A DNA stretch of 64,000 nt from Micromonospora sp. WMMD812 (GTDB taxonomy: Bacteria; Actinomycetota; Actinomycetes; Mycobacteriales; Micromonosporaceae): the NCBI RefSeq assembly GCF_027497215.1, contig NZ_CP114904.1:5723001-5787000 (forward strand). The letters are read 5' to 3'. The position numbers and the translations under genes are program-made. The notes beneath the pieces are model-generated. The model searched no databases, was not told where the DNA came from, and worked only from the letters and a program-made list of their open reading frames with translations. Shown here piece after piece: positions 1 through 64,000 of the stretch (position 1 is its first letter; every line of letters starts with the position of its first letter).

Positions 1-771
1 CGCTGTCGGGTTGCCAGCCTGGCAGCAGTTCGGCTCGTTCTGCACCGACAGGTAGTTCACCGGTATGCCGGCGGCCTGGTACGTCTGCACGTACCGCACC
101 AGGTACTGGGCGTACATCGGGTAGTACTCCCACTTGAGCCAGCCCATCTGGTCCATCCGGCCGTTGTCCTTCATCCAGCCGGGCGCGCTCCACGGCACGC
201 CCATCACCCGCAGCGCCGGGTTGAGCGACCGAGCCTGCGCGGTGAGCAGCCGGACGTTGGTGTCGTAGCCGTTGGCGTAGAAGTCGTTGAGGTCGCAGCA
301 GGTGTCGTCGAGGGAGACATTGCCCGGCCGGGAGAGGTCCGAGGCGCCGATCGGGTTGCGGACGAAGGAGAGCCCGATGCCGTCGGTGGGGGAGAACAGC
401 TTGCGCATCACCTCGTCGCGGGTGGCCGCGCTGATCGGGCCGCCCCGGAACAGGTACGCCGTGGTGTCGGTGATCGACGCGCCGCCGCCCTCGAACTGCT
501 GGTAGCGCGTGTTCTCGTTGACCGTGATGGTGTGCGTCGCGCCGCCGCTGGTGGCGGCGAAGGCGGTGGGCGCCTGCTGCTGGAGTCCCCGGGTGACCTG
601 CCGGCCACCGCTGTCCGAGGTGGTGGTCAGCCAGACGTTCACCGGTTCGTTCGAGGCGGCGGCCGGAGCCGGCAGGGCGAACGCGGCGGCGGCCGCGGCG
701 GTGCCGAGCGCGAGCAGGCCGGCACCGATCGACCGACGGCGGGGTGGCGGTGGTACGGCGGAGGTGGGCAT
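1..771 (-). CDS. Secreted GH30-family glycoside hydrolase (glucosylceramidase-like), 3' end cut by window edge
   Basis: The visible 257 codons start with a Sec signal peptide (Arg-rich start, then an Ala-rich hydrophobic stretch to about residue 38). They continue into a GH30-like TIM barrel, with motifs FEGGGASITDT, RNPIGASD, VPWSAPGWMKDNG and, near the edge, LSVQNEPN, whose Glu (about residue 246) is the expected acid/base of the clan. The nucleophile Glu lies beyond the window. The ATG at 771 is preceded by a GAGGAAG ribosome-binding site. The likely role is extracellular cleavage of beta-linked glucans or glucosyl conjugates; the exact substrate cannot be read. An AT-rich element at 871-912 upstream resembles the one before the chitinase gene. 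Confidence 0.88.
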   Translation of the reverse strand, partial: MPTSAVPPPPRRRSIGAGLLALGTAAAAAAFALPAPAAASNEPVNVWLTTTSDSGGRQVTRGLQQQAPTAFAATSGGATHTITVNENTRYQQFEGGGASITDTTAYLFRGGPISAATRDEVMRKLFSPTDGIGLSFVRNPIGASDLSRPGNVSLDDTCCDLNDFYANGYDTNVRLLTAQARSLNPALRVMGVPWSAPGWMKDNGRMDQMGWLKWEYYPMYAQYLVRYVQTYQAAGIPVNYLSVQNEPNCCQAGNPTA

Positions 772-870
772 GCGTCTTCCTCTCCCAGGAGGCGGTGGGG
801 TGGCGGTGCCGAGGCCCGAGCGAAGCGCGCGCTGATGTCACGGATTGCCCCGACCTGCGGCATCCGTGGA

Positions 871-912
871 TACAGTTAATATTCCTTAGTAATAGAAGTC
901 AATGATTACGTC
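871..912 (-). promoter_or_regulatory. AT-rich promoter/operator element upstream of the GH30 gene
   Basis: This AT-rich island sits in very GC-rich DNA, 100-140 bases upstream of the GH30 start. On the plus strand it begins ACAGTTAA and continues with a TTAGTAATA block and an ACGTC end. Roughly three quarters of it aligns with 13951-13990 before the chitinase gene. Relative to its gene it is in the opposite orientation there. A role as promoter or operator is inferred. Confidence 0.45.
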
Positions 913-941
913 GTGATCGTTGACGGCCCGGCTGTCGGGCA

Positions 942-2165
942 TCACGCGACCGGCCACCATGTCTGCCCCTCGGGGGCGTCCTTGACGATCACGATCGCGT
1001 CGTAGCTCGCCAGGTGTGCCGGGTCCAACGGGGAGTAGCCGAACCAGGGGGATACGCGGGGAGCGGGCGTCGCGTCGCCGAGGACGGCGGCCAGTCGGCG
1101 GGCGTCGACGACGTACCGGTCCTCCGGGAGCGCGTGCAGGAGCCCTTCGACGGTGTCCGGGGACGGGGTCTGCACACCGTGGTGGCGGATCGTGCCGAGG
1201 GCCGTGGCCAGGAAGGCGTACGCCCCGCCCAGTCGGGCCTCGACGATCGCCCCGGCGCTCCACCATTCCAGCGGCAGGTCGCCCATCCGCATGGTGCTCC
1301 TGTCCCGCTGGAGATGCCCGTTGTGGGCGAACACCAGCGTCGGGCCCCGCTCGGCGAGGGCGAGCAGGTTGCCGGCCATCATCGTCGCCCGCTGGCCCAG
1401 CAGGCGCGACAGGCGGCCGGATGTCGTGTCGGCCATCCAGGAGTGGTACCGCAGCAGCCCGGTGGCGGTGCGACCGTACAGGCGCGCCCGGTCCCAGTCG
1501 TCCTGTGCGGAGGCCGCGATCAGGTGTGGTGTCTGCGCGTCCAGCAGGGCCACCAGGTCGTCGGCGAGCAGCCGCAGCTGGTTGGCCTCGGACGTCCGCC
1601 CCACTGACTGGGACGGGTCCATCATCGCGGCGGGATTGGGCCACCGGTCGTCGCCACCGAGCAGGCGGTCGAGCGTGTCCACGGTGCAGGGAAGAAGATC
1701 GGGGTCGACCCGGGCGGCGAGGTAGGCGTGAAGTGCGGTGAGGGCCGGCCGGGGGCTCGCGGCGCCGGTGATCTCCAGCGGGCCGTCGAAGCCGGCGAAG
1801 CGCACCCGCTCGGACATGGGCCGGCCGTCGTTGTACGCGCGCATCCAGCGCACCAACTCCCGGTTGGCCGCGGACGCGCCGAACCCGTGGCTGAAGCCAC
1901 GTTCCATGACCTCGTCCAGGGTGCCCGTGCCCGACGTGACGTGGTCGTCGACGACCAGGCCCATCAGGCAGTCGCTCTCGATCGCGATCGTCCGGTAGCC
2001 CTCCTGCTCGACGAGCTGCCGGAAGAGGTCGTTTCGCACGTCGAGCAGGACGTCCTCGCCGTGGGTGGGCTCGCCCAGGGCGAGCAGCCGTGGCCGGGCC
2101 GGGAGCAACCCCATGACGGCGGCAGCGTCGACGGCGTGGGCGGCGTCTTCGATACGGGTAGTCAT
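942..2165 (-). CDS. Erythromycin esterase-like (PF05139-type) protein
   Basis: This 407-residue protein has the hallmark early motif ALGEPTHGEDV (about residues 28-38), holding the family's catalytic-type histidine, followed by IAIESD, and later VFAHNGHLQRD. The family includes EreA/EreB macrolide esterases, but many actinobacterial members have no shown macrolide activity, so the substrate is open. The start was placed at the ATG at 2165, where the recognisable N-terminus MTTRIEDAAHAV begins, preceded by AAGGGC. The open frame extends upstream, but that part lacks family features. No signal peptide is visible, so a cytoplasmic location is likely. A second family member lies at 23119-24375. 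Confidence 0.82.
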   Translation of the reverse strand: MTTRIEDAAHAVDAAAVMGLLPARPRLLALGEPTHGEDVLLDVRNDLFRQLVEQEGYRTIAIESDCLMGLVVDDHVTSGTGTLDEVMERGFSHGFGASAANRELVRWMRAYNDGRPMSERVRFAGFDGPLEITGAASPRPALTALHAYLAARVDPDLLPCTVDTLDRLLGGDDRWPNPAAMMDPSQSVGRTSEANQLRLLADDLVALLDAQTPHLIAASAQDDWDRARLYGRTATGLLRYHSWMADTTSGRLSRLLGQRATMMAGNLLALAERGPTLVFAHNGHLQRDRSTMRMGDLPLEWWSAGAIVEARLGGAYAFLATALGTIRHHGVQTPSPDTVEGLLHALPEDRYVVDARRLAAVLGDATPAPRVSPWFGYSPLDPAHLASYDAIVIVKDAPEGQTWWPVA

Positions 2166-2531
2166 GCCCTTAAACCGTATCGCTGAACCCTCGGTTGAGA
2201 CTTGTCCGCGATGCGGTCCGGTCAGTCGAGGCGAAACCCTCAACGCGATGTGCGTCCAGGCGGAGGAGACCGTCCGGTGGCGCCAGAGCCGGTCCCGCCG
2301 TGTGGGTGGCCCCCCGTTCACCCGTTTAGTTGCTCCTTCGGGGGCAGGCAGGATGGGGCTGCCCAAACACCCTGAACCAGGCCTTCCTCCGTGGCTGGCA
2401 TGAAATACCACTTATAACATGTAGAAACCTCATCACCTCAGATAGCTCGAAACCGGCCTGATCCGACATGAAAAGTCCTAACGTTCGTCCTGGCTCGTTC
2501 TCCTGAGCCGACGAGAGAAGGAGTGAGGAAC
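2166..2531. other. Intergenic region between divergent genes
   Basis: There is no convincing gene in these 366 bases. The right third (about 2400-2450) is AT-richer and holds TATAAC at 2413-2418, a possible -10 element for the secreted-protein gene. A strong ribosome-binding site, GAAGGAG, lies at 2517-2523. No clear -35 or operator was seen. Confidence 0.4.
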
Positions 2532-3257
2532 ATGTCGATGAGATTTATGACCAAGCTCGCCGGCGGGGTGGTGCTGGGTAGCGCCGCCCTGCTGCTCGGT
2601 GCGCCCGCTACCGCGTTCGCCGGGAGCGAGGAACCGACGAAGGAGCCCGTGAACTCGAACCAGGAGCAGGCGGGAAAGAGCGATTCGAACCACGAGCAGA
2701 AGACGTTCAGTGCGCGTGACAAGGAGGGCAACGGGATCATCTGCGCGACCAACAAGCAGAGCAACGAGCAGAAGGTCGGAGACATTCTCAAGGACAACAC
2801 CATCAAGAACAGCGTCGTCACCTTCAACCTGCAGGTGGACGTGTCTCAGCAGGCGACGAACCAGATCGAGAACAACTCCATCGTCGTCTGCATCCGTGAC
2901 CTCGACGTGGAGGTGGACGTGGAGACCAGGCTGCTCTACGACCTCCTCGCGCTGGTCGAGGGGGCTGGTACCCCGGTGACCCAGCCCGCGGGCGACGCCC
3001 CGGCGGTCGGCGGCGCGACCGACGCCCCGGCGGTCGGCGGTGCGACCGACGCCGCCCCGGCGGTCGGCGGTGCGACCGCGGGTCCGGCCGGAGCCTGGGT
3101 TGCTCCGGCGAACGGGGCCGTCGCGGCCGGTGACGGTGCGCTCGCCGACGCCGACACCGGTTCGCTGACGACGATCGGTGCCAGCATGATGGGGATGGGC
3201 GTGCTCGGTGGGCTCGGTCTGCTGCGTCGGCGGTCCGCCGGTGGCACCGTCGCCTGA
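2532..3257 (+). CDS. Secreted, C-terminally anchored protein with Ala/Pro/Gly repeats (candidate sortase substrate)
   Basis: This 241-residue protein of unknown family has an N-terminal signal peptide (cleavage probably after ATAFA, about residue 28). A polar globular part of about 90 residues follows, with only two cysteines (in GIICATN and VVCIRD), a likely disulfide. Then come three PAVGGAT repeats and a C-terminal tail made of DADTGS, a hydrophobic stretch and RRR. That tail has the three-part layout of a sorting signal but no LPXTG box. The ATG at 2532 was chosen for GAAGGAG eight bases upstream; an upstream GTG at 2523 overlaps that site. The next gene is a sortase starting inside its 3' end, which suggests an enzyme-substrate pair. 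Confidence 0.75.
   Translation: MSMRFMTKLAGGVVLGSAALLLGAPATAFAGSEEPTKEPVNSNQEQAGKSDSNHEQKTFSARDKEGNGIICATNKQSNEQKVGDILKDNTIKNSVVTFNLQVDVSQQATNQIENNSIVVCIRDLDVEVDVETRLLYDLLALVEGAGTPVTQPAGDAPAVGGATDAPAVGGATDAAPAVGGATAGPAGAWVAPANGAVAAGDGALADADTGSLTTIGASMMGMGVLGGLGLLRRRSAGGTVA
2994..3077 (+). repeat. Three in-frame 27-30 bp tandem repeats
   Basis: Units at 2994-3020, 3021-3047 and 3048-3077 encode DAPAVGGAT, DAPAVGGAT and DAAPAVGGAT. They form a flexible linker between the globular part and the C-terminal anchor. The first two units differ by one base, so copy number could vary between strains. Confidence 0.9.
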
Positions 3258-4059
3258 GGTGGCGGCCAGGAGCGCCAGCGGCCGCCACGGTTTCCCGTGG
3301 CGTGCCGCTGGCCTCCTCCTGGTCGTCCTCGTCATCCTTACCGGGGCGGGATTGATCGGGCTCGCCGCCAAGGCCCCCGATCCGGTCCGGCCGCCACAGC
3401 CCGACCTCGCCGCCGCGCCGCCGTTTCAGCTGCCACCGTCGCCAGATGAGGCCACGGCGCCGGAGCCGACGCGGAGCAAAGCCGGCGCGTCACCGTCCGT
3501 CGGTGGGATCGCCGCCCAGGCGCGCGGTGCGCGCGACCGCCCCGCCGACAAACGCGCGCCGGCCGCGACAAGCCCGTCTCCGTCACCGCAGGTGCACGGG
3601 ATGCCGCGGTCGGAACCCACCCGCATCAGGATCCCGCGGATCGGCGTCGACGCGTCGACGACCGCGCTCGGGCTGGACAAGAACCAACAGATCGCGGTCC
3701 CGCCGGCCAAGCTGACCGGGTGGTACAAGTTGGGACCAAGCCCGGGCGAGGCGGGTACCGCGGTGGTGGTGGGCCACGTCGATGCCCGCGGCACCGGGCC
3801 GGCGGTCTTCTTCCGCCTGGGCGCGCTCAAGCCAGGAGACACCATCGAGGTGCTCCGCAAGGACGGCAAGACGGCCCGTTTCGTCGTCGATGGGGTGGCC
3901 CGCTACCCGAAGAAGAATTTCCCTTCCAAGCTGGTCTACGGTCACACCGGCAAGGCGCAGCTCCGGTTGATCACCTGTGGTGGCGGCTACGACAAGGCGG
4001 CGAAATCGTACAAGGACAACATCGTGGCGTTCGCGAGCCTGACCTCGGCCCCTCGGTGA
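3241..4059 (+). CDS. Class F-like sortase
   Basis: This is a membrane-anchored transpeptidase of 272 residues. An N-terminal transmembrane segment (about residues 20-40, LLLVVLVILTGAGLIGLA) is followed by a Pro/Ala-rich extracellular linker and a sortase domain from about residue 120. The catalytic His is in VVGHVDA (His179) and the Cys in LITCGGG (Cys246). After the Cys comes SYKDN, where related actinobacterial sortases, as far as I recall, usually have YRDN, so the expected Arg may be Lys here. The start is uncertain: GTG 3241 overlaps the upstream gene by 17 bases and GTG 3259 follows its stop. Its partner is probably the secreted protein encoded just upstream. Confidence 0.85.
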   Translation: MAPSPEVAARSASGRHGFPWRAAGLLLVVLVILTGAGLIGLAAKAPDPVRPPQPDLAAAPPFQLPPSPDEATAPEPTRSKAGASPSVGGIAAQARGARDRPADKRAPAATSPSPSPQVHGMPRSEPTRIRIPRIGVDASTTALGLDKNQQIAVPPAKLTGWYKLGPSPGEAGTAVVVGHVDARGTGPAVFFRLGALKPGDTIEVLRKDGKTARFVVDGVARYPKKNFPSKLVYGHTGKAQLRLITCGGGYDKAAKSYKDNIVAFASLTSAPR

Positions 4060-4238
4060 GGAGTTGTCCTGCTGACCGACGGCGTCATGCGGAGCTGTTC
4101 GCGAGTAGTTGGAACGGCGGCCGTTCGAGATGCCGCCGGTCGGGCGCGGGTGGGCGTCAGGGGTGGTCAACGATGGCGTTCGAGCAGGTCATCGCCTCAG
4201 ATGGCAGACGTGGGAACGGCTGACTACCCTTGACGCCC

Positions 4239-5048
4239 GTGCCAGAGGGACACACCATCCACCGCCTCGCCGCCCGGCACGCCGAGCTGTTCGCCGGCGA
4301 CAAGGTGCAGGCCAGCAGCCCGCAGGGCCGGTTCGCCGAGGGCGCCGCCCGGCTCACCGGCACCGTGCTCGAGGCAACCGAGGCGTACGGCAAGCACCTG
4401 CTGCACCACCATGCGGGCGAGTTGACCCTGCACGTCCACCTCGGGCTCTACGGGAAGGTCACCGACGGCGCCGGCGAGCCGCCCGAGCCGGTCGGCCAGG
4501 TGCGGCTGCGGCTGACCACCGACCTCCACTGGCTCGACCTGCGCGGCCCCTCCGCCTGCGAGCTGCTCACCCCACCCGAGGTGGCGGCGTTGCGGGCCCG
4601 GTTGGGCCCCGACCCGCTGCGCGCCGACGCCGACCCCGAGCGGGCGTACGCCCGGATCTCGCGTAGCTCGACGCCGCTGGCCGCGCTGCTGCTGGACCAG
4701 TCGGTGGTGGCCGGCACCGGCCTGATCTTCGTGACCGAGGCGCTGTTCCGGGCCGGCCTGCCGCCGACGCTGCCCGGTCGGCGGCTCGACCGGGCCGGCT
4801 GGGACCGGCTCTGGCTCGACCTGATGACGCTGATGACCCAGGCGGTCCGGCTCGGCCGGATCGACACCGTCCGGGACGAGCACCTGCCGGAGGCGATGGG
4901 CCGCGCGCCGCGCGTCGACCGGCACGGCGGCGAGGTGTACGTCTACCGTCGCCCCGGCGCGCCCTGCCACGTCTGCGGCACCCAGGTGCGGCGGGGTGAG
5001 CTGGCCGGGCGCAACCTCTACTGGTGTGCCACCTGCCAGCCCGGCTGA
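4239..5048 (+). CDS. Fpg/Nei-family DNA glycosylase/AP lyase (Nei2-like)
   Basis: This base-excision-repair enzyme removes oxidised bases and cleaves the abasic strand. The GTG at 4239 was chosen because it gives Met-Pro-Glu-Gly at the N-terminus: Pro2 is the catalytic nucleophile and Glu3 is the conserved partner. The H2TH region is around LLLDQSVVAGTGLIFVTEALF, and the protein ends with a zinc finger (CHVC ... CATC). At 269 residues it fits the family. TACCCT at 4225-4230 lies eight bases before the start, so the message may be leaderless. It appears to be a single-gene unit. Confidence 0.92.
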   Translation: MPEGHTIHRLAARHAELFAGDKVQASSPQGRFAEGAARLTGTVLEATEAYGKHLLHHHAGELTLHVHLGLYGKVTDGAGEPPEPVGQVRLRLTTDLHWLDLRGPSACELLTPPEVAALRARLGPDPLRADADPERAYARISRSSTPLAALLLDQSVVAGTGLIFVTEALFRAGLPPTLPGRRLDRAGWDRLWLDLMTLMTQAVRLGRIDTVRDEHLPEAMGRAPRVDRHGGEVYVYRRPGAPCHVCGTQVRRGELAGRNLYWCATCQPG

Positions 5049-5154
5049 TCGCCCGCCGCGACCGGGGAGCAGAACCCTGCGACCGGTCGGGGCGACCCGT
5101 ACAACCGATTCCGGCCGGTGCTCGTCTGTAGGGGGGACCGACGGAGGTAACCGG

Positions 5155-5673
5155 ATGCCGGACGCATCGGAACAGGAATTCGTCGAGTACCTCAGCGCGC
5201 GGCTGCCCATGCTGCACCGGCTGGCGTACTCGCTCTGCGGGGACGGCGACGAGGCCGACGACCTCGTGCAGGAGGCGGCCACCAGGATCTTCCAGCGCTG
5301 GTCCCGTGTTGCTGGGGCCGACCAGATCGACGCGTACGTCCGGTCGGTCGTGGTGCGGCTGTTCCTCGACGGCCGGCGCAAGGGCTGGTGGCGCATCCGG
5401 CTCTTCGCCGCCCCGCCCGACATACGCCAGACCGAGGACCGGGGCGTCGAGGACCGCACAGTGCTGTGGCAGGCGCTGGCGCAGGTGCCGCCCCGGCAGC
5501 GGGCCGTGCTGGTGCTGCGGTTCCTGCACGACCTGCCGGTGGACGAGGTGGCCCGCGCCATGGGCTGCTCCGCCGGAACGGTGAAGAGCCAGACCGCCCA
5601 CGGGCTGGCCGCGATGCGCCGCCTGCTCGACGGCGCGGAGTTGATGGAGACGACCAAGGGGGTAGCGCGATGA
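5155..5673 (+). CDS. SigE-family ECF RNA polymerase sigma factor
   Basis: This 172-residue sigma factor has region 2 (AYSLCGDGDEADDLVQEA, about residues 24-41) and region 4 (VPPRQRAVLVLRFLHDLP, then a helix-turn-helix around DEVARAMGCSAGTVKSQ). It should direct RNA polymerase to a small set of stress- or envelope-related promoters. The ATG at 5155 follows a strong GGAGG at 5143-5147. Its stop overlaps the start of the next gene (ATGA), so it is translationally coupled to a membrane protein that is probably its regulator. Confidence 0.92.
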   Translation: MPDASEQEFVEYLSARLPMLHRLAYSLCGDGDEADDLVQEAATRIFQRWSRVAGADQIDAYVRSVVVRLFLDGRRKGWWRIRLFAAPPDIRQTEDRGVEDRTVLWQALAQVPPRQRAVLVLRFLHDLPVDEVARAMGCSAGTVKSQTAHGLAAMRRLLDGAELMETTKGVAR

Positions 5674-6908
5674 CGGGGGACGAGGAGCGCATCGTCGGCC
5701 TGCTGCGCCGGCTCGACGCCGAGCCGGTGCGCCCGGCCCGGGTCGACCTGGCCGCCGCGATGCACGAGGGGCGCCGCCGGCGGCGCAGCCGTCGGGCGAT
5801 GAGTGTCTCGGCCGCGGGGGTGGCCGTGCTGGCGGCGGTCACCGTGCCGTTGGCGTTCGGCGGTGAGCGGTCGGGCGGACCGGCGCCCACGATCCCGCCC
5901 GCCGCACCGTCGACACCCGCCGGTCCGCCCGCCACGACGCGCCCGCCGGGCGGTCCGACCGCCTGCACGGCCGAGGCGTTGCCGATCCCCGGCGGGCACG
6001 CCAAGAGCCTGGTCACCGGCGGCGACCCGACCGGCCGATTCCTGGCCGGTCGGTCGTACCCCGGCGACGGCACGGGCAACCCGGTGATCATTTGGGACGG
6101 CGACCGGGCGCGGGAGTACCGGATCCCCGGCGCGGACCAGCAGATGGCGGACGTGAACAGCGCCGGAGTCGCCGTGGGGTCGGTCTACGTCGGCGACGAG
6201 CCGCAGCCGTACGTCATCCGGAACGGCCGGCCCGAACGGCTCCGCGGTGTGCCGGCCGGCGAGGCGACCGCGATCACCGACGGGTGGATCGTGGGGGCCC
6301 GGCAGGTCGGTGACCGGCAACGCCCGGTGCTCTGGTCCGCGCCGGACGCCTCGGCCAGGGACCTCCCGCTGCCGGGCTCGCGTTGGGAGGGGACCGCCGT
6401 CGGCGTCGACTCCGCGGGCACCGCGGTCGGGAAGCTCCACGACGGCCCGACCGGGGTGACCCGGGCCGTCGTCTGGCGGCTGGGCGCGAAGCCCGAGTTG
6501 CTGCCGATGCCGCGGCTGGACGGCGGCGTGGCGAGCGAGTTCGTTCCGGACAGCTTCGAGGGCGGTTGGATCACCGGGACCGCGTTCCTGGACGAGAGCG
6601 GTGTCCGGCGCCTCTACGCGGCCCGCTACCACCTGCCGACCGGTCGGTACGAGCCGCTGCCCCGGGGCGTCGTCCCCGACGCGGGCAACGGCCGGGGCTG
6701 GGTGGTCGGCTCGGTCAGCCGCATGGACGCGGGCCTGCTCACCGACGCGGGAACCGTGAGACTGCCGGACTTCGACGGGCGCACCGGCCGGTACGCGGCC
6801 CTCGCCGTGAGCGTCAGCGACGACGGGCGGGTGGTCGGCGGTCAACTCGACGTCGCGCCGGGTGGCAACGGCGTGGTGATGAAGGCGGTCCGCTGGCGCT
6901 GCCACTGA
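5670..6908 (+). CDS. Single-pass membrane protein with extracellular HAF-type repeats; candidate sigma regulator
   Basis: This 412-residue protein has a short cytoplasmic N-terminus ending in an Arg-rich patch (GRRRRRSRRA), one transmembrane segment (about residues 45-65), a Pro/Thr linker, and then a long extracellular part. That part is made of repeats of the form 'W-D-G ... DVNSAGVAVGS', like HAF-repeat beta-propeller blades. It lacks the HxxxCxxC zinc motif of classical anti-sigma domains. The four-base overlap with the sigma gene suggests a membrane partner that could sense an external signal and hold or release the sigma factor; that role is inferred from context. Confidence 0.75.
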   Translation: MTGDEERIVGLLRRLDAEPVRPARVDLAAAMHEGRRRRRSRRAMSVSAAGVAVLAAVTVPLAFGGERSGGPAPTIPPAAPSTPAGPPATTRPPGGPTACTAEALPIPGGHAKSLVTGGDPTGRFLAGRSYPGDGTGNPVIIWDGDRAREYRIPGADQQMADVNSAGVAVGSVYVGDEPQPYVIRNGRPERLRGVPAGEATAITDGWIVGARQVGDRQRPVLWSAPDASARDLPLPGSRWEGTAVGVDSAGTAVGKLHDGPTGVTRAVVWRLGAKPELLPMPRLDGGVASEFVPDSFEGGWITGTAFLDESGVRRLYAARYHLPTGRYEPLPRGVVPDAGNGRGWVVGSVSRMDAGLLTDAGTVRLPDFDGRTGRYAALAVSVSDDGRVVGGQLDVAPGGNGVVMKAVRWRCH

Positions 6909-6920
6909 TCCCGTCGCTCC

Positions 6921-6972
6921 CGCCGCGCCGGTCCGGTCGCTCCGTTGACGGAGGACACGGGCCGGCGCGGCG
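6921..6972. terminator. Composite hairpin between convergent genes
   Basis: An 11-bp stem (CGCCGCGCCGG at 6921-6931 with its complement at 6962-6972) encloses a smaller 6-bp stem (CTCCGT/ACGGAG at 6940-6953). It lies between two converging genes and probably ends transcription from both sides. No T-run is present, as is usual in high-GC actinobacteria. Confidence 0.6.
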
Positions 6973-6996
6973 CGGCGCGGCGGGGTGGCCTCGGGC

Positions 6997-8418
6997 TCAG
7001 CGCAGGCGGCGGATGTCGCCGTACGCCCGGTAGAAGCCTCCCCGGCCGGACTCGCGGACCTCGGTGACCAGGTAACGGGCCCCGGGCTCGCGGATGCCCT
7101 TGGGGAACTGCACCGACCAGTCCCGCCGATAGCCGCCGGAGAGCACGTGGACGCGGAGCCGGCCCCGATCCTCCAGGCACTGCACCACCACGCCGCCGTC
7201 GACGTCGCTGGTCACCTCGACGGTGGACCAGGCCGCCGGCTCGGGCGGCCGGGGCGGGGCCTTGACGTCGACGACGTCCGGCACGCTGCCGGACTCGGCG
7301 GCCCGGATCGCCGGCTCGCTCGCGTCGATGCACGCGAGGTAGCCGCCGGTGGTGACCACGTAGAGCCGCTCCTCGTGGTACTGCATGGAGTAGGCCGAGC
7401 CGCAGCCGGTGCCGAGCTTCCACAGCCGGTTGCCGGCCGCGTCGAAGCAGTAGATCGAGGACTGGCTGTCGCCGGCGAAGACGTACCGGCCGCCCTCGGC
7501 GGTGGCGCAGGAGAAGACCGGGGCGTCGCACCGGTAGCTGCGCTCGGCGCGGCCGTTCTTCGCCAACCGCACCACCTCGCGGGTGCCGGTGCCGGCGAAC
7601 ACCGTGCCCCGCTCCTGCCAGCCGAATAGCACGGACCCGGTGGGGGTGTGCCAGAGCTCTCGGCCGGTGCGCCAGTCGTAGCCGGTGACGCCCTGCGAGT
7701 GGCCGTGGTACAGCGCGGACGCGTCGCAGCGCACCATCCAGGCGGCCCGGCCGCGGCCCGCCCGCCGCCAGAGGAACTCGTCCTCGTGGTCGATCGCGGC
7801 GATCCCGCCGTCGGCGTCGGACACGCCGAGCACGCCGTCGTGGATGTCGAGCCAGTAGATGTCGATCTCCGGGGCGATCGCGTACGCCACCCGGGGCACC
7901 TTGCCGGACAGGTCGTAGACGTTGCCGTCGTCGCAGCCGGCGTAGATCCAGGCGTCGTCGGCGACGATGCACTTCACCCCGTCGGGGAGCCGGACCTGCC
8001 CGAGCACCCGGGCGTCGTGGCCGAGGGTGGTGATCACGCCGTGTTCGTTGCCGACCATGCAGCTCTGGCCGTCGACGAAGATGCCGAACGCCGGCGCGCC
8101 CGAGTCGTAGCGCCAGAGCACCGGCGCGGTCCGCGCGGTGGAGCGGGTGCTGACGATCTGCCGACGGGAGACCGACCGCTTCTGCCGGACGCCGCGCACC
8201 GCCGGGGCGTACCCCTTGCGGATCTTCTCGCCGATCTTTCTCGCCGCGGCGGCCCGGGCCCGCGCGTTGTCCGGGTAGCTGCTGGTCTTGACCTGCCCCT
8301 GGTCGCCGATCCGGCCGTAGCGGACGGTCATGGCCGTGTCCTCGACCACCACCTCGTAGAACTTGTGCGCACCACCGTCCACTTCGGACAGTTCGAGGTA
8401 GGTCGTCTCCTGGGACAT
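6997..8418 (-). CDS. WGR domain protein with PQQ-type beta-propeller
   Basis: This 473-residue protein has an N-terminal WGR-like domain (about residues 6-75: FYEVVVEDTAMTVRYGRIG, then the basic segment ARKIGEKIRKGY). A basic linker leads to a propeller of about seven blades with PQQ-like repeats such as YDLSGKVPRVAY, YDWRTGRELWHTPTG and YCFDAAGNRLWKLG. WGR domains are best known from PARPs and related nucleic-acid proteins; here no catalytic domain is attached. No signal peptide is present, so it should be cytoplasmic. The function is unknown; binding of damaged nucleic acid with the propeller as scaffold is only a guess. ATG 8418 fits the domain start. Confidence 0.8.
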   Translation of the reverse strand: MSQETTYLELSEVDGGAHKFYEVVVEDTAMTVRYGRIGDQGQVKTSSYPDNARARAAAARKIGEKIRKGYAPAVRGVRQKRSVSRRQIVSTRSTARTAPVLWRYDSGAPAFGIFVDGQSCMVGNEHGVITTLGHDARVLGQVRLPDGVKCIVADDAWIYAGCDDGNVYDLSGKVPRVAYAIAPEIDIYWLDIHDGVLGVSDADGGIAAIDHEDEFLWRRAGRGRAAWMVRCDASALYHGHSQGVTGYDWRTGRELWHTPTGSVLFGWQERGTVFAGTGTREVVRLAKNGRAERSYRCDAPVFSCATAEGGRYVFAGDSQSSIYCFDAAGNRLWKLGTGCGSAYSMQYHEERLYVVTTGGYLACIDASEPAIRAAESGSVPDVVDVKAPPRPPEPAAWSTVEVTSDVDGGVVVQCLEDRGRLRVHVLSGGYRRDWSVQFPKGIREPGARYLVTEVRESGRGGFYRAYGDIRRLR

Positions 8419-8519
8419 GGGGGTGCCTCCGGGTGGGGTGGGCGACCGGCCGAACACCGGCGCGACAACGCCAGCACGCTAACCACGGCCCCCGACAAAA
8501 CCCGAAGGCGACGGCCGGC

Positions 8520-9899
8520 TCAGCGGTCGATGTTGTGCAGGGCGTCGACCGCCTTGCGGGCGGCGATCAGCACCGGGTCCCAGACCGGCGCGTACGGCGG
8601 GGCGTAGCCGAGGTCGAGCGCGGTCATCTCGTCCACCGTCATGCCGTTCCACAGCGCCACCGCGAGCGTGTCGATCCGCTTGGCCGCCTCGGACCAGCCG
8701 ACGATCTGCGCTCCGAGCAGCCGACCGCCCGGCCGCTCGGCGATCAGCTTGACCGTCATCGGCCGGGCGCCGGGGTAGTAGCCGGCCCGGCTGGTGGACT
8801 CGGCGACCACCGACACGAACTCGAAGCCGGCGGCGGTGGCGTCCCTCTCGCGCAGGCCGGTGCGCCCCACCTCCAGGTCGCAGACCTTCGTCACGGCGGT
8901 GCCGATCACGCCGGCGAAGGTGGCGTAGCCGCCGCCGATGTTGATCCCGGCGATCCGGCCCTGCTTGTTGGCGTGCGTGCCCAGCGGGATGTGCACCGGC
9001 ATCCCGCTGACCCGGTGCAGGGTCTCCACGCAGTCGCCGGCCGCCCAGACGCCGGGCAACCCGGGGACGCGCATCCGCCGGTCCACCCGGATCGCGCCGG
9101 TCGGCCCGAGCGGCACACCCGCCGCCTCGGCGAGCGCGGTGTTCGGGCGTACGCCCAGGCCGAGCACCACGACGTCGGCCGGGATCGGCCCCTCGGCGGT
9201 GACCACCGCGGTGACCCGGCCGTCCCGCTCCTCGAGCCCGGTGACCCGCAGCCCGGTGCGGACGTGGATGCCGATGCCGGTCATCGCGTCCGCCACCAGC
9301 TCGGCCATGTCACCGTCCACCGTGGACATCGCCTGGTCGGCCTGCTCGACCAGGGTCACCGAGAGGCCGCGCACGATCATCGCCTCGGCCATCTCCACCC
9401 CGATGTAGCCGGCGCCGACCACCACCGCGTGGCGCGGCTTCGGATCGTTCTCCAGCCAGTCGCGCAGCGCCGAGCCGTCGTCCAGGGTCTGCATGCCGAA
9501 CACGCCCCCGATGCCGCCCTTCGCCCACGGCGGCTTGATCGGCACCGCGCCGGTGGCGTAGACCAGGTCGTCGAAGTGCTCCCGGACCTCGCCGCCGCCG
9601 GCCAGGTCCCGGGCCACCACCTCGCGGCGCTCCAGGTCGATCGCGGTCACCTCGTGCCGAATCCGCACGTCGATGTCGAACGAGGTGCGGAAGGTCTCGG
9701 GGTCGCGAGCGATCAGCGCCTCCGGCTCCGGCACCAGCCCACTGATCCAGTACGGGATGCCGCAGGCGGAGTAGGAGGTGAAGTGCCCCCGCTCGAACGC
9801 GACGATCTCCAGATCGGCGAGGTCGCGGCGGCGGCGTGCCTGGGACGCCGCCGCCATGCCGGCGGCGTCGCCGCCGATGACGATCAGACGTTGCGCCAC
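8520..9899 (-). CDS. FAD/NAD(P)-dependent pyridine nucleotide-disulfide oxidoreductase, CoA-disulfide reductase-like
   Basis: This 459-residue flavoprotein has an FAD Rossmann motif (VIGGDAAGMAAASQARR) and a single redox cysteine in the YSACGIPYWISG motif (Cys46) typical of CoA-disulfide reductases and NADH oxidases. A second NAD(P) Rossmann motif is VVVGAGYIGVEMAEA, followed by the second FAD motif WAAGDCVE. The dimerisation domain ends in a conserved Tyr pair (LGYAPPYAPVWDP). It probably reduces low-molecular-weight or protein disulfides or persulfides in the cytoplasm. It begins with GTG. It is in the same orientation as the GCS2-type ligase upstream, 23 bases apart, so the two may be cotranscribed. 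Confidence 0.88.
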   Translation of the reverse strand: MAQRLIVIGGDAAGMAAASQARRRRDLADLEIVAFERGHFTSYSACGIPYWISGLVPEPEALIARDPETFRTSFDIDVRIRHEVTAIDLERREVVARDLAGGGEVREHFDDLVYATGAVPIKPPWAKGGIGGVFGMQTLDDGSALRDWLENDPKPRHAVVVGAGYIGVEMAEAMIVRGLSVTLVEQADQAMSTVDGDMAELVADAMTGIGIHVRTGLRVTGLEERDGRVTAVVTAEGPIPADVVVLGLGVRPNTALAEAAGVPLGPTGAIRVDRRMRVPGLPGVWAAGDCVETLHRVSGMPVHIPLGTHANKQGRIAGINIGGGYATFAGVIGTAVTKVCDLEVGRTGLRERDATAAGFEFVSVVAESTSRAGYYPGARPMTVKLIAERPGGRLLGAQIVGWSEAAKRIDTLAVALWNGMTVDEMTALDLGYAPPYAPVWDPVLIAARKAVDALHNIDR

Positions 9900-9922
9900 G
9901 GGATCATCCTGTCACGCTGCGG

Positions 9923-11065
9923 TCACCCGTGGGTCTGGCGCGCGACGTCCTGCACCACGTCGGAGAGGCGGCCACTACGGGCGAACACCGCGCGCTGCCG
10001 CGCCGCGCCGCTGCCGTGCCGGCGGAGCCCGCCCAGCAGGTCGCTCACCTCGGCCCAGTCGCCGTGCTGCTCGATCGCCGGGCGGACCCGCTCGACGAAC
10101 CGGTCCAGCAGCTCCCAGGCCGGCCGGACCTCGCCGGTGGTCAGGTCGACCCCGTCGCCCTCCAGCCCGTCGTGGGCCGCCCGCCAGTGCGCGGCGACCA
10201 GCAGGTGGTGGTCGGTGCGGATCGCCGGGCGTCCGGCGGCGATGTCGTCGATCGCGGTCGCCACCAGGGCGCGGACCAGCGCCGCGACCAGCACCGCGTC
10301 GTCGACGGACGGACAGACGTCGCCGATGCGCAGCTCCACGGTCGGGTACTTCGCGGAGAGCCGGGCGTACCAGTAGAGCATCCCCTCGTCCAGCATCACG
10401 CCGCTGGCGATCAGCTGGCGGATCAGCCGCTCGTAGTGCTCGTGCGACTCCAGGTACGGCGTCGGCGCGACCGACGGCCAGCGCTCCCACTCGATCGACC
10501 GCCAGCTCGCGTAACCGGTGTCCTCGCCCTTGGCGAACGGGGAGTTCGCCGTGACCGCGTGCAGCGTGGGCAGCCACGGCCGGACGTGGTTGAGCACGTG
10601 GACGCCGGTCTCCGGGTCGGGAATGCCGACGTGCACGTGCATGCCGTTGTTGCCGGGGCCGGGCACCAGCAGCCGGAACCGCTCGATCATCTGGTCGAAG
10701 CGGGGCTTGTCGACCACCGGCGGCACCGGGCCGTCCACCGGTCCGGTGCCGATGGCGAGCAGCCGTACGCCGGCCCGCTCGGCCGCGTCGGCGAGCGCGC
10801 GGCGCAGCACCCCGAGTGAGTGCCGGATCGAGGACAGCTCCAGGCCGGGCGGGGTGCCGATCTCGATCTGGCTGGTCTGGAACTCACGCTCCACCTGCCC
10901 GCGCAGCTCCGCCGGCACCTGCTCCATCACCAGGTCGACGGCGGGCACCGCGGCGCCGGTGTGCGGGTCGACGAGCAGGAACTCCTCCTCGACCCCCACG
11001 GTGAGCAGATGGGCCCTGTCGGCCGTCCCGCTCGGCGCCTCCGCCAGCTGGCCGGTCATCGCCAT
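9923..11065 (-). CDS. GCS2-type carboxylate-amine ligase (glutamate-cysteine ligase-like)
   Basis: This ATP-dependent ligase of about 380 residues has the family's start motif VGVEEEFLLVDP, metal/ATP-binding HVHVGIPD, and ELRIGDVCPSVDDAV. It probably joins glutamate to an amine or thiol donor (YbdK/EgtA-like). Actinobacteria use mycothiol rather than glutathione, so an ergothioneine-linked or other role is possible. The start is not certain: ATG 11065 (with AGGA about ten bases upstream) is preferred over ATG 11101. It sits directly upstream of the disulfide reductase, which fits a thiol-related function. Confidence 0.85.
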   Translation of the reverse strand: MAMTGQLAEAPSGTADRAHLLTVGVEEEFLLVDPHTGAAVPAVDLVMEQVPAELRGQVEREFQTSQIEIGTPPGLELSSIRHSLGVLRRALADAAERAGVRLLAIGTGPVDGPVPPVVDKPRFDQMIERFRLLVPGPGNNGMHVHVGIPDPETGVHVLNHVRPWLPTLHAVTANSPFAKGEDTGYASWRSIEWERWPSVAPTPYLESHEHYERLIRQLIASGVMLDEGMLYWYARLSAKYPTVELRIGDVCPSVDDAVLVAALVRALVATAIDDIAAGRPAIRTDHHLLVAAHWRAAHDGLEGDGVDLTTGEVRPAWELLDRFVERVRPAIEQHGDWAEVSDLLGGLRRHGSGAARQRAVFARSGRLSDVVQDVARQTHG

Positions 11066-11214
11066 CACCGTCCGTTCCTGCGGGTCGCGGTCCGTCCGCA
11101 TCCCGGTCTGTCCGGTGGTTACCCACCGTGGCGATGACCGGAAACGCGGTGCGGCGCGTCGGCGGCGTGTCGCGGCAGCCGCGCCGGCGTGACACCGGGC
11201 CCTAGGCTGGACCC

Positions 11215-11511
11215 GTGCCGGGACCGTGGGGGATCGCGCTGGGGCTGTGGGCGTACGCCCTCACCCGGCTGACCCTGTTCGCGGACCAGCCGGCCGTGCT
11301 GCTCGCCGGCGCCGCGCTCGGCGCGGCCGTGCTGCTCGCGGCCCTGCTCGCGGCACGGGCCCTCGTCCTCGGCGCCGCACCCGGCGCCGCCCGGCGAGCC
11401 GCCGGCCTGCGGGCCCGTGCCCGCCACCGCCGGGTGCCCCGCCAGGTCGACCCGGACGCGCCCGGGCGACCGCGCCCCCGCGCACCGGGCGTCCGTCTCT
11501 CGGCCGCGTAG
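11215..11511 (+). CDS. Small membrane protein, DUF6412-like
   Basis: This 98-residue protein has two hydrophobic segments (about residues 5-20 and 26-52) and an Arg/Pro-rich cytoplasmic tail. Small proteins of this type are found beside YidC-like genes in actinomycetes, as here. It begins with GTG. TAGGCT at 11203-11208 lies six bases upstream, so the message is probably leaderless. The function is unknown; partnership with the insertase downstream is inferred from position only. Confidence 0.7.
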   Translation: MPGPWGIALGLWAYALTRLTLFADQPAVLLAGAALGAAVLLAALLAARALVLGAAPGAARRAAGLRARARHRRVPRQVDPDAPGRPRPRAPGVRLSAA

Positions 11512-11643
11512 CACCGACCAGGTCGGCGACGGCCGGGCCACTCCGGCCCGGGCGGCGCGCCGCGCGGCCGATTCCGCCGTCATCCGTCCCGCCGGGCCCA
11601 GGCGCCCGGCCGGGACCACCGGAATCGGACCGAGGGACATCAC

Positions 11644-12399
11644 ATGCTCGCCTTCGCACCACTGCACGCCGCGGTCGGGGCCGCCGGCACCGCGCTCACC
11701 GCTCTCACCACCCTGCTCGAACCGATCGCCGGCGGCGCGGCCACGGCCGCCGCGATCGTGGTGCTCACCGTCGCCGTCCGGCTGCTGATCTCGCCGCTCA
11801 CCGTCGCGCAGGTGCGAGGTGAGCGCCGCCGGGCGGCGCTCGCCCCGCGGGTCCGCGACCTCCAGCGGCGGTACGCGGACGACCCGGCCCGGATGCAGAG
11901 CGAACTCTTCGCGCTCTACCGGACGGCCGGCGCCAACCCGCTCGCCGGCTGCCTGCCGCTGCTCCTCCAGGCGCCGTTCCTGCTGGTGCTGTACCGGCTG
12001 TTCGCGACCACCGAGGGCGGCACCGGGCTGCTCGACGAGCGGCTGGCCGGGGTGCCGCTGGGTCACCACCTGGGCGACGGGCTGACCGGGGCGGCGTTGC
12101 CGCTCTTCGCCGTCCTGCTGGCCGCGTTGGTGGCGCTCGCCTGGTGGTCGTCGCGGCGGACGCGGCGCGCGGCGGCCGTGACCGGCGCGGTGGCCGGTAC
12201 GCCGACCGAGGGGCCCGGCGTCGCGGCGCTCGGCCGGGTGCTGCCGCTGCTGCCGTACACGACGGTGCTGTTCGCCCTGGTGCTGCCGTTGGCCGCGGTG
12301 CTCTACCTGGTGACCACCACGGCCTGGTCGGCGCTGGAACAGGCGGTGCTGCGCCGGCCGCAGGGGGTGCCGCGCGACGCCGAAATCAATCGACGTTGA
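11644..12399 (+). CDS. yidC: YidC/Oxa1-family membrane protein insertase
   Basis: This is a 251-residue insertase with about five transmembrane segments. The core shows VRLLISPLTVAQVRGERRRAALAPRVRDLQRRY, that is a transmembrane helix then a basic cytoplasmic loop (key residues about 42-75). The family signature NPLAGCLPLLLQAPFL (about residues 98-113) follows. The long periplasmic domain of proteobacterial YidC is absent, as usual in Gram-positives. It helps insert membrane proteins with or after SecYEG. It is probably an accessory paralog, because the main actinobacterial YidC lies near rpmH/oriC, which is not in this window. Confidence 0.87.
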   Translation: MLAFAPLHAAVGAAGTALTALTTLLEPIAGGAATAAAIVVLTVAVRLLISPLTVAQVRGERRRAALAPRVRDLQRRYADDPARMQSELFALYRTAGANPLAGCLPLLLQAPFLLVLYRLFATTEGGTGLLDERLAGVPLGHHLGDGLTGAALPLFAVLLAALVALAWWSSRRTRRAAAVTGAVAGTPTEGPGVAALGRVLPLLPYTTVLFALVLPLAAVLYLVTTTAWSALEQAVLRRPQGVPRDAEINRR

Positions 12400-12424
12400 C
12401 AACTGTCCGAGGGCCACGTACAAC
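12396..12424 (+). promoter_or_regulatory. Sigma-70-type promoter for the GH16 gene
   Basis: A consensus -35 (TTGACA, 12396-12401) and a -10 (TACAAC, 12419-12424) are separated by exactly 17 bases. The -35 overlaps the yidC stop codon. The predicted start of transcription falls at or next to the palindrome at 12431-12442. Confidence 0.75.
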
Positions 12425-12430
12425 GGTCGG

Positions 12431-12442
12431 GAGAGCGCTCTC
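12431..12442. promoter_or_regulatory. Palindromic LacI-type operator GAGAGCGCTCTC
   Basis: This perfect 12-bp palindrome lies just downstream of the GH16 promoter, where a bound repressor would block initiation. The central AGCGCT matches operators of actinobacterial LacI-family sugar regulators such as CebR. It probably gives induction by a beta-glucan-derived sugar; the regulator gene is not in the window. Confidence 0.75.
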
Positions 12443-12469
12443 TCGCCCGTCCCGCAGAGAGGCACGTCC

Positions 12470-13882
12470 ATGAATGCTGACCCGGCGGCACCCGCCGCCC
12501 CGCCCGTCCGGCGCCGGCTACGTCTGGCGTTCGCCCTGCTCGCCGTCGCCACCACCGCCCTGGCCGGCGTCACCATCAACGCGCACGCCGCGGTGCCCCC
12601 GCCCCCGTCCGGCTGGAGCCTGGTGTGGAGCGACGACTTCACCGGCGCGGCCGGCACGCTGCCGTCCTCGGCCAACTGGATCATCGACACCGGCACCAGC
12701 TACCCCGGTGGCCCGCCGAACTGGGGCACGGGCGAGATCCAGACGTACACCAACAGTACCGCCAACGTCAGCCACGACGGCGGCGGCAACCTGCGCATCA
12801 CGCCGCTGCGCAACGGCTCCGGCGGATGGACCTCGGCCCGGATCGAGACGGTCCGGAGCAACTTCAAGCCGCCGTCCGGGGGAGTGCTGGCCATCGAGGG
12901 CCGGATCCAGATGCCGAACGTGACCGGCGATGCCGCGCTCGGCTACTGGCCGGCGTTCTGGGCGCTGGGCGCCCCGTACCGCGGCAACTACCAGAACTGG
13001 CCGGGCATCGGCGAGTTCGACGTCATGGAGAACGTCAACGGGATCAACTCGGTCTGGGGGGTGCTGCACTGCGGCGTCGCCCCCGGTGGACCCTGCAACG
13101 AGTTCAACGGGCTCGGCGCCTCCCGGGCCTGCCCGGGCAGCACCTGCCAGTCGGCGTTCCACACCTACCGGTTCGAGTGGGACACGTCGAGCAGCCCCCA
13201 GCAACTGCGCTGGTACGTCGACGGGCAGCAGTACCACACCGTCACCCAGGGGCAGGTCGGTGAGCCGTACTGGACCCAGATGACCTCGCACGCCGGCTAC
13301 TTCCTGCTGCTGAACGTGGCGATGGGCGGGGGCTTCCCGAACGGCGTGGCCGGCTTCACCACGCCGACCGCCTCGACCGTCCCGGGCCGGCCGATGCTGG
13401 TCGACTACGTGGCGGTCTACAGCCGGGGCGGCGGCGGTACCCCGCCGCCGACCACCACGCCGCCGCCGTCCGGCGTGCGGGACGCGTACGCGACGATCCA
13501 GGCCGAGTCGTTCAACGCGCAGAACGGGGTGATCGTCGAGACGTGCAGCGAGGGTGGGCAGAACATCGGCGCGCTGCGCAACGGTGACTGGGTCCGCTTC
13601 GACAACGTCGAGTTCGGATCCACCCCGGCCCGGGACTTCGTGGCCCGGGTCGCGTCCGGGGCGGCGGGGGGTGTGAGCGGACTGGTCGAGGTGCGGCTGG
13701 GCAGCCCGACCAGCGCCCCGATCGGCAGCTTCGCCCTCGCCAACACCGGCGGCTGGCAGAGCTGGCGCTCGGTGCCCGGCAACGTCGCCGCGACCACCGG
13801 CCGGCACACCGTCTACCTGACCTTCACGAGCGGTCAGCCGAACGACTTCGTCAACGTCAACTGGTTCACCTTCCGCCGCTGA
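12470..13882 (+). CDS. Secreted GH16 beta-1,3(4)-glucanase with C-terminal CBM6
   Basis: This is an extracellular endo-glucanase of 470 residues. A signal peptide (about residues 1-43) is followed by a GH16 domain with catalytic motif GEFDVMENV: Glu182 nucleophile, Asp184, Glu187 acid/base. A Pro/Thr linker leads to a CBM6-like module (about residues 340-470, YATIQAESFNAQNGV at its start and VNWFTF at its end). It should hydrolyse laminarin-type glucans of fungal walls or algae. It is controlled by the promoter and LacI-type operator upstream and ended by a perfect hairpin. With the neighbouring chitinase it forms a fungal-wall-degrading pair. Confidence 0.93.
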   Translation: MNADPAAPAAPPVRRRLRLAFALLAVATTALAGVTINAHAAVPPPPSGWSLVWSDDFTGAAGTLPSSANWIIDTGTSYPGGPPNWGTGEIQTYTNSTANVSHDGGGNLRITPLRNGSGGWTSARIETVRSNFKPPSGGVLAIEGRIQMPNVTGDAALGYWPAFWALGAPYRGNYQNWPGIGEFDVMENVNGINSVWGVLHCGVAPGGPCNEFNGLGASRACPGSTCQSAFHTYRFEWDTSSSPQQLRWYVDGQQYHTVTQGQVGEPYWTQMTSHAGYFLLLNVAMGGGFPNGVAGFTTPTASTVPGRPMLVDYVAVYSRGGGGTPPPTTTPPPSGVRDAYATIQAESFNAQNGVIVETCSEGGQNIGALRNGDWVRFDNVEFGSTPARDFVARVASGAAGGVSGLVEVRLGSPTSAPIGSFALANTGGWQSWRSVPGNVAATTGRHTVYLTFTSGQPNDFVNVNWFTFRR

Positions 13883-13889
13883 GCCTCGC

Positions 13890-13917
13890 GGGGCCCGGCG
13901 CGCTGGCGCCGGGCCCC
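13890..13917 (+). terminator. Rho-independent-type terminator after the GH16 gene
   Basis: A perfect 12-bp stem (GGGGCCCGGCGC, 13890-13901, complement 13906-13917) has a GCTG tetraloop and begins seven bases after the stop codon. There is no T-run. Confidence 0.85.
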
Positions 13918-13949
13918 GCCCGCGCGGTGCCACGCCACCCCTGGACAGG

Positions 13950-13990
13950 AACAGTTAACAGTCTTAATAATAAACGCCAACGTTGACGTC
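13950..13990 (+). promoter_or_regulatory. AT-rich promoter/operator element upstream of the chitinase gene
   Basis: An AT-rich block ACAGTTAACAGTCTTAAT with further TAATAAA lies 35-70 bases before the ATG, followed by TTGACG at 13983-13988. It aligns with 871-912 before the GH30 gene. The start CAGTTAA also appears before the phosphodiester glycosidase at 50028. It is probably a shared regulatory site for secreted hydrolases. Confidence 0.5.
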
Positions 13991-14021
13991 CGTGGATGCC
14001 TGTCCCGGTGTGGAGGTTCGC

Positions 14022-15395
14022 ATGAAGCGGTCCAGATCCCTTGTCCTGTCCCTGGTCACCCTGCTGGCCGCGACGCTCGGCGCGGCCTGGGTGGCGCTGC
14101 CCGCGTTCGCGGCCGGAGCGACCGCGACTTTCGTGAAGACCTCCGACTGGGGCACCGGCTGGGAGGGGAAGTACACGATCACCAACGGCGGTGGATCCAC
14201 CATCAACGGCTGGACGGTCAGCTTCGACCTTCCGGCCGGCACCACCGTCGGCAGCTACTGGGACGCGCTGCTCACCACCGCCGGGCAGCGGTACACGTTC
14301 ACCAACCGGTCCTGGAACGGCACCATCGCCCCGGGCGCCTCGGTCTCCTTCGGCTTCCTGGGCAGCGGCACCGGCGCGCCGACCAACTGCCAGCTCAACG
14401 GCGCCGCGTGCGGCGGCGGCGCCCCGCCCACCACCCCACCGCCCACCACGCCGCCCCCGACCACGCCGCCTCCGACCAACCCGCCGCCCACCGGCGGGCT
14501 GCCGAAGCACCTGCTCACCGGGTACTGGCACAACTTCGACAACCCGGCCGTGGAGCTGCGGCTGCGCGACGTGCCCGCCGAGTACGACCTGGTCGCGGTC
14601 GCCTTCGCCGAGGCCACCACCACTCCGGGAGCGGTCACCTTCGGCGTCGACCCCGGGCTTGCCGCCGCGCTCGGCGGCTACACCGACGCCGACTTCACCG
14701 CGGACGTCCGGACCCTGCAGAGTCGGGGCAAGAAGGTGATCATCTCGGTCGGCGGCGAGGCCGGCCGGGTGTCGGTCAACGACTCCGCCTCCGCCGCCCG
14801 GTTCAGCGACACGGTGTACGCGCTGATCCAGCGCTACGGATTCGACGGCGTCGACATCGACCTGGAGAACGGGCTCAACCCGACGTACATGGCGCAGGCC
14901 CTGCGCGCGTTGCGAACCAAGGCCGGCGGCGGCCTGATCATCGCGATGGCGCCGCAGACCATCGACATGCAGTCGCCGGCCGGCAGCTACTTCAAGCTGG
15001 CCCTCGACATCAAGGACATCCTCACCGTGGTCAACACGCAGTTCTACAACTCCGGGGCGATGCTCGGCTGTGACAACAACGCCGCGTACGCCCAGGGCAC
15101 GGTGAACTTCATCGTGGCGCTGGCCTGCATCCAGTTGGAGGCCGGGCTGCGCCCCGACCAGGTCGGGCTCGGCCTGCCCGCCGGGCCGGGCGCGGCCGGC
15201 GGCGGCATCGTCGCGCCGAGCGTGGTTAACGCGGCGCTGGACTGCCTGGCCCGGGGCACCAACTGCGGCAGCTTCCGCCCACCGCGCACCTACCCGGGCA
15301 TCCGTGGCGCGATGACCTGGTCGGTCAACTGGGACGTCACCAACGGCAACGGCTTCGCCCGCACCGTGGCGCCGCACCTCGACACACTGCCCTGA
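14022..15395 (+). CDS. Secreted chitinase: CBM2 plus GH18
   Basis: This is an extracellular chitinase of 457 residues. A signal peptide (about 1-30, ending in PAFAAG) is followed by a CBM2-type module (about 31-130, with aromatic binding residues in WGTGWEGKYTITN and TNRSWNG) and a Pro/Thr linker of repeated TTPPP units. The GH18 barrel carries FDGVDIDLENG, with Glu282 as acid/base and the two Asp residues of the DxDxE motif intact. It should release chitobiose from chitin. The ATG at 14022 follows GGAGG at 14012-14016; an upstream GTG-type start at 13983 would add non-signal residues. Confidence 0.94.
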   Translation: MKRSRSLVLSLVTLLAATLGAAWVALPAFAAGATATFVKTSDWGTGWEGKYTITNGGGSTINGWTVSFDLPAGTTVGSYWDALLTTAGQRYTFTNRSWNGTIAPGASVSFGFLGSGTGAPTNCQLNGAACGGGAPPTTPPPTTPPPTTPPPTNPPPTGGLPKHLLTGYWHNFDNPAVELRLRDVPAEYDLVAVAFAEATTTPGAVTFGVDPGLAAALGGYTDADFTADVRTLQSRGKKVIISVGGEAGRVSVNDSASAARFSDTVYALIQRYGFDGVDIDLENGLNPTYMAQALRALRTKAGGGLIIAMAPQTIDMQSPAGSYFKLALDIKDILTVVNTQFYNSGAMLGCDNNAAYAQGTVNFIVALACIQLEAGLRPDQVGLGLPAGPGAAGGGIVAPSVVNAALDCLARGTNCGSFRPPRTYPGIRGAMTWSVNWDVTNGNGFARTVAPHLDTLP

Positions 15396-15439
15396 CCGCG
15401 GCTCGCCCGCGACACGTCGATCACGGCGGGCGGAGTGGC

Positions 15440-16111
15440 TCAGCGACCGGCGGTCACCGACCGCCGGTCGCGCCGCGCCGCCCGGCGGCGGACCTTCTTC
15501 ACCGCCCAGAGCGCGATCATGCCGACGAAGATCGCGATGATCCCGTAGTCGAACCAGGTGCTGTACCGCTCGACCTGCTGCCACCGTGAGCCGAGCGCGT
15601 ACCCGCCGCCGACGAAGAGCGCGTTCCAGATCCCGCTGCCCACCGTGGTCAGCACCACGAACTCGGGCAGCGGCATCCGGTTCGCCCCGGCCGGAATGGA
15701 CACCAGGCTGCGCACCACGGGCATCATCCGGCCGAAGAACACGGCCCACCGGCCGTACCGCTCGAACCAGCGGTCGGCGCGTTCCAGGTCGTCGAGGTCG
15801 ACCAGGGGCAGCCGGTCGAGCCACCGCTTGAGCCGCTCCTCGCCGACCGCCGCGCCCAGCCAGTAGAGGATCAGCGCGCCCAGGAGGGAGCCGGCGGTGG
15901 CGGCGAGCGCCACCACGACCACGTTGAACCGTCCCTCGCCGGCCAGGTAGCCGGCCATCGCCAGCACGATCTCGCTCGGGATCGGCGGGATGACGCTCTC
16001 CAGCGCGACCAGCATCGCGACGCCCAGCGCCCCGGTCGCGTCGATCACCCCGGCCACCCAACCGGTCAGCCCGCCGAGCCGGGTCGGGTCGACGTCCTGG
16101 GCGAACGGCAT
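15440..16111 (-). CDS. DedA-family membrane protein
   Basis: This 223-residue polytopic membrane protein has about five hydrophobic segments. It carries the DedA motifs ESVIPPIPSEIVLAMAGY (acidic Glu in the membrane) and FGRMMPVVRSLVSIPAGANRM (conserved Arg). Members of this family act as undecaprenyl-phosphate or other lipid transporters; this one could recycle envelope lipids. The ATG at 16111 follows AAAGGAT. A Lys/Arg-rich C-terminus faces the cytoplasm. It is convergent with the chitinase gene, 44 bases apart. Confidence 0.9.
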   Translation of the reverse strand: MPFAQDVDPTRLGGLTGWVAGVIDATGALGVAMLVALESVIPPIPSEIVLAMAGYLAGEGRFNVVVVALAATAGSLLGALILYWLGAAVGEERLKRWLDRLPLVDLDDLERADRWFERYGRWAVFFGRMMPVVRSLVSIPAGANRMPLPEFVVLTTVGSGIWNALFVGGGYALGSRWQQVERYSTWFDYGIIAIFVGMIALWAVKKVRRRAARRDRRSVTAGR

Positions 16112-16205
16112 GGCGATCCTTTCCGCGGCGGAGGGGATCGCATACCTGTACCCCTCGGCCCGGCGCCCACACCTGCCGGTGGTCCAGCCCACCCGGGCGC
16201 CAGCG

Positions 16206-16814
16206 TCACTCCTCCGGATGCAGGGCGGCGTCGGCGGGACCGCGCCGCCAGCCGGTGAACCGGACCTCCAGCCCGCCCCGGGTGGGGGAGCAGCAGAACG
16301 GACCCGCCGCCGCCTCGGCGTCCGGTGCGAGCGGGGCGAGGCGGACCAGCCGCCAGGGCTCCCCGGCCACCCGGGCCCGGACGGTGAGCGCATCTCCCGA
16401 ACGGCTGGCCCGCACGGTCACCTCCCGGCCGGCCCACTCCGGCACCGGGCCGACCGACCAGTCCGAGACCTCTCGGGTCACCACGGCGCCGAGCTGCGGC
16501 TGGCCGTCGCTGATCTCCACGCCGGCCTTGACCCAGGTCCGCTCGTCCACCCGGACCAGCACCCCGGCCTGGTCGAACTGCTCGGTCCACGCCAGCCGGA
16601 AGCTCACCTCCACCGCCGTGCCGGTGGGGAACGGCGCGAGCAGCGCCGACCCGTCGTCGTGCACGAAGCCGTAGCTCGTGTGCCGCCAGAAGTCGCTGCC
16701 GGCGGCGGGCTCGACCAGCAGATCCCCGTCCGGCGTACGGTCCGCCCGCACCGGCCGGTGCAGCCAGCTCCCGGCGGACCAGTCGACCGGCTCGGTCTCG
16801 GACACGTCGCGCAT
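16206..16814 (-). CDS. DUF1349 family protein
   Basis: This 202-residue protein resembles the DUF1349/regulation-of-enolase-1 family, which has a concanavalin-like beta-sandwich. Visible features are DFWRHTSYGFVHDDG, AVEVSFRLAWTEQFDQAGVLVRVDERTWVKAG (key residues DQAGV and WVKAG) and FCCSPTRGGLEVRF near the end. No signal peptide is present. The fold suggests carbohydrate binding; no reaction is known to me. It is divergent from the GH13 gene, 69 bases apart, which makes a shared promoter region and a sugar-related role plausible. Confidence 0.82.
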   Translation of the reverse strand: MRDVSETEPVDWSAGSWLHRPVRADRTPDGDLLVEPAAGSDFWRHTSYGFVHDDGSALLAPFPTGTAVEVSFRLAWTEQFDQAGVLVRVDERTWVKAGVEISDGQPQLGAVVTREVSDWSVGPVPEWAGREVTVRASRSGDALTVRARVAGEPWRLVRLAPLAPDAEAAAGPFCCSPTRGGLEVRFTGWRRGPADAALHPEE

Positions 16815-16883
16815 GACCGGCACCGTACGCCGATGGCGGCGGACGCGTTTGCCCGGGCGGCGGACTGGTGAAGATGAACGGGC

Positions 16884-18536
16884 ATGGGTGACAGGTGGTA
16901 CTCCGAGGCCGTCGTCTACTGCCTCGACATCGACACGTTCGCGGACTCCGACGGCGACGGGGTCGGCGACATTCGAGGGCTGATCGGCCGACTCGACTAT
17001 CTGGCCCGGCTCGGGGTGACCTGCCTGTGGCTGCACCCCGTCCACCCGTCGCCGAACCGCGACGACGGCTACGACGCCACCGACTTCTACAACGTGGACC
17101 CGCGCTTCGGCACCCTCGGCGACTTCGCCGAGCTGCTGCACCAGGCCCGCAACCGGGGAATCCGGGTGATCATCGACCTGGTGGTGAACCACACCTCCGA
17201 CGAGCACCCGTGGTTCCAGTCGGCCCGCTCGTCGCCCGACTCGCCGTACCGGGACTGGTACGTCTGGTCGGAGCAGGAGCCCGAGGACCGTCGGCAGGGC
17301 ATGGTCTTCCCCGGCGAGCAGCACGAGACGTGGAGCTACGACCGCACCGCGAAGGCCTGGTTCTACCACCGCTTCTACCGGTTCCAGCCGGACCTCAACA
17401 TGGCCAATCCGAGGGTCCGCGAAGAGGTCAAGAAGGTCATGTCGTTCTGGCTCCAGCTCGGGGTCTCCGGGTTCCGGATGGACGCGGTGCCGTTCATCAT
17501 CGAGCTGACCGAGCCGGGCAACCCGAACTCGCCGAAGGACTTCGAGTTCCTCACCGAGCTGCGCCAGCACGTGCAGTGGCGCAGCGGCGACGCCGTCCTG
17601 CTGGCGGAGGCGAACGTGGAGCCCGACCAGCTGCCGACCTTCTTCGGCGACAGCGGCGGGTCGGGGAACCGCCTGCACATGCTCTTCGACTTCATGCTCA
17701 ACGGCCGGCTCATGCTCGCGCTGGCGCGGCAGGACCCGGAGCCCGTGATCGAGGCACTGCGGGACACGCCGGCGCTGCCCGTGGGCGGCCAGTGGGCGAC
17801 CTTCCTGCGCAACCACGACGAGATCGACCTGTCGCGGCTCACCGCAGAGCAGCGCAACCAGGTGTACGCGCAGTTCGGCCCGGACGAGGACATGCGTATC
17901 TACGACCGGGGCATCCGGCGACGGCTGGCCCCGATGCTCGGCAACGACCGGCGGCGCGTCGAGCTGGCGTACTCGTTGCAGTTCTCGCTGCGCGGCACGC
18001 CGGTGTTGCGCTACGGCGAGGAGATCGGCATGGGGGAGGACCTGTCGCTGCCCGGCCGGCAGGCGATCCGTACCCCGATGCAGTGGTCGTACCAGGAGAA
18101 TGCCGGCTTCTCCACGGCGGAGCCGGAGAAGCTGGTCCGGCCGGTGCTCGACAAGGGCGAGTTCGGCTACCAGAAGGTCAACGTGACCGCCCAGCGCAGC
18201 GACCCGAAGTCGCTGCTCGGGTGGTTCGAGCGGATGATCCGTACGCTGCGCGAGGCCCCGGAGATCGGCTCCGGCTCGACCAGCCACATCGACCTGCCGA
18301 TGCCGCCCGGGGTGCTCGCCCACCGTGCCGACGGGCCGACCGGGACCATGGTCTTCCTGCACAACCTCGGCACCGAGGACGTGGAGGTCGATCTCAGCAC
18401 GCTGGAGCCGGAGGCGGAGCTGCCGATCGACGTACTGACCGACCGGGGCTACGGCGACGTCGGCAAGCTCAACGCACTGAAGCTCGGCGGGTACGGCTAC
18501 CGCTGGATCCGGCTCCGCCGCGGCCGGGCCCGCTGA
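16884..18536 (+). CDS. GH13 alpha-amylase family enzyme, trehalose-synthase-like
   Basis: This is a cytoplasmic 550-residue (beta/alpha)8 enzyme. GH13 conserved regions are present: DLVVNHTS, GFRMDAVP (Asp200 nucleophile), LLAEANVEP (Glu242 acid/base) and FLRNHDE (Asp312). The AEAN and RNHDE forms match trehalose synthases (maltose-trehalose isomerases) and their paralogs rather than secreted amylases. A C-terminal beta domain follows from about residue 460. It is somewhat shorter than typical TreS, and no maltokinase gene is adjacent, so the exact isomerase or hydrolase activity is uncertain. ATG 16884 is taken as the start. Confidence 0.87.
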   Translation: MGDRWYSEAVVYCLDIDTFADSDGDGVGDIRGLIGRLDYLARLGVTCLWLHPVHPSPNRDDGYDATDFYNVDPRFGTLGDFAELLHQARNRGIRVIIDLVVNHTSDEHPWFQSARSSPDSPYRDWYVWSEQEPEDRRQGMVFPGEQHETWSYDRTAKAWFYHRFYRFQPDLNMANPRVREEVKKVMSFWLQLGVSGFRMDAVPFIIELTEPGNPNSPKDFEFLTELRQHVQWRSGDAVLLAEANVEPDQLPTFFGDSGGSGNRLHMLFDFMLNGRLMLALARQDPEPVIEALRDTPALPVGGQWATFLRNHDEIDLSRLTAEQRNQVYAQFGPDEDMRIYDRGIRRRLAPMLGNDRRRVELAYSLQFSLRGTPVLRYGEEIGMGEDLSLPGRQAIRTPMQWSYQENAGFSTAEPEKLVRPVLDKGEFGYQKVNVTAQRSDPKSLLGWFERMIRTLREAPEIGSGSTSHIDLPMPPGVLAHRADGPTGTMVFLHNLGTEDVEVDLSTLEPEAELPIDVLTDRGYGDVGKLNALKLGGYGYRWIRLRRGRAR

Positions 18537-18694
18537 TCGGAGCGCCCGGCGGCGGGCGTCCGGTGTGGACGTTCACGGCGCCGGCGGACCGGGCCCGACG
18601 GGACCGCTCCGCCGGCCACGGGCGGCGGGTCTGCCGCCCGACGGCGGGCGGGGTTAAGCTCCACCGATCGAGCCCAAGTTACCGGGAGGTAATC

Positions 18695-19453
18695 ATGTCG
18701 GAGGAGCCCCGCGTCGCCATCGTCACCGGAGCCGCACGCGGCATCGGCGCGGCCACCGCTCGCCGGCTCGCCGCCGACGGCATGGCGGTCGCCGTGGTCG
18801 ACATCGAGGAGTCGGCGACGAAGGAGACCGTCGACGCGATCGCCGCCGCCGGTGGCCGCGCGCTCGGCGTGACCGCCGACGTCGCCGACCGGGCCCAGGT
18901 GGAGGCCGCCGTGGAGCGGGTCGCCGCCGAGTTGGGCGCACCGACCGTGCTGGTCAACAACGCCGGCGTGCTCCGGGACAACCTGCTGTTCAAGATGAGC
19001 GACGCCGACTGGGACCTGGTGCTGGGCGTGCACCTGCGCGGCGCGTTCCTGTTCAGCCAGGCCACCCAGAAGCACATGGTCGAGCGGAAGTGGGGCCGGA
19101 TCGTCAACCTCTCCAGCACGTCGGCGCTCGGCAACCGTGGCCAGGCCAACTACTCGGCGGCCAAGGCCGGCCTCCAGGGCTTCACCAAGACCCTCGCCGT
19201 CGAGCTGGGCCCCTTCGGGGTGACCGTGAACGCGGTCGCGCCCGGGTTCATCGTCACCGACATGACGGCGGCCACCGCCGCCCGGATGAAGGTCGACTTC
19301 GAGGCGCTGCAGCAGCACGCCGCCGCCGAGATCCCGGTCCGCCGCACCGGGCGGCCCGAGGACGTCGCGCACACCATCTCGTTCCTGACCAGCGAGGGGG
19401 CGTCCTTCGTCTCCGGCCAGGTCATCTACGTCGCCGGCGGCCCGAAGGACTGA
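18695..19453 (+). CDS. fabG: SDR, 3-oxoacyl-ACP reductase-like
   Basis: This 252-residue classical short-chain dehydrogenase has cofactor motif TGAARGIG (about residues 11-18), NNAG, catalytic Ser in NLSSTSA, Tyr-x-x-x-Lys in YSAAKAG, and C-terminal GQVIYVAGG. It likely reduces 3-oxoacyl thioesters with NADPH. Actinobacteria have many FabG paralogs, so a different substrate is possible. The ATG at 18695 follows a GGGAGGT site. It is a single-gene unit closed by a strong hairpin. Confidence 0.85.
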   Translation: MSEEPRVAIVTGAARGIGAATARRLAADGMAVAVVDIEESATKETVDAIAAAGGRALGVTADVADRAQVEAAVERVAAELGAPTVLVNNAGVLRDNLLFKMSDADWDLVLGVHLRGAFLFSQATQKHMVERKWGRIVNLSSTSALGNRGQANYSAAKAGLQGFTKTLAVELGPFGVTVNAVAPGFIVTDMTAATAARMKVDFEALQQHAAAEIPVRRTGRPEDVAHTISFLTSEGASFVSGQVIYVAGGPKD

Positions 19454-19478
19454 ACCCGGGACGTTCCGCCGGTCGGAG

Positions 19479-19511
19479 AACGGCCACTCCTTTCCGGAAG
19501 GAGTGGCCGTT
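19479..19511. terminator. Bidirectional terminator after the fabG-like gene
   Basis: A perfect 14-bp stem (AACGGCCACTCCTT, 19479-19492, complement 19498-19511) has a five-base loop. It carries A-rich and T-rich ends on both strands and sits between convergent genes. Confidence 0.88.
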
Positions 19512-19581
19512 CCGCGCGCCATGCCCGTGGTTCCGGCGCCGCCGGCGTGGGGTGTTCCGGTGCCGCCGACGCTGGGCGGGG

Positions 19582-19998
19582 TCAGCGGGGGCCGGTGCGG
19601 GTGCGCCAGAGCCAGTAGAGGCCCAGCAGCGGGAGGACCAGCGGGATGTAGCCGTAGCCGCTGCCGAACTGCGACCAGACCGTCTCGTCGGGAAAGAGTT
19701 CCCGGTCGACCACGCTGAGGACGCCCACCGCGACCACCCCCACCAGCTCCGCCGAGCAGCACGCCAGGGCGAGCCGCCGCCCGGCGTGACCGGCCCGGGC
19801 CAGCCCGACCGCGGCCACGATGTAGATCAGTGCGGCGGCCGCCGAGAGCAGGTAGGCCACCGGCGCCTCGTCGAACTTCGTGGCGATCTGCAGCCCGGCC
19901 CGGGAGCTCGCCGCGATCGCGAAGAGGATGTAGACGGCGATCAGCAGCCGACCGGGTCCGGCGTTGGTGGCCCGTCGCGTCGGTGCCGCCTCAACCAC
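19582..19998 (-). CDS. Four-helix integral membrane protein of unknown function
   Basis: This 138-residue protein has four predicted membrane helices (about residues 18-32, 44-66, 75-98 and 115-131). It ends in WLWRTRTGPR. I recognise no domain. It begins with GTG, which overlaps the end of the gene upstream by eight bases, so the two are translationally coupled and probably form a membrane pair. Similar pairs are seen in actinobacterial genomes without an assigned role. Confidence 0.7.
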   Translation of the reverse strand: MVEAAPTRRATNAGPGRLLIAVYILFAIAASSRAGLQIATKFDEAPVAYLLSAAAALIYIVAAVGLARAGHAGRRLALACCSAELVGVVAVGVLSVVDRELFPDETVWSQFGSGYGYIPLVLPLLGLYWLWRTRTGPR

Positions 19999-20386
19999 CG
20001 AGCACCTCCCAGGTCTGCTGGAGCCGCACGACCACCACCGGGGTGACCAGGCAGACCGCGCAGACGATCCCCGAGCCCCAGCGGGTCGGCTCCATCCGGG
20101 CCAGCACGGCCGCCAGGGGCGGCAGGCAGACCAGGGTCACCAGGTAGCCGAAGAAGGCGCCGGGCTCGCCCGGCCGCTCGCCACCGGAGAGGGCGACCAG
20201 CGCCGCCACGGCGAGCGCGAGCAGCGCCAGCTCCAACACGGCCAGGCCGATGAACTGTCCGCGGTCCGGCGGTCGGTTGCGCACCGCGAACACCAGGGCC
20301 CACAGCGCGAGTACGAGCGACAGCACGATCGACGCGGTGGCGAGGACGCCGTCCACCGGCGATCCCGCCGCGGCGGCGCCGGTCAT
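19991..20386 (-). CDS. Four-helix integral membrane protein of unknown function
   Basis: This 131-residue protein has four hydrophobic segments (about residues 12-32, 42-62, 72-92 and 100-122). ATG 20386 begins MTGAAAAGSPVDG. The open frame extends much further upstream, but that part is antisense to the Gfo/Idh gene and has no protein-like character. It is coupled to the membrane protein that follows it. The function is not recognisable. Confidence 0.7.
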   Translation of the reverse strand: MTGAAAAGSPVDGVLATASIVLSLVLALWALVFAVRNRPPDRGQFIGLAVLELALLALAVAALVALSGGERPGEPGAFFGYLVTLVCLPPLAAVLARMEPTRWGSGIVCAVCLVTPVVVVRLQQTWEVLGG

Positions 20387-20590
20387 CGGGGCCACCCGGT
20401 CCTTGGCTCGGTCACCGGCACAGCCTACTAACCGTCGTAGTAACCGCCGCTCCGCCCCGCCCGCCCGGGCCGAGCCCTGCCCGCCCGATGTGACGTGCGG
20501 CCCCGCCGCCCACACCGCCTGGGCTGGGGTACTAGCGTGGATCACGGGATCGCGGCGCCGCCGCGACGGACGACGACGGTGGGAGTTCTC

Positions 20591-21496
20591 GTGCTGCGGT
20601 TCGGCTTGTTCGGCACCGGTCACTGGGCGACGGAGACGCACGCGGCGGCGCTCGACACGCACCCGCGTGCCGAGTTGGCCGGGGTGTGGGGGCGTAACCC
20701 GGAGCGGGCCGCCGCGCTGGCCGAGCGGTACGGCGTACCGGCCTTCGACGACGCCGACGCGCTCATCGACGCGTGTGACGCGGTCGCCGTCGCCCTGCCG
20801 CCGGACATCCAGGCCGACATCGCCGTCCGGGCCGCCACCGCCGGCCGGCACCTGCTGCTGGACAAGCCGCTGGCGCTGACCCTCGCCGACGCCGACCGGG
20901 TCGTCGACGCCGCGCAGGGCTCCGGCGTCGCCTCGGTGGTCTTCTTCACCCAGCGCTACCAGCCGAACGTGACCGCGTTCCTCGCCGCCACCGCCGCGGC
21001 CGGCGGGTGGCAGCACGCCCGGGCGACCATGTTCGCGTCGATCTACCAGCCGGGCAGCCCGTACGCCGACTCGCAGTGGCGCATCCAGCACGGCGCGCTC
21101 TGGGACATCGGCCCGCACGCGCTCTCGATCATCCTGCCGGTGATGGGCCGGGTCACCCAGGTGGCCGCCATGAACGGCCCGAGCGGGATCGTGCACCTGC
21201 TGCTCACCCACGACGGCGGCGTCACCAGCGGCATCTCGCTGACGCTGAACGCGCCGGCCGAGGCGGTGGCCCGCGAGATCGTGTTCTACGGCGAGAACGG
21301 CATCGAGAACGCGCCGGCCCCGCAGACCGGCCCGGCGACCGCCTTCAGTGTGGCGATCGACCAGTTGCTGGAGGAGATCGAGGCGGGCACCCGGGACCAC
21401 CGCTGCGACGTGCGCTTCGGCCGCGAGGTGGTCGCCATCCTGGCCGCCGCCGAGACGGCCCGCACCGAGTCCCGCACCCTCACCGTCCCCGCCTGA
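20591..21496 (+). CDS. Gfo/Idh/MocA-family NAD(P)-dependent oxidoreductase
   Basis: This 301-residue protein has an N-terminal Rossmann domain (RFGLFGTGHWATE), the family's substrate-binding EKP-like motif as LLLDKPLALTLADAD (Asp replaces Glu in DKPL), and a C-terminal sandwich with WDIGPHALSIILPVMG. It probably oxidises or reduces a sugar or cyclitol. GTG 20591 follows GGGAG; other in-frame GTGs lie at 20579 and 20537. TAGCGT at 20533-20538 looks like a -10 element, which would exclude the earliest start. A long palindrome follows the gene. Confidence 0.85.
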   Translation: MLRFGLFGTGHWATETHAAALDTHPRAELAGVWGRNPERAAALAERYGVPAFDDADALIDACDAVAVALPPDIQADIAVRAATAGRHLLLDKPLALTLADADRVVDAAQGSGVASVVFFTQRYQPNVTAFLAATAAAGGWQHARATMFASIYQPGSPYADSQWRIQHGALWDIGPHALSIILPVMGRVTQVAAMNGPSGIVHLLLTHDGGVTSGISLTLNAPAEAVAREIVFYGENGIENAPAPQTGPATAFSVAIDQLLEEIEAGTRDHRCDVRFGREVVAILAAAETARTESRTLTVPA

Positions 21497-21500
21497 CCCA

Positions 21501-21512
21501 CCCCCCCCCCCC
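21501..21512 (+). repeat. Run of 12 cytosines
   Basis: A (C)12 tract lies just after the oxidoreductase stop codon, inside a wider C/G-only stretch (21497-21530). It lies outside any gene. It could be a sequencing weak spot or vary in length between strains. Confidence 0.85.
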
Positions 21513-21534
21513 GCGCCCCCGCGCCCGCGCCTCT

Positions 21535-21599
21535 GCGTTGATCATGAAGTTATTGCCGGTAGCGACGGCGTGTCGCGGCAACAACTTCATGATCAACGC
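21535..21599. repeat. Long palindromic intergenic element (24-bp arms), GATCATGAAGTT type
   Basis: Arms at 21535-21558 and 21576-21599 are complementary over 24 bases with one mismatch (a G-T wobble in RNA) around a 17-base loop. The arm contains GTTGATCATGAAGTT. It follows the Gfo/Idh gene and could end its transcription. It shares the core GATCATGMAGTT with the element at 24394-24464, which suggests a dispersed repeat family. Confidence 0.85.
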
Positions 21600-21664
21600 G
21601 GTTCGGTGCCGCGGTTCGGGGCCGTGGAACGCGGGGTGGCGGGGGTTGGCTGGGTGGAAATGGG

Positions 21665-21694
21665 TTGGGCGTGTTCGGCGGGCGCGGCTAGCCT
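21665..21694 (+). promoter_or_regulatory. Promoter of the erm leader transcript
   Basis: TTGGGC (21665-21670) and TAGCCT (21689-21694) are 18 bases apart. The -10 ends seven bases before the leader-peptide ATG, so the leader would be translated from an almost leaderless message. Confidence 0.5.
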
Positions 21695-21701
21695 GGCGGA
21701 C

Positions 21702-21821
21702 ATGTTCACGCACGCCCTGATCCAGGTGGTCGGCACGCCGGCCGCCCGGGGCCCCCTGCTGGCGTCCCGTCCGCGAGTCCGGCGTCCGGCCCTGGCCGGC
21801 CGGGACGCGACCCGCGACTGA
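21702..21821 (+). CDS. Erm leader peptide (39 residues)
   Basis: This short open frame upstream of erm starts at an ATG seven bases after a TAGCCT box. It encodes a 39-residue peptide beginning MFTHALIQVV and containing RPRVRR at residues 23-28. Arg-X-Arg is the type of sequence at which macrolide-bound ribosomes stall in the RLR class of erm leaders. The codons 21768-21785 overlap the 5' side of a hairpin (21762-21769 with 21801-21808). The peptide itself has no enzyme features. It is supported by position, promoter and RNA pairing, not by homology. Confidence 0.65.
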   Translation: MFTHALIQVVGTPAARGPLLASRPRVRRPALAGRDATRD

Positions 21822-21932
21822 CCGCAGGCGCACACCCGCGCCATCTCCAGGGCCGTCCGAGTCCCGATCCACTCGGACAGGCCCCGCTTCGGGCTGCCTG
21901 TCCGCCCCGTCGCCGAGCGGCGACAGACAGGA
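21762..21932 (+). promoter_or_regulatory. Attenuator region of erm: nested, mutually exclusive hairpins
   Basis: Five pairings can be read. P1 is GCGTCCCG 21762-21769 with 21801-21808. P2 is GTCCGAGT 21855-21862 with 21871-21878. P3 is CGGACAGGC 21874-21882 with 21896-21904, which shares bases with P2. P4 is GTCGCC 21909-21914 with 21919-21924. Extended P4 adds CCTGTC 21897-21902 with GACAGG 21926-21931, covering the erm ribosome-binding site. P3 and extended P4 exclude each other. This is the layout of a drug-induced attenuator. Confidence 0.6.
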
Positions 21933-21941
21933 CGACGACAC

Positions 21942-22739
21942 GTGGCGCCCCGCCGTACCCGAGCAACCGAACGCGACCGGTCCCGTCGCGTACTCTCCCA
22001 GAACTTCCTCGCCGACCCGGCCGCCATCGCCCGGGTCGTCCGGTCGGCCCGACCGGATCCGGACGGCCTCGTCCTGGAGGTCGGCGCCGGCCGTGGCCAA
22101 CTGACCCGCCCGCTCGCCGCCGCGAGCGGTCGGCTGGTCGCGTACGAGGTCGACCCGGCGGCCGCCGCCGAACTGGCCGCGGTCTGTGCCGCGCTGCCCC
22201 ACGTCCGGCACCGGCAGGCCGACTTCCTCACCGCCGAGCCGCCCGGCGAGCCGTTCGCGGTCGCCGGCAACATCCCCTGGTCGTTGACCTCGGCGGTGGT
22301 CCGCTGGTGCCTGGCCGCCCCGGGGTTGCGGGCGGCGACCCTGCTCACCCAACTGGAGTACGCCCGCCGGCGCAGCGGCGACTACGGACGGTGGACCCGG
22401 CTCACCGTGCTGACCTGGCCCGAGTTCTCCTGGCGGCTCGCCGGGCGGGTGCCCCGTACGGCCTTCCGCCCGGTGCCCCGGGTGGACGCGGGCATCCTGC
22501 GGATCGACCGGCGGCCGGAGCCGCTGCTGTCCCGGGCCGCGCTGCCCGCGTACCGGGAGATGGTGGAGCTGGGCTTCGGCGGCGCAGGCGGGTCGCTCGC
22601 GGCCTCGCTGCGGCGGCGGTATCCGTCGGCCCGGCTGTCGGCGGCGCTGCGCGCGACGCGACTGGCTTCGGAGACTCCGGTCGGGTACGTCTGGCCGGAG
22701 CAGTGGCTGGTGCTGTTCCGGCTCCTGCACGCCCGCTGA
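21942..22739 (+). CDS. erm: Erm-type 23S rRNA adenine N6-methyltransferase
   Basis: This 265-residue SAM-dependent enzyme should methylate A2058 of 23S rRNA and protect against macrolides, lincosamides and streptogramin B. Motifs are SQNFLADPA at the start, SAM-binding LEVGAGRGQLT, acidic YEVDP, RQADFL, and catalytic NIPWS (Asn-Ile-Pro-aromatic, with Trp where Tyr/Phe is usual). Basic C-terminal helices follow. KsgA/RsmA is the nearest alternative, but the short Arg-rich N-terminus and the leader/attenuator favour Erm. It begins with GTG after ACAGGAC. It ends at a strong bidirectional terminator. Confidence 0.88.
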   Translation: MAPRRTRATERDRSRRVLSQNFLADPAAIARVVRSARPDPDGLVLEVGAGRGQLTRPLAAASGRLVAYEVDPAAAAELAAVCAALPHVRHRQADFLTAEPPGEPFAVAGNIPWSLTSAVVRWCLAAPGLRAATLLTQLEYARRRSGDYGRWTRLTVLTWPEFSWRLAGRVPRTAFRPVPRVDAGILRIDRRPEPLLSRAALPAYREMVELGFGGAGGSLAASLRRRYPSARLSAALRATRLASETPVGYVWPEQWLVLFRLLHAR

Positions 22740-22797
22740 TCATCCAGGCGCGCATCCCGTCACGTCGGGCGCCGGCGGGCGTCCGGTCCGTCGGGCA

Positions 22798-22830
22798 CCG
22801 GCGCGGGCGGGCACGTCCCGCCCGCGCCGG
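22798..22830. terminator. Bidirectional terminator between erm and the DUF2795 gene
   Basis: A perfect 14-bp GC stem (CCGGCGCGGGCGGG, 22798-22811, complement 22817-22830) has the loop CACGT. It lies directly at the 3' end of the convergent DUF2795 gene. Confidence 0.85.
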
Positions 22831-22831
22831 G

Positions 22832-23023
22832 TCAGGCGAGTGTGCCGAGCGCCTCGTGCAGTTCGGCGGGGTTGTCGAACTGCTCCGCGGGCAGCGACCG
22901 CAACAGCTGCAACATCTCCGTGCTCGCCCCGTTCTCCTGCCCCCAGCGGACCAGGTCCTCACGGGAGACCGGGTAGTCGAGCCCGGCCAGGTACTCCTGC
23001 CACTGCACCCCGGTGACGGTCAT
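22832..23023 (-). CDS. DUF2795 domain protein
   Basis: This 63-residue cytoplasmic protein has a single DUF2795-like helical domain: a hydrophobic/aromatic start (VQWQEYLAGLDYPVSREDLVRW) then NGASTEMLQLLRSLP. Such proteins are common and small in actinobacteria; the family has no established function. It is divergent from the erythromycin-esterase gene, about 95 bases apart. Confidence 0.8.
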   Translation of the reverse strand: MTVTGVQWQEYLAGLDYPVSREDLVRWGQENGASTEMLQLLRSLPAEQFDNPAELHEALGTLA

Positions 23024-23118
23024 GTCCGGCGGCTACCCGTTCCACCCGCCGGCACACCCGGCGTGTCGCGGCCGGCACGCCGACGGTTTGCCCGCCGACC
23101 CGCCGGGTAGCCGCTGGC

Positions 23119-24375
23119 ATGCTGGTTCAGCGGCTCGGCGCGCCGAGCGACTTCGACCCCCTGCTGGAGCGCGTCCGGGACGCCCGGGTGGTGATGATCG
23201 GTGAGTCCACCCACGGCAGCTACGACTACTACCGGCTGCGGGAGCAGCTCACCCGGCGGTTGATCTCGGAGTGCGGGTTCTCGTTCGTGGCGGTCGAGGG
23301 CGACTGGCCGGACTGCGACCGGGTGCACCGGTCGGTGACCGGCGCGCCGGACGGCATCGCGGATCCCCAGGTCGCGCTGGAGCGCTTCGAGCGCTGGCCG
23401 ACCTGGATGTGGGCGAACGCGGAGGTGTCCCGGTTCTGCCGTTGGCTGCGGGCCTGGAACCTGGAGCGTCCGGCGGGGGAGCGGGCCGGCTTCCACGGGC
23501 TGGACGTCTACAGCCTCTGGGAGTCGATGCAGGCGATCTTCGACTACCTGGGCGAGGAGGACCCGGCGTCGCTGGAGGTCGCCCAGGACGCGTACTGCTG
23601 CTTCGAGCCGTACGGCAAGCGGGTCGAGGAGTACGGCGCGGCGAGCCGCTTCGTCTCCGCCCGGTGTGAGGAGGAGGTGGTCCGGCTGCTGGCCCGGACC
23701 CGGGAACAGGCCCTCTCCGACGGCCCGGACCGCTTCTCGGCCTGGCAGAACGCGGAGGTGGTGGCCGGCGCGGAGCGGTACTACCGGGCGATGGTGGCCG
23801 GCGGCCCGGACTCCTGGAACATCCGGGACACCCACATGCAGGACACGCTGGACCGGCTGCTCGACCGGTACGGCCCGGACGCGCGGGGTGTGGTGTGGGC
23901 GCACAACACCCACGTGGGCGACGCGCGGGCCACCGACATGGCCGCCGACGGGATGATCAACATTGGTCAGCTGACCCGGGAACGGCACGGGGCGGACGCG
24001 GTGGCCCTGGTGGGCTTCGGCTGCTACCGCGGGACCGCGGTCGCCGCGCCGCGTTGGGGATCGCCGGCCGAGGCGATGGTGATTCCTCCCGCCCGGCCGG
24101 GATCCATCGAGCGGCGGCTGCACGAGTTGATGCCGGAGCGGGCGGTGCTGGTCTTCGGCGGCGACGACCAGCCGGGGTGGGTCAGCGACACCATCGACCA
24201 CCGGGCGATCGGGGTGGTCTACGACCCGACGTTCGAGTCCTGGGGCAACTACGTGCCGACTCGCCTGGGGGAGCGGTACGACGCGTTCATCTGGTGTGAC
24301 GAGACCACCGCCCTGCACCCCCTGCCGGCCTACTCGACCACCGGCGAGATGGAGACCTACCCGGCGGGCGTGTGA
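23119..24375 (+). CDS. Erythromycin esterase family protein
   Basis: This 418-residue protein has the family's ordered motifs: IGESTHGSYDYY (catalytic-type His), AVEGDWPDCD, FHGLDVYSLWESM, VVWAHNTHVGDARA and GFGCYRGT. It resembles the broad Ere-like/succinoglycan-biosynthesis group. True macrolide lactone hydrolysis is known for EreA/B, but many relatives do something else. Its position 380 bases from erm and next to two efflux systems makes a resistance role worth testing. No signal peptide is visible. The ATG at 23119 lies close to the family start; no strong ribosome-binding site was seen. Confidence 0.85.
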   Translation: MLVQRLGAPSDFDPLLERVRDARVVMIGESTHGSYDYYRLREQLTRRLISECGFSFVAVEGDWPDCDRVHRSVTGAPDGIADPQVALERFERWPTWMWANAEVSRFCRWLRAWNLERPAGERAGFHGLDVYSLWESMQAIFDYLGEEDPASLEVAQDAYCCFEPYGKRVEEYGAASRFVSARCEEEVVRLLARTREQALSDGPDRFSAWQNAEVVAGAERYYRAMVAGGPDSWNIRDTHMQDTLDRLLDRYGPDARGVVWAHNTHVGDARATDMAADGMINIGQLTRERHGADAVALVGFGCYRGTAVAAPRWGSPAEAMVIPPARPGSIERRLHELMPERAVLVFGGDDQPGWVSDTIDHRAIGVVYDPTFESWGNYVPTRLGERYDAFIWCDETTALHPLPAYSTTGEMETYPAGV

Positions 24376-24393
24376 GCCCGCGACCGTCGCCCG

Positions 24394-24464
24394 CGATCAT
24401 GCAGTTGTGGTGCCAGGCTTGTCCGGCTGTGCCGGATTCGTGAGGCACCACAACTGCATGATCG
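24394..24464. repeat. Long palindromic intergenic element (21-bp arms), GATCATGCAGTT type
   Basis: Arms 24394-24414 and 24444-24464 are perfectly complementary over 21 bases, with a 29-base loop. The arm reads CGATCATGCAGTTGTGGTGCC. It lies between convergent genes and can act as a terminator for both. The core GATCATGMAGTT is shared with 21535-21599. Confidence 0.88.
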
Positions 24465-24477
24465 ACGCGGGAGAGGG

Positions 24478-26694
24478 CTAGACCGGCGTCGGGGTGCGGT
24501 CGGCCAGGTGGGCCCGCAGGCCCTCGCCCTCGATGTCGACGTTGGGCAGGGCCCGGTCGAGCCAGCGCGGGAGCCACCAGGCGCGGGAGCCGAGCAGGGA
24601 CATCACCGCCGGCACGATGGTCATCCGGACCACGAAGGCGTCGATCGCCACACCGATGGCGAGCGCGAAGCCGATCGACTTGATCACCGGGTCGTGCAGG
24701 AAGAAGACGAAGCCGCCGAAGACCGAGATCATGATCAGCGCGGCCGCCGTCACCACCCGTGCCCCGTGACCCATGCCGTTGATGGTCGCCTGCCGGGCCG
24801 TGTCGCCGTGCACGAAGTCCTCCCGCATCCGGGAGACCAGGAAGACCTCGTAGTCCATGGCCAGGCCGAACAGGATGCCGATCAGCAGGATCGGCAGGAA
24901 GCTGATCAGCGGACCCGGCGTGTCCAGGCCGACCAGGTCGGCCAGGTGACCCTGCTGGAACACGGCCACCGTGATGCCGAAGGTCGCCGCGACGGTGAGC
25001 AGGAAGCCCAACGCCGCCTTGACCGGCACCAGCAGCGAGCGGAACACCAGCATCAGCAGCAGCACCGAGAGCCCGACCACCAGCAGCAGGTAGACCGGCA
25101 GCGCGTCGGCGAGCTTCTCCGAGACGTCGATGCCGACGGCGGTCACGCCGGTCAGCAGGACGTCGGCGTCCCGGATGCCACCCACCGAGTCCCGGATGTC
25201 GTGCACCAGCGTCTCGGTGTCGGCGTCGGTGGGTCCGGTCTTCGAGATGACGTCGAGCAGGGCGGTCCGGCCGTCCGGGCTGAGCTGCGGCGGCGACACA
25301 GCGAGCACGTTGTCGGTGCGCTGGACCAGCGCGGTCACCTGCGGCACGGCGGCCGCGGTGGCCTGCGGGCTGTCGCCGGCCACGACGACGGCGAGCCGCC
25401 CGGTGAAGCCCGGCCCGAAGCCCTCGGTGATCAGGTCGTTCGACATGCGGGCCGCGGAGCCGGCCGGCGCGGTGCCGGCGTCCGGCAGGGCCAGCCGCAT
25501 GTCCGGCGCGGGCACCGCGAGCAGCCCCAGGCCGAGCAGACCGACCAGGATCACCGGTACGCGGAACCGCGTGATCAGCCGGGCCCAGCGGAAGCCGAAG
25601 CCGGAGCGGTCCTCGGCGGGAGCGGCCTCCCCGGCGGTGTCGCCGGCCGGCCCGTCCGCGTCCGGCGCGTCCGCAACGGCCGAGCGCAGCCGGCGGGGCA
25701 GCACCTTCCGGCCGGCGAAGCCGAGCAGCGCCGGCTGGAGCGTGAGCGCCACGAGCACCGCCACGGTGACCGTGCCCGCCGCGGCCAGACCCATCACGGT
25801 CAGGAACGGGATGTCCACCACGGCGAGCCCGGCCAGGGCGATGACCACCGTGGCCCCGGCGAAGAGGACGGCGGAGCCGGCCGTGCCCACGGCCCGGCCG
25901 ACCGCCTCGTCCGGCGGCAGCCCCTCCAGCAGGTTCTGCCGGTGCCGCGAGGTGATGAAGAGCGAGTAGTCGATGCCGACCGCCAGACCCAGCATCAGCG
26001 CGAGGATCGGCGCGGTGCTGGTCAGCTCGACGACGCTGCTGAGCGCGAAGAGGCCGGCCATGCCGACGCCGACGCCGATCAGCGCGTTGAGCATGGTCAT
26101 GCCGGCGGCCACCAGCGAGCCGAACGTGATGACCAGGACGACCGCCGCCACGAGTACGCCGATCGCCTCGGTCGAGCCGACCTCGGGCTCCGCGTTGAGC
26201 ACCTCGCCACCGGAGGCCACCTGCCAACCCTGCGCCTCGGCCGCCGCGCCGACCCGTTCGTACGCGGCCCGCTGGGTGTCGTCCACCTCGTCCGAGCCGG
26301 TGGCGAACTGGACCTGCACCAGGGCGTACCGGCCGTCGGGGGAGACCGCGCCCACGGTGAACGGGTCGACCGCGCCGACCACGCCGGGCAGCGTCCCGGC
26401 CTCCTGGACGATTTCCTTGACCACGGCCTGGCCCTGCGGGGTGGCCAGTTGGCCGTCCGCGGGGGCCTTCACCGCGATGGTGCCGGTGGCGCCGCTGGCC
26501 GCCGGGAACTGCTCGGCGAGCAGGTCGAGCGCGCGCTGGGACTCCGTGCCGGGCATGGTGAAGTTGCTCGCCGTCGGGCCGCGCAGGGTCGCCGCGGCCA
26601 GTCCGAGACCGACGAGTACGACGAGCCAGATCGCGACGACGAGTCGACGCCGGCGCAACGCGCCCCGGCCGAGCCGGTAGAGCAGGGTCGCCAT
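24478..26694 (-). CDS. MMPL/RND-superfamily transporter
   Basis: This 738-residue membrane protein has two repeats of one transmembrane helix, an extracellular domain, and five helices, giving about twelve helices. Motifs include the start RRLVVAIWLVVLVGLGLAA and the RND-like GIDYSLFITSRHRQ and GLAMDYEVFLVSRMRED, where the Asp-Tyr pair is the proton relay of MmpL proteins. It should use the proton gradient to export a lipid or hydrophobic drug. Its ATG overlaps the stop of the TetR gene (ATGA), so the repressor and pump are one operon, controlled by the two operators at 27300-27334. Confidence 0.92.
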   Translation of the reverse strand: MATLLYRLGRGALRRRRLVVAIWLVVLVGLGLAAATLRGPTASNFTMPGTESQRALDLLAEQFPAASGATGTIAVKAPADGQLATPQGQAVVKEIVQEAGTLPGVVGAVDPFTVGAVSPDGRYALVQVQFATGSDEVDDTQRAAYERVGAAAEAQGWQVASGGEVLNAEPEVGSTEAIGVLVAAVVLVITFGSLVAAGMTMLNALIGVGVGMAGLFALSSVVELTSTAPILALMLGLAVGIDYSLFITSRHRQNLLEGLPPDEAVGRAVGTAGSAVLFAGATVVIALAGLAVVDIPFLTVMGLAAAGTVTVAVLVALTLQPALLGFAGRKVLPRRLRSAVADAPDADGPAGDTAGEAAPAEDRSGFGFRWARLITRFRVPVILVGLLGLGLLAVPAPDMRLALPDAGTAPAGSAARMSNDLITEGFGPGFTGRLAVVVAGDSPQATAAAVPQVTALVQRTDNVLAVSPPQLSPDGRTALLDVISKTGPTDADTETLVHDIRDSVGGIRDADVLLTGVTAVGIDVSEKLADALPVYLLLVVGLSVLLLMLVFRSLLVPVKAALGFLLTVAATFGITVAVFQQGHLADLVGLDTPGPLISFLPILLIGILFGLAMDYEVFLVSRMREDFVHGDTARQATINGMGHGARVVTAAALIMISVFGGFVFFLHDPVIKSIGFALAIGVAIDAFVVRMTIVPAVMSLLGSRAWWLPRWLDRALPNVDIEGEGLRAHLADRTPTPV

Positions 26695-27269
26695 CAGGTT
26701 TCCTTGTCCTGGGTCGGGGATGGGTCAGGGACGGGTTCGAGAGCCCGCCGGACGAGGGCGAGCAGGGCCGGTCGCAACTCTTCGTCGGGCACGTCGACGA
26801 ACTCGGCGCAGCCCTCGGAGATGCCGGCGAGCACGACCAGTGCCGCGATCCGGGCGGCGGTCCAGTCGGTGTGCCCGGCGAGGGCGTCCAGCAGCCGTTC
26901 CGAGATCCGCTGGATGTGTGCGAAGGCGGGCTGTTGCAGCAGTTCGGGGAACTCGCCGCGGAGCAGTGCGATCTCGCGCCGGAAGCGCACCGCGAGGTCG
27001 ACGAACCCCTCGGCCGCGACCCGCTGCGCCTCGGCGCCGGTCAGCTGGGCGAGCCGGTCGTCGAGCGCCTGGAGCACCGTGATCGCCGGGGCCATCAGCT
27101 CGGTGAGCAGCGCCTCCTTGTTGGCGAAGTGGTACAGCACGGTGGCCTTCGAGCAGCCGACCTCGGTGGCGATGTCCTGCAGCGACGTGCCCCGGTAGCC
27201 GGTGGCCCCGAACAGTCGTGCCGCCGCCGCCAGGATCTCCCCGCGTGTCTCCGGTTCCGCCCGTCGCAT
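26694..27269 (-). CDS. TetR-family transcriptional repressor
   Basis: This 191-residue regulator has an N-terminal helix-turn-helix (TSLQDIATEVGCSKATVLYHFANKEAL split as TSLQDIATEVG and SKATVLYHF, about residues 28-50) and a helical ligand-binding domain. It is cotranscribed with the MMPL pump (four-base overlap), and two perfect palindromes lie directly upstream of its start. Autorepression and induction by a pump substrate are likely. Confidence 0.92.
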   Translation of the reverse strand: MRRAEPETRGEILAAAARLFGATGYRGTSLQDIATEVGCSKATVLYHFANKEALLTELMAPAITVLQALDDRLAQLTGAEAQRVAAEGFVDLAVRFRREIALLRGEFPELLQQPAFAHIQRISERLLDALAGHTDWTAARIAALVVLAGISEGCAEFVDVPDEELRPALLALVRRALEPVPDPSPTQDKET

Positions 27270-27299
27270 GTGCCGGTCACCTCCCGCTGACCAGCATGC

Positions 27300-27334
27300 C
27301 TGACCGATCGGTCAGAGCCTGACCGATCGGTCAG
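27300..27334. promoter_or_regulatory. Twin TetR operators
   Basis: Two identical 16-bp palindromes CTGACCGATCGGTCAG, at 27300-27315 and 27319-27334, have centres 19 bases apart, close to two helical turns. They lie 31 bases upstream of the TetR start. The sequence TGACCGATCGGTCA is typical for TetR-type repressors of efflux operons. Confidence 0.9.
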
Positions 27335-27421
27335 ACGAAATTCGTGGGGTTCCCCACAGCCGATCGGGGTTTACGTCGCGGACCGTGGGCCGGGCCGCGG
27401 GTTCGCGTCCGGGAGCGCGGG

Positions 27422-27859
27422 TCAGGACGTGCCGTGGGCCTGGTCGTACGCGGCCCGGGCGGCGGCGATGGTGTTGCGGTGCCGCTCCGCCCAACTGGTG
27501 AGGGCGACGAGCGACTCGTAGAGCTCCAGGGCGATCGGCGTGGCGGTGTACTCGACCTTCGGCGGCACGGTCGGGTACACCGTTCGGTCCAGCAGGCCGT
27601 CGCGTTCCAGGTTGCGCAGGGTCAGGGTGAGCATGCGGCGGCTGATCCCCTCGATGTGCCGCTCCAGCTCGGTGAAGCGCACCGGGCCCTGGGAGGCGGC
27701 CACCAGGATGCCGATGCTCCATTTCCCGCCCACCCGGTCGAGCACCTCGCGGACCGTGCAGGCCTTGGCCTGCCCGGGGGTGAAGGGCAGGTCGTTCGCG
27801 GCGGCGCAGTCCGTCAGCGCGTCGAGACCCGCGGTCACATCGCTGTTCCCCTGGGACAT
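27422..27859 (-). CDS. HxlR-family winged-helix regulator
   Basis: This 145-residue regulator has an N-terminal Cys in KACTVREVLDRVGGKWSIGIL, a typical HxlR start, followed by winged helix RFTELERHIEGISRRMLTLTLRNLE and wing VPPKVEYTAT. It is probably redox- or electrophile-responsive through Cys35. ATG 27859 has GGAGG seven bases upstream; the preceding TTG is less likely. It is divergent from the DHA2 transporter, 79 bases apart. That spacer holds GGTCAC and GGTAAC half-sites that could be its operator. Confidence 0.9.
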   Translation of the reverse strand: MSQGNSDVTAGLDALTDCAAANDLPFTPGQAKACTVREVLDRVGGKWSIGILVAASQGPVRFTELERHIEGISRRMLTLTLRNLERDGLLDRTVYPTVPPKVEYTATPIALELYESLVALTSWAERHRNTIAAARAAYDQAHGTS

Positions 27860-27938
27860 CAAAGTGCCTCCTTCCGCTCCGCCTCATGGTCACAGACGAT
27901 GGCGTCGGTAACAAACCGTGCACCAAGGAGGCGTACCC

Positions 27939-29402
27939 ATGACGGCCCGTACCGACCACGCGCGCTGGCCGGCCCTGCTGGTGCTCTGCGCCGGCAGTCT
28001 GATGATCATCCTGGACGGGAACATCGTGGCGGTCGCGCTGCCCGCGATCCAACGCGACCTGGGCTTCACGGCCACCGGGCTGGCCTGGGTGGTCAACGCG
28101 TACCTGGTGGCCTTCGGCGGGCTGCTGCTGCTCGCCGGCCGCCTGGGCGACCTGCTCGGCCGGCGGCAGGTCTTCCTCGCCGGGGTCGCGCTGTTCACGC
28201 TCGCGTCGCTGCTTTGCGCCGTCGCCACCGGCCCGGCGGTGCTGGTCGGCGCCCGGTTCCTCCAGGGCGTCGGCGGTGCGCTGACCATGGCGGTCAGCCT
28301 CGGCATGATCGTCCGGCTCCACCCGGAGCCGGCCGAACGGGCGCGGGCCATCGCGATCTTCAGCTTCACCGGCGCCGCCGGCGCGTCGATCGGCACCCTC
28401 GCCGGGGGCGTCCTCACCGACCTCGCCGGGTGGCGGTCGATCTTCCTGATCAACCTGCCGATCGGGTTGGTGATCGTGCTCGCCGCCGTACGCCAACTCG
28501 CCGCCGACCGGGGCGTCGGCCTGCGGGCCGGCCTGGACCTGCTCGGCGCGGTGCTCGCCACGGCCGGCCTGATGGCGGCGGTGCTGGCGATCGTCGGGAC
28601 CGGGGAGCACGGGTGGACCTCGGCCCGCACGGTCGGCGCGGCCGCCGTCGCGGCCGTCCTGCTCGGCGCGTTCGCGCTGCGCCAGCGGGCCGCGGCCGTC
28701 CCGCTGCTCCCGCCCCGGGTGCTGCGTACACCCGACCTGGTCGCCGCCAACGCCGTCCAGTTCCTCGCGGTCGCCGCCTTCTTCGGCTTCCAGTTCCTGC
28801 TCGCGCTGGAGCTTCAGCTGGTGCTCGGGCTCGACGCGGCGGCGACCGGTTGGGCGTTCCTGCCCACCCCGGTGGTGATCGCGGTCGTCTCGCTCGGCCT
28901 CGCCGGCCGGCTCATCGCCCGGTACGGAGCTCGCGGCGTGCTGCTGGCCGGCCTCGCCCTCGCGGTGGTCGGCTTCCTGCTGCTCGCCCGGCTGCCGGCC
29001 GACGGCGGGTACCTGGCCGACGTGTTCCCCGCGATGCTGGTGTTCGGGGTGGCCGGCGGCCTGATCCTGACGGCGGTGACCACGCTGGCGATGGCCGGCG
29101 CCGGGGAGGCCGACGCCGGTCTCGCCTCGGGGCTGGCCAACACCACCCAGCAGATCGGCGGGGCGTTCGGGCTCGCGGCTCTCGCCACGCTGGCCGCCGG
29201 CCGTGCCGCGAACCTGCGCGGCCAGGGGTGGGACGAGGTGGCGGCGCTCGCCGCCGGCTACCGGACCGCGTTCGCCGTGGCCGCCGGCCTGGTGACCGTC
29301 GCGCTGCTGGTCGCCGCGGTGACCCTGCGCCGGCCTGCCGCTCAGGACGGGCCACGGGCGCGGCGGAGAGCCCGGGCGAGGGCGTCGAGCGCCGCGGGGT
29401 AG
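27939..29402 (+). CDS. DHA2-type MFS multidrug transporter
   Basis: This 487-residue proton antiporter has about 14 transmembrane helices. Motif D1 is LDGNIVAVALPAI, motif A is GRLGDLLGRRQ, and motif C-like GAAGASIGTLAGG follows. It probably exports toxic organic compounds. The ATG at 27939 follows AAGGAGG. Regulation by the divergent HxlR gene is likely. Its last 61 bases overlap the 3' end of the convergent MocR-type gene. Confidence 0.9.
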   Translation: MTARTDHARWPALLVLCAGSLMIILDGNIVAVALPAIQRDLGFTATGLAWVVNAYLVAFGGLLLLAGRLGDLLGRRQVFLAGVALFTLASLLCAVATGPAVLVGARFLQGVGGALTMAVSLGMIVRLHPEPAERARAIAIFSFTGAAGASIGTLAGGVLTDLAGWRSIFLINLPIGLVIVLAAVRQLAADRGVGLRAGLDLLGAVLATAGLMAAVLAIVGTGEHGWTSARTVGAAAVAAVLLGAFALRQRAAAVPLLPPRVLRTPDLVAANAVQFLAVAAFFGFQFLLALELQLVLGLDAAATGWAFLPTPVVIAVVSLGLAGRLIARYGARGVLLAGLALAVVGFLLLARLPADGGYLADVFPAMLVFGVAGGLILTAVTTLAMAGAGEADAGLASGLANTTQQIGGAFGLAALATLAAGRAANLRGQGWDEVAALAAGYRTAFAVAAGLVTVALLVAAVTLRRPAAQDGPRARRRARARASSAAG

Positions 29403-30760
29403 GCGTGCGCGGGCGGGGTGGCGTAGCCGACGACGAGGCCGGCGGGCCGCCCGGCCGGCCGGTGCCAGTGCGGGGCGAGCCCGGTCAGGGCCACCCCGTA
29501 CCGGCCGGCGGCGGCCAGGACCGCCGCCTCCGCCGGACCGTCGGCGGGCAGGTGCAGCAGGGCGTGCAGGCCGGCCGCCACGCCGCCCACCGGATACCGG
29601 TCGCCGGTCCCGGCGACCAGGCGGTCCAGCAGCAGGTCCCGCCGCTGCCGGTAGCGGCGGCGGACCGCGCGTACCTGCCGGTCGTAGCCGTGGCTGGTGA
29701 TCAGGTCGGCGAGGGCGAGCTGCCCGATGGTCTCCGAGTGCACGTCGAGGTGCCGCTTCGCCTCGATCACCGGCTCCACCAGCCGGGCGGGGAGCACCAG
29801 CCAGGCCAACCGCAGCGCCGGGCCGAGCGTCTTGGCCGCGGTACCGACGTACGCCACCTGGTCCGGTGCGGTGCCCTGGACCGCGCCGACCGGCTGCCGG
29901 TCGTAGCGGAACTCGCCGTCGTAGTCGTCCTCGATCACGAGGGCGTCCCGGGCCCGGGCCCACGTGGTCAACGCGTGCCGGCGCCGCGGGTGCAGGGTCA
30001 CCCCGGTCGGGTACTGGTGCGCCGGGGTGACCACCGCCGCGGCGACCCCGGCGAGCGCGCCGGCCCCGAGCAGGTCGGTACGGGCGCCGCGGTCGTCCAC
30101 CGGCAGGGGGACCACCGCGCCGCCGTGACGGTGGACCACGTCGCGGTGGAACGCCAGCCCTGGGTCCTCCATCGCGAACACCGGCCGGCCGGCGTCGCGC
30201 AGCACCCCGGCCAACAGGCCGAGCGCCTGCACGTATCCGGTGGTGAGCACGATCCGGTCGGGGTCGGCGAGCACGCCGCGGGCCCGGCCCAGGTAACCGG
30301 CGAGCGCGCTCCGCAGCTCGATCCGGCCGCGCGGATCGCCGTAGCCGTACACCGAGGCCGGCGCGGCGGCCAGCGCCCGCCGGGTGGCCCGCAGCCAGGC
30401 GGCGACCGGGAAGGCGCCCAGGTCGGGGCTGCCCGGGCGCAGGTCGTACCGGGGCGTGGCCGGGCCGGGCGCGGGGGCGGCCGGTGGCGCGGCGGCGACG
30501 GGCAGCGCGCTCACCGCGGTGCCGGAGCCGACGCGCGCGGTCAGCCAGCCCTCGGCGACCAGCTGGTCGTACGCGGCGCTCACCGTGCCCCGGGAGAGCC
30601 CGAGCTCGGCGGCGAGGGCCCGGGTGGCGGGCAGCCGGGCGCCGGGCGCCAGCCGGCCGTCCCGGATCGCGTCGCGCAGCGACCGCTCCAGCGCCACCCG
30701 CCGGCCACCCGTCGTGTCCAGATCGAGGTGCAGGTCAACCCCGAAAGCGGCCCAGTCCAT
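29342..30760 (-). CDS. MocR/PdxR-type regulator (GntR helix-turn-helix plus aminotransferase-like domain)
   Basis: This 472-residue regulator has an N-terminal GntR winged helix (RLPATRALAAELGLSRGTVSAAYDQL, key LGLSRGTVSAAY) and a fold-type I aminotransferase domain. In the latter, PLP would bind Lys in YVGTAAKTLGP. IEDDYDGEFRY is also conserved. Such regulators sense PLP and often control pyridoxal synthesis or amino-acid genes. It is divergent from the PEP-mutase-like gene, 52 bases apart, its likely target along with itself. No pdxS/pdxT genes are seen here. Confidence 0.9.
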   Translation of the reverse strand: MDWAAFGVDLHLDLDTTGGRRVALERSLRDAIRDGRLAPGARLPATRALAAELGLSRGTVSAAYDQLVAEGWLTARVGSGTAVSALPVAAAPPAAPAPGPATPRYDLRPGSPDLGAFPVAAWLRATRRALAAAPASVYGYGDPRGRIELRSALAGYLGRARGVLADPDRIVLTTGYVQALGLLAGVLRDAGRPVFAMEDPGLAFHRDVVHRHGGAVVPLPVDDRGARTDLLGAGALAGVAAAVVTPAHQYPTGVTLHPRRRHALTTWARARDALVIEDDYDGEFRYDRQPVGAVQGTAPDQVAYVGTAAKTLGPALRLAWLVLPARLVEPVIEAKRHLDVHSETIGQLALADLITSHGYDRQVRAVRRRYRQRRDLLLDRLVAGTGDRYPVGGVAAGLHALLHLPADGPAEAAVLAAAGRYGVALTGLAPHWHRPAGRPAGLVVGYATPPAHAYPAALDALARALRRARGPS

Positions 30761-30812
30761 CGGCACGGAATTGGAGCTTAGAGTGGGCCGCCGACGCCCG
30801 GAGAATCGGCGC

Positions 30813-31586
30813 ATGATCGCCACCCTCGCCGACCGGGCGGCCGCGCTGCGCGCGCTGCACCGGCCGGGTGACCCGCTGGTCCTGCCGAACGTCTGGGACG
30901 CCGGCTCCGCGCGGGCGGTCGCCGAGGCCGGCTTCCCGGCCGTCGCGACCAGCAGCGCCGCCGTCGCGGAGACGCTCGGCCACCGTGACGGCGAGGCCAC
31001 CCCGCCGGAGGAGATGTTCGCGGCGGTGACCCGCGTCGCCCGCGCGGTCGCCGTCCCGGTCACCGCCGACCTCGAGCGGGGGTACGGGCTGCGCCCGGGT
31101 GACCTGGTCGAGCGGCTGCTCGCCGCCGGCGCGGTGGGGCTCAACCTGGAGGACTCCGACCCGGCGACCGGCCGGCTGGTCGACGTCGAGGAGCAGGCCG
31201 ATCTCCTCGCGGCGGTCCACTCGGCGGGCCGGGCCGCGGGGGTGGAGGTGGTGCTCAACGCCCGGCTGGACGTCTTCCTGGGCCCGGTCGGCGAGCCGGC
31301 GGCCCGGCTGGCGGAGGCGGTCCGTCGGGCCCGGCGCTACCGGGCGGCCGGCGCCGACTGCGTGTACCCGATCGGGCTCACCGAGCCGGCCTCCGTACGC
31401 GCGCTGGTCGAGGCGACGGACGGCCGGGTGAACCTGCTGGCCCGGCCCGGCGGGCCCGGCCCGGCCGAGTGGGCCGCCCTGGGGGTGGCCCGGGTCAGCT
31501 ACGGCCACCATCTGTACGCGGCCGCCCGTGCGCGGACCGCCGAGCAGGTGGCCGCGATCCGGGCCGGCGCCGACGCGTTCGCGTGA
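30813..31586 (+). CDS. Isocitrate lyase/PEP mutase superfamily enzyme
   Basis: This 257-residue TIM-barrel enzyme has PNVWDAGSARAVAEAGF, VTADLERGYG and GLNLEDSDP, the usual Mg-binding acidic residues of the superfamily. The lyase-type catalytic loop Cys (KKCGH) of isocitrate lyase is not present. It probably cleaves or forms a C-C or C-P bond of a 2-oxo acid. Divergent placement suggests control by the MocR-type regulator. Confidence 0.85.
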   Translation: MIATLADRAAALRALHRPGDPLVLPNVWDAGSARAVAEAGFPAVATSSAAVAETLGHRDGEATPPEEMFAAVTRVARAVAVPVTADLERGYGLRPGDLVERLLAAGAVGLNLEDSDPATGRLVDVEEQADLLAAVHSAGRAAGVEVVLNARLDVFLGPVGEPAARLAEAVRRARRYRAAGADCVYPIGLTEPASVRALVEATDGRVNLLARPGGPGPAEWAALGVARVSYGHHLYAAARARTAEQVAAIRAGADAFA

Positions 31587-31703
31587 CCCCGGCCGCGTTC
31601 GCCGGGCCGGCGTGCCCGTCCGTACGGCCTGCCCGCCGTCTTCGCGTGCCGTGCTCCGCCGCGTCCGGTTGACCATCGGCCGTCGGGCCGGGAAGGTGGG
31701 CGG

Positions 31704-32663
31704 ATGGGCGGGGCGGAGGAAACCCGGGACGGCGTGTCACTGACCAATCTCGACCAGGTGCTCTTCGAGGGCGCCGGGGCCACCAAGCGTGACCTGGTGG
31801 ACTACCTCGACGCCGTTCGGGACCGGATCCTCCCGCCGCTGCGGGACCGACCGCTGTCGGTGATCCGGGCGCTGCGCGGGCAGCCGCCGTTCATGCAGAA
31901 GAACCTGCCGAAGTACACCCCGGAGTGGGTGCGCCGGGTGCCGGTCTGGGCCGAGGCGTCGCACCGGGAGGTGTCGTACGCGCTCTGCGACGACCGCCGC
32001 ACGCTGCTCTGGTTCGCCAACCAGCGGGCCATCGAGTACCACCCGACCCTCGCCCGCGCCGACGACCTGGGCCGACCCACCCACCTGGTGCTCGACCTCG
32101 ACCCGCCGGAGGGGGACTCGTTCCCCGCGGCGGTGGCCGCCGCGCTGCTGGTGCGGCAGGCGCTGGCCGACTCCGGCCTGGCCGGCGCGGTGAAGACCAG
32201 CGGCGCCAAGGGCGTGCACGTGTTCGTGCCGGTCGCCGAGGGCGCCGACGCGGAGGAGATGGCCGCCGCCACCCGGGCTGTCGCGGCCCGCGCCGAGCGG
32301 CTGGACCCGGCGCTCGCCACCACCGCCTTCATCCGCGAGGACCGGGGCGGCCGGGTCTTCGTCGACTCCACCCGGGCGGGTGGGGCGACCGTGGTGGCCG
32401 CGTACAGCCCGCGACTGCGGCCCGGGCTGCCGGTCTCCTTCCCCGTCGACTGGGCCGACCTGACCGACGTGCGCCCCGCCGACTTCACCGTGCACAGTGT
32501 CCCCGACCTGGTCGCCGCGCACGATCCCTGGCTCGGGCTGATGCCCGCGCCGCAGCGGCTCCCGGCCGACCTGGTCGAAGAGGGGCGGACCATCCCGGTG
32601 GCTCGGGTGCAGGCGATGCACGAGGGCAAGCGCCGGGCCCGCGCCCGCCGCCAGGCCGGCTGA
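31704..32663 (+). CDS. Stand-alone LigD-type polymerase/primase domain protein
   Basis: This 319-residue protein corresponds to the polymerase domain of bacterial LigD (archaeo-eukaryotic primase fold). Motifs are the metal-binding LVLDLDPPEGD (DxD), SGAKGVHVFVPV and EDRGGRVFVDSTR. No ligase or nuclease domain is attached, and no ku gene is nearby. It likely adds a few (ribo)nucleotides at break ends during end joining or gap repair. ATG 31704 is taken as the start. Confidence 0.88.
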   Translation: MGGAEETRDGVSLTNLDQVLFEGAGATKRDLVDYLDAVRDRILPPLRDRPLSVIRALRGQPPFMQKNLPKYTPEWVRRVPVWAEASHREVSYALCDDRRTLLWFANQRAIEYHPTLARADDLGRPTHLVLDLDPPEGDSFPAAVAAALLVRQALADSGLAGAVKTSGAKGVHVFVPVAEGADAEEMAAATRAVAARAERLDPALATTAFIREDRGGRVFVDSTRAGGATVVAAYSPRLRPGLPVSFPVDWADLTDVRPADFTVHSVPDLVAAHDPWLGLMPAPQRLPADLVEEGRTIPVARVQAMHEGKRRARARRQAG

Positions 32664-32690
32664 GCGGGACTGCCGACGGCCGACACGCGG

Positions 32691-32719
32691 CGAAGCCCAG
32701 GCCGCAGGCCTGGGCTTCG
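32691..32719. terminator. Strong terminator hairpin
   Basis: A perfect 13-bp stem (CGAAGCCCAGGCC, 32691-32703, complement 32707-32719) has a three-base loop GCA. It serves the polymerase-domain gene and, on the other strand, the small membrane peptide gene. Confidence 0.85.
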
Positions 32720-32744
32720 GTGTCCTTCTGGGCCCGAAAACGGT

Positions 32745-32837
32745 TCAGCGCTGCGCGTTCCGCGCCATCCAGAACAGGACGAGCGCCACGATGACGATGA
32801 TCAGAAAGACGCACGCTATCCCCCCGGTGATGCCCAT
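32745..32837 (-). CDS. Small membrane peptide (30 residues)
   Basis: This short open frame, ATG to TGA, encodes MGITGG, a 17-residue hydrophobic helix (VFLIIVIVALVLFW core) and a basic tail MARNAQR. The positive-outside rule puts the tail in the cytoplasm. It is isolated between a terminator and a tRNA. No ribosome-binding site is seen, so a leaderless message is possible. The base composition of the codons, high G/C at third positions with Ile/Val/Leu clustering, supports a real gene. The function is unknown. Confidence 0.6.
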   Translation of the reverse strand: MGITGGIACVFLIIVIVALVLFWMARNAQR

Positions 32838-33024
32838 ATCGGGAAATTACCGTGTAGTGCACGTGGGGGACCCGGTTTCGAGGATGCTCGATCAGCTGGG
32901 CGGCGGCGCGGCCCGCAGGCGGCGCGTCGAGCGAGCGTGCGGCCACGACCGATCGGTGCCGAACCTTCGACACGCATGTGGCACGGCCCGCCGCCACGAG
33001 CCGGCGACGGCCGGAGACATGACT

Positions 33025-33061
33025 AAGGCCCCTGACCGGGTTCTGCCTGGTCAGGGGCCTT
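33025..33061 (-). terminator. Terminator downstream of tRNA-Arg
   Basis: A perfect 13-bp stem (AAGGCCCCTGACC, 33025-33037, complement 33049-33061) begins about 17 bases past the tRNA 3' end in the direction of its transcription. Confidence 0.85.
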
Positions 33062-33077
33062 TCGCGCTGGTCGTGAG

Positions 33078-33152
33078 TGGTGCCCCCGGCAGGATTCGAA
33101 CCTGCGCTCCCGCCTCCGGAGGGCGGTGCTCTATCCCCTGAGCTACGGGGGC
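33078..33152 (-). tRNA. tRNA-Arg (anticodon CCG)
   Basis: A complete cloverleaf is read on the minus strand. The acceptor stem GCCCCCG pairs with CGGGGGC, the D arm is around TAGCTCAGGGGATAGAGCA, and the anticodon loop CTCCGGA gives anticodon CCG (codon CGG). The T arm is GCAGGTTCGAATCCTGC. The discriminator is A and the 3' CCA is encoded (33078-33080). Confidence 0.95.
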
Positions 33153-33288
33153 TCAGCGACTGGAGAAGACTAGCAAACGTCCTCCGGGAACGCCGAATCG
33201 GTATCGCGCGTCGCCGTTCGGCCTGATCGTGACGGTCCAGGGACTCGCGACGCCGTTCCAGCCGCCGCTCGACCACCAACCTGCTTGG

Positions 33289-33317
33289 CGCGCCGGGGTG
33301 CCGGGCACCCCGGCGCG
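33289..33317 (-). terminator. Terminator after the transposase-derived gene
   Basis: A 14-base arm CGCGCCGGGGTGCC (33289-33302) is complementary to 33304-33317 around a very tight turn (effective loop three to five bases). It lies about 38 bases beyond the stop codon. Confidence 0.75.
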
Positions 33318-33354
33318 TCGGGTGGGGCCCGGTCGACGCCTCGGTGGCGGGCAG

Positions 33355-34074
33355 TCAGGCGGCGACGGCGCGGCCGCAGCTGGGCAGCGGGTGGAGCACG
33401 ATGCGGCGGGGCAGCCGGCGCGGCCACTCGTTGCGGGCCCACGAGCCGTCCACGATCAGGTGCACCGTGCGCTGCTCCTCGCCGCTGAGTCGGAGCACGA
33501 AGTCGCGCGGGAGCGGCGGGTCGACGTTCGGCGTGGTGATCATGAAGCGCACCCGGCCACGGGACGACACGGCGGAGATCACGTCGGCCGCCGGCATGGT
33601 GCCGCGCAGCCGTACCCGGCCGATCCAGTAGACCTCGGCGAGGTGCTCCTCTGCCGCGCGGGTGATGGCCGGATACTCGCTGCGCACCCAGCGTTCGACC
33701 GCGCCGACGCAGAGCCCGCATGCACGTTCGCGGGGCTCCCGCGGACCCAACCCCCAGGCCCGCAGGTAGGCCCCGACCGCGCCGGCGTCCATCGGCAGGT
33801 CGAAGCGGCGCTGGATGAGCGCGGTGAGGCTCTGCCGCGTCCACAGCTCCTCGTCCAGGTCGAACTCGTCGGGGTGGACGCCCCGCAGGGCGTCGATCAG
33901 TTCGAGTTCCTGTTCGCGGCTGAGCAATCCCGACTCGCCCTGCCGCTGTCCGCGACGGACGGCTGCCACCGCCCCGTCACCGCCGATGGTGTGGCGCCGG
34001 CACCAACTGGTGACCGAACGCCGTGCGTCTCTGAGTGCAACCCCCACGTCCTGCGCAACGAGCCCGAATCGCAT
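33355..34074 (-). CDS. IS630-transposase-derived helix-turn-helix protein, probably domesticated
   Basis: This protein of about 239 residues has an N-terminus like IS630/Tc1 transposases: MRFGLVAQDVGVALRDARRSVTSWCRRH (helix-turn-helix), LSREQELELIDALR, then a second domain with WTRQSLTALIQRRFDLPMDAGAVGAYLRAWGLG. The C-terminus (HLIVDGSWARNEWPRRLP, then IVLHPLPS) resembles the second catalytic block, but Asn/Asp-His and the other DDE acids are missing and the protein stops early. No terminal inverted repeats are seen. Transposition is unlikely; a DNA-binding role is inferred. The start is uncertain (ATG 34074; the frame is open to TTG 34116). Confidence 0.65.
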   Translation of the reverse strand: MRFGLVAQDVGVALRDARRSVTSWCRRHTIGGDGAVAAVRRGQRQGESGLLSREQELELIDALRGVHPDEFDLDEELWTRQSLTALIQRRFDLPMDAGAVGAYLRAWGLGPREPRERACGLCVGAVERWVRSEYPAITRAAEEHLAEVYWIGRVRLRGTMPAADVISAVSSRGRVRFMITTPNVDPPLPRDFVLRLSGEEQRTVHLIVDGSWARNEWPRRLPRRIVLHPLPSCGRAVAA

Positions 34075-34166
34075 CTGGTCACGATATGTGTGGAGAAAAC
34101 TCCCCAAGCAGCTCAATAGGTCACACCGCCCAAACCACCCAAACCGCCGAGACGGTACCCGGAAAT

Positions 34167-34220
34167 GATCGAGAGGCCCGCGCCCGCCGGTGTTCCGGCG
34201 GTGACGCGGGCCTCTCGATC
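34167..34220 (-). terminator. Two-tier terminator of the DUF3105-DUF305 operon
   Basis: A perfect 16-bp outer stem (GATCGAGAGGCCCGCG, 34167-34182, complement 34205-34220) encloses an inner 7-bp stem (CCGCCGG 34184-34190 with 34195-34201). It starts 24 bases after the DUF305 stop. Confidence 0.88.
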
Positions 34221-34243
34221 GCGGGCAGGGCCGCCCGGGTGGC

Positions 34244-34906
34244 TCAGCCGCCCAGGCGCTTGAGCGCGTTCCGCATGTTCGTCAGGTCGGTCTGCTGGGT
34301 GTTCTTCATCGTCTGCGCGCTCCGGACCACGTCCGGCTCGTCGCTGGCGTCGAGCACCCCGTCGATCATGTGGATCCCGCCGAGGTGGTGCTTGATCATC
34401 ATGTTCAGGAAGAGGAGATCGAACTCCCGACCCTGGGCGGCGCGCAGCTTCTCCATCTCGGCCGGCGTCGCCATGCCCGGCATCAGCCCGTCCTTGACCG
34501 TGGCGGTGCCGTCGGGCATCCAGGCCATCCGGGGCTGCGAGCCGGTCGGGTCGAGACCCCACGACCGGAGCCAGGTCTGCATCGTGCCGATCTCGCCCTG
34601 CTGGCCAGTGGCGATGTCGCCGCCCATGCCGCGCACCTCCGGATCGGTGGCGCGCTGGAAGGCCATCAGACCCATCTCCACCGCCTGCGCGTGGTGGGCG
34701 GTCATGTCCCGGGCGAAGCCGGCCTCGACCGAGGCGTCGCCGGGGCGGGTCAGTCGTGGCGTCAGCAGGCCGCCCGCGTACCCGAGGAGGAGACCGACCA
34801 CGACGGCGACGGCCACCGCCACCAGGCCGAAGCGTCGGGCGGAGCCCCGGCCGCCGTCGGCGGCCAGGGTCTCGGGCGTGCTGTCCAGCGTCGCGGGAGC
34901 CGTCAT
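34244..34906 (-). CDS. DUF305 secreted/membrane-anchored protein
   Basis: This 220-residue protein has one N-terminal transmembrane anchor (about residues 27-50) and an extracellular four-helix, ferritin-like DUF305 region. The latter is rich in His/Met pairs: ARDMTAHHAQAVEMG, MNMMIKHHLGG-like (LLFLNMMIKHHLGGIHM) and a Gln/Met-rich end. Such residues suggest metal (copper) binding. It follows the DUF3105 gene by eight bases in one operon. The family's function is unproven; a role in envelope copper or oxidative stress is an inference. Confidence 0.88.
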   Translation of the reverse strand: MTAPATLDSTPETLAADGGRGSARRFGLVAVAVAVVVGLLLGYAGGLLTPRLTRPGDASVEAGFARDMTAHHAQAVEMGLMAFQRATDPEVRGMGGDIATGQQGEIGTMQTWLRSWGLDPTGSQPRMAWMPDGTATVKDGLMPGMATPAEMEKLRAAQGREFDLLFLNMMIKHHLGGIHMIDGVLDASDEPDVVRSAQTMKNTQQTDLTNMRNALKRLGG

Positions 34907-34914
34907 GGGGATCC

Positions 34915-35712
34915 TTACTGGGTCGGCGCCTGGATGTCGTCACGCGGCGTGGTGCCGGTGGCGGTGATGCCTTGGTTGCAGAGCGCCGTCGGCCCCTCGA
35001 TCGAGGCGTTCACCCGCAGCGTCTTGATGAAGTCGTCGATCCGGCTGTCGTCGGCGTTGTCGACCTTGAGCTGGAAGCCCCAGGCCTGCAGCGAGATCGG
35101 CTTGTCCAGCCCCTCGAACGGGCTCATGAACATCTTCTCGTTGCCGCGCACCTTCCCGGCCAGCTCGCTGACCTGGTCGGCCGGCAGGTCGGGGCGGTAG
35201 GTGATCCACACCGCGCCGTGCTCCAGGCTGTGCACCGCGTGCTCGTTGGCGATGGGTGCGTCGTAGACGTCGCCCATGCAGTTCTGCCAGGCGCCGTTGT
35301 GCGGGCCAGCGACCGGCGGGAGGATGCTGTACTGGATCGGGCCGGCCTGGTGGTTGCTGCCCTTGACCAGTTCCTTGTCCTTCTCGCGGTAGTTCACGAT
35401 GCCGCTGATCCCGTCGGCCCGCTCCTCCCACGGCTTGGAACCCTGGAACGCCGCCCAGCCGCCGAAGCCGATGATCCCCACGGCGAGCACGCCGACGGCG
35501 ACGAAGAGCGCGATCGGGCCCCAGGAGCGACCCTGGCTGACCTTGACCGGGGCGACCGGCTTGCGAGGACCCTTGCCACCGCCCCGCGGGGCGGCCGCCG
35601 GCTTGCCGGATCCGGCCTTGGCACCGGCGGCGGGCCGGCCAGCCGCCGGCTTCTTGCCCGTGCTGACCACGGTCGGACGGCGCTGCTCGCCGCCCGGGGT
35701 GCTGATGCTCAT
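34915..35712 (-). CDS. DUF3105 membrane-anchored protein
   Basis: This 265-residue protein has a basic Ala/Gly/Lys-rich cytoplasmic N-terminus (about residues 1-62), one transmembrane helix (PIALFVAVGVLAVGIIGFGG) and an extracellular DUF3105 domain. That domain has PPVAGPHNGAWQNCMGDVYDAPI (conserved PxxGPHN and Cys), NEHAVHSLEHGAVWITY and a late Cys. The HAVHSLEHG motif looks metal-binding. It is the first gene of a two-gene operon with DUF305, a pairing seen repeatedly in actinobacteria. Confidence 0.88.
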   Translation of the reverse strand: MSISTPGGEQRRPTVVSTGKKPAAGRPAAGAKAGSGKPAAAPRGGGKGPRKPVAPVKVSQGRSWGPIALFVAVGVLAVGIIGFGGWAAFQGSKPWEERADGISGIVNYREKDKELVKGSNHQAGPIQYSILPPVAGPHNGAWQNCMGDVYDAPIANEHAVHSLEHGAVWITYRPDLPADQVSELAGKVRGNEKMFMSPFEGLDKPISLQAWGFQLKVDNADDSRIDDFIKTLRVNASIEGPTALCNQGITATGTTPRDDIQAPTQ

Positions 35713-35811
35713 CGTCCCTCGTCAGGTCGGTCGGTCAGAGAACCGGCGGGCCTGGTGCACAGTGTGGGTCGCCGCCGCGGGGACCGAGTCTACCCCCGAT
35801 AACATGGATCG

Positions 35812-37479
35812 GTGACTCCCGCAGAACTCGCCGAGGTCGTCCTCGCCGCAGCCCACGCCGTCCTCACCGAACGGGGCCTGGACAGCTCCGTGCTCCCCGG
35901 ACGGACGACGGTCGAGCGACCCCGCAACCCCGAGCACGGCGACTACGCCTCGACGCTGGCGTTGCAGCTCAGCAAGAAGGTCGGGGTGCCCCCGCGGGAC
36001 CTGGCGGGCAGCCTCGCCGAGCAGCTCGGCAAGGCTCCGGGGGTCAAGTCGGTGGAGATCGCCGGCCCCGGCTTCCTCAACATCCGGCTGGACGCGGCCG
36101 CCGCCGGCCAGCTCGCCCGGACCATCGTCGAGGGCGGCCCGGACTACGGCCGCAGTGAGCGGCTCGCCGGCCTGCGGATCAACCTGGAGTTCGTCTCCGC
36201 CAACCCGACCGGCCCGGTGCACATCGGCGGGGTCCGGTGGGCGGCGGTCGGCGACGCGCTGTCCCGGCTGCTCCGGGCCACCGGCGCCGACGTGGGCACG
36301 GAGTACTACTTCAACGACGCCGGCTCCCAGATCGACCGGTTCGCCCGGTCGCTGCTGGCCGCCGCGAAGGGCGACCCGGCGCCTGAGGACGGCTACGCCG
36401 GGGCGTACATCTCGGAGATCGCCGCCGAGGTCCAGGCCCGCCGGCCGGAGGTGCTGTCGCTCGACGACGCGGCGGCCCAGGAGGTCTTCCGGGTCGAGGG
36501 CGTCGCGCTGATGTTCGACGAGATCCGCTCCTCGCTGCGCGACTTCGGCGTCGAGTTCGACACCTACTTCAACGAGAAGGACCTGCACGACCGGGGTGAG
36601 CTGGACCTCGCCCTGACCCGGCTGCGGGAGCAGGGCCACGTCTTCGAGGCCGAGGGCGCGACCTGGCTGCGCACCACCGAGTTCGGCGACGACAAGGACC
36701 GGGTGCTGCGCAAGTCCAACGGCGAGTGGACGTACTTCGCCGCGGACTGCGCGTACTACCTGGACAAGCGCGAGCGCGGTTTCGAGCGGGTCGTGATCAT
36801 GCTGGGCGCCGACCACCACGGCTACATCGGCCGGATGAAGGCGATGGCCGCGTGCTTCGGCGACGACCCGGAGCGCAACCTGGAGATCCTGATCGGCCAG
36901 CTGGTCAACCTGGTCCGCGACGGCGCCCCGGTGCGGATGAGCAAGCGGTTCGGCACGGTGGTCACCCTGGAGGACCTGGTCGACGCGATCGGTGTGGACG
37001 CGGCCCGCTACGCGCTGGCCCGCTACTCCAGCGACTCGCCCATCGACATCGACGTGGAGCTGTGGACCCGGGCGAAGAACGACAACCCGGTCTACTACGT
37101 CCAGTACGTCGGCGCGCGGACCGCCGGCGTGGCCCGCAACGCGGCCGAGGTCGGGCTGGCCCGGGGCGACGCCGCCGACTTCCGGCCCGAGCTGCTCGGC
37201 CACGAGAAGGAGAACGAGCTGCTCAAGGCCCTCGCCGAGTTCCCCGCCGTGGTGGCCACGGCGGCCGAGCTGCGGGAGCCGCACCGGGTGGCGCGCTACC
37301 TGGAGGAGCAGGTCGCGCAGTCCTACCACCGGTTCTACGACAACTGCCGGATCATCCCCCGGGGTGACGAGGAGACCACCGACCTGCACCGGGCCCGGCT
37401 CTGGCTCAACGACGCGACCCGGGTGGTCATCGCCAACGGTCTGCGCCTGCTCGGGGTCTCCGCCCCGGAGAGGATGTAA
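35812..37479 (+). CDS. argS: Arginyl-tRNA synthetase
   Basis: This is a class I synthetase of 555 residues. The HIGH motif appears as PTGPVHIGG (about residues 128-137), the KMSKS region as [13 protein letters not shown], and the Add1 domain at the N-terminus and the C-terminal anticodon-binding helical domain are complete. It charges tRNA-Arg; a CCG isoacceptor gene lies 2.7 kb upstream. It begins with GTG. GATAAC at 35798-35803, eight bases before, is a likely -10, so the message may be leaderless. It is the first gene of a run with lysA and hom. Confidence 0.97.
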
Positions 37480-37485
37480 CGGGTC

Positions 37486-38874
37486 ATGCGGGCTCATGAG
37501 GCCGGTGCGCTGCACGGCGACATCGGCAACCGCGGTCCGGCCTGGCTGCGTACGCCGGTCGACGTCAACGCGCTGGTGCCGCAGCTGTGGCCGCGCACCG
37601 TCGAGCGGGGCACGGACGGCGCGCTGACCGTCGCCGGGCTCGGTGTCCGGGACCTCGCCGACCGGTTCGGCACCCCGGTCTACGTGCTGGACGAGGACGA
37701 CCTGCGCTCGCGCTGCCGGGACTTCCGGGCCGCCTTCGGCGACGGGGTCGACGTCTACTACGCCGGCAAGGCGTTCCTCTGCCGCGCGGTGGTGCGCATG
37801 ATCGCCGAGGAGGGCCTGCACCTCGACGTGTGCAGCGGCGGCGAGCTGGCCACCGCCCTGTCGGCCGGGATGCCGCCGGAGCGCATCGGCTTCCACGGCA
37901 ACAACAAGTCGGTCGCCGAGCTGACCCGGGCGGTGGACGCCGGGGTCGGCCGGATCATCGTCGACTCGGTCACCGAGATCGACCGGCTCACCGCGCTCGC
38001 CCGCGAGCGGGGCGTCCGCCCGAGGGTGCTGGTCCGGGTGACGGTGGGCGTCGAGGCGCACACCCACGAGTTCATCGCCACCGCGCACGAGGACCAGAAG
38101 TTCGGCTTCTCCCTGGCCGGTGGCGCGGCCGCGGCCGCAGCCTTCAAGATCCTCGACGAGGACGTGCTGGAGCTGCGCGGCCTGCACTCGCACATCGGCT
38201 CGCAGATCTTCGACGCCAGCGGCTTCGAGGTCTCCGCCCGCCGGGTGCTCGCCCTGCAGGCGCAGATCCGCGACGCGCGGGGCGTGGAGCTGCCCGAGCT
38301 GGACCTCGGCGGCGGCTTCGGCATCGCGTACACCACACAGGACGACCCGGCCGCGCCGCACGACCTGGCCAAGCGGCTCCGCAAGATCGTCGACGCCGAG
38401 TGCGAGGCGGAGCGGCTGGCCGTGCCGCACCTCTCCATCGAGCCCGGCCGGGCGATCGTCGGCCCGGCCGTGTTCACCCTCTACGAGGTCGGCACGGTCA
38501 AGGACGTCGACGGCATCCGCACCTACGTCAGCGTGGACGGCGGGATGAGCGACAACATCCGCACCGCGCTCTACGGCGCGTCGTACTCCGCGACCGTGGC
38601 GAGCCGGGCATCGGTCGCCGAGCCGATGCTCGCCCGCGTGGTGGGAAAGCACTGTGAGTCCGGGGACATCGTGGTGAAGGATGAATTCCTGCCCGCCGAC
38701 GTGCAGCCCGGAGATCTTGTCGCGGTGCCCGGCACCGGCGCCTACTGCCGGAGCATGGCCAGCAACTACAACCACGTCCCGCGCCCGCCCGTGGTCGCGG
38801 TGCGCGACGGCCAGGCGCGCGTGATCGTCCGGCGGGAGACCGAAGAGGACCTGCTCGCATTGGATGTTGGATGA
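37486..38874 (+). CDS. lysA: Diaminopimelate decarboxylase
   Basis: This is a PLP enzyme of the alanine-racemase fold, 462 residues, catalysing meso-DAP to L-lysine. PLP would bind Lys95 in YYAGKAFL. Other family motifs are SGGELATAL, FHGNNKS, GLHSHIGSQI, the glycine loop LGGGFGI, EPGRAIV, and VCSGGE with the active Cys region late in the chain. Six bases separate it from argS and it overlaps hom by four, so the three are cotranscribed. Confidence 0.97.
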   Translation: MRAHEAGALHGDIGNRGPAWLRTPVDVNALVPQLWPRTVERGTDGALTVAGLGVRDLADRFGTPVYVLDEDDLRSRCRDFRAAFGDGVDVYYAGKAFLCRAVVRMIAEEGLHLDVCSGGELATALSAGMPPERIGFHGNNKSVAELTRAVDAGVGRIIVDSVTEIDRLTALARERGVRPRVLVRVTVGVEAHTHEFIATAHEDQKFGFSLAGGAAAAAAFKILDEDVLELRGLHSHIGSQIFDASGFEVSARRVLALQAQIRDARGVELPELDLGGGFGIAYTTQDDPAAPHDLAKRLRKIVDAECEAERLAVPHLSIEPGRAIVGPAVFTLYEVGTVKDVDGIRTYVSVDGGMSDNIRTALYGASYSATVASRASVAEPMLARVVGKHCESGDIVVKDEFLPADVQPGDLVAVPGTGAYCRSMASNYNHVPRPPVVAVRDGQARVIVRRETEEDLLALDVG

Positions 38875-40202
38875 CGTCACCTGTGCGCCTCGCGCTGCTC
38901 GGCTGCGGCACGGTCGGGAGCGAGGTGGTGCGGCTGCTGCAGGAGCAGTCGGCCGACCTGGCCGCCCGGATCGGCGCCCCTCTGGAGATCGCCGGCATCG
39001 CGGTACGCCGGCTCGGCCGCGATCGCGGTGACCTGCCGGTCGACCCGGCGCTCCTCACCACCGACGCGCTCGGCCTGATCAAGCGGGACGACGTGGACGT
39101 GGTGGTCGAGGTCGTCGGCGGCATCGAGCCGGCCCGCGGCTGGCTCGTCGAGGCGCTGCGCGCCGGTAAGAGCGTGGTCACCGCCAACAAGGCGCTGCTG
39201 GCCGAGGACGGCGGGGCCCTGCACGACGCGTCCGCCGAGGGTGGCGGCGACCTCTACTACGAGGCCGCGGTGGCCGGTGCGATCCCGCTGCTGCGCCCCC
39301 TGCGCGAGTCGCTGCACGGCGACCGGATCAACCGCGTCACCGGCATCGTCAACGGCACCACCAACTTCATCCTGTCCGCCATGGACGCCACCGGCGCCGG
39401 CTTCGCCGAGGCGCTGGAGGAGGCGACCGAGCTCGGGTACGCCGAGGCGGATCCGACCGCGGACGTGGAGGGCTTCGACGCGGCCGCCAAGGCGGCGATC
39501 CTCGCCTCGCTGGCCTTCCACACCCGGGTCGGCGCGGCCGACGTGCACCGGGAGGGCATCACCGAGGTGACCGCCGCCGACGTGGCCAGCGCCAAGGCGA
39601 TGGGGTGCACCATCAAGCTGCTCTGCATCGCCGCCCGTGGGGCCGACGCCACGGGTCGGGAGACGGTCAACGTCCGGGTGCACCCGGCGATGATCCCGCT
39701 GACCCACCCGCTGGCCAGCGTCGGCGACGCCTTCAACGCGGTCTTCGTCGAGGCGGAGGCGGCCGGGCAGCTGATGTTCTACGGCCGGGGCGCCGGTGGC
39801 GCGCCGACCGCCAGCGCGGTCCTCGGCGACGTGGTGGCCGTGGCCCGCAACCGGCTCGCCGGGGTGCGCGCGGCCAGCGAGAGCGCGTACGCCGACCTGC
39901 CGGTGCGGCCGATGGGGGAGGCGCTGACCCGCTACCACGTCAGCCTCGACGTGGCCGACCGTCCCGGCGTCCTGGCCGCCGTGGCCGGCGTGTTCGCCCG
40001 GCACGACGTGTCGATCGCGACGGTGCGCCAGGGCTCGGCCGGTGGCCCGACCGGGGCGCCCGGCCGAGGCGAGGACGCCGAGTTGGTGATCGTCACGCAC
40101 GTGGCGCCGGACGCGGCGCTCGCCGCCACCGTCCGCGAGCTGCGCGGGCTGGACATCGTCCGCTCGGTGACGAGCGTGCTCCGGGTCGAGGGCGGGCTCT
40201 GA
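38871..40202 (+). CDS. hom: Homoserine dehydrogenase
   Basis: This NAD(P)-dependent enzyme of 443 residues reduces aspartate semialdehyde to homoserine. It has a Rossmann motif LLGCGTVGS, then VVEVVGG, VTANKALLA, GIVNGTTNFIL and EADPTADVEGFDAAAK. A C-terminal ACT domain (YHVSLDVADRPGVLAAVAGVF split as YHVSLDVADRPG and VLAAVAGVF) suggests feedback inhibition by threonine. The ATG overlaps the lysA stop. Confidence 0.97.
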   Translation: MTSPVRLALLGCGTVGSEVVRLLQEQSADLAARIGAPLEIAGIAVRRLGRDRGDLPVDPALLTTDALGLIKRDDVDVVVEVVGGIEPARGWLVEALRAGKSVVTANKALLAEDGGALHDASAEGGGDLYYEAAVAGAIPLLRPLRESLHGDRINRVTGIVNGTTNFILSAMDATGAGFAEALEEATELGYAEADPTADVEGFDAAAKAAILASLAFHTRVGAADVHREGITEVTAADVASAKAMGCTIKLLCIAARGADATGRETVNVRVHPAMIPLTHPLASVGDAFNAVFVEAEAAGQLMFYGRGAGGAPTASAVLGDVVAVARNRLAGVRAASESAYADLPVRPMGEALTRYHVSLDVADRPGVLAAVAGVFARHDVSIATVRQGSAGGPTGAPGRGEDAELVIVTHVAPDAALAATVRELRGLDIVRSVTSVLRVEGGL

Positions 40203-40426
40203 GTCGTTGTACCGGTGACGGCCGACGCTTCGAGAGCGGCCCGCACGGGCCGGTCGCGGCGGTGCCCGTGGCGACGGTGCCGCGGCGTAACGGCGGCGCG
40301 GCCGGGTGCGGCCCGACCGGCGTCCCGCCAGGTGGTTAAGTCCGGCGCGGGCGGGCCGGCTCCGGCAGGCTGGTCCCGCTGGACGAGGCCCCAGCTCAGC
40401 GGGGCGGTAGAGGCGAGGAGAGCGAC

Positions 40427-41476
40427 ATGTGGCGGGGTCTGATCGAGGCGTACCGGGACCGGCTGCCGGTCACCGACGCCACTCCCGTCGTCACCCTGCA
40501 CGAGGGGAACACCCCGCTGCTGCCCGCGCCGGTGCTCTCCGCCCGGCTCGGCTGCGACGTGCACCTCAAGGTCGAGGGCGCCAACCCGACCGGCTCGTTC
40601 AAGGACCGCGGCATGACGCTCGCGGTCTCGAAGGCGGTCGAGGCGGGGAACAAGGCGATCATCTGCGCCTCCACCGGCAACACCAGCGCCTCCGCCGCGG
40701 CGTACGCGGCGCGGGCCGGGCTGACCTGCGCGGTCCTGGTGCCGCAGGGCAAGATCGCGCTCGGCAAGCTGGCCCAGGCGCTGGTGCACGGCGCGAAACT
40801 GCTCCAGGTGACCGGCAACTTCGACGACTGCCTCTCGCTGGCCGCCAAGCTCGCCCAGGACTACCCGGTCGCGCTGGTCAACTCGGTCAACATCGACCGG
40901 CTGCACGGCCAGAAGACCGCCGCCTTCGAGATCGTCGAGGCCCTCGGCGACGCGCCGGACATCCACTGCCTGCCGGTCGGCAACGCCGGCAACATCTCGG
41001 CGTACTGGATGGGCTACGAGGAGGAGCTGGCCGAGGGCCGCACCACCCGCGCCCCGAAGATGTACGGCTTCCAGGCATCCGGGGCGGCGCCACTGGTGAC
41101 CGGTGAGGTGGTTCGTGAACCGTCGACCATCGCCACCGCGATCCGGATCGGCAACCCGGCCAGCTGGACCCGGGCGATCGACGCCCGGGACGCCTCGGGC
41201 GGCCTGATCGCGGCGGTGACCGATCGGGAGATCCTGTCCGCCTATCGGCTGCTGGCCCGCGAGGTCGGGGTCTTCGTCGAGCTGGGCAGCGCGGCCAGCG
41301 TGGCCGGGCTGCTCCAGCAGGCCGCCGCGGGGCGGATCCCGGCCGGCGCCACCGTGGTCTGCACGGTGACCGGGCACGGCCTCAAGGACCCGGAGTGGGC
41401 CATCTCCACCGCGCCCGCCCCGCTGACCATCGCCAACGATCCGCTGGCCGCCGCCCGCTCCCTCGACCTGGCCTGA
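40427..41476 (+). CDS. thrC: Threonine synthase
   Basis: This is a fold-type II PLP enzyme of 349 residues converting O-phosphohomoserine to threonine. PLP would bind Lys59 in GSFKDRGM; the phosphate-binding loop is [12 protein letters not shown], and [15 protein letters not shown] is the Asn-bearing loop. The ATG at 40427 follows GAGGAGAGCG. There is a 224-base gap after hom without a visible terminator, so it may have its own promoter. Confidence 0.96.
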
Positions 41477-41603
41477 CCGCACCGCGCCGCACCGGCCAGT
41501 GGCGGGCGCCGGCTGGGGCGTGCACCCGGCGCGGGGCGGGTTGATCGGGTCGGGCACACTCACCTCCTGCCCCCGCATACTTTTCTAGGAGTGAGCCAGG
41601 CCG

Positions 41604-44600
41604 ATGTCGCTGCTCGCCAGATTCAGCCTCGCCAACCGAGGGCTGGTCGCCCTCATCGCGGTGGTGACCACGGCGTTCGGAGCGTTCGCCGTACCGTCGC
41701 TCAAGCAGCAACTGCTGCCCTCGCTGGAGTTCCCCGCCGCGTTCATCGTGGCCCCCTACCCGGGCGCCGCGCCGGAGATCGTCGAGTCGCAGGTCGCCGA
41801 GCCGATCGAGAACAGCCTCCAGAGCATCCCGGGGCTGGACAAGGTCACCTCGACCTCCCGAGAGGGCTTGGCCACCGTCCAGGTGCAGTACGAGTTCGGC
41901 ACCGACCTGGACGACATGGTCAACAAGATGCAGACCGCGCTGAACCGGATCGACGCGCAACTGCCGGAGAGCGTGGAGCCGCAGGTCATAGCCGGCAGCA
42001 CCGACGACCTGCCCGCGGTCGTGCTGGCCGCGTCCGGTGGTGGTGACCAGCGGGCGCTGGCGGAGAAGCTGCGCGGCAGCGTCCTGCCCGAGCTGGAGGG
42101 GATCGAGGGTGTCCGCACCGTCGAGCTCACCGGCACCCAGGACGACGTCGTCGTGGTCGCCCCGGACCTCGCGAAGCTGGCCGCCGCGAACCTCCAGCCG
42201 ACCGCGATCGGCGCCGCATTGAAGAGCAACGGCGTGGCGATCCCGGCCGGCGCGGTGGCCGACGGCACGCTGGCCCTTCCCGTGCAGGTCGGCACCCCGG
42301 TCGCCACCCTCGACGACCTGCGGGGCATCGTCGTCGCCCCGGGGCCGTCCCCGGTCCGCCTCGGTGACGTGGCCACCGTCGAGCAGACGCTCGCCCCGGC
42401 CACCGCCGTCACCCGGACCAACGGGCAGGACAGCCTCGGTATCGCGATCACCGCCTCGCCGGACGGCAACGCGGTGGAGATCTCGCACGAGATCCGCGAC
42501 CGCCTCGACGCGCTGAAGGACGCCTCCGGCGCCGAGCTGACCGTGGTCTTCGACCAGGCGCCGTTCGTGGAGAAGTCGATTGAGAGCCTGACCACCGAGG
42601 GCCTGCTGGGCCTGGTCATGGCGGTCATCGTCATCCTGGTGTTCCTGCTGTCGGTCCGCTCCACGGTGGTCACCGCGGTCTCCATCCCGCTGTCGGTGCT
42701 GGTCGCGCTGATCGCGCTGTGGATCGGTGACTACTCGCTCAACCTGCTCACCCTCGGCGCGCTGACCATCGCGGTGGGCCGGGTGGTCGACGACTCCATC
42801 GTGGTGCTGGAGAACATCAAACGGCACCTGGAGTACGGCGAGCCGAAGCGCGACGCGATCATCGCCGCCGTCCGCGAGGTGGCCGGCGCGGTCACCTCGT
42901 CCACCCTCACCACGGTCGCCGTGTTCGCGCCGATCGCGTTGGTCGGCGGCTTCGTCGGGCAGCTCTTCGCGCCGTTCGCGATCACCGTCACGGTGGCGCT
43001 GCTCGCCTCGCTGCTGGTGTCGCTCACCGTCATCCCGGTGCTGGCGTACTGGTTCCTCAAGCCGTCGGGCGGAACGCCGGACGACGAGGCGGTGCGCCGG
43101 GCCGCGGAGGAGAAGGAGCTGCGCAGCCCGTTGCAGCGGGGCTACCTGCCGGTGATCGGGTTCGCCACCGGGAGCCGGCGGACCCGGTGGATCACCCTGG
43201 GGCTCGGCGTCCTGCTGCTGTTCGGCACGTTCGGCCTCTCCCGCCAGCTGGAGACGAACTTCCTGGACGACTCCGGCCAGGACACCCTGAGCATCAGCCA
43301 GGAGCTGCCGGCCGGCACCAGCCTGGCGGCCACCGACGCGGCGGCCCGCAAGGTCGAGGCGGTGCTGGAGCGCACCGACGGCGTCGAGACGTACCAGGTG
43401 ACGGCCGGCGGCGGCGACACGCCGTGGATGGGTGGCGGCGGCAACAACGTCGCCAGCTGGTCGCTGGCGCTCGGCGGTGACACCGACGCCAAGCAGATGC
43501 GCGAGGTGCTGCGCAAGGAGTTCGCCGACCTCGGCAGCGAGGCCGGCGAGTTCACCTTCGGCGGCGGGCAGGACGCGTCGGCCAGCCGGCTCGAGGTCGT
43601 GGTCCAGGCCGCCGACCCGCAGGTGCTGACGCGGGCGTCGGAGGCGGCGGAGGCCGCGCTGCGCGGCACGCCGGACGTGGCGGACGTCACGTCCAGCCTC
43701 GCCGATCGGGTGCCGCGGGTGGACGTCACCGTCGACCGGGTGAAGGCCGGTCAGGCCGGCCTCACCGAGGCCGCGGTCGGCCAGCTGGTGGCACAGGTGT
43801 TCCGCGGCGCGCCGCTCGGCCAGGTCACCGTCGACGGTATGCAGCACGACGTGGTCCTGCGACTGACCGCCACGCCGCCGGTCAGCATCGACGCGCTGCG
43901 CGCGCTGCCGGTCGGGCCGGTGAAGCTGGGCGACATCGCCACGGTGACCCGGGCCGAGGGCCCGCAGCAGGTGACCCGGATCGACGGCGAGCGCAGTGTC
44001 TCGGTGAGCGGTACGGCCACCGGCTCGAACCTCGGCGCCACCAGCCAGGAGCTGCGCGAGCGGCTGGACGCGATCGACGTGCCGGGGGCGACGTTCGCCG
44101 TGGGTGGCGTCAGCGCGGACCAGGAGGACGCCTTCGCCGACCTGGGCCTCGCGGTCCTGGTCGCCATCGCGATCGTCTTCCTGATCATGGTGGCCACGTT
44201 CCGCAGCCTGACCCAGGCGCTGATCCTGCTGATCTCCATCCCGTTCGCGGCGACCGGCGCGATCGGCCTGCTGCTGGCCACCGGGACCCCGCTCGGGGTG
44301 CCGGCGCTGATCGGCGTGCTCATGCTGGTCGGCATCGTGGTGACCAACGCCATCGTGCTGCTGGACCTGATCAACCAGTACCGGGCGCAGGGCATGGGTG
44401 TCCGGGACGCGGTGGTCGAGGGCGGCCGGCGCCGGCTGCGGCCGATCCTGATGACCGCGGTGGCGACGATCTTCGCGTTGCTGCCGATGGCGTTCGGGCT
44501 CACCGGCGAGGGCGGCTTCATCTCGCAGCCGCTGGCCGTCGTCGTCATCGGCGGTCTGCTCAGCTCGACGGTGCTGACGCTGATCCTGGTGCCGACGCTC

Positions 44601-44891
44601 TACTCGATGGTGGAGCACACCAAGGAGTCGCTGCGGGAGCGGCGCCGGCTGCGCCGGGGTGATTCGCCGTCCCCGACGGAGCCGACCGCCCCGGCGGGCG
44701 CGTCGGCCTCGGCCGAGCCGGCACCGGTCCCCGCTGGGGCCGCCTTGCGCGGCGCCGAGGCCGGGAAGCCGTCGTCGGCCGAGCCCGCCGCCCGGCCCGC
44801 GCCGTCCGCCGCCCTGGTCGACGGTACGGACCAGTTCGAGGTGCTCCGGCTGCCGCGAAGCCGTACCTCGCCCTTGCCGCCCACCGAGTAG
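41604..44891 (+). CDS. RND-family efflux permease (AcrB/SwrC-like)
   Basis: This is a 1095-residue inner-membrane transporter. Hydrophobic helices occur at residues 14-32, around 330-480 and 860-1010, with two large extracellular loops, the RND layout. The proton-relay Asp pair is in AVGRVVDDSIVVLEN. The segment GNNVASWSLALGG and the repeat LGVPALIGVLMLVGIVVTNAI are typical. The C-terminal 80 residues are Pro/Ala-rich and probably disordered. In Gram-positive bacteria such proteins export lipopeptides, surfactants or sterol-like compounds. It is inserted between thrC and thrB. Confidence 0.93.
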   Translation: MSLLARFSLANRGLVALIAVVTTAFGAFAVPSLKQQLLPSLEFPAAFIVAPYPGAAPEIVESQVAEPIENSLQSIPGLDKVTSTSREGLATVQVQYEFGTDLDDMVNKMQTALNRIDAQLPESVEPQVIAGSTDDLPAVVLAASGGGDQRALAEKLRGSVLPELEGIEGVRTVELTGTQDDVVVVAPDLAKLAAANLQPTAIGAALKSNGVAIPAGAVADGTLALPVQVGTPVATLDDLRGIVVAPGPSPVRLGDVATVEQTLAPATAVTRTNGQDSLGIAITASPDGNAVEISHEIRDRLDALKDASGAELTVVFDQAPFVEKSIESLTTEGLLGLVMAVIVILVFLLSVRSTVVTAVSIPLSVLVALIALWIGDYSLNLLTLGALTIAVGRVVDDSIVVLENIKRHLEYGEPKRDAIIAAVREVAGAVTSSTLTTVAVFAPIALVGGFVGQLFAPFAITVTVALLASLLVSLTVIPVLAYWFLKPSGGTPDDEAVRRAAEEKELRSPLQRGYLPVIGFATGSRRTRWITLGLGVLLLFGTFGLSRQLETNFLDDSGQDTLSISQELPAGTSLAATDAAARKVEAVLERTDGVETYQVTAGGGDTPWMGGGGNNVASWSLALGGDTDAKQMREVLRKEFADLGSEAGEFTFGGGQDASASRLEVVVQAADPQVLTRASEAAEAALRGTPDVADVTSSLADRVPRVDVTVDRVKAGQAGLTEAAVGQLVAQVFRGAPLGQVTVDGMQHDVVLRLTATPPVSIDALRALPVGPVKLGDIATVTRAEGPQQVTRIDGERSVSVSGTATGSNLGATSQELRERLDAIDVPGATFAVGGVSADQEDAFADLGLAVLVAIAIVFLIMVATFRSLTQALILLISIPFAATGAIGLLLATGTPLGVPALIGVLMLVGIVVTNAIVLLDLINQYRAQGMGVRDAVVEGGRRRLRPILMTAVATIFALLPMAFGLTGEGGFISQPLAVVVIGGLLSSTVLTLILVPTLYSMVEHTKESLRERRRLRRGDSPSPTEPTAPAGASASAEPAPVPAGAALRGAEAGKPSSAEPAARPAPSAALVDGTDQFEVLRLPRSRTSPLPPTE

Positions 44892-44907
44892 GCGGGCTGC
44901 CTCCGAG

Positions 44908-44941
44908 ACGCCCCCGGCGGGTTCCGACCCGCCGGGGGCGT
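44908..44941 (+). terminator. Terminator after the RND gene
   Basis: A perfect 14-bp stem (ACGCCCCCGGCGGG, 44908-44921, complement 44928-44941) has a six-base loop, 17 bases past the stop codon. Confidence 0.88.
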
Positions 44942-45069
44942 TCCGCGTCCGGGCGTACGCGTCGGATCGCCGACGGCGCGCGGCGGGCGGCGGACCCATA
45001 CTCGGGGCCTTGGCGCGGCAGGGGGCGGTGCGGGTGACGACCGGGAGGCGCGGGATAGGGTCCTCGTCC

Positions 45070-46314
45070 GTGGCGTCCACCCTGTCCGTCCTCACCCGCA
45101 ACCGGAACTTCCGCAACCTCTTCCTCGCCGAGCTGGTGGTCTTCGGCGCCGACTGGTTCGTCATGGTGCCGCTGCTGGTGCTGCTGCCGAAGCTGACCGG
45201 CAGCGGGGTGTGGGGCGCTCTGGTGCTGGCCGTGGACACCGGGATCGTGGCGCTGCTGCTGCCGTACACCGGCACGATCGCCGACCGGTTCGACCGGCGG
45301 AAGATCATGATGGTCGCGAACGCGGCCGCCCTGGTCGGGGTGCTGCTGCTCCTCGGCGTGCGCGGCGGGGGCACCGCCTGGCTGGCGATGGTGGCGATCG
45401 GGGTGGTCGCGGTCGCGAAGGCGTTCTACTCGCCTGCGGCCCAGGCCGCCCTGCCCAACGTGCTCGACCCGGAGGAGTTGGCGGCGGGCAACGCGATCGC
45501 CGGCTCGGCGTGGGGCACCATGACCGTCGTCGGCGCCTCACTGGGCGGTGTGCTGACCGCGCACGTCGGGCCGTACGCCTGCTTCTGGATCGGCGCGGTC
45601 GGCCTGGCGCTCGCCGCGGGCCTCGCCGCGACCATCCGCCGGCCGTTGCAGGCGCCCCGGGACCGCGACCGGCCGCCGCAGCGGGCCTGGACGGCGGTCG
45701 GCGAGGCGCTGCGCTACATCGGGCAGCGGCCGCGGGTGTTGGCGCTGGTCACCGTGAAGTCGGCGGTGGGCCTCGGCAACGGCGTGCTGACGGTCTTCCC
45801 GCTGCTGGCCGCCGTGTACGGCGCCGGGCCGGCCGGCGCGGGGCTGCTGTTCGCCGTCCGCGGGGCGGGCGCGCTGGTCGGGCCGATCCTGATGCGCCGG
45901 GTGCTGACCAACCGGTCCTGGCTGTTGCCCGGGCTGGCGCTGTCGATGTCGCTGTACGGGCTGGCCTACCTCGGCACGTCGGTGGTGGGCTGGTTCCCGC
46001 TCGTGCTGCTGCTGGTCTTCGTGGCGCACTTCGCCGGCGGCAGCAACTGGGTGATGTCGAACTTCGCCCTGCAGGGCGAGGTGCCGGACCGGCTGCGCGG
46101 GCGCGTCTTCGCCACCGACATGATGCTGGCGACGCTGGCCATCTCGGTCAGCCAGCTCGCGGTGGCCGCGGTGGTCGACATCGTGGACGAGCGGGTGGTG
46201 CTGGCCGGTTGCGGCCTGGTCACCCTGGTGTACGCGATCGGCTGGCGGATCGCCACCCGCCGGCTCTCCCTGGCCGACCCGGTCCCCGAGCCGGCAGCGG
46301 GCGCGACGCGGTAG
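45070..46314 (+). CDS. MFS transporter (12-helix exporter type)
   Basis: This 414-residue MFS protein has a start typical of the enterobactin-exporter-like group (LTRNRNFRNLFLAELVVFGADWF), motif A as GTIADRFDRRKIM and NAIAGSAWGTMTVVGASLGGVL in helix 5 (key GxxxG). It probably exports a small molecule. GTG 45070 is the first start that gives this N-terminus. It stands alone between the RND gene and thrB. Confidence 0.87.
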   Translation: MASTLSVLTRNRNFRNLFLAELVVFGADWFVMVPLLVLLPKLTGSGVWGALVLAVDTGIVALLLPYTGTIADRFDRRKIMMVANAAALVGVLLLLGVRGGGTAWLAMVAIGVVAVAKAFYSPAAQAALPNVLDPEELAAGNAIAGSAWGTMTVVGASLGGVLTAHVGPYACFWIGAVGLALAAGLAATIRRPLQAPRDRDRPPQRAWTAVGEALRYIGQRPRVLALVTVKSAVGLGNGVLTVFPLLAAVYGAGPAGAGLLFAVRGAGALVGPILMRRVLTNRSWLLPGLALSMSLYGLAYLGTSVVGWFPLVLLLVFVAHFAGGSNWVMSNFALQGEVPDRLRGRVFATDMMLATLAISVSQLAVAAVVDIVDERVVLAGCGLVTLVYAIGWRIATRRLSLADPVPEPAAGATR

Positions 46315-46372
46315 CGGTCCCACCGTGCGGGCGGAGAGCGGGATCGTCGGTCCCGCGCCCTAGCATGAGCCC

Positions 46373-47317
46373 GTGCCGACGAACTTCATCGCCGGGCCGG
46401 TCCGGGTCCGGGTTCCCGCCACCAGCGCCAACCTGGGGCCGGGCTTCGACGCGCTGGGTCTCGCCCTCGGGCTCTACGACGACGTGGCCGCCGAGGTGGC
46501 GCCGGAGGGCGTCCGGGTGACGGTGAGCGGGCAGGGCGCGGGCGAGCTGCCCGACGACGACCAGCATCTCGTGGTCCGGTCCATGCGGGCCGCCTTCGCC
46601 CGGCTCGGCGCGGAGCCGGCCGGGCTCGTCGTGGAGTGCGTCAACCGCATCCCGCAGGCCCGAGGGCTGGGCTCGTCGTCCGCGGCGATCGTGGCGGGCG
46701 TGCTGCTGGCCCGTGCGCTGGTGACCGACGGCGAGCGCCGCCTGGGCGACGCCGACGTGCTCCGGCTCGCCGCCGAGCTGGAGGGCCACCCCGACAACGT
46801 GGCGCCCTGCCTGCTCGGTGGCTTCACCGTGGCGTGGACCGGGCCGACGGGCGCTCGGGCGGTCTCCCGCCCGGTCGCCGAGGGCGTGCGGCCGACGGCC
46901 TTCGTGCCCACCGAGCGGGGGCTGACCGCGGCGGCCCGGGCGGCCCTGCCGGCCACGGTGCCGCACTCCGACGCGGCGCTGACCGTGGGGCGGGCGGCCC
47001 TGCTCGTGCACGCGTTGACCGCCGACCCGGCGCTGCTGCTGCCGGCAACGGTGGACCGGCTGCACCAGGACTACCGCGCTCCCGGTATGCCCGGCACGGC
47101 CGCCCTGGTCAGCGCGTTGCGTGCGGCGGATGTGGCGGCTGTGGTCAGTGGGGCCGGGCCGACGGTGCTGGCGCTGACCGAGCCGCCCGCCGGCCTGGAT
47201 CCGGGAACAGACTGGCAGGTCTGGCGGTTGCCGGTAGATGTCAGCGGTGCCCGGGTCGCCCGGGGTAGACTTGGACACGCCGAGCGGGACCCTGTTGCCG
47301 CAGGTCGGAAGAGTTGA
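46373..47317 (+). CDS. thrB: Homoserine kinase
   Basis: This is a GHMP kinase of 314 residues phosphorylating homoserine for ThrC. Motifs are VRVPATSANLGPGFDALGLAL at the start (key TSANLGPGFD), the ATP loop PQARGLGSSSAAIVAG and the third motif VVSGAGPTVLAL. It begins with GTG. TAGCAT at 46361-46366 lies six bases before, so the message is probably leaderless. It is separated from hom and thrC by two transporter genes. Confidence 0.96.
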   Translation: MPTNFIAGPVRVRVPATSANLGPGFDALGLALGLYDDVAAEVAPEGVRVTVSGQGAGELPDDDQHLVVRSMRAAFARLGAEPAGLVVECVNRIPQARGLGSSSAAIVAGVLLARALVTDGERRLGDADVLRLAAELEGHPDNVAPCLLGGFTVAWTGPTGARAVSRPVAEGVRPTAFVPTERGLTAAARAALPATVPHSDAALTVGRAALLVHALTADPALLLPATVDRLHQDYRAPGMPGTAALVSALRAADVAAVVSGAGPTVLALTEPPAGLDPGTDWQVWRLPVDVSGARVARGRLGHAERDPVAAGRKS

Positions 47318-47611
47318 TTACGCTCTAGACTTAGCACAGCCGCGAAGCATGCGATCTTCCTGCGGGTCGGCGCACCCCCGAAGCTCTCGGCGGTCAGCCC
47401 GTCACCCCTGCCAAGGCCCACGCCGCACCGCAGTTTCCACAGGTCGCCGCAGACGGCGAGACCTGCTCACCGATGGTGGTGAGTCGGGAAACCACCGGCT
47501 GCTGTGTCACAGACTCCCGCGACGCGTTCATGCGATGCGGGTGCACCGAGGCCGCCCGGCCACCTGCTTGTCGACTCCGGGCAGTCCCGGCCTATCGAGG
47601 GAAGGAATCCA
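47318..47611 (+). other. rho leader region
   Basis: These 294 bases lie between thrB and rho. TAGACT at 47326-47331 may be the -10 of the rho promoter (no good -35). A long transcribed leader before rho is plausible and would fit autoregulation of rho, known in other bacteria. No convincing leader ORF or named RNA motif was seen. The ribosome-binding site GGAAGGAA precedes the TTG start. Confidence 0.45.
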
Positions 47612-49576
47612 TTGAGCGACACCACCGACGTGACGTCGGATGTTTCCAACGTCGCTGGCGATGCCACTGCCGCCGCTCCCGCCCGTCGTCGGCGCAGCGG
47701 CACCGGTCTGTCGGCGATGCTGCTGCCAGAGCTCCAGAGCCTGGCCGCGTCGCTCGGCATCTCGGGAACAGCTCGCATGCGTAAGGGCGAGCTGATCAGC
47801 GCGATCTCCGAGCGGCAGGGCGGCGCCGCCGCCGGCACCCCTCGACCGCGGGCCGAGGTCGCGGCCGCGGCTGCTCCCGCCCGTGACGAGGTGCACGCCG
47901 AGGTCCGGGAGACCGCCGAGCGGCCGGAGGCCGAGCGGCGCACCACCGAGCCGGCCACGGCCGAGCCGGCCACGGCCGAGACCGAGGGTCGCGGCCGGAG
48001 CCGTCGCCGGAGCGGCGAGGCTCGCGCCACCGAGGAGGCGGAGGCCGGCGAGCGTGCCGACCGGGGCGAGGGCCGCGGCGGGCGTGACCGTAACGAGCGT
48101 GGCGACCGCGGTGAGCGCGGTGACCGCAACGAGCGGGCCGAGCGTGGTGAGCGGGCCGAGCGTGGCGACCGTGGTGAGCGGGCCGAGCGCGGTGAGCGGG
48201 CCGAGCGTAACGAGCGCTCCGATCGCAACGACCGGGGCGACCGGGGCGACCGGGGCGACCGCAACGATCGGGGCGACCGCAACGACCGTGGCCAGCGTGC
48301 CGAGCGGGACAACGACGGCGACGAGGACGGCGAGGGCGGTGGCCGGCGTGGCCGGCGCAGCCGCTTCCGGGACCGTCGCCGCGGCCGGGGCGAGCGCCCC
48401 GAGGGCGGCGAGGGCGGTGGCCGCGAGCCGCAGGTCGGCGAGGACGAGGTGCTCGTCCCGGTGGCCGGCATCATCGACGTGCTCGACAACTACGCCTTCG
48501 TCCGGACCACCGGCTACCTGGCCGGCCCGAACGACGTCTACGTGTCGATGTCCCAGATCAAGAAGTACGGCCTGCGCCGCGGTGACGCGATCACCGGCGC
48601 GGTCCGGTCGGCCCGCGAGGGCGATCAGCGGCGGGACAAGTACAACCCGCTGGTCCGGCTGGACACCATCAACGGGATGGAGCCGGAGGAGGCTCGTCGC
48701 CGGCCGGAGTTCTACAAGCTGACTCCGCTGTACCCGCAGGAGCGGTTGCGGTTGGAGACGGAGCCGCACATCCTGACCACCCGGGTGATCGACCTGGTGA
48801 TGCCGATCGGCAAGGGTCAGCGGGCGCTCATCGTGTCGCCGCCGAAGGCGGGTAAGACGATGGTGCTGCAGGCGCTGGCGAACGCCATCACCCGCAACAA
48901 CCCGGAGTGCCACCTGATGGTGGTGCTGGTGGACGAGCGGCCGGAAGAGGTCACCGACATGCAGCGGTCGGTGAAGGGCGAGGTCATCGCGGCCACGTTC
49001 GACCGTCCGCCGCAGGACCACACGACGGTGGCGGAGCTGGCGATCGAGCGGGCGAAGCGCCTGGTCGAGCTGGGGCACGACGTGGTCGTGCTGCTCGACT
49101 CGGTGACCCGGCTCGGCCGGTCGTACAACCTGGCGGCGCCGGCCAGCGGCCGGATCATGTCGGGTGGTATCGACTCCACCGCGCTCTACCCGCCGAAGCG
49201 CTTCCTCGGCGCGGCCCGCAACATCGAGAACGGCGGCTCGCTGACCATCCTCGCCACCGCGCTGGTGGAGACCGGTTCCATGGCGGACACGGTCATCTTC
49301 GAGGAGTTCAAGGGCACCGGCAATGCGGAGCTGAAGCTGGACCGGAAGATCGCCGACAAGCGGACGTTCCCCGCGGTCGACATCAACGCCTCCGGCACCC
49401 GTAAGGAGGAGGTCCTGCTCGCACCCGAGGAGCTGGCGATCGTCCACAAGCTCCGCAAGGTGCTGCACTCGCTGGACTCGCAGGCCGCGCTGGACCTGTT
49501 GCTCGACCGGTTGAAGCAGTCCCGCACCAACATCGAGTTCCTGATGCAGATCGCGAAGTCCACGCCGGGGGAGTGA
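47612..49576 (+). CDS. rho: Transcription termination factor Rho with long disordered insert
   Basis: This is an ATP-driven RNA translocase of 654 residues. Its N-terminal SAP-like helices (MLLPELQSLAASLGISG) are followed by a low-complexity insert (about residues 75-270, rich in Arg, Gly, Asp, Glu, Asn). The RNA-binding cold-shock-like domain follows (VAGIIDVLDNYAFVRTTGYL), then the ATPase with Walker A SPPKAGKTMVLQ (Lys near residue 414), Walker B VVVLLDSVTRL and the Q/R loops. Actinobacterial Rho proteins carry such inserts. The start is TTG 47612, given by GGAAGGAA eight bases upstream and the N-terminus LSDTTDVTSD. Confidence 0.96.
   Translation: MSDTTDVTSDVSNVAGDATAAAPARRRRSGTGLSAMLLPELQSLAASLGISGTARMRKGELISAISERQGGAAAGTPRPRAEVAAAAAPARDEVHAEVRETAERPEAERRTTEPATAEPATAETEGRGRSRRRSGEARATEEAEAGERADRGEGRGGRDRNERGDRGERGDRNERAERGERAERGDRGERAERGERAERNERSDRNDRGDRGDRGDRNDRGDRNDRGQRAERDNDGDEDGEGGGRRGRRSRFRDRRRGRGERPEGGEGGGREPQVGEDEVLVPVAGIIDVLDNYAFVRTTGYLAGPNDVYVSMSQIKKYGLRRGDAITGAVRSAREGDQRRDKYNPLVRLDTINGMEPEEARRRPEFYKLTPLYPQERLRLETEPHILTTRVIDLVMPIGKGQRALIVSPPKAGKTMVLQALANAITRNNPECHLMVVLVDERPEEVTDMQRSVKGEVIAATFDRPPQDHTTVAELAIERAKRLVELGHDVVVLLDSVTRLGRSYNLAAPASGRIMSGGIDSTALYPPKRFLGAARNIENGGSLTILATALVETGSMADTVIFEEFKGTGNAELKLDRKIADKRTFPAVDINASGTRKEEVLLAPEELAIVHKLRKVLHSLDSQAALDLLLDRLKQSRTNIEFLMQIAKSTPGE
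48085..48305 (+). repeat. Degenerate 12-bp tandem repeats inside rho
   Basis: About 18 units of a 12-base pattern encode four-residue blocks such as GERA, GDRG, NDRG and NERS. They form the core of the Rho insert. The repeat structure could allow length change between strains without loss of frame. Confidence 0.85.
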
Positions 49577-49597
49577 CTCCCCGGTCAGCACCGGGCA

Positions 49598-49629
49598 TGA
49601 GGGGCACGGCCGTCTGGCCGTGCCCCTCA
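49598..49629 (+). terminator. rho terminator hairpin
   Basis: A perfect 14-bp stem (TGAGGGGCACGGCC, 49598-49611, complement 49616-49629) has a GTCT loop, 22 bases after the rho stop. Confidence 0.88.
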
Positions 49630-49780
49630 GTCGTACTCACGCTCGGTGAGGACGAGCGGCCATCGGGCCATATTGACGCTCAGTAGTCGGACTCGGTGGG
49701 CGGGGCCGCCGCCGTGATCCGCCGGTACGGCCGTCATGGCTTTGAACAGGGCCTCTGCCAAAACGGCGTGACACCCGCTC

Positions 49781-49810
49781 CTCCTCTCCTCTCCTCTCCT
49801 CTCCTCTCCT
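49781..49810 (+). repeat. CTCCT pentanucleotide repeat, six perfect copies
   Basis: Thirty bases are built from six exact CTCCT units, directly abutting the long palindrome. The pyrimidine-only strand contrasts with the GC-balanced surroundings. Confidence 0.95.
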
Positions 49811-49881
49811 CCTTTGCTCTGCACCCGAATACGCACCAGTGACTCACCGTTCCCGGTGCGTATTCGGGTGCAGAGCAAAGG
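49811..49881. repeat. Long perfect palindrome (27-bp arms)
   Basis: Arms 49811-49837 and 49855-49881 match without mismatch over 27 bases around a 17-base loop. The arm starts CCTTTGCTCTGCACCCG and ends ACGCACC. It is of a different sequence family from the two GATCATG palindromes but has similar size and intergenic position. There is no ORF inside, so it is not an autonomous transposon. Confidence 0.92.
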
Positions 49882-50015
49882 GAGCGCACAGGGGCGGTGG
49901 CGGGCCGGGTGGGCTGTCACGCTGAGTGGTCACGCCGCCGAGCCACCCCGCTGGGTCGCGCCGCCGAGCCGGGCCGCGCTGCCGGCCCGCCAGAATCGCG
50001 GCCGGCGGGCCGTGT

Positions 50016-50075
50016 GCAGTTTTCCTTCAGTTAAAGCGTCAAGTATTGAAACTTCTATTCATCTTCGGGTTGACT
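50016..50075 (+). promoter_or_regulatory. AT-rich upstream region of the phosphodiester glycosidase gene
   Basis: An AT-rich stretch begins TTTTCCTTCAGTTAAAG and includes TTGAAACTTCTATTCAT, ending shortly before the ATG at 50083. CAGTTAA (50028-50034) is shared with the elements before the GH30 and chitinase genes. The exact promoter boxes are unclear. Confidence 0.45.
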
Positions 50076-50082
50076 GTCGTCC

Positions 50083-53000
50083 ATGCGTACCCGCAGACGA
50101 TCCGCCCACCTCGCCGGCGTCCTGCTGCTGACGCCGCTGCTCACCCTCGCCGGTCCGGTGCCGGCCACCGCCGCGCCCGCCACGCCGGGCGCCCTCGCCG
50201 CGGACGACACCACCACCGCGACCACCGCGACCGCCGCCGGTGTCGAGCCGGGCGGCGGCCTGGAGACCACGAAGACGACCCGGCCGGTCGCCCCCGGCGT
50301 GCGGCTGACCTCGTTCGACCGGTACGGCGCCGACGGCTGGCTGCGGGCCGACGCGCTCACCGCCGACCTCACCGGCGGGGTGACCGTCGACTACGTCAAC
50401 TCGGGTGCGGTGAGCCGGGCGGAGCCGCTACGGGGCGCGGTGGACCGGTCCCGCGCGGTCGCCGCGGTCAACGGCGACTTCTTCGACATCAACAACTCGG
50501 GCGCTGCCCAGGGCGTCGGCATCCGCGACGGCGAACTGGTCCAGTCGGCGGTCAGCGGGCACCGCAACGCGGTGGCGGTGACCACCGAGGGCGTCGGCCG
50601 GGTGATCGAGGTGAACTTCGACGGCACGGCCACCCTGCCCACCGGGCCGGTCGCGCTGACCCAGTTCAACAACATGGTCCAGTCGGGCGGCATCGGCGCC
50701 TTCACCGCGCTCTGGGGGACGTACACCCGGGGGCGTGCGGTGGAGGGCGCGGCCCGGGTCACCGAGGTCGCCGTGGTCGGTGGCCGGGTGGCCAGCGTCG
50801 CCCCGGCGGCCGGCAGCGGGCCGATCGCCGCCGGCACCACCATCCTGCTCGGTCGCGACGCAGGCGCCGACGCGCTCGCCGGCCTGCGGGCCGGCGACCC
50901 GGTGGAGGTGGCCTGGCGGCCGAAGCCCTCCGACGGTAGCAGCCTGCACGCCGCGGTCGGTGGCGGCAACGTGCTGGTCCGCGACGGCGTGGTGCAGAAC
51001 ATCGCGGACGCGTCGCTGGCGCCGCGTACCGCGGTCGGCTTCACCGCCGACGGCCACACGATGGTCATGCTGACCGTGGACGGCCGCCAGGTCGACAGCC
51101 GGGGCGTCACCCAGACCGAGATGGGCCGGATGATGGCCGAGTTGGGCGCTCACCACGCGCTCAACCTCGACGGCGGCGGCTCGTCGACGCTGCTCGCCCG
51201 CGAGCCGGGCGCGGCGGCCGTCCAGGTGGAGAACAGCCCCTCGGACGGCTCCGAGCGGGCCGTCCCCAACGGCCTCGCCCTCTACGCGCCACAGGGCAGC
51301 GGCCGGCTCACCGGCTACTGGGTGGAGACGGCGAGCGACCCGACCAGCGCACCGGGCGTGTCCCCGGTGCGCGGAGGCCGGCCGGACCGGGTCTTTCCCG
51401 GCCTGACCCGGCGGCTGACCGCCGCCGGCTACGACGAGACGTACGGCCCGGCGGCCGGCAGGCCGACCTGGCGCGCCAACTCGATGGTGCACGGCCGGGT
51501 GGACGCCAACGGCGTGTTCCGCGCCCTGCTGCCCGGTGCGGTGACCGTCTCCGCCGGTCGCGGCGCGGCCACCGGCGCCCTCGACCTCACCGTCCTCGGG
51601 CCGCTCCAGCGGGTCGACTCCACGGTGGAGCGGGTGGGGCTGACCGGCCGGGACGGCAGCGCGCTGCTCGGGGTGGTCGGCTACGACGCGGAGGGGAACA
51701 CCGCTCCCATCGAGCCCGCCGACCTGAGACTGGAGTACGACCACGAGCTGCTGCGGCTCGCCCCGACCGCCGACGGCAACCTCGCGGTGACCGCGCTGAA
51801 GGACACCGGTGCGGGTCTGATCACCGTCCACGTCGGACGCGTGAGCACGGTCGTCCCGGTGACCGTCGGGCTGACCGACCAGCCGGTGGCCTCCTTCGAC
51901 GACGCGGCGGCGTGGAAGTTCAGCCAGGCCAGGGCGAGCGGGTCGGTCGCGCCGGCGCCGGGTCACACCGGCACGGGCCTGAAGATGTCGTACGACTTCG
52001 GCCAGTCCACCGGGACCCGGGCCGCGTACGCCGACCCGCCGGCCTGGATCGAGGTGCCCGGCCAGCCGCAGGCGTTCGGCATGTGGATCCACGGCAACGG
52101 CAAGGGGGAGTGGCCGAGCCTGCACCTGCACGACGCGCAGGACACCCAGCACGTGCTGCGTGGGCCGTACATCACCTGGACCGGCTGGCGGTACGTCGAG
52201 TTCGCGGTGCCGGCCGGGGTGCAGTACCCGGTGCGGGTCCGGCGCTTCTACGTCGCGGAGACCAACGCCGCGGCGCAGTACACCAGCGAGGTCGTCATCG
52301 ACGACCTGGTGGCCAAGGTGCCGCCGTCGGTGGACGTGCCGGCCGAGGCGCCGCGTACCGACGGGGTGGTGGTCCGGGACGGGACCGTGGACGGCGCGCC
52401 GTGGCGGTTCGCGGTGATGTCCGACGCGCAGTTCGTCGCGGCCGACCCGGACAGCGACCTGGTCGCCCAGGCCCGCCGTACGCTCCGTGAGGTGAAGGCG
52501 GCGAAGCCGGACTTCCTGGTGATCAACGGCGACCTGGTGGACACCGCGTACCCGGCGGATTTCGTGCTGGCCCGGCGTCTGCTGGACGAGGAGTTGGGCG
52601 ACGCCCTGCCCTGGTACTACGTGCCGGGCAACCACGAGATCATGGGCGCCCCGATCAGCAACTTCCGGGCCGCGTTCGGCGACACCTCGCGGGTCTTCGA
52701 CCACCGGGGCACCCGGTTCGTCACGCTGGACTCGTCCACCGGCTCCCTGCGGGGCGGCGGCTTCGACCAGGTGCGGATGCTGCGCGAGGCGCTGGACTCG
52801 GCCGCCACCGACCGGGCGGTCGGCTCGGTCGTGGTGCTGCACCACCACCCGCCCCGCGACCCCAGCCCGGCCAAGGCCAGCCGACTGGGCGACCGCAAGG
52901 AGGCGGCACTGCTGGAGGAGTGGCTCGCCGACTTCCAGCACCGCACCGGCAAGGGCGCGCTCTTCGTCGGCGGGCACGTCGGCACCTTCCACGCCGAGCG

Positions 53001-53511
53001 CGTGGACGGTGTGCCGTACGTGATCAACGGCAACTCCGGCAAGACGCCGTCCACCCCGGCGGACCGGGGCGGCTTCACCGGCTGGACCGAGTTCGGCGTC
53101 GACCCGGTGACGCCCGCCGAGGCCGACCGGGCCCGGCGCGATCCGCTCGCCGAGGGACCGCGCTGGGTCGACGCCGAGACGCACGCGCACACCGACCGGC
53201 TCGTGGTCAGCGCGCCGGCCAGCGTGGCGGTGGGCGCCCCGGTGACGGTCACCGCCACGCTCACCCAGCCGGGCGGGCGTACGGTGCCGGTGGCCGCGCC
53301 GGTGAGCGCCGACTGGTCGGCCTCCCCGTCCGTGCACGTGGGACCCGTGACCGGGCTGCGGCCCTGGCACGCGGCCTGGTTCGACCCGGCCAGCGGCCGG
53401 CTGACCGCCCTGCGGCCCGGCGCGTCGGTGGTGCTCGCGGTGACCGTGAACGGCGTCCGCGCCGACGCCACCGTCACCACCACCCGACGGGTCGCCGCCC
53501 CGGCCGCCTGA
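50083..53511 (+). CDS. Secreted phosphodiester glycosidase (NAGPA-type) fused to a calcineurin-like phosphoesterase
   Basis: This 1142-residue extracellular protein has a signal peptide (about 1-31), then a NAGPA-type domain (about residues 60-410, VNGDFFDINNSGAAQGVG and LNLDGGGSSTLLA). Beta-sandwich modules (about 420-750) follow, then a metallophosphoesterase domain (about 775-1010) with GDLVD, PGNHE, LHHHPP and GGHVGTFH. The first motif, normally DxH, is MSDAQ (Asp781, Gln783), and the last GHxH is GHVG, so two metal ligands look replaced. A C-terminal Ig-like part ends the protein. It may remove sugar-phosphate decorations from wall polymers. Confidence 0.88.
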   Translation: MRTRRRSAHLAGVLLLTPLLTLAGPVPATAAPATPGALAADDTTTATTATAAGVEPGGGLETTKTTRPVAPGVRLTSFDRYGADGWLRADALTADLTGGVTVDYVNSGAVSRAEPLRGAVDRSRAVAAVNGDFFDINNSGAAQGVGIRDGELVQSAVSGHRNAVAVTTEGVGRVIEVNFDGTATLPTGPVALTQFNNMVQSGGIGAFTALWGTYTRGRAVEGAARVTEVAVVGGRVASVAPAAGSGPIAAGTTILLGRDAGADALAGLRAGDPVEVAWRPKPSDGSSLHAAVGGGNVLVRDGVVQNIADASLAPRTAVGFTADGHTMVMLTVDGRQVDSRGVTQTEMGRMMAELGAHHALNLDGGGSSTLLAREPGAAAVQVENSPSDGSERAVPNGLALYAPQGSGRLTGYWVETASDPTSAPGVSPVRGGRPDRVFPGLTRRLTAAGYDETYGPAAGRPTWRANSMVHGRVDANGVFRALLPGAVTVSAGRGAATGALDLTVLGPLQRVDSTVERVGLTGRDGSALLGVVGYDAEGNTAPIEPADLRLEYDHELLRLAPTADGNLAVTALKDTGAGLITVHVGRVSTVVPVTVGLTDQPVASFDDAAAWKFSQARASGSVAPAPGHTGTGLKMSYDFGQSTGTRAAYADPPAWIEVPGQPQAFGMWIHGNGKGEWPSLHLHDAQDTQHVLRGPYITWTGWRYVEFAVPAGVQYPVRVRRFYVAETNAAAQYTSEVVIDDLVAKVPPSVDVPAEAPRTDGVVVRDGTVDGAPWRFAVMSDAQFVAADPDSDLVAQARRTLREVKAAKPDFLVINGDLVDTAYPADFVLARRLLDEELGDALPWYYVPGNHEIMGAPISNFRAAFGDTSRVFDHRGTRFVTLDSSTGSLRGGGFDQVRMLREALDSAATDRAVGSVVVLHHHPPRDPSPAKASRLGDRKEAALLEEWLADFQHRTGKGALFVGGHVGTFHAERVDGVPYVINGNSGKTPSTPADRGGFTGWTEFGVDPVTPAEADRARRDPLAEGPRWVDAETHAHTDRLVVSAPASVAVGAPVTVTATLTQPGGRTVPVAAPVSADWSASPSVHVGPVTGLRPWHAAWFDPASGRLTALRPGASVVLAVTVNGVRADATVTTTRRVAAPAA

Positions 53512-53517
53512 GACCGG

Positions 53518-53550
53518 GGAGGGGTCCCGCGCCCGGCGCGGGACCCCTCC
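53518..53550. terminator. Bidirectional terminator
   Basis: A perfect 15-bp stem (GGAGGGGTCCCGCGC, 53518-53532, complement 53536-53550) has a three-base loop between convergent genes. Confidence 0.9.
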
Positions 53551-53564
53551 ACACCGGGAGTGCC

Positions 53565-54461
53565 TCAGAAATCGCCCTCGGCGACCTGGAAGACGGTGAG
53601 ACCGAGGGAGCGCCACATCCGGACGACCTGCATCCGGTCGTCGAAGACGCCGACCACCCGGTAGCGATCCCGCACCTCCCGCTCGTAGATCTCCCGCTTC
53701 ACGACCGAGTCCTTGCGCGCGTCGCCGACCGCGCGCAGATGCAGCGCGAGGTACGGCACCCGGACGTGCCGCGCCAGCCAGGCCTCCGTGTCGGCCCGGG
53801 CCGTGGCGTCCCGGCCGGAGCAGAAGATCACCCCGTACCCGGCGGCGTGCATGGCCCGGACCGCGGCGATCACCGCCTCGTTGGGCTGGTCCTCGCCCAC
53901 CCGGGTCATGTCGTACGGGCTGCGCGAGACGTTCAGGGCGACGGTGCCGTCGATGTCCACCAGGACGATGTCCGGCGCCCCTGCCGACGGCTCGTGCACC
54001 CGCGCCGGCCGGCCGGCGCGCGCCGCCGGGACCGGCAGCGGCAGGGTGCGCCCCTCCAGGTAGCGCTCGTGCAGCCGGCGGATGGCCGCCTCCCCGACCC
54101 GGTCCGCCTCCGGCCGCGCGGCGTCGCGGCGTAGGCACTCCGCCAGCGGCACGTCGGTGAAGTCGTGCACCTCGAACTCGGCGCCGTACCGGGCGGCCAG
54201 TTCGGCCCAGTCCCGCAGCGTCCGGGAGCGGAGGTTGGTGTCGTCGACGCAGACATCGGCCCGGGCCCGCAGCAGCGCCTCGACCTGCGCCCGCTGGGCG
54301 GTGGTCACCTGCGCCTCGGCCCACTGGGTGAAGAGCCGCTCGCCGTGCAGCATCCGGCGCAGGTCGTCCCGGTTGACCCGGACCACGGACGGTTGGAGCG
54401 TCCGGGCGAAGCTGGTCTTTCCCGAGGCGGGCAGTCCCCGGGTCGCGATCAGGCGGGGCAT
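53565..54461 (-). CDS. Polynucleotide kinase-phosphatase-like protein
   Basis: This 298-residue bifunctional protein resembles T4 Pnkp. The N-terminal P-loop kinase has TRGLPASGKTSFA (about residues 7-19) and NRDDLRRMLHG; the C-terminal HAD-type phosphatase has VDIDGTVAL (DxDGT), FCSGRD and GVFDDR. It would heal broken RNA or DNA by phosphorylating 5' ends and removing 3' phosphates. The ATG at 54461 follows GGAGGTGA. No ligase is adjacent, so the sealing partner must be elsewhere. Confidence 0.87.
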   Translation of the reverse strand: MPRLIATRGLPASGKTSFARTLQPSVVRVNRDDLRRMLHGERLFTQWAEAQVTTAQRAQVEALLRARADVCVDDTNLRSRTLRDWAELAARYGAEFEVHDFTDVPLAECLRRDAARPEADRVGEAAIRRLHERYLEGRTLPLPVPAARAGRPARVHEPSAGAPDIVLVDIDGTVALNVSRSPYDMTRVGEDQPNEAVIAAVRAMHAAGYGVIFCSGRDATARADTEAWLARHVRVPYLALHLRAVGDARKDSVVKREIYEREVRDRYRVVGVFDDRMQVVRMWRSLGLTVFQVAEGDF

Positions 54462-54756
54462 CGCGCTCACCTCCGTGTCGCCTCGCGCGCTGGTCGGTGT
54501 GCCCGCCGTACCCCGCACGGGGCACGGCGAGGCTACCGCCGTCGCGGGTGAATGCCCCGCCGGACGGCGGGAATGCGACGAGGACGCCGTGCGTTGTCGA
54601 TGCCGGACCAGCTGTGCGGCCCCCCGACGGGCTTGGCGCGAGCTCATGGCACACTGGTCAATCGGCCACCGGTTCCGGTTCACGCCCGAGCCCGTCGCGC
54701 GGTGCGACGGACGGTGACGGCGACCCGGCGACCACCGACGAAAGGACCGAGGCGAC

Positions 54757-54981
54757 ATGAAGCCCAACATCCACCCGGAGTACGTGACCACCGAGGTCCG
54801 CTGCTCCTGCGGCAACACGTTCACGACCCGCAGCACCGCCAAGGGCGGCGCCATCAGCGTCGAGACCTGCAGCGCCTGCCACCCGTTCTACACCGGTAAG
54901 CAGCGCGTTCTCGACACCGCCGGTCGGGTCGCGAAGTTCCAGCAGAAGTACGCCAAGGTTCAGGCCAAGAAGGGCAAGTAA
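54757..54981 (+). CDS. rpmE: Ribosomal protein bL31 (zinc-binding form)
   Basis: This 74-residue protein has MKPNIHPEY at the start, CSCG (about residues 16-19) and [12 protein letters not shown] (about 37-48), the zinc-binding cysteine set of the C+ form, then a Lys-rich tail. It belongs to the 50S central protuberance and bridges to 30S. The C+ form also acts as a zinc store; under zinc limitation it is replaced by a C- paralog. A hairpin and prfA follow. Confidence 0.97.
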
Positions 54982-54993
54982 CTGCTCGTTCGG

Positions 54994-55026
54994 CGCCCGC
55001 GTCCGGTCTCGTGCCGGGCGCGGGCG
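54994..55026 (+). terminator. Hairpin between rpmE and prfA
   Basis: An 8-bp stem CGCCCGCG (54994-55001) pairs with 55019-55026, with an inner CCGG/CCGG pair. It probably ends or reduces rpmE transcription into prfA. Confidence 0.6.
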
Positions 55027-55096
55027 TCGTCCGTATTCCGCCCGGTTCCGGCGCGTCACCCCGTCCGTCCCCCGCCGTCGAAGGAGCATCCGCAGC

Positions 55097-56185
55097 ATGA
55101 GCAGCGAGCGTCTGGCCGCCCTCCTCGACGAGTACGCGGACCTGGAGAAGAGGCTGGCCGACCCGGCCATCCACGCCGACCAGGCGACCGCGCGCCGGGT
55201 CGGTCGCCGGTACGCCGAGCTGGTCCCGCTGCACAAGGCCGCGGACGAGCTGGCCCAGGCACGGGCCGACCTGGCCGCGGCCCGGGAACTGGCCGCCGAG
55301 GACACGGCCTTCGCCGCCGAGGCCGAGTCGATCGCGGCGTCCCTGCCCGCGCTCGAGGAGCGCCTGGCCGAGCTGCTGATCCCGCGCGACCCGCACGACG
55401 CCAAGGACGTGATCGTCGAGATCAAGGCGGGCGAGGGCGGCGAGGAGTCGGCGCTGTTCGCCGGAGACCTCCTGCGGATGTACACCCGGTACGCAGAGCG
55501 CCGGGGCTGGCTCACCGAGGTGATCGACGCGCAGGACTCCGACCTGGGCGGCGTGAAGGACGTCTCGTTGGCGATCAAGACCAAGGGCGTCCCGGAGGGC
55601 GGCAACGGGGTCTGGTCCCGGCTCAAGTGGGAGGGCGGCGTGCACCGGGTGCAGCGCGTCCCGGTCACCGAGTCACAGGGCCGGATCCACACCAGCGCGG
55701 CCGGCGTCCTGGTGCTGCCCGAGGCCGAGGACGTGGACGTCACCATCGACCCGAACGAGCTGCGGATCGACGTCTTCCGGTCGTCCGGTCCCGGCGGGCA
55801 GTCGGTGAACACCACCGACTCGGCGGTCCGGATCACCCACCTGCCGACCGGCATCGTGGTCTCCTGCCAGAACGAGAAGTCGCAGCTCCAGAACCGGGAG
55901 CAGGCCATGCGGATCCTGCGCGCCCGGCTGCTCGCCGCGGCCCAGGAGCAGGCCGACGCGGCCGCCTCGGACGCGCGCAAGGCGCAGGTGCGGACGGTGG
56001 ACCGTTCGGAGCGCATCCGCACGTACAACTTCCCGCAGAACCGGATCACCGACCACCGGATCGGCTACACCGCGTACAACCTGGACCTGTCGCTCGCCGG
56101 CGACCTGGACGGCGTGCTGGACGCGCTCGCCGAGGCCGACCGGGCGGCCCGTCTCGCCGGCGACACCGAACTGGCCCGCCGCTGA
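55097..56185 (+). CDS. prfA: Peptide chain release factor 1
   Basis: This 362-residue class I release factor reads UAA/UAG. It has the GGQ motif in [15 protein letters not shown] (the Gln is methylated by PrmC, encoded 2 kb downstream), the domain start [16 protein letters not shown], and recognition segment [10 protein letters not shown] matching RF1 type. It starts with ATG. Confidence 0.97.
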
Positions 56186-56255
56186 CCCCACCGCCCCGCC
56201 GCCGGGCCGCCGTCGCGGGACGGCGCGGGTGGCGAGGCCGCGGTCAGGAGAGCGG

Positions 56256-57806
56256 TCAGGAGGCGCGCGGGCGGGTCTTGGCGCGCAGCATCTCCCGGTC
56301 GGCGACCTCGAAGGCGGTGCTCAACGCGTCGCGCAGGGCCGGCCCGGTGCCGGAGACCTCGGCGAAGCCGATGCTCACCCCGACCGGGGTGCCCGGGACC
56401 AGTGACTCCCAGTCCTCGCTGGCCACCGCCGCGCCGATCCGCCGGGCCACCTCGGCCGCCTCGGCCATGCCGGCCCCGGGGAGCACCACCACGAACTCGT
56501 CGCCGCCGTAGCGGGCCACGAAGTCGCCGCGGCGCATCACCCGGTTGATCACTCCGGCGATCCGCTGGAGCACCAGGTCGCCGGAGTGGTGCCCGTGCCG
56601 GGTGTTCACCGCCTTGAAGCCGTCCAGGTCGCACACCCCGATGACGACCTGCTCGCCCCGGGCCACCACCGCCGCGATGTAGCGCTCCAGCCGGCGACGG
56701 TTGGGCAGCCCGGTGAGCGGGTCGGTCAGCGCCTCGCCCTCGTAGCGGGCGGCCTCCCGGCGCATCTCCTCGTGGTCGATGCGGGCCGCGATGCCGTCGA
56801 TGTAGACGTCGCGCAGCCGGTCGTTGCGCTGCGCCGCCAGCCGGAAGGCCAGCCGGTCGGCCCGGTGGGCAGCCGCGTGGTCGCCGGCGCGGGAGAGGGC
56901 GATGCTGCGCAGCCGGGCGGGCTCGGCCGCGCCCAGCGTCTCGTTGGAGACCTGGACGGAGTCCAGCCGGGTGACCGCCTCGATGGGTCGGCCGGTGGCG
57001 ATGGCCAGGCAGATGTGACCGAGGTCACGCATGTCCCGGGCCCGGGCGCTGTCCCCGCCGTGAGCGAGCAACCGGGCCGGGTCGGCGTCCGGGTCGGACT
57101 CGATCCGGTCGCCGAGCGCGGCGCGGCGGGCGCTGGCGTACCCGTACGCGGCCAGGCTGCTCGGCCGCAGTTGGCCGGCCCGCCCGCCGCGCAGGAACCG
57201 GCCGAGGTCGCTCGCCACGTCGCGCAACACCCGCAGGCAGCCGTCGCTGTCGCCGTTGTGGTCCAGCGCCACGGCGTTGCGCAGGCGGATGCCCGGTGCG
57301 GCGAAGGTCTCCTCGGGGATCCCGGCGGTCAGGCCGAGCTGGCGGGCCCGTTCGATCGCGCCCAGCGCGTAGCCGTGGAAGCTGAGGTAGGAGTAGGCCA
57401 TCGCGAGGTCGTGCCAGCCCCAGGCGGTGTCCCGGTCCGGGTCCTCCACCGCGCCCAGCGCCCGGGCGGCCTTGACCAGGTGGGTGACGCAGCGGTCGAG
57501 CGCGCCCTGGTGGTGCGCGGCGAGCGCGGCCAGCGCGTTGAGGTGGCCGTGCAGGTAGGGCTCGGCGAGGTCGCGGACGGCCGTGGAGGCCTCCTCGATG
57601 GCCCGGGTGAACGCCGCCGTCCGCCCGAGATTGATCAGGGCGGAGAGTCGCTGCACGAGGGCGTCGGCGCGGCTGCGCGGATCGGTGGTGGTGCGCAGGA
57701 CACGTTCCAACACGGTGTACGCCTCGGCGCTGCGGCTGGCCTCCTGCAACGCCCGCGCCTGCTTCAGCGCGTCAACCTGGTCATCGACCCGGTCGAGCCA
57801 ACCCAC
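56256..57806 (-). CDS. TPR-like protein with C-terminal GGDEF (diguanylate cyclase) domain
   Basis: This 516-residue cytoplasmic protein has about 330 residues of helical TPR-like repeats ([26 protein letters not shown] at the start, ending near ARIDHEEM). A GGDEF domain (from about residue 355, [17 protein letters not shown]) carries the active loop [13 protein letters not shown]. The signature is intact, so c-di-GMP synthesis is expected. An RxxD inhibitory site was not clearly seen. The repeats may sense a protein partner. GTG 57806 follows AGGAGG. It is divergent from prmC. Confidence 0.9.
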
Positions 57807-57879
57807 CAGCGACCTCCTGTCGGTGTGCGCCTGGACGCACCCGCTCGTGACGTGACCCGCGACGCTTCATGATTATGTC

Positions 57880-58902
57880 GTGACCATCGAGCCGCAACAC
57901 CCCTCCGAAGGGACGAAACGGTACCGGCCCTCGGTCGCGGTGGCCAGAGCAGCCCGGACGCTGGCCGCCGCGGGCGTCGAGGCGGCCCGGGCCGAGGCCG
58001 AGTTGCTGGCCGGGTACGTGCTGGACGTGCCGCGGGGCCGGCTGGCGCTGGCCGCGGGGTTCGACGACGGCCAACTCGCCACGTTCGACGCGTTGGTCGC
58101 CCGGCGGGCGAACCGGGAGCCGTTGCAGCACCTGGTCGGCACGGCCGCCTTCCGGCACCTGGAACTGGCGGTCGGGCCGGGCGTCTTCGTGCCCCGGCCG
58201 GAGACGGAGTTGCTCGCCGGCTGGGGGATCGCGCAGGCCCGGCGGATCGCACCGGGCGGGCGAGCACCCGGACCGGGCGGGTGGAGCGCGGCGGCGCCGG
58301 GCGGGGAGTCCGCCGCGGAGCCGGCGGGGCCGCTGGTCGTGGACCTGTGCAGCGGCTCGGGCGCGATCGCGCTCGCGGTGGCCCAGGAGCTGCCGACGGC
58401 ACGGGTCGTCGCGGTGGAGCGTTCGACGGAGGCGCTGCGCTGGCTGCGCCGCAACGCGGCGGACCGGGCCACGGCGGGGGACCGGCCGATCGAGGTGGTC
58501 GAGGCGGATGTCACCGCCCCCGACCTGTTGGCCGACCTGGTGGGCCGGGTGGACGTGCTGCTCTGCAACCCGCCGTACGTGCCGGCGGACACGGTCGTGC
58601 CGCCCGAGGTGGCCGGGCACGACCCGGCGGAAGCCGTCTTCGGCGGCAGGGACGGGCTGGCGGTGATCCGCCCGGTGATCGCCCGCGCCGCGGTGCTCCT
58701 GCGGCCGGGCGGTGCGCTCGGCATCGAGCACGACGACACGCACGGCGCGGACGTGCCCGCGCTCCTCGTGGCCGACGGCCGGTTCACCGCTGTCGTCGCC
58801 CACCGGGATCTGACCGGACGGCCCCGCTTCGCGACCGCGTCCCGCCGGACGGACGGCCGCCGCCCCGGCCCCGGCCCGGCGTGGCAGACTGGCTCCTCGT
58901 GA
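57880..58902 (+). CDS. prmC: Release factor glutamine methyltransferase
   Basis: This is a SAM-dependent methyltransferase of 340 residues that modifies the GGQ Gln of release factors. It has an N-terminal helical domain, QHLVGTAAFRHLELAVGPGVFVPRPETELL (key GVFVPRPETE), SAM motif VVDLCSGSGAIALAV and catalytic NPPYVP. A Pro/Gly/Ala-rich stretch of about 30 residues sits between PETELL and the SAM motif; it is longer than in other PrmC proteins. It begins with GTG. Its stop overlaps the start of the Sua5 gene. Confidence 0.94.
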   Translation: MTIEPQHPSEGTKRYRPSVAVARAARTLAAAGVEAARAEAELLAGYVLDVPRGRLALAAGFDDGQLATFDALVARRANREPLQHLVGTAAFRHLELAVGPGVFVPRPETELLAGWGIAQARRIAPGGRAPGPGGWSAAAPGGESAAEPAGPLVVDLCSGSGAIALAVAQELPTARVVAVERSTEALRWLRRNAADRATAGDRPIEVVEADVTAPDLLADLVGRVDVLLCNPPYVPADTVVPPEVAGHDPAEAVFGGRDGLAVIRPVIARAAVLLRPGGALGIEHDDTHGADVPALLVADGRFTAVVAHRDLTGRPRFATASRRTDGRRPGPGPAWQTGSS

Positions 58903-59543
58903 TGCTCTATGACTGCCGGTCGCCCGCCGACCGGGACCGCGGCATCGCCGCGGCCATCGAAGCGGTCAAGAACGGCGAACTGGTCGTCCTGCCGACCGAC
59001 ACCGTCTACGGCATCGGCGCCGACGCGTTCACCCCGTACGCCGTCAAGGCCCTGCTGGACGCGAAGGGCCGGGGCCGGCAGATGCCGCCGCCGGTGCTGA
59101 TCGGGTCCCGGCACACCCTCGACGGCCTGGTCCTCTCGCTGCCCCGGGCGGCCCGCGACCTGGTCGAGGCGTTCTGGCCGGGTGCGTTGACCATCGTCGT
59201 CGAGCACTCGCCGAGCCTGCAGTGGGACCTCGGCGACAAGACCGGCACGGTGGCGGTGCGGATGCCGCTGCACCCGGTGGCGCTGGAGGTGCTGCGGGAG
59301 ACCGGGCCGATGGCCGTCTCCTCGGCCAACAAGACCGGCCAGCCCGCCGCGGTCACCGCCGAGGAGGCCCGCGACCAGCTCGGCTACTCGGTCCGCGCCT
59401 ACCTGGAGGCGGGCCCCTGCCCGGACCCGGTGCCGAGCACGATCATCGACCTCACCGGTGAGGTGCCGCAGATCCTGCGTCAGGGCGCGATCCCGCTAGA
59501 GAAGCTCCGCGACGTGGTGCCGGACATCGTCGAGGGGGCGTAG
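58902..59543 (+). CDS. L-threonylcarbamoyladenylate synthase (Sua5/TsaC family)
   Basis: This 213-residue enzyme forms threonylcarbamoyl-AMP for the t6A modification of tRNA. Motifs are LPTDTVYGIGADA, KGRGRQMPPPVLI (KxR), VAVRMPLHPVA and SSANKTGQPA. The ATG at 58902 uses the last base of the prmC stop. The three genes prmC, this one and the phosphatase are tightly packed and probably cotranscribed. Confidence 0.94.
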   Translation: MLYDCRSPADRDRGIAAAIEAVKNGELVVLPTDTVYGIGADAFTPYAVKALLDAKGRGRQMPPPVLIGSRHTLDGLVLSLPRAARDLVEAFWPGALTIVVEHSPSLQWDLGDKTGTVAVRMPLHPVALEVLRETGPMAVSSANKTGQPAAVTAEEARDQLGYSVRAYLEAGPCPDPVPSTIIDLTGEVPQILRQGAIPLEKLRDVVPDIVEGA

Positions 59544-60155
59544 GTGCCGCCGTTCACCGTCCTGCACGTCTGCATGGGGAACATCTGCCGGTCGCCGATG
59601 GCCGAGCGGCTGCTCGCGCTGGCGGTGCGGGAACGGCTGGCCCGGCGGGGCCTCGACCCGGCCGGCGCGGAGGAGCTGCTGCACAGCCACAGCGCCGGCA
59701 CCGGCGGCTGGCACGCGGGCGAGGAGATGAACCCGCCGGCGGCCCGACAGGTGACCACGCGCGGCGGCGACGTCGACGTGTTCGCCGCCCGCAAGCTCCG
59801 CTCCGACCACATCGACGCCGCGGACCTCGTCCTCACCGCGACCGCCGACCAGCAGGAGTACGTCGTGGCGCTGCGCCCCGACGCGGCCGGGCGCACCTTC
59901 GTCCTCGGCGAGTTCGGCCGGCTGCTGGGCACGGTGGACGCCGCCGCCCTGCCGCCGGCCGAGGCCACCCCGGACGCGGTGTACGCCAGGGGAGTGGCGC
60001 TGGTGGCGGCGGCGCACGAGGCCCGCCGGGGCGCGGTCGCGCTGGCCACCGACGACCTGGACGACCCGTGGGGTCGCGGGGACCAGTGCTTCAGCCGGGT
60101 CGCCGACGAGATCGAGGAGACCGTGCAGCCGCTCGCGGTCGCCATTCTGCCCTGA
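59544..60155 (+). CDS. Low-molecular-weight protein tyrosine phosphatase-like
   Basis: This 203-residue protein has the P-loop VCMGNICRSP (CX5R, Cys near residue 10) at the N-terminus and a DDPWGRG loop near the end, where Asp serves as general acid. It starts with GTG immediately after the Sua5 stop. The family dephosphorylates protein tyrosines or arsenate-like substrates. Placement after Sua5 is common in actinobacteria. It is somewhat longer than the usual 150-160 residues. Confidence 0.9.
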   Translation: MPPFTVLHVCMGNICRSPMAERLLALAVRERLARRGLDPAGAEELLHSHSAGTGGWHAGEEMNPPAARQVTTRGGDVDVFAARKLRSDHIDAADLVLTATADQQEYVVALRPDAAGRTFVLGEFGRLLGTVDAAALPPAEATPDAVYARGVALVAAAHEARRGAVALATDDLDDPWGRGDQCFSRVADEIEETVQPLAVAILP

Positions 60156-60267
60156 CTGTCCGCCCTCGCGAAATTCCTCCGGGTTTGCGGAAAACCAAGG
60201 GCGAAAAGGGGCGTTCCGGGTCATTCTGAACGGGTCCTAGCGTGACCGGCTCCTGCGGGGAGAGCTG

Positions 60268-62379
60268 ATGATCCGGGCCCGACTCGACAAGATGCTGACC
60301 ATGCTCGTCGCCGGCGTGCTGGCCGGACTGGTGCTGGCGGTAGCCGCCCTGCCGGTCGCGCTGGTGTTCGGGATCGGCTTCAGCGCACTCTCCACGCCCT
60401 ACTCGGAGCTGCCGAACACGCTGCGGACGCCACCGACCGCCCAGCGCTCCAACCTCTACGCCAACGACGGGACCACCTTGATCACCTCCTTCTACCAGGA
60501 GGACCGGGTGGACGTGCCGCTGCGCGAGGTGGCACCGGTGATGCGACAGGCCATCGTGGCCGCCGAGGACGTGCGCTTCTACCACCACAGCGGCGTCGAC
60601 CTGCGCGGGGTGGCGCGGGCCTTCACGGTCAACCAGCGCGACGGCGAGACCCGGCAGGGCGCGTCCACGCTGACCATGCAGTACGTCCGCAACGTGCTGA
60701 GCAGCGACCCGCGACTCACCGAGCAGCAGCGCCAGGCGGCCACCGAGGTCACCTCCGCCCGCAAGGTCCAGGAGATGCGCTACGCGCTCGCCCTGGAACG
60801 GGAGCTGGACAAGGAGGAGATCCTCGCCCGCTACCTGAACATCGCCTACTTCGGCGCCGGGGCGTACGGCATCGCCGCGGCGAGCAAGCGCTACTTCTCC
60901 ACCTCGCCGGCGGAGCTGACGCTGGCCCAGTCGGCGCTGCTGGCCGGTCTGGTGCGGTCCCCGCACACCGACGACCCGATCAACGGCGACGCCGACGCCG
61001 CGCTCAACCGCCGCGCGTACGTGCTGGACCGGCTGGTGGAGTCCGGCCAGGTCCCGCCCGCGCAGGCGGCCGCAGCCAAGGCCGAGCCGCTGAACCTGCG
61101 CCCGAGCGAGACCCCGAACGACTGCGCCGCGGTGCCCGAGGCGCACAACGACTGGGGCTACTTCTGCGACTGGTTCACCCGGTGGTGGCGCACCCAGTCG
61201 GCCTTCGGCGGCAACCCGGAGGACCGGGCTCTGACGCTGCGCCGGGGTGGCTTCTCCATCGTCTCCTCGCTCGACCCGGCGGTGCAGCGCGCGACCGTCG
61301 AGCAGGTGCTGGGGGTGTACCCGGTGACCGACCGCCGGGCCGCGCCGACCGCGGTGGTCCAGCCCGGCACCGGCCGGGTTCTCGCCATGGCGGTGAACCG
61401 CACCTACAGCGTGGCGGACAACCCGAGTGGGCAGACGAACCGCCCGAACACGGTCAACCAGCTGGTCGCCGGCGGCGGGACGATCGCGGGCTACCAGGGC
61501 GGGTCGACGTTCAAGCTCTTCACCATGCTGGCCGCGCTGGAGTCCGGGCTGCCGCTGCGGACCGAGTACGACGCGCCGGGCCGACTGGTCACCAGCTATC
61601 CGGTGAGCGGTGAGGCGAGCTGCGACGGCCGCTGGTGCCCGGAGAACGCCAGCCCGTTCATGGACGGCGAGCAGGACATGTGGAGCGCCTTCGGCCGCTC
61701 GGTGAACACGTACTTCGCCTGGCTCACGGAGCGGGTCGGCGCGGACCGGGTGGTGGAGATGGCCGAACGGCTGGGCATCACCTTCCGGTCCGAGTCCGAC
61801 GCCCGGCTCGCCCGGTACGGCGCGAAGAACTGGGGGCCGTTCACCCTCGGCGTCTCCGCCACCACCCCGCTCGACCTGGCCAACGCGTACGCGACGGTGG
61901 CGGCCGACGGCACCTGGTGCGCGCCGCTGCCGGTGATGTCGATCAAGGACGCGGCGGGGCGGCCGGTGGACGCCGGCCAGCCGGACTGCCGGCAGGTGCT
62001 GGACACCGACGTGGCCCGGGCGGCCGTCGACGCGGCCCGGTGCCCGGTGGGCGACCAGTCGATGTACAACCGGTGCGACGGCGGCACGGCGAAGGACCTG
62101 CGGGGCCGGCTCGGCCGTCCGGTGGCCGGCAAGACGGGCAGCTCCGAGCGGTACGCGACGGAGACCGTGGTCGCCTTCACCCCGCAGCTGGCGGTGGCCT
62201 CGCAGGCCACCAATCCGGACGACCCGCGGGACGCGGTCGGTCAGGCGGTGCAGTCCCGCCTGGTGGACGCGGTCGGTGAGGTGCTCTCGTTCGCCCTGCG
62301 CGACCAGCCGGTGCGCGACTTCGTGCCACCCAGCGAGCGGACCGCGTACGAGGTCACCGGCGCGCGGGACGGGAACTGA
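60268..62379 (+). CDS. Bifunctional class A penicillin-binding protein
   Basis: This 703-residue membrane protein polymerises and crosslinks peptidoglycan. An N-terminal membrane helix (about 10-40) is followed by a GT51 domain (EDVRFYHHSGVD, RQGASTLTMQYVRN, ARYLNIAYFG). The transpeptidase domain has GGSTFKLF (SxxK), GRSVNTYF (SxN) and GKTGSS (KTG). There is no long C-terminal tail. The ATG at 60268 follows GGGGAGA. It is convergent with the SDR gene, with 26 bases overlapping. Confidence 0.95.
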   Translation: MIRARLDKMLTMLVAGVLAGLVLAVAALPVALVFGIGFSALSTPYSELPNTLRTPPTAQRSNLYANDGTTLITSFYQEDRVDVPLREVAPVMRQAIVAAEDVRFYHHSGVDLRGVARAFTVNQRDGETRQGASTLTMQYVRNVLSSDPRLTEQQRQAATEVTSARKVQEMRYALALERELDKEEILARYLNIAYFGAGAYGIAAASKRYFSTSPAELTLAQSALLAGLVRSPHTDDPINGDADAALNRRAYVLDRLVESGQVPPAQAAAAKAEPLNLRPSETPNDCAAVPEAHNDWGYFCDWFTRWWRTQSAFGGNPEDRALTLRRGGFSIVSSLDPAVQRATVEQVLGVYPVTDRRAAPTAVVQPGTGRVLAMAVNRTYSVADNPSGQTNRPNTVNQLVAGGGTIAGYQGGSTFKLFTMLAALESGLPLRTEYDAPGRLVTSYPVSGEASCDGRWCPENASPFMDGEQDMWSAFGRSVNTYFAWLTERVGADRVVEMAERLGITFRSESDARLARYGAKNWGPFTLGVSATTPLDLANAYATVAADGTWCAPLPVMSIKDAAGRPVDAGQPDCRQVLDTDVARAAVDAARCPVGDQSMYNRCDGGTAKDLRGRLGRPVAGKTGSSERYATETVVAFTPQLAVASQATNPDDPRDAVGQAVQSRLVDAVGEVLSFALRDQPVRDFVPPSERTAYEVTGARDGN

Positions 62380-63847
62380 CCGAGGGGTCGTCCCGCTCGG
62401 CCCCGCGGGCGATGTTGCGGGCCATGCCGCCGAAGACCGCCGCGTGGAACGGCGTGACCGAACCCCAGTAGGCGTGCCCGGCCAGCCCGCGCGGCAGGAA
62501 CACCGCCCGCTGGTGGTACCGGCTGCGCCCGCCGTCGGCGGGCAGCACGCGCATCTCCAGCCAGGCCCGGCCGGGCAGCCGCATCTCCGCCCGTAGCCGC
62601 AGCAGCTCGCCCGGCACGATCTCCTCCACCCGCCAGAAGTCCAGCGCCTCGCCGACCTGGAGCCGGTGCGGATCGCGCCGGCCCCGGCGCAGCCCGACCC
62701 CGCCGATCAGCCGGTCCAGCCAGCCCCGCACCGACCAGGCCAGCGGGAACGAGTACCAGCCGTGCTCGCCACCCACCCCCTCGATCACCCGCCAGAGGGC
62801 CTCCGGCGACGCGTCCACCGCCCGCTCCCGCACATCGGTGTACGCGGTGCCGCCCGACCACGCCGGGTCGCTGGGCAGCGGCTCGGCGGGCGCGTCCGGG
62901 CCACTCGCGGTGGACCAGCGGGTCTCCACCTGGGCGTCGCGCACCTTCATCAGGGCCAGCTCGACGGCCCGGTCGAAGCTGGTGAGCCCGTCCGGCGGGT
63001 CGGGGACGAAGTCGGCGATGTCGTGCTCGTGCGCGACCGCCTCGTGTATCAGGCTCTCCACCAGCGGTGTGGCGATCGCGTTCGGCACCGGAGTGATCAG
63101 CCCGACCCAGTACGACGAGAGCGTCGGGCTCAGGGGGCGGACCGGCAGGACGAGCCGCCGGGGCAGCCCGGCCACCCGGGCGTACCGCTGCATCATGTCC
63201 CCGAACGTGAGCACGTCCGGCCCGCCGATGTCGAACGCGCGGTTGACCTCGGGCGGCAGGTCCGCGGCGCCGATGAGGTAGCGCAGCACGTCCCGGACCG
63301 CGATCGGCTGGATCCGGTTGCGCACCCAGCGCGGGGTCACCATGACCGGCAGCCGCTCGGTCAGGTAGCGCAGCATCTCGAACGAGGCCGAGCCGGAGCC
63401 GATGATCACCGCGGCCCGGAGCACCGCGGTGGGCACGCCGCTGGCCAGCAGGATCCGGCCGACCTCGGCCCGCGAGCGCAGGTGCGCCGAGGAGCCGCCG
63501 CCGTCCTCCGCCGGCCGCGGCCCGCCGAGGTAGACGATCCGGCGTACGTTGGCGGCGCGGGCGGCGGTGGCGAAGGCCTCCGCCGCCTCGCGGTCGGCCG
63601 ACTCGAACCCGGCCTGCCCGAGCGAGTGGACCAGGTAGTACGCGACGTCCACGTCCGCGAACACGGCCGGCAGGGTCTCCGGCCGGCGGAGGTCGCCCTC
63701 GGCGATCTCCGCCGCCGCCGCCCACGGCACGTCCCGGAGCCGCCCGGCGTGCCGGGCCAGGCAGCGGACCTGGTGCCCCTCGGCCAGGAGCCGGGGCGCC
63801 AGCCGCCCGCCGATGTAGCCGGTGGCGCCGGTGACGAGGCATCTCAT
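62354..63847 (-). CDS. SDR-type NAD(P)-binding protein with DUF2867 domain
   Basis: This 497-residue protein has an N-terminal extended-SDR Rossmann domain (LVTGATGYIGGRLAPRLL, RIVYLGGPRP, FDIGGPDVLTF) and a C-terminal DUF2867-like domain from about residue 330 (HGWYSFPLAWSVRGWLDRLIGG, ending RAVFLPRGLAGHAYW). It may be an NAD(P)-dependent epimerase or reductase acting on a quinone or lipid. It is divergent from glyA, with only about 36 bases between the starts. ATG 63847 follows TGGGAACC. Confidence 0.88.
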   Translation of the reverse strand: MRCLVTGATGYIGGRLAPRLLAEGHQVRCLARHAGRLRDVPWAAAAEIAEGDLRRPETLPAVFADVDVAYYLVHSLGQAGFESADREAAEAFATAARAANVRRIVYLGGPRPAEDGGGSSAHLRSRAEVGRILLASGVPTAVLRAAVIIGSGSASFEMLRYLTERLPVMVTPRWVRNRIQPIAVRDVLRYLIGAADLPPEVNRAFDIGGPDVLTFGDMMQRYARVAGLPRRLVLPVRPLSPTLSSYWVGLITPVPNAIATPLVESLIHEAVAHEHDIADFVPDPPDGLTSFDRAVELALMKVRDAQVETRWSTASGPDAPAEPLPSDPAWSGGTAYTDVRERAVDASPEALWRVIEGVGGEHGWYSFPLAWSVRGWLDRLIGGVGLRRGRRDPHRLQVGEALDFWRVEEIVPGELLRLRAEMRLPGRAWLEMRVLPADGGRSRYHQRAVFLPRGLAGHAYWGSVTPFHAAVFGGMARNIARGAERDDPSVSSRPARR

Positions 63848-63882
63848 GGTTCCCAGTCTGCGGCCCCATAGACTCCTTCGTC

Positions 63883-64000
63883 GTGGACACCGTGACGAGC
63901 ACCTTCTGGGGGCCGGACTTCGACCAGCTCCGGGCGACCGACCCGGAGATCGCCGGCGTCGTGCTCGGCGAGCTGGACCGGTTGCGGGGCGGGCTGCAAC
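63883..64000 (+). CDS. glyA: Serine hydroxymethyltransferase, 5' part only
   Basis: The first 39 codons of SHMT are visible, beginning MDTVTSTFWGPDF and containing ATDPEIAGVVLGELDRL, which matches the N-terminal helix of GlyA; the rest is beyond the window. The enzyme is PLP-dependent and converts serine to glycine with folate. It begins with GTG. TAGACT at 63869-63874 lies eight bases before, so the message is probably leaderless. No riboswitch is present upstream. Confidence 0.9.
   Translation, partial: MDTVTSTFWGPDFDQLRATDPEIAGVVLGELDRLRGGLQ

Follow-up and report, generated by a model that had tools for sequence, protein, structure and literature searches.

A predicted WhiB7-type promoter and ribosome-stalling RNA switch upstream of a chromosomal erm gene in Micromonospora

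The erm gene analyzed in this study is probably subject to two-tier inducible control, combining a WhiB7-type promoter with an RNA switch that would be driven by a stalled ribosome. The locus most likely represents a macrolide-inducible attenuator of known kind in a new, widespread form, for which induction is predicted. As deduced from sequence comparisons, the leader peptide and the putative RNA switch show strong conservation throughout the genus and partial conservation in the actinobacteria at large. The window, i.e., the whole stretch of 64,000 nucleotides from Micromonospora sp. WMMD812 to which the positions refer, is part of a single 7.13-Mb chromosome, and the erm gene is chromosomal. 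The following features were identified:

21657-21662, + strand: GAAATG, AT-rich WhiB7/WblC-type element just 5' of the -35 region
21665-21670, + strand: -35 element TTGGGC, placed by eye, 18 nt from the -10 element (an equal-scoring scripted match used a 16-nt spacing)
21689-21694, + strand: -10 element TAGCCT, 7 nt before the leader ATG
21702-21821 (stop included), + strand: leader peptide ORF of 39 codons, probably leaderless, product MFTHALIQVVGTPAARGPLLASRPRVRRPALAGRDATRD
21738-21743, + strand: segment 1, CCGGCC, codons 13-14, able to pair with segment 2 (putative role)
21768-21776, + strand: Arg23-Pro24-Arg25, where stalling is predicted (P site, codon 24; A site, codon 25)
21786-21799, + strand: segment 2, codons 29-33, CCGGCCCTGGCCGG, third bases nearly fixed
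21847-21862, + strand: segment 3, CCAGGGCCGTCCGAGT, nearly invariant in 82 aligned loci
21871-21882, + strand: segment 4, ACTCGGACAGGC, pairing with segment 3 (stem B) or segment 5 (stem C)
21896-21903, + strand: segment 5, GCCTGTCC, pairing with segment 4 (stem C) or the erm ribosome-binding site
21875-21882 with 21896-21903, + strand: stem C, compensatory changes at 21879:21899 and 21881:21897
21909-21924, + strand: hairpin D, GTCGCC/GGCGAC, compensatory change at 21910:21923
21926-21934, + strand: erm ribosome-binding-site region, GACAGGACG, conserved in the aligned loci
21942-22739, + strand: erm, predicted 23S rRNA adenine N6-methyltransferase, GTG start, 265 aa

The erm gene, its promoter, and its leader

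The product of 21942-22739 scored above the cut-offs of two curated models, namely NCBIfam erm_SHROVE (358.4 bits, cut-off 320) and Erm23S_rRNA_broad (241.4, cut-off 212), and was also matched by Pfam RrnaAD. According to these models, the predicted protein is an Erm methyltransferase, belonging to the ErmE/H/O/R group by NCBIfam. The named records nearest to this Erm are almost all from Micromonospora. Within the genus, Erm was found with E 1e-40 or better in 95 of 160 Micromonospora genomes. From these matches, 90 loci were taken (G086, G148, G021, G124, and G147 were left out), and the erm start was anchored in 89 of them, the unanchored locus L091 carrying an RLR leader of its own. Across the phylum, only 13 of 396 genomes contained Erm at E 1e-30 or better, indicating that the erm gene itself is patchy.

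Several further observations were made on the gene and its setting. The Erm matches of the genus members G021, G124, and G147 were partial only (104-186 residues) and possibly represent degraded, rearranged, or cut copies. Just 3' of erm, on the same strand, a Pfam erythromycin-esterase-family protein is encoded at 23119-24375 (399.8 bits, below the NCBIfam EreB cut-off). An inverted repeat with GTTGATCATGAAGTT arms 31 nt apart is located between the upstream gene and the erm promoter (21537-21597). This arm occurs in 37 copies in the genome, partly as opposed pairs approximately 46 bp apart, compared to none in the reversed control, and the element is an interspersed palindromic repeat.

For S. 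coelicolor, the WblC consensus was given as GAAAWY/TKGMNN/TANNNT, with most transcription starts located 7-8 bp after the -10 element (PMC7157823). The promoter in the window deviates from this consensus by two mismatches. Promoter counts were obtained for 80 of 84 genus loci, the other four leaders starting less than 60 nt from a contig end, and 72 of the 80 promoters showed at most two mismatches, compared to 18 of 1600 shuffled controls. At two positions just 5' of the -35 region, A was present at 94% in these loci, and the -10 TANNNT ended 6 or 7 nt before the ATG in 80/80. This distance indicates that the leader transcript is probably leaderless, with its predicted start at or next to the ATG. 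The promoter fits the WhiB7/WblC regulon type, and WhiB7 dependence is predicted. The genome also encodes a WhiB protein with the AT-hook-like tail RPRGRPRK, which is a putative WhiB7. At positions 1044-1470 of L177, the whiB gene for the protein with this tail is preceded by an ORF and by a GC hairpin with TTTTTT after it, as expected for an attenuator of the whiB7 type.

The leader ORF, in which RPRVRR occupies codons 23-28, was present in 88 of the 89 anchored genus loci, the remaining locus, L082, being cut by a contig end. Near-identical loci were partly retained in this set, and locus counts are not equal to independent events. Arg-X-Arg was found in 85 of the 88 testable leaders and Arg-Pro-Trp in three (L040, L055, and L073, with otherwise the same leader); 84 of the 89 loci featured an Arg-X-Arg leader within 700 nt of erm, and in L052 the leader lies further upstream, at -825. 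With its conserved +X+ motif in a short ORF upstream of a resistance gene, the predicted peptide belongs to the Arg-X-Arg (RLR) class. Leader length in the 84 loci ranged from 37 to 41 residues (39 in 50 loci), and 112 to 385 nt separate the leader stop from the erm start. Despite this variable spacer, the last 100 nt or so before erm form a conserved core, which was detected in 89/89 anchored loci (82 by motif and seven by the RNA model). L018 and L048 lack the exact core motif and are outside the 82-locus counts, although the RNA model detects both. Replacement of Arg-Pro-Arg by Arg-Pro-Trp was seen in six loci altogether, L185, L187, and L190 being those outside the genus, and the Trp perhaps plays the part of the Arg in the A site.

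These results agree with the sequence-only reading, which had proposed an Erm methyltransferase, a visible promoter, and a 39-codon leader with RPRVRR, and which had named conservation of the leader frame and of paired bases in orthologs as its own check: the leader frame is kept in the genus loci, and so is the pairing of stem C, as described below.

Constraint on the stall motif and the RNA segments

In the aligned genus leaders, Arg23, Arg25, and Arg28 are invariant (Arg23 and Arg25 in 84/84). The third bases of Arg23 and Arg25 are variable, and Arg25 is written with all four CGN codons (A in 41, C in 21, G in 19, and T in three of the 84 leaders), which indicates selection on the amino acid. 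At codons 27 and 29-33, the third bases are nearly fixed, suggesting that the RNA is constrained there too: Arg27 is CGG in 83/83, Pro29 CCG in 83/84, Ala30 GCC in 83/83, Leu31 CTG in 73/73 (residue 31 being Pro in ten loci and Ser in one), Ala32 GCC in 74/75, and Gly33 GGC in 83/83, these codon counts being inflated by shared ancestry, with Arg25 as the internal control. Stalling is predicted at the first Arg-X-Arg, R23-P24-R25, the position in best agreement with the RNA.

The sequence 21788-21795, within segment 2, is complementary to 21847-21854, and codons 29-33 can pair with CCAGGG(C/T)C further downstream. The five pairs nearest 21854 are possible in 81-82 of 82 loci and the other three in 71, 71, and 76; the failures of these three in 11, 11, and 6 of the 82 loci count against the model. 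Each pair between segments 1 and 2 is possible in 75 to 82 of 82 loci, without compensatory change. A stem formed by 21762-21769 and 21801-21808, which the sequence-only reading had proposed to be covered by the stalled ribosome, is indeed a perfect 8-bp complement in the window; however, just 17 of the 82 loci can form the full set of eight pairs, and it was rejected as a conserved first stem. The pairing controlled by the ribosome is more likely that of 21788-21795 with 21847-21854.

Compensatory changes in stems C and D amounted to nine cells, a value reached in none of 500 shuffles, and the slid control gave at most two. In one lineage carrying GGACCGC/GCGGTCC, both sides of stem C are changed while pairing is kept and the ribosome-binding site is unchanged. 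The downstream stem first placed at 21874-21904 was thus recovered as 21875-21882/21896-21903, with changes on both sides in relatives. For stem B, no compensatory change was found among the 82 genus loci, and in the set comprising stem B and the ribosome-binding-site pairing, the sole compensatory change was that of hairpin D. Pairing of 21897-21902 with 21926-21931 is complete in at most 73 of 82 loci and lacks compensatory change, and GTCC (21900-21903) can pair with GGAC (21930-21933) in 82/82; one alignment of the binding-site region covered 45 of 73 references. Since the pairing of segment 5 with the binding site shares bases with stem C, the two are mutually exclusive, as the sequence-only reading had put it. 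Regarding that reading as a whole, the Arg-X-Arg leader and the exclusive downstream stems were retained, and its first stem was replaced.

Folding of the window transcript was only modestly better than that of shuffled sequences (z -1.96, single sequence), so that single-sequence folding proves little and the comparison of loci does more. A search for known RNA families in 21400-22200 returned a sub-threshold mascRNA match only.

Ribosome position and competing explanations

In the proposed mechanism, the WhiB7-type promoter would produce a transcript starting at or next to the leader ATG. In the drug-free state, the leader would be read through, segments 1 and 2 as well as segments 3 and 4 would pair, and segment 5 together with hairpin D would hold the erm ribosome-binding site. 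As suggested by conservation and by the Arg-X-Arg leaders studied elsewhere, a drug-bound ribosome would come to a halt when Pro24 occupies the P site and Arg25 the A site, hiding the upstream leader and leaving codons 29-33 free just past its edge. These codons would capture segment 3, whereupon segment 4 would pair with segment 5, as calculations on truncated transcripts support, and translation of erm would follow.

The ribosome position was scanned on truncated transcripts for 61 of the 82 loci. The probability of stem C was 0.88 with codon 24 and 0.86 with codon 25 in the P site, compared to 0.54 without a ribosome, 0.51 at codon 26, and 0.30-0.42 at codons 27-36; at codon 24, it exceeded 0.5 in 58 of 61 loci. 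For all 82 truncated transcripts, a ribosome at codon 24 raised stem C by more than 0.1 in 50 and lowered it in two. Folding with and without a ribosome on codons 23-28, as suggested along with the sequence-only reading, favored stem C at codons 24 and 25, and the modeled switching of mutually exclusive stems by a stalled ribosome holds on truncated transcripts only. On full-length transcripts, the effect of codon 24 on stem C was inconsistent (up by more than 0.1 in 17 and down in 17 of 82), and equilibrium folding did not open the erm ribosome-binding site in the 82 loci. Its mean free fraction was 0.095 without a ribosome, 0.115 at codon 24, and 0.070 at codon 26, with codon 24 raising it by more than 0.05 in 22 and lowering it in nine of 82 loci. 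The site stayed at about 0.08 free with stem C forced and likewise with stem B forced. With stem C forced, it partly pairs with GTCC copies in segment 3, and the RNAalifold consensus of the core joins segment 3 to the binding site, this pairing enclosing stems C and D. Full-length thermodynamic folding thus failed as a proof of binding-site release, and since the opening is absent from folding, the direction of the last step is taken from known erm systems.

An unlikely explanation is transcription attenuation, in which the exchange of stems B and C would stop the polymerase before erm via a U-less hairpin or Rho. Once the ribosome has reached codon 27 or beyond and hides segment 2, stem B increases relative to stem C, and the switch could act on the polymerase. 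For the Streptomyces gene tlrA (ermSF), transcriptional attenuation has been described, which counts for this possibility. However, no T run longer than three was found between leader stop and erm in 82/82 genus loci, the 8 nt after stem C contain at most four T, and no terminator-like site was found in 21500-22000, whereas a GC hairpin followed by TTTTTT does precede the whiB gene of this genome that encodes the AT-hook-like tail. Intrinsic termination, considered as a GC hairpin with a U tract, was rejected on these grounds, and in view of the missing U-tract terminator, control is more likely translational than transcriptional. It is quite improbable that the sensing stall occurs early, at the conserved codons 6-8 (HALI), as in classic short leaders, with Arg-X-Arg as a second or auxiliary stop. 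Leu6 (82/84) and Ile7 (77/84) are conserved with nearly fixed codons, the scan of 61 loci has a second, lower stem C peak at codons 6-8 (0.78-0.84), and among the 32 leaders of further family loci (L178-L217), 21 contain HALI or HALL. In only two of 22 other leaders examined, both from Micromonosporaceae genera, was HALI or HALL present, and [RK]-X-R is kept nonetheless; the main peak of the scan and the six-codon spacing described below also point to Arg-X-Arg.

Induction by the WhiB7-type promoter alone, with a translated leader and another role for the RNA structure, e.g., in mRNA stability, appears very unlikely. It would be in line with the consensus match, with the equilibrium folding that does not open the binding site, and with the activation by WblC of the Erm(O)-type gene of S. 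coelicolor (PMC7157823), but it leaves unexplained the arginines kept with free third bases, the fixed third bases of segment 2, and the compensatory changes. The two-tier control by promoter and stall-driven switch accounts for these and is preferred.

Leaders in other actinobacteria and relation to known systems

To the genus loci, 72 further loci were added, 70 of them from outside the genus; sampling of the family comprised 38 of 84 matching non-genus genomes together with G086 and G148, for which the upstream search found no leader candidate. An ORF of 10-60 codons with the AT-rich element, the -10 element, and a leaderless start was located 5' of erm in 56 of the 72 loci (one each), and 51 of these contain R-X-R. 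Among 1440 shuffled upstream regions, 0.5% had such an ORF and 0.2% one with R-X-R, and the reverse strands gave 0/72. Non-genus promoters were within two mismatches of the WblC consensus in 49 of 54 cases, a figure that is partly circular because most promoters were chosen with the AT-rich filter. The core RNA model matched 27 of the 38 non-genus family loci with E 1e-3 or better and one place in the genome of the window. In this genome, a degenerate DNA pattern for the leader motif gave 85 matches, compared to 35 in the reversed control, and was uninformative.

The spacing between motif and RNA recurs in these leaders. In 33 of 54 non-genus leaders (a set including four leaders added by hand), the X of the first [RK]-X-R lies six codons before an [AVT]-L pair, mostly written GCCCTG; the spacing is five codons in six leaders and four in one, and the pair is absent in 14. 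Complementarity of at least seven bases between leader and spacer peaks at +15 and +18 nt from X in the other loci (22/46 each), any other offset reaching at most 12/50, and at +15 in the genus (52/82), with a second, lower peak at +24 (43/82). For a ribosome halted with X in the P site, the uncovered RNA begins at roughly these offsets, +15 and +18. L211, L212, and L230 have leaders of 17-21 aa with R-X-R and a GC hairpin near the erm ribosome-binding site, apparently without stem C, a layout that is possibly a simpler form of the switch.

The ErmSV and ErmSF leaders of Streptomyces are long and contain a late R-X-R. The leaders of L148 (Streptomyces) and L218 read RPRRAPGALTG and RMRRGPGALTG, with the same six-codon spacing; the N-terminal part of the ErmSV/ErmSF-type leaders is unrelated to that of Micromonospora, and the core RNA model did not match L148 or L218 at a threshold of E 1. 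The ermC attenuator has a simpler stem set. For ermC/ErmCL, a stall-driven change in RNA structure is described to expose the erm ribosome-binding site (PMC10219788, PMC6685928); such a change is predicted here as well, the stall peptide being different. In ErmDL, whose RLR comprises residues 6-8, the stop places Leu7 in the P site, with Arg8 to follow, and telithromycin requires the Arg-X-Arg motif more strictly than erythromycin (PMC8298421). The Micromonospora leader likewise has Arg-X-Arg before erm, with X predicted for the P site and the second Arg for the A site, but it differs from ErmDL in the position of the motif (codons 23-25), in a probably leaderless start, in the WhiB7-type promoter, and in the RNA. 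The tlrB (yxjB) gene of B. subtilis has an RYR leader with a toeprint placing X in the P site (PMC6851288), and it shares with the present locus the Arg-X-Arg leader, a 23S rRNA methyltransferase, and, as predicted here, sequestration of the ribosome-binding site. It differs in encoding RlmAII rather than Erm, in its 9-codon leader with SD, and in its terminator and NusG pausing, a U tract being absent here. No paper on a Micromonospora erm leader or its core RNA appeared among the literature matches listed, which are mostly titles and beginnings of abstracts with few subscription journals.

More tentatively, and with somewhat more doubt than confidence in the whole, actinobacterial erm genes may share an old, largely vertical unit of WhiB7-type promoter, leaderless Arg-X-Arg leader, and switch, the latter lying six codons beyond the stall codon, a distance of exactly one ribosome edge; with a stop at about codon 24, the unit would sense drugs that let long chains pass, e.g., natural ketolides, and drugs halting synthesis early would not be those sensed. 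If true, this would contradict the view, as published in PMC11264731, that the ancestral erm state was without uORFs, and the finding questions the claim that erm uORFs arose independently from an ancestor lacking them. In 70 of 84 genus loci, the leader starts more than 250 nt from erm, so that a search confined to nearer upstream sequence would miss it. The leaders compiled here, about 140 in total (88 from the genus and 54 from elsewhere, some near-identical), represent a dense natural set for Arg-X-Arg stalling, many of them with a predicted stall codon and RNA partner. Micromonospora is a genus known for antibiotic producers, and in its erm locus one gene would couple two drug responses, namely WhiB7-dependent transcription and ribosome stalling.
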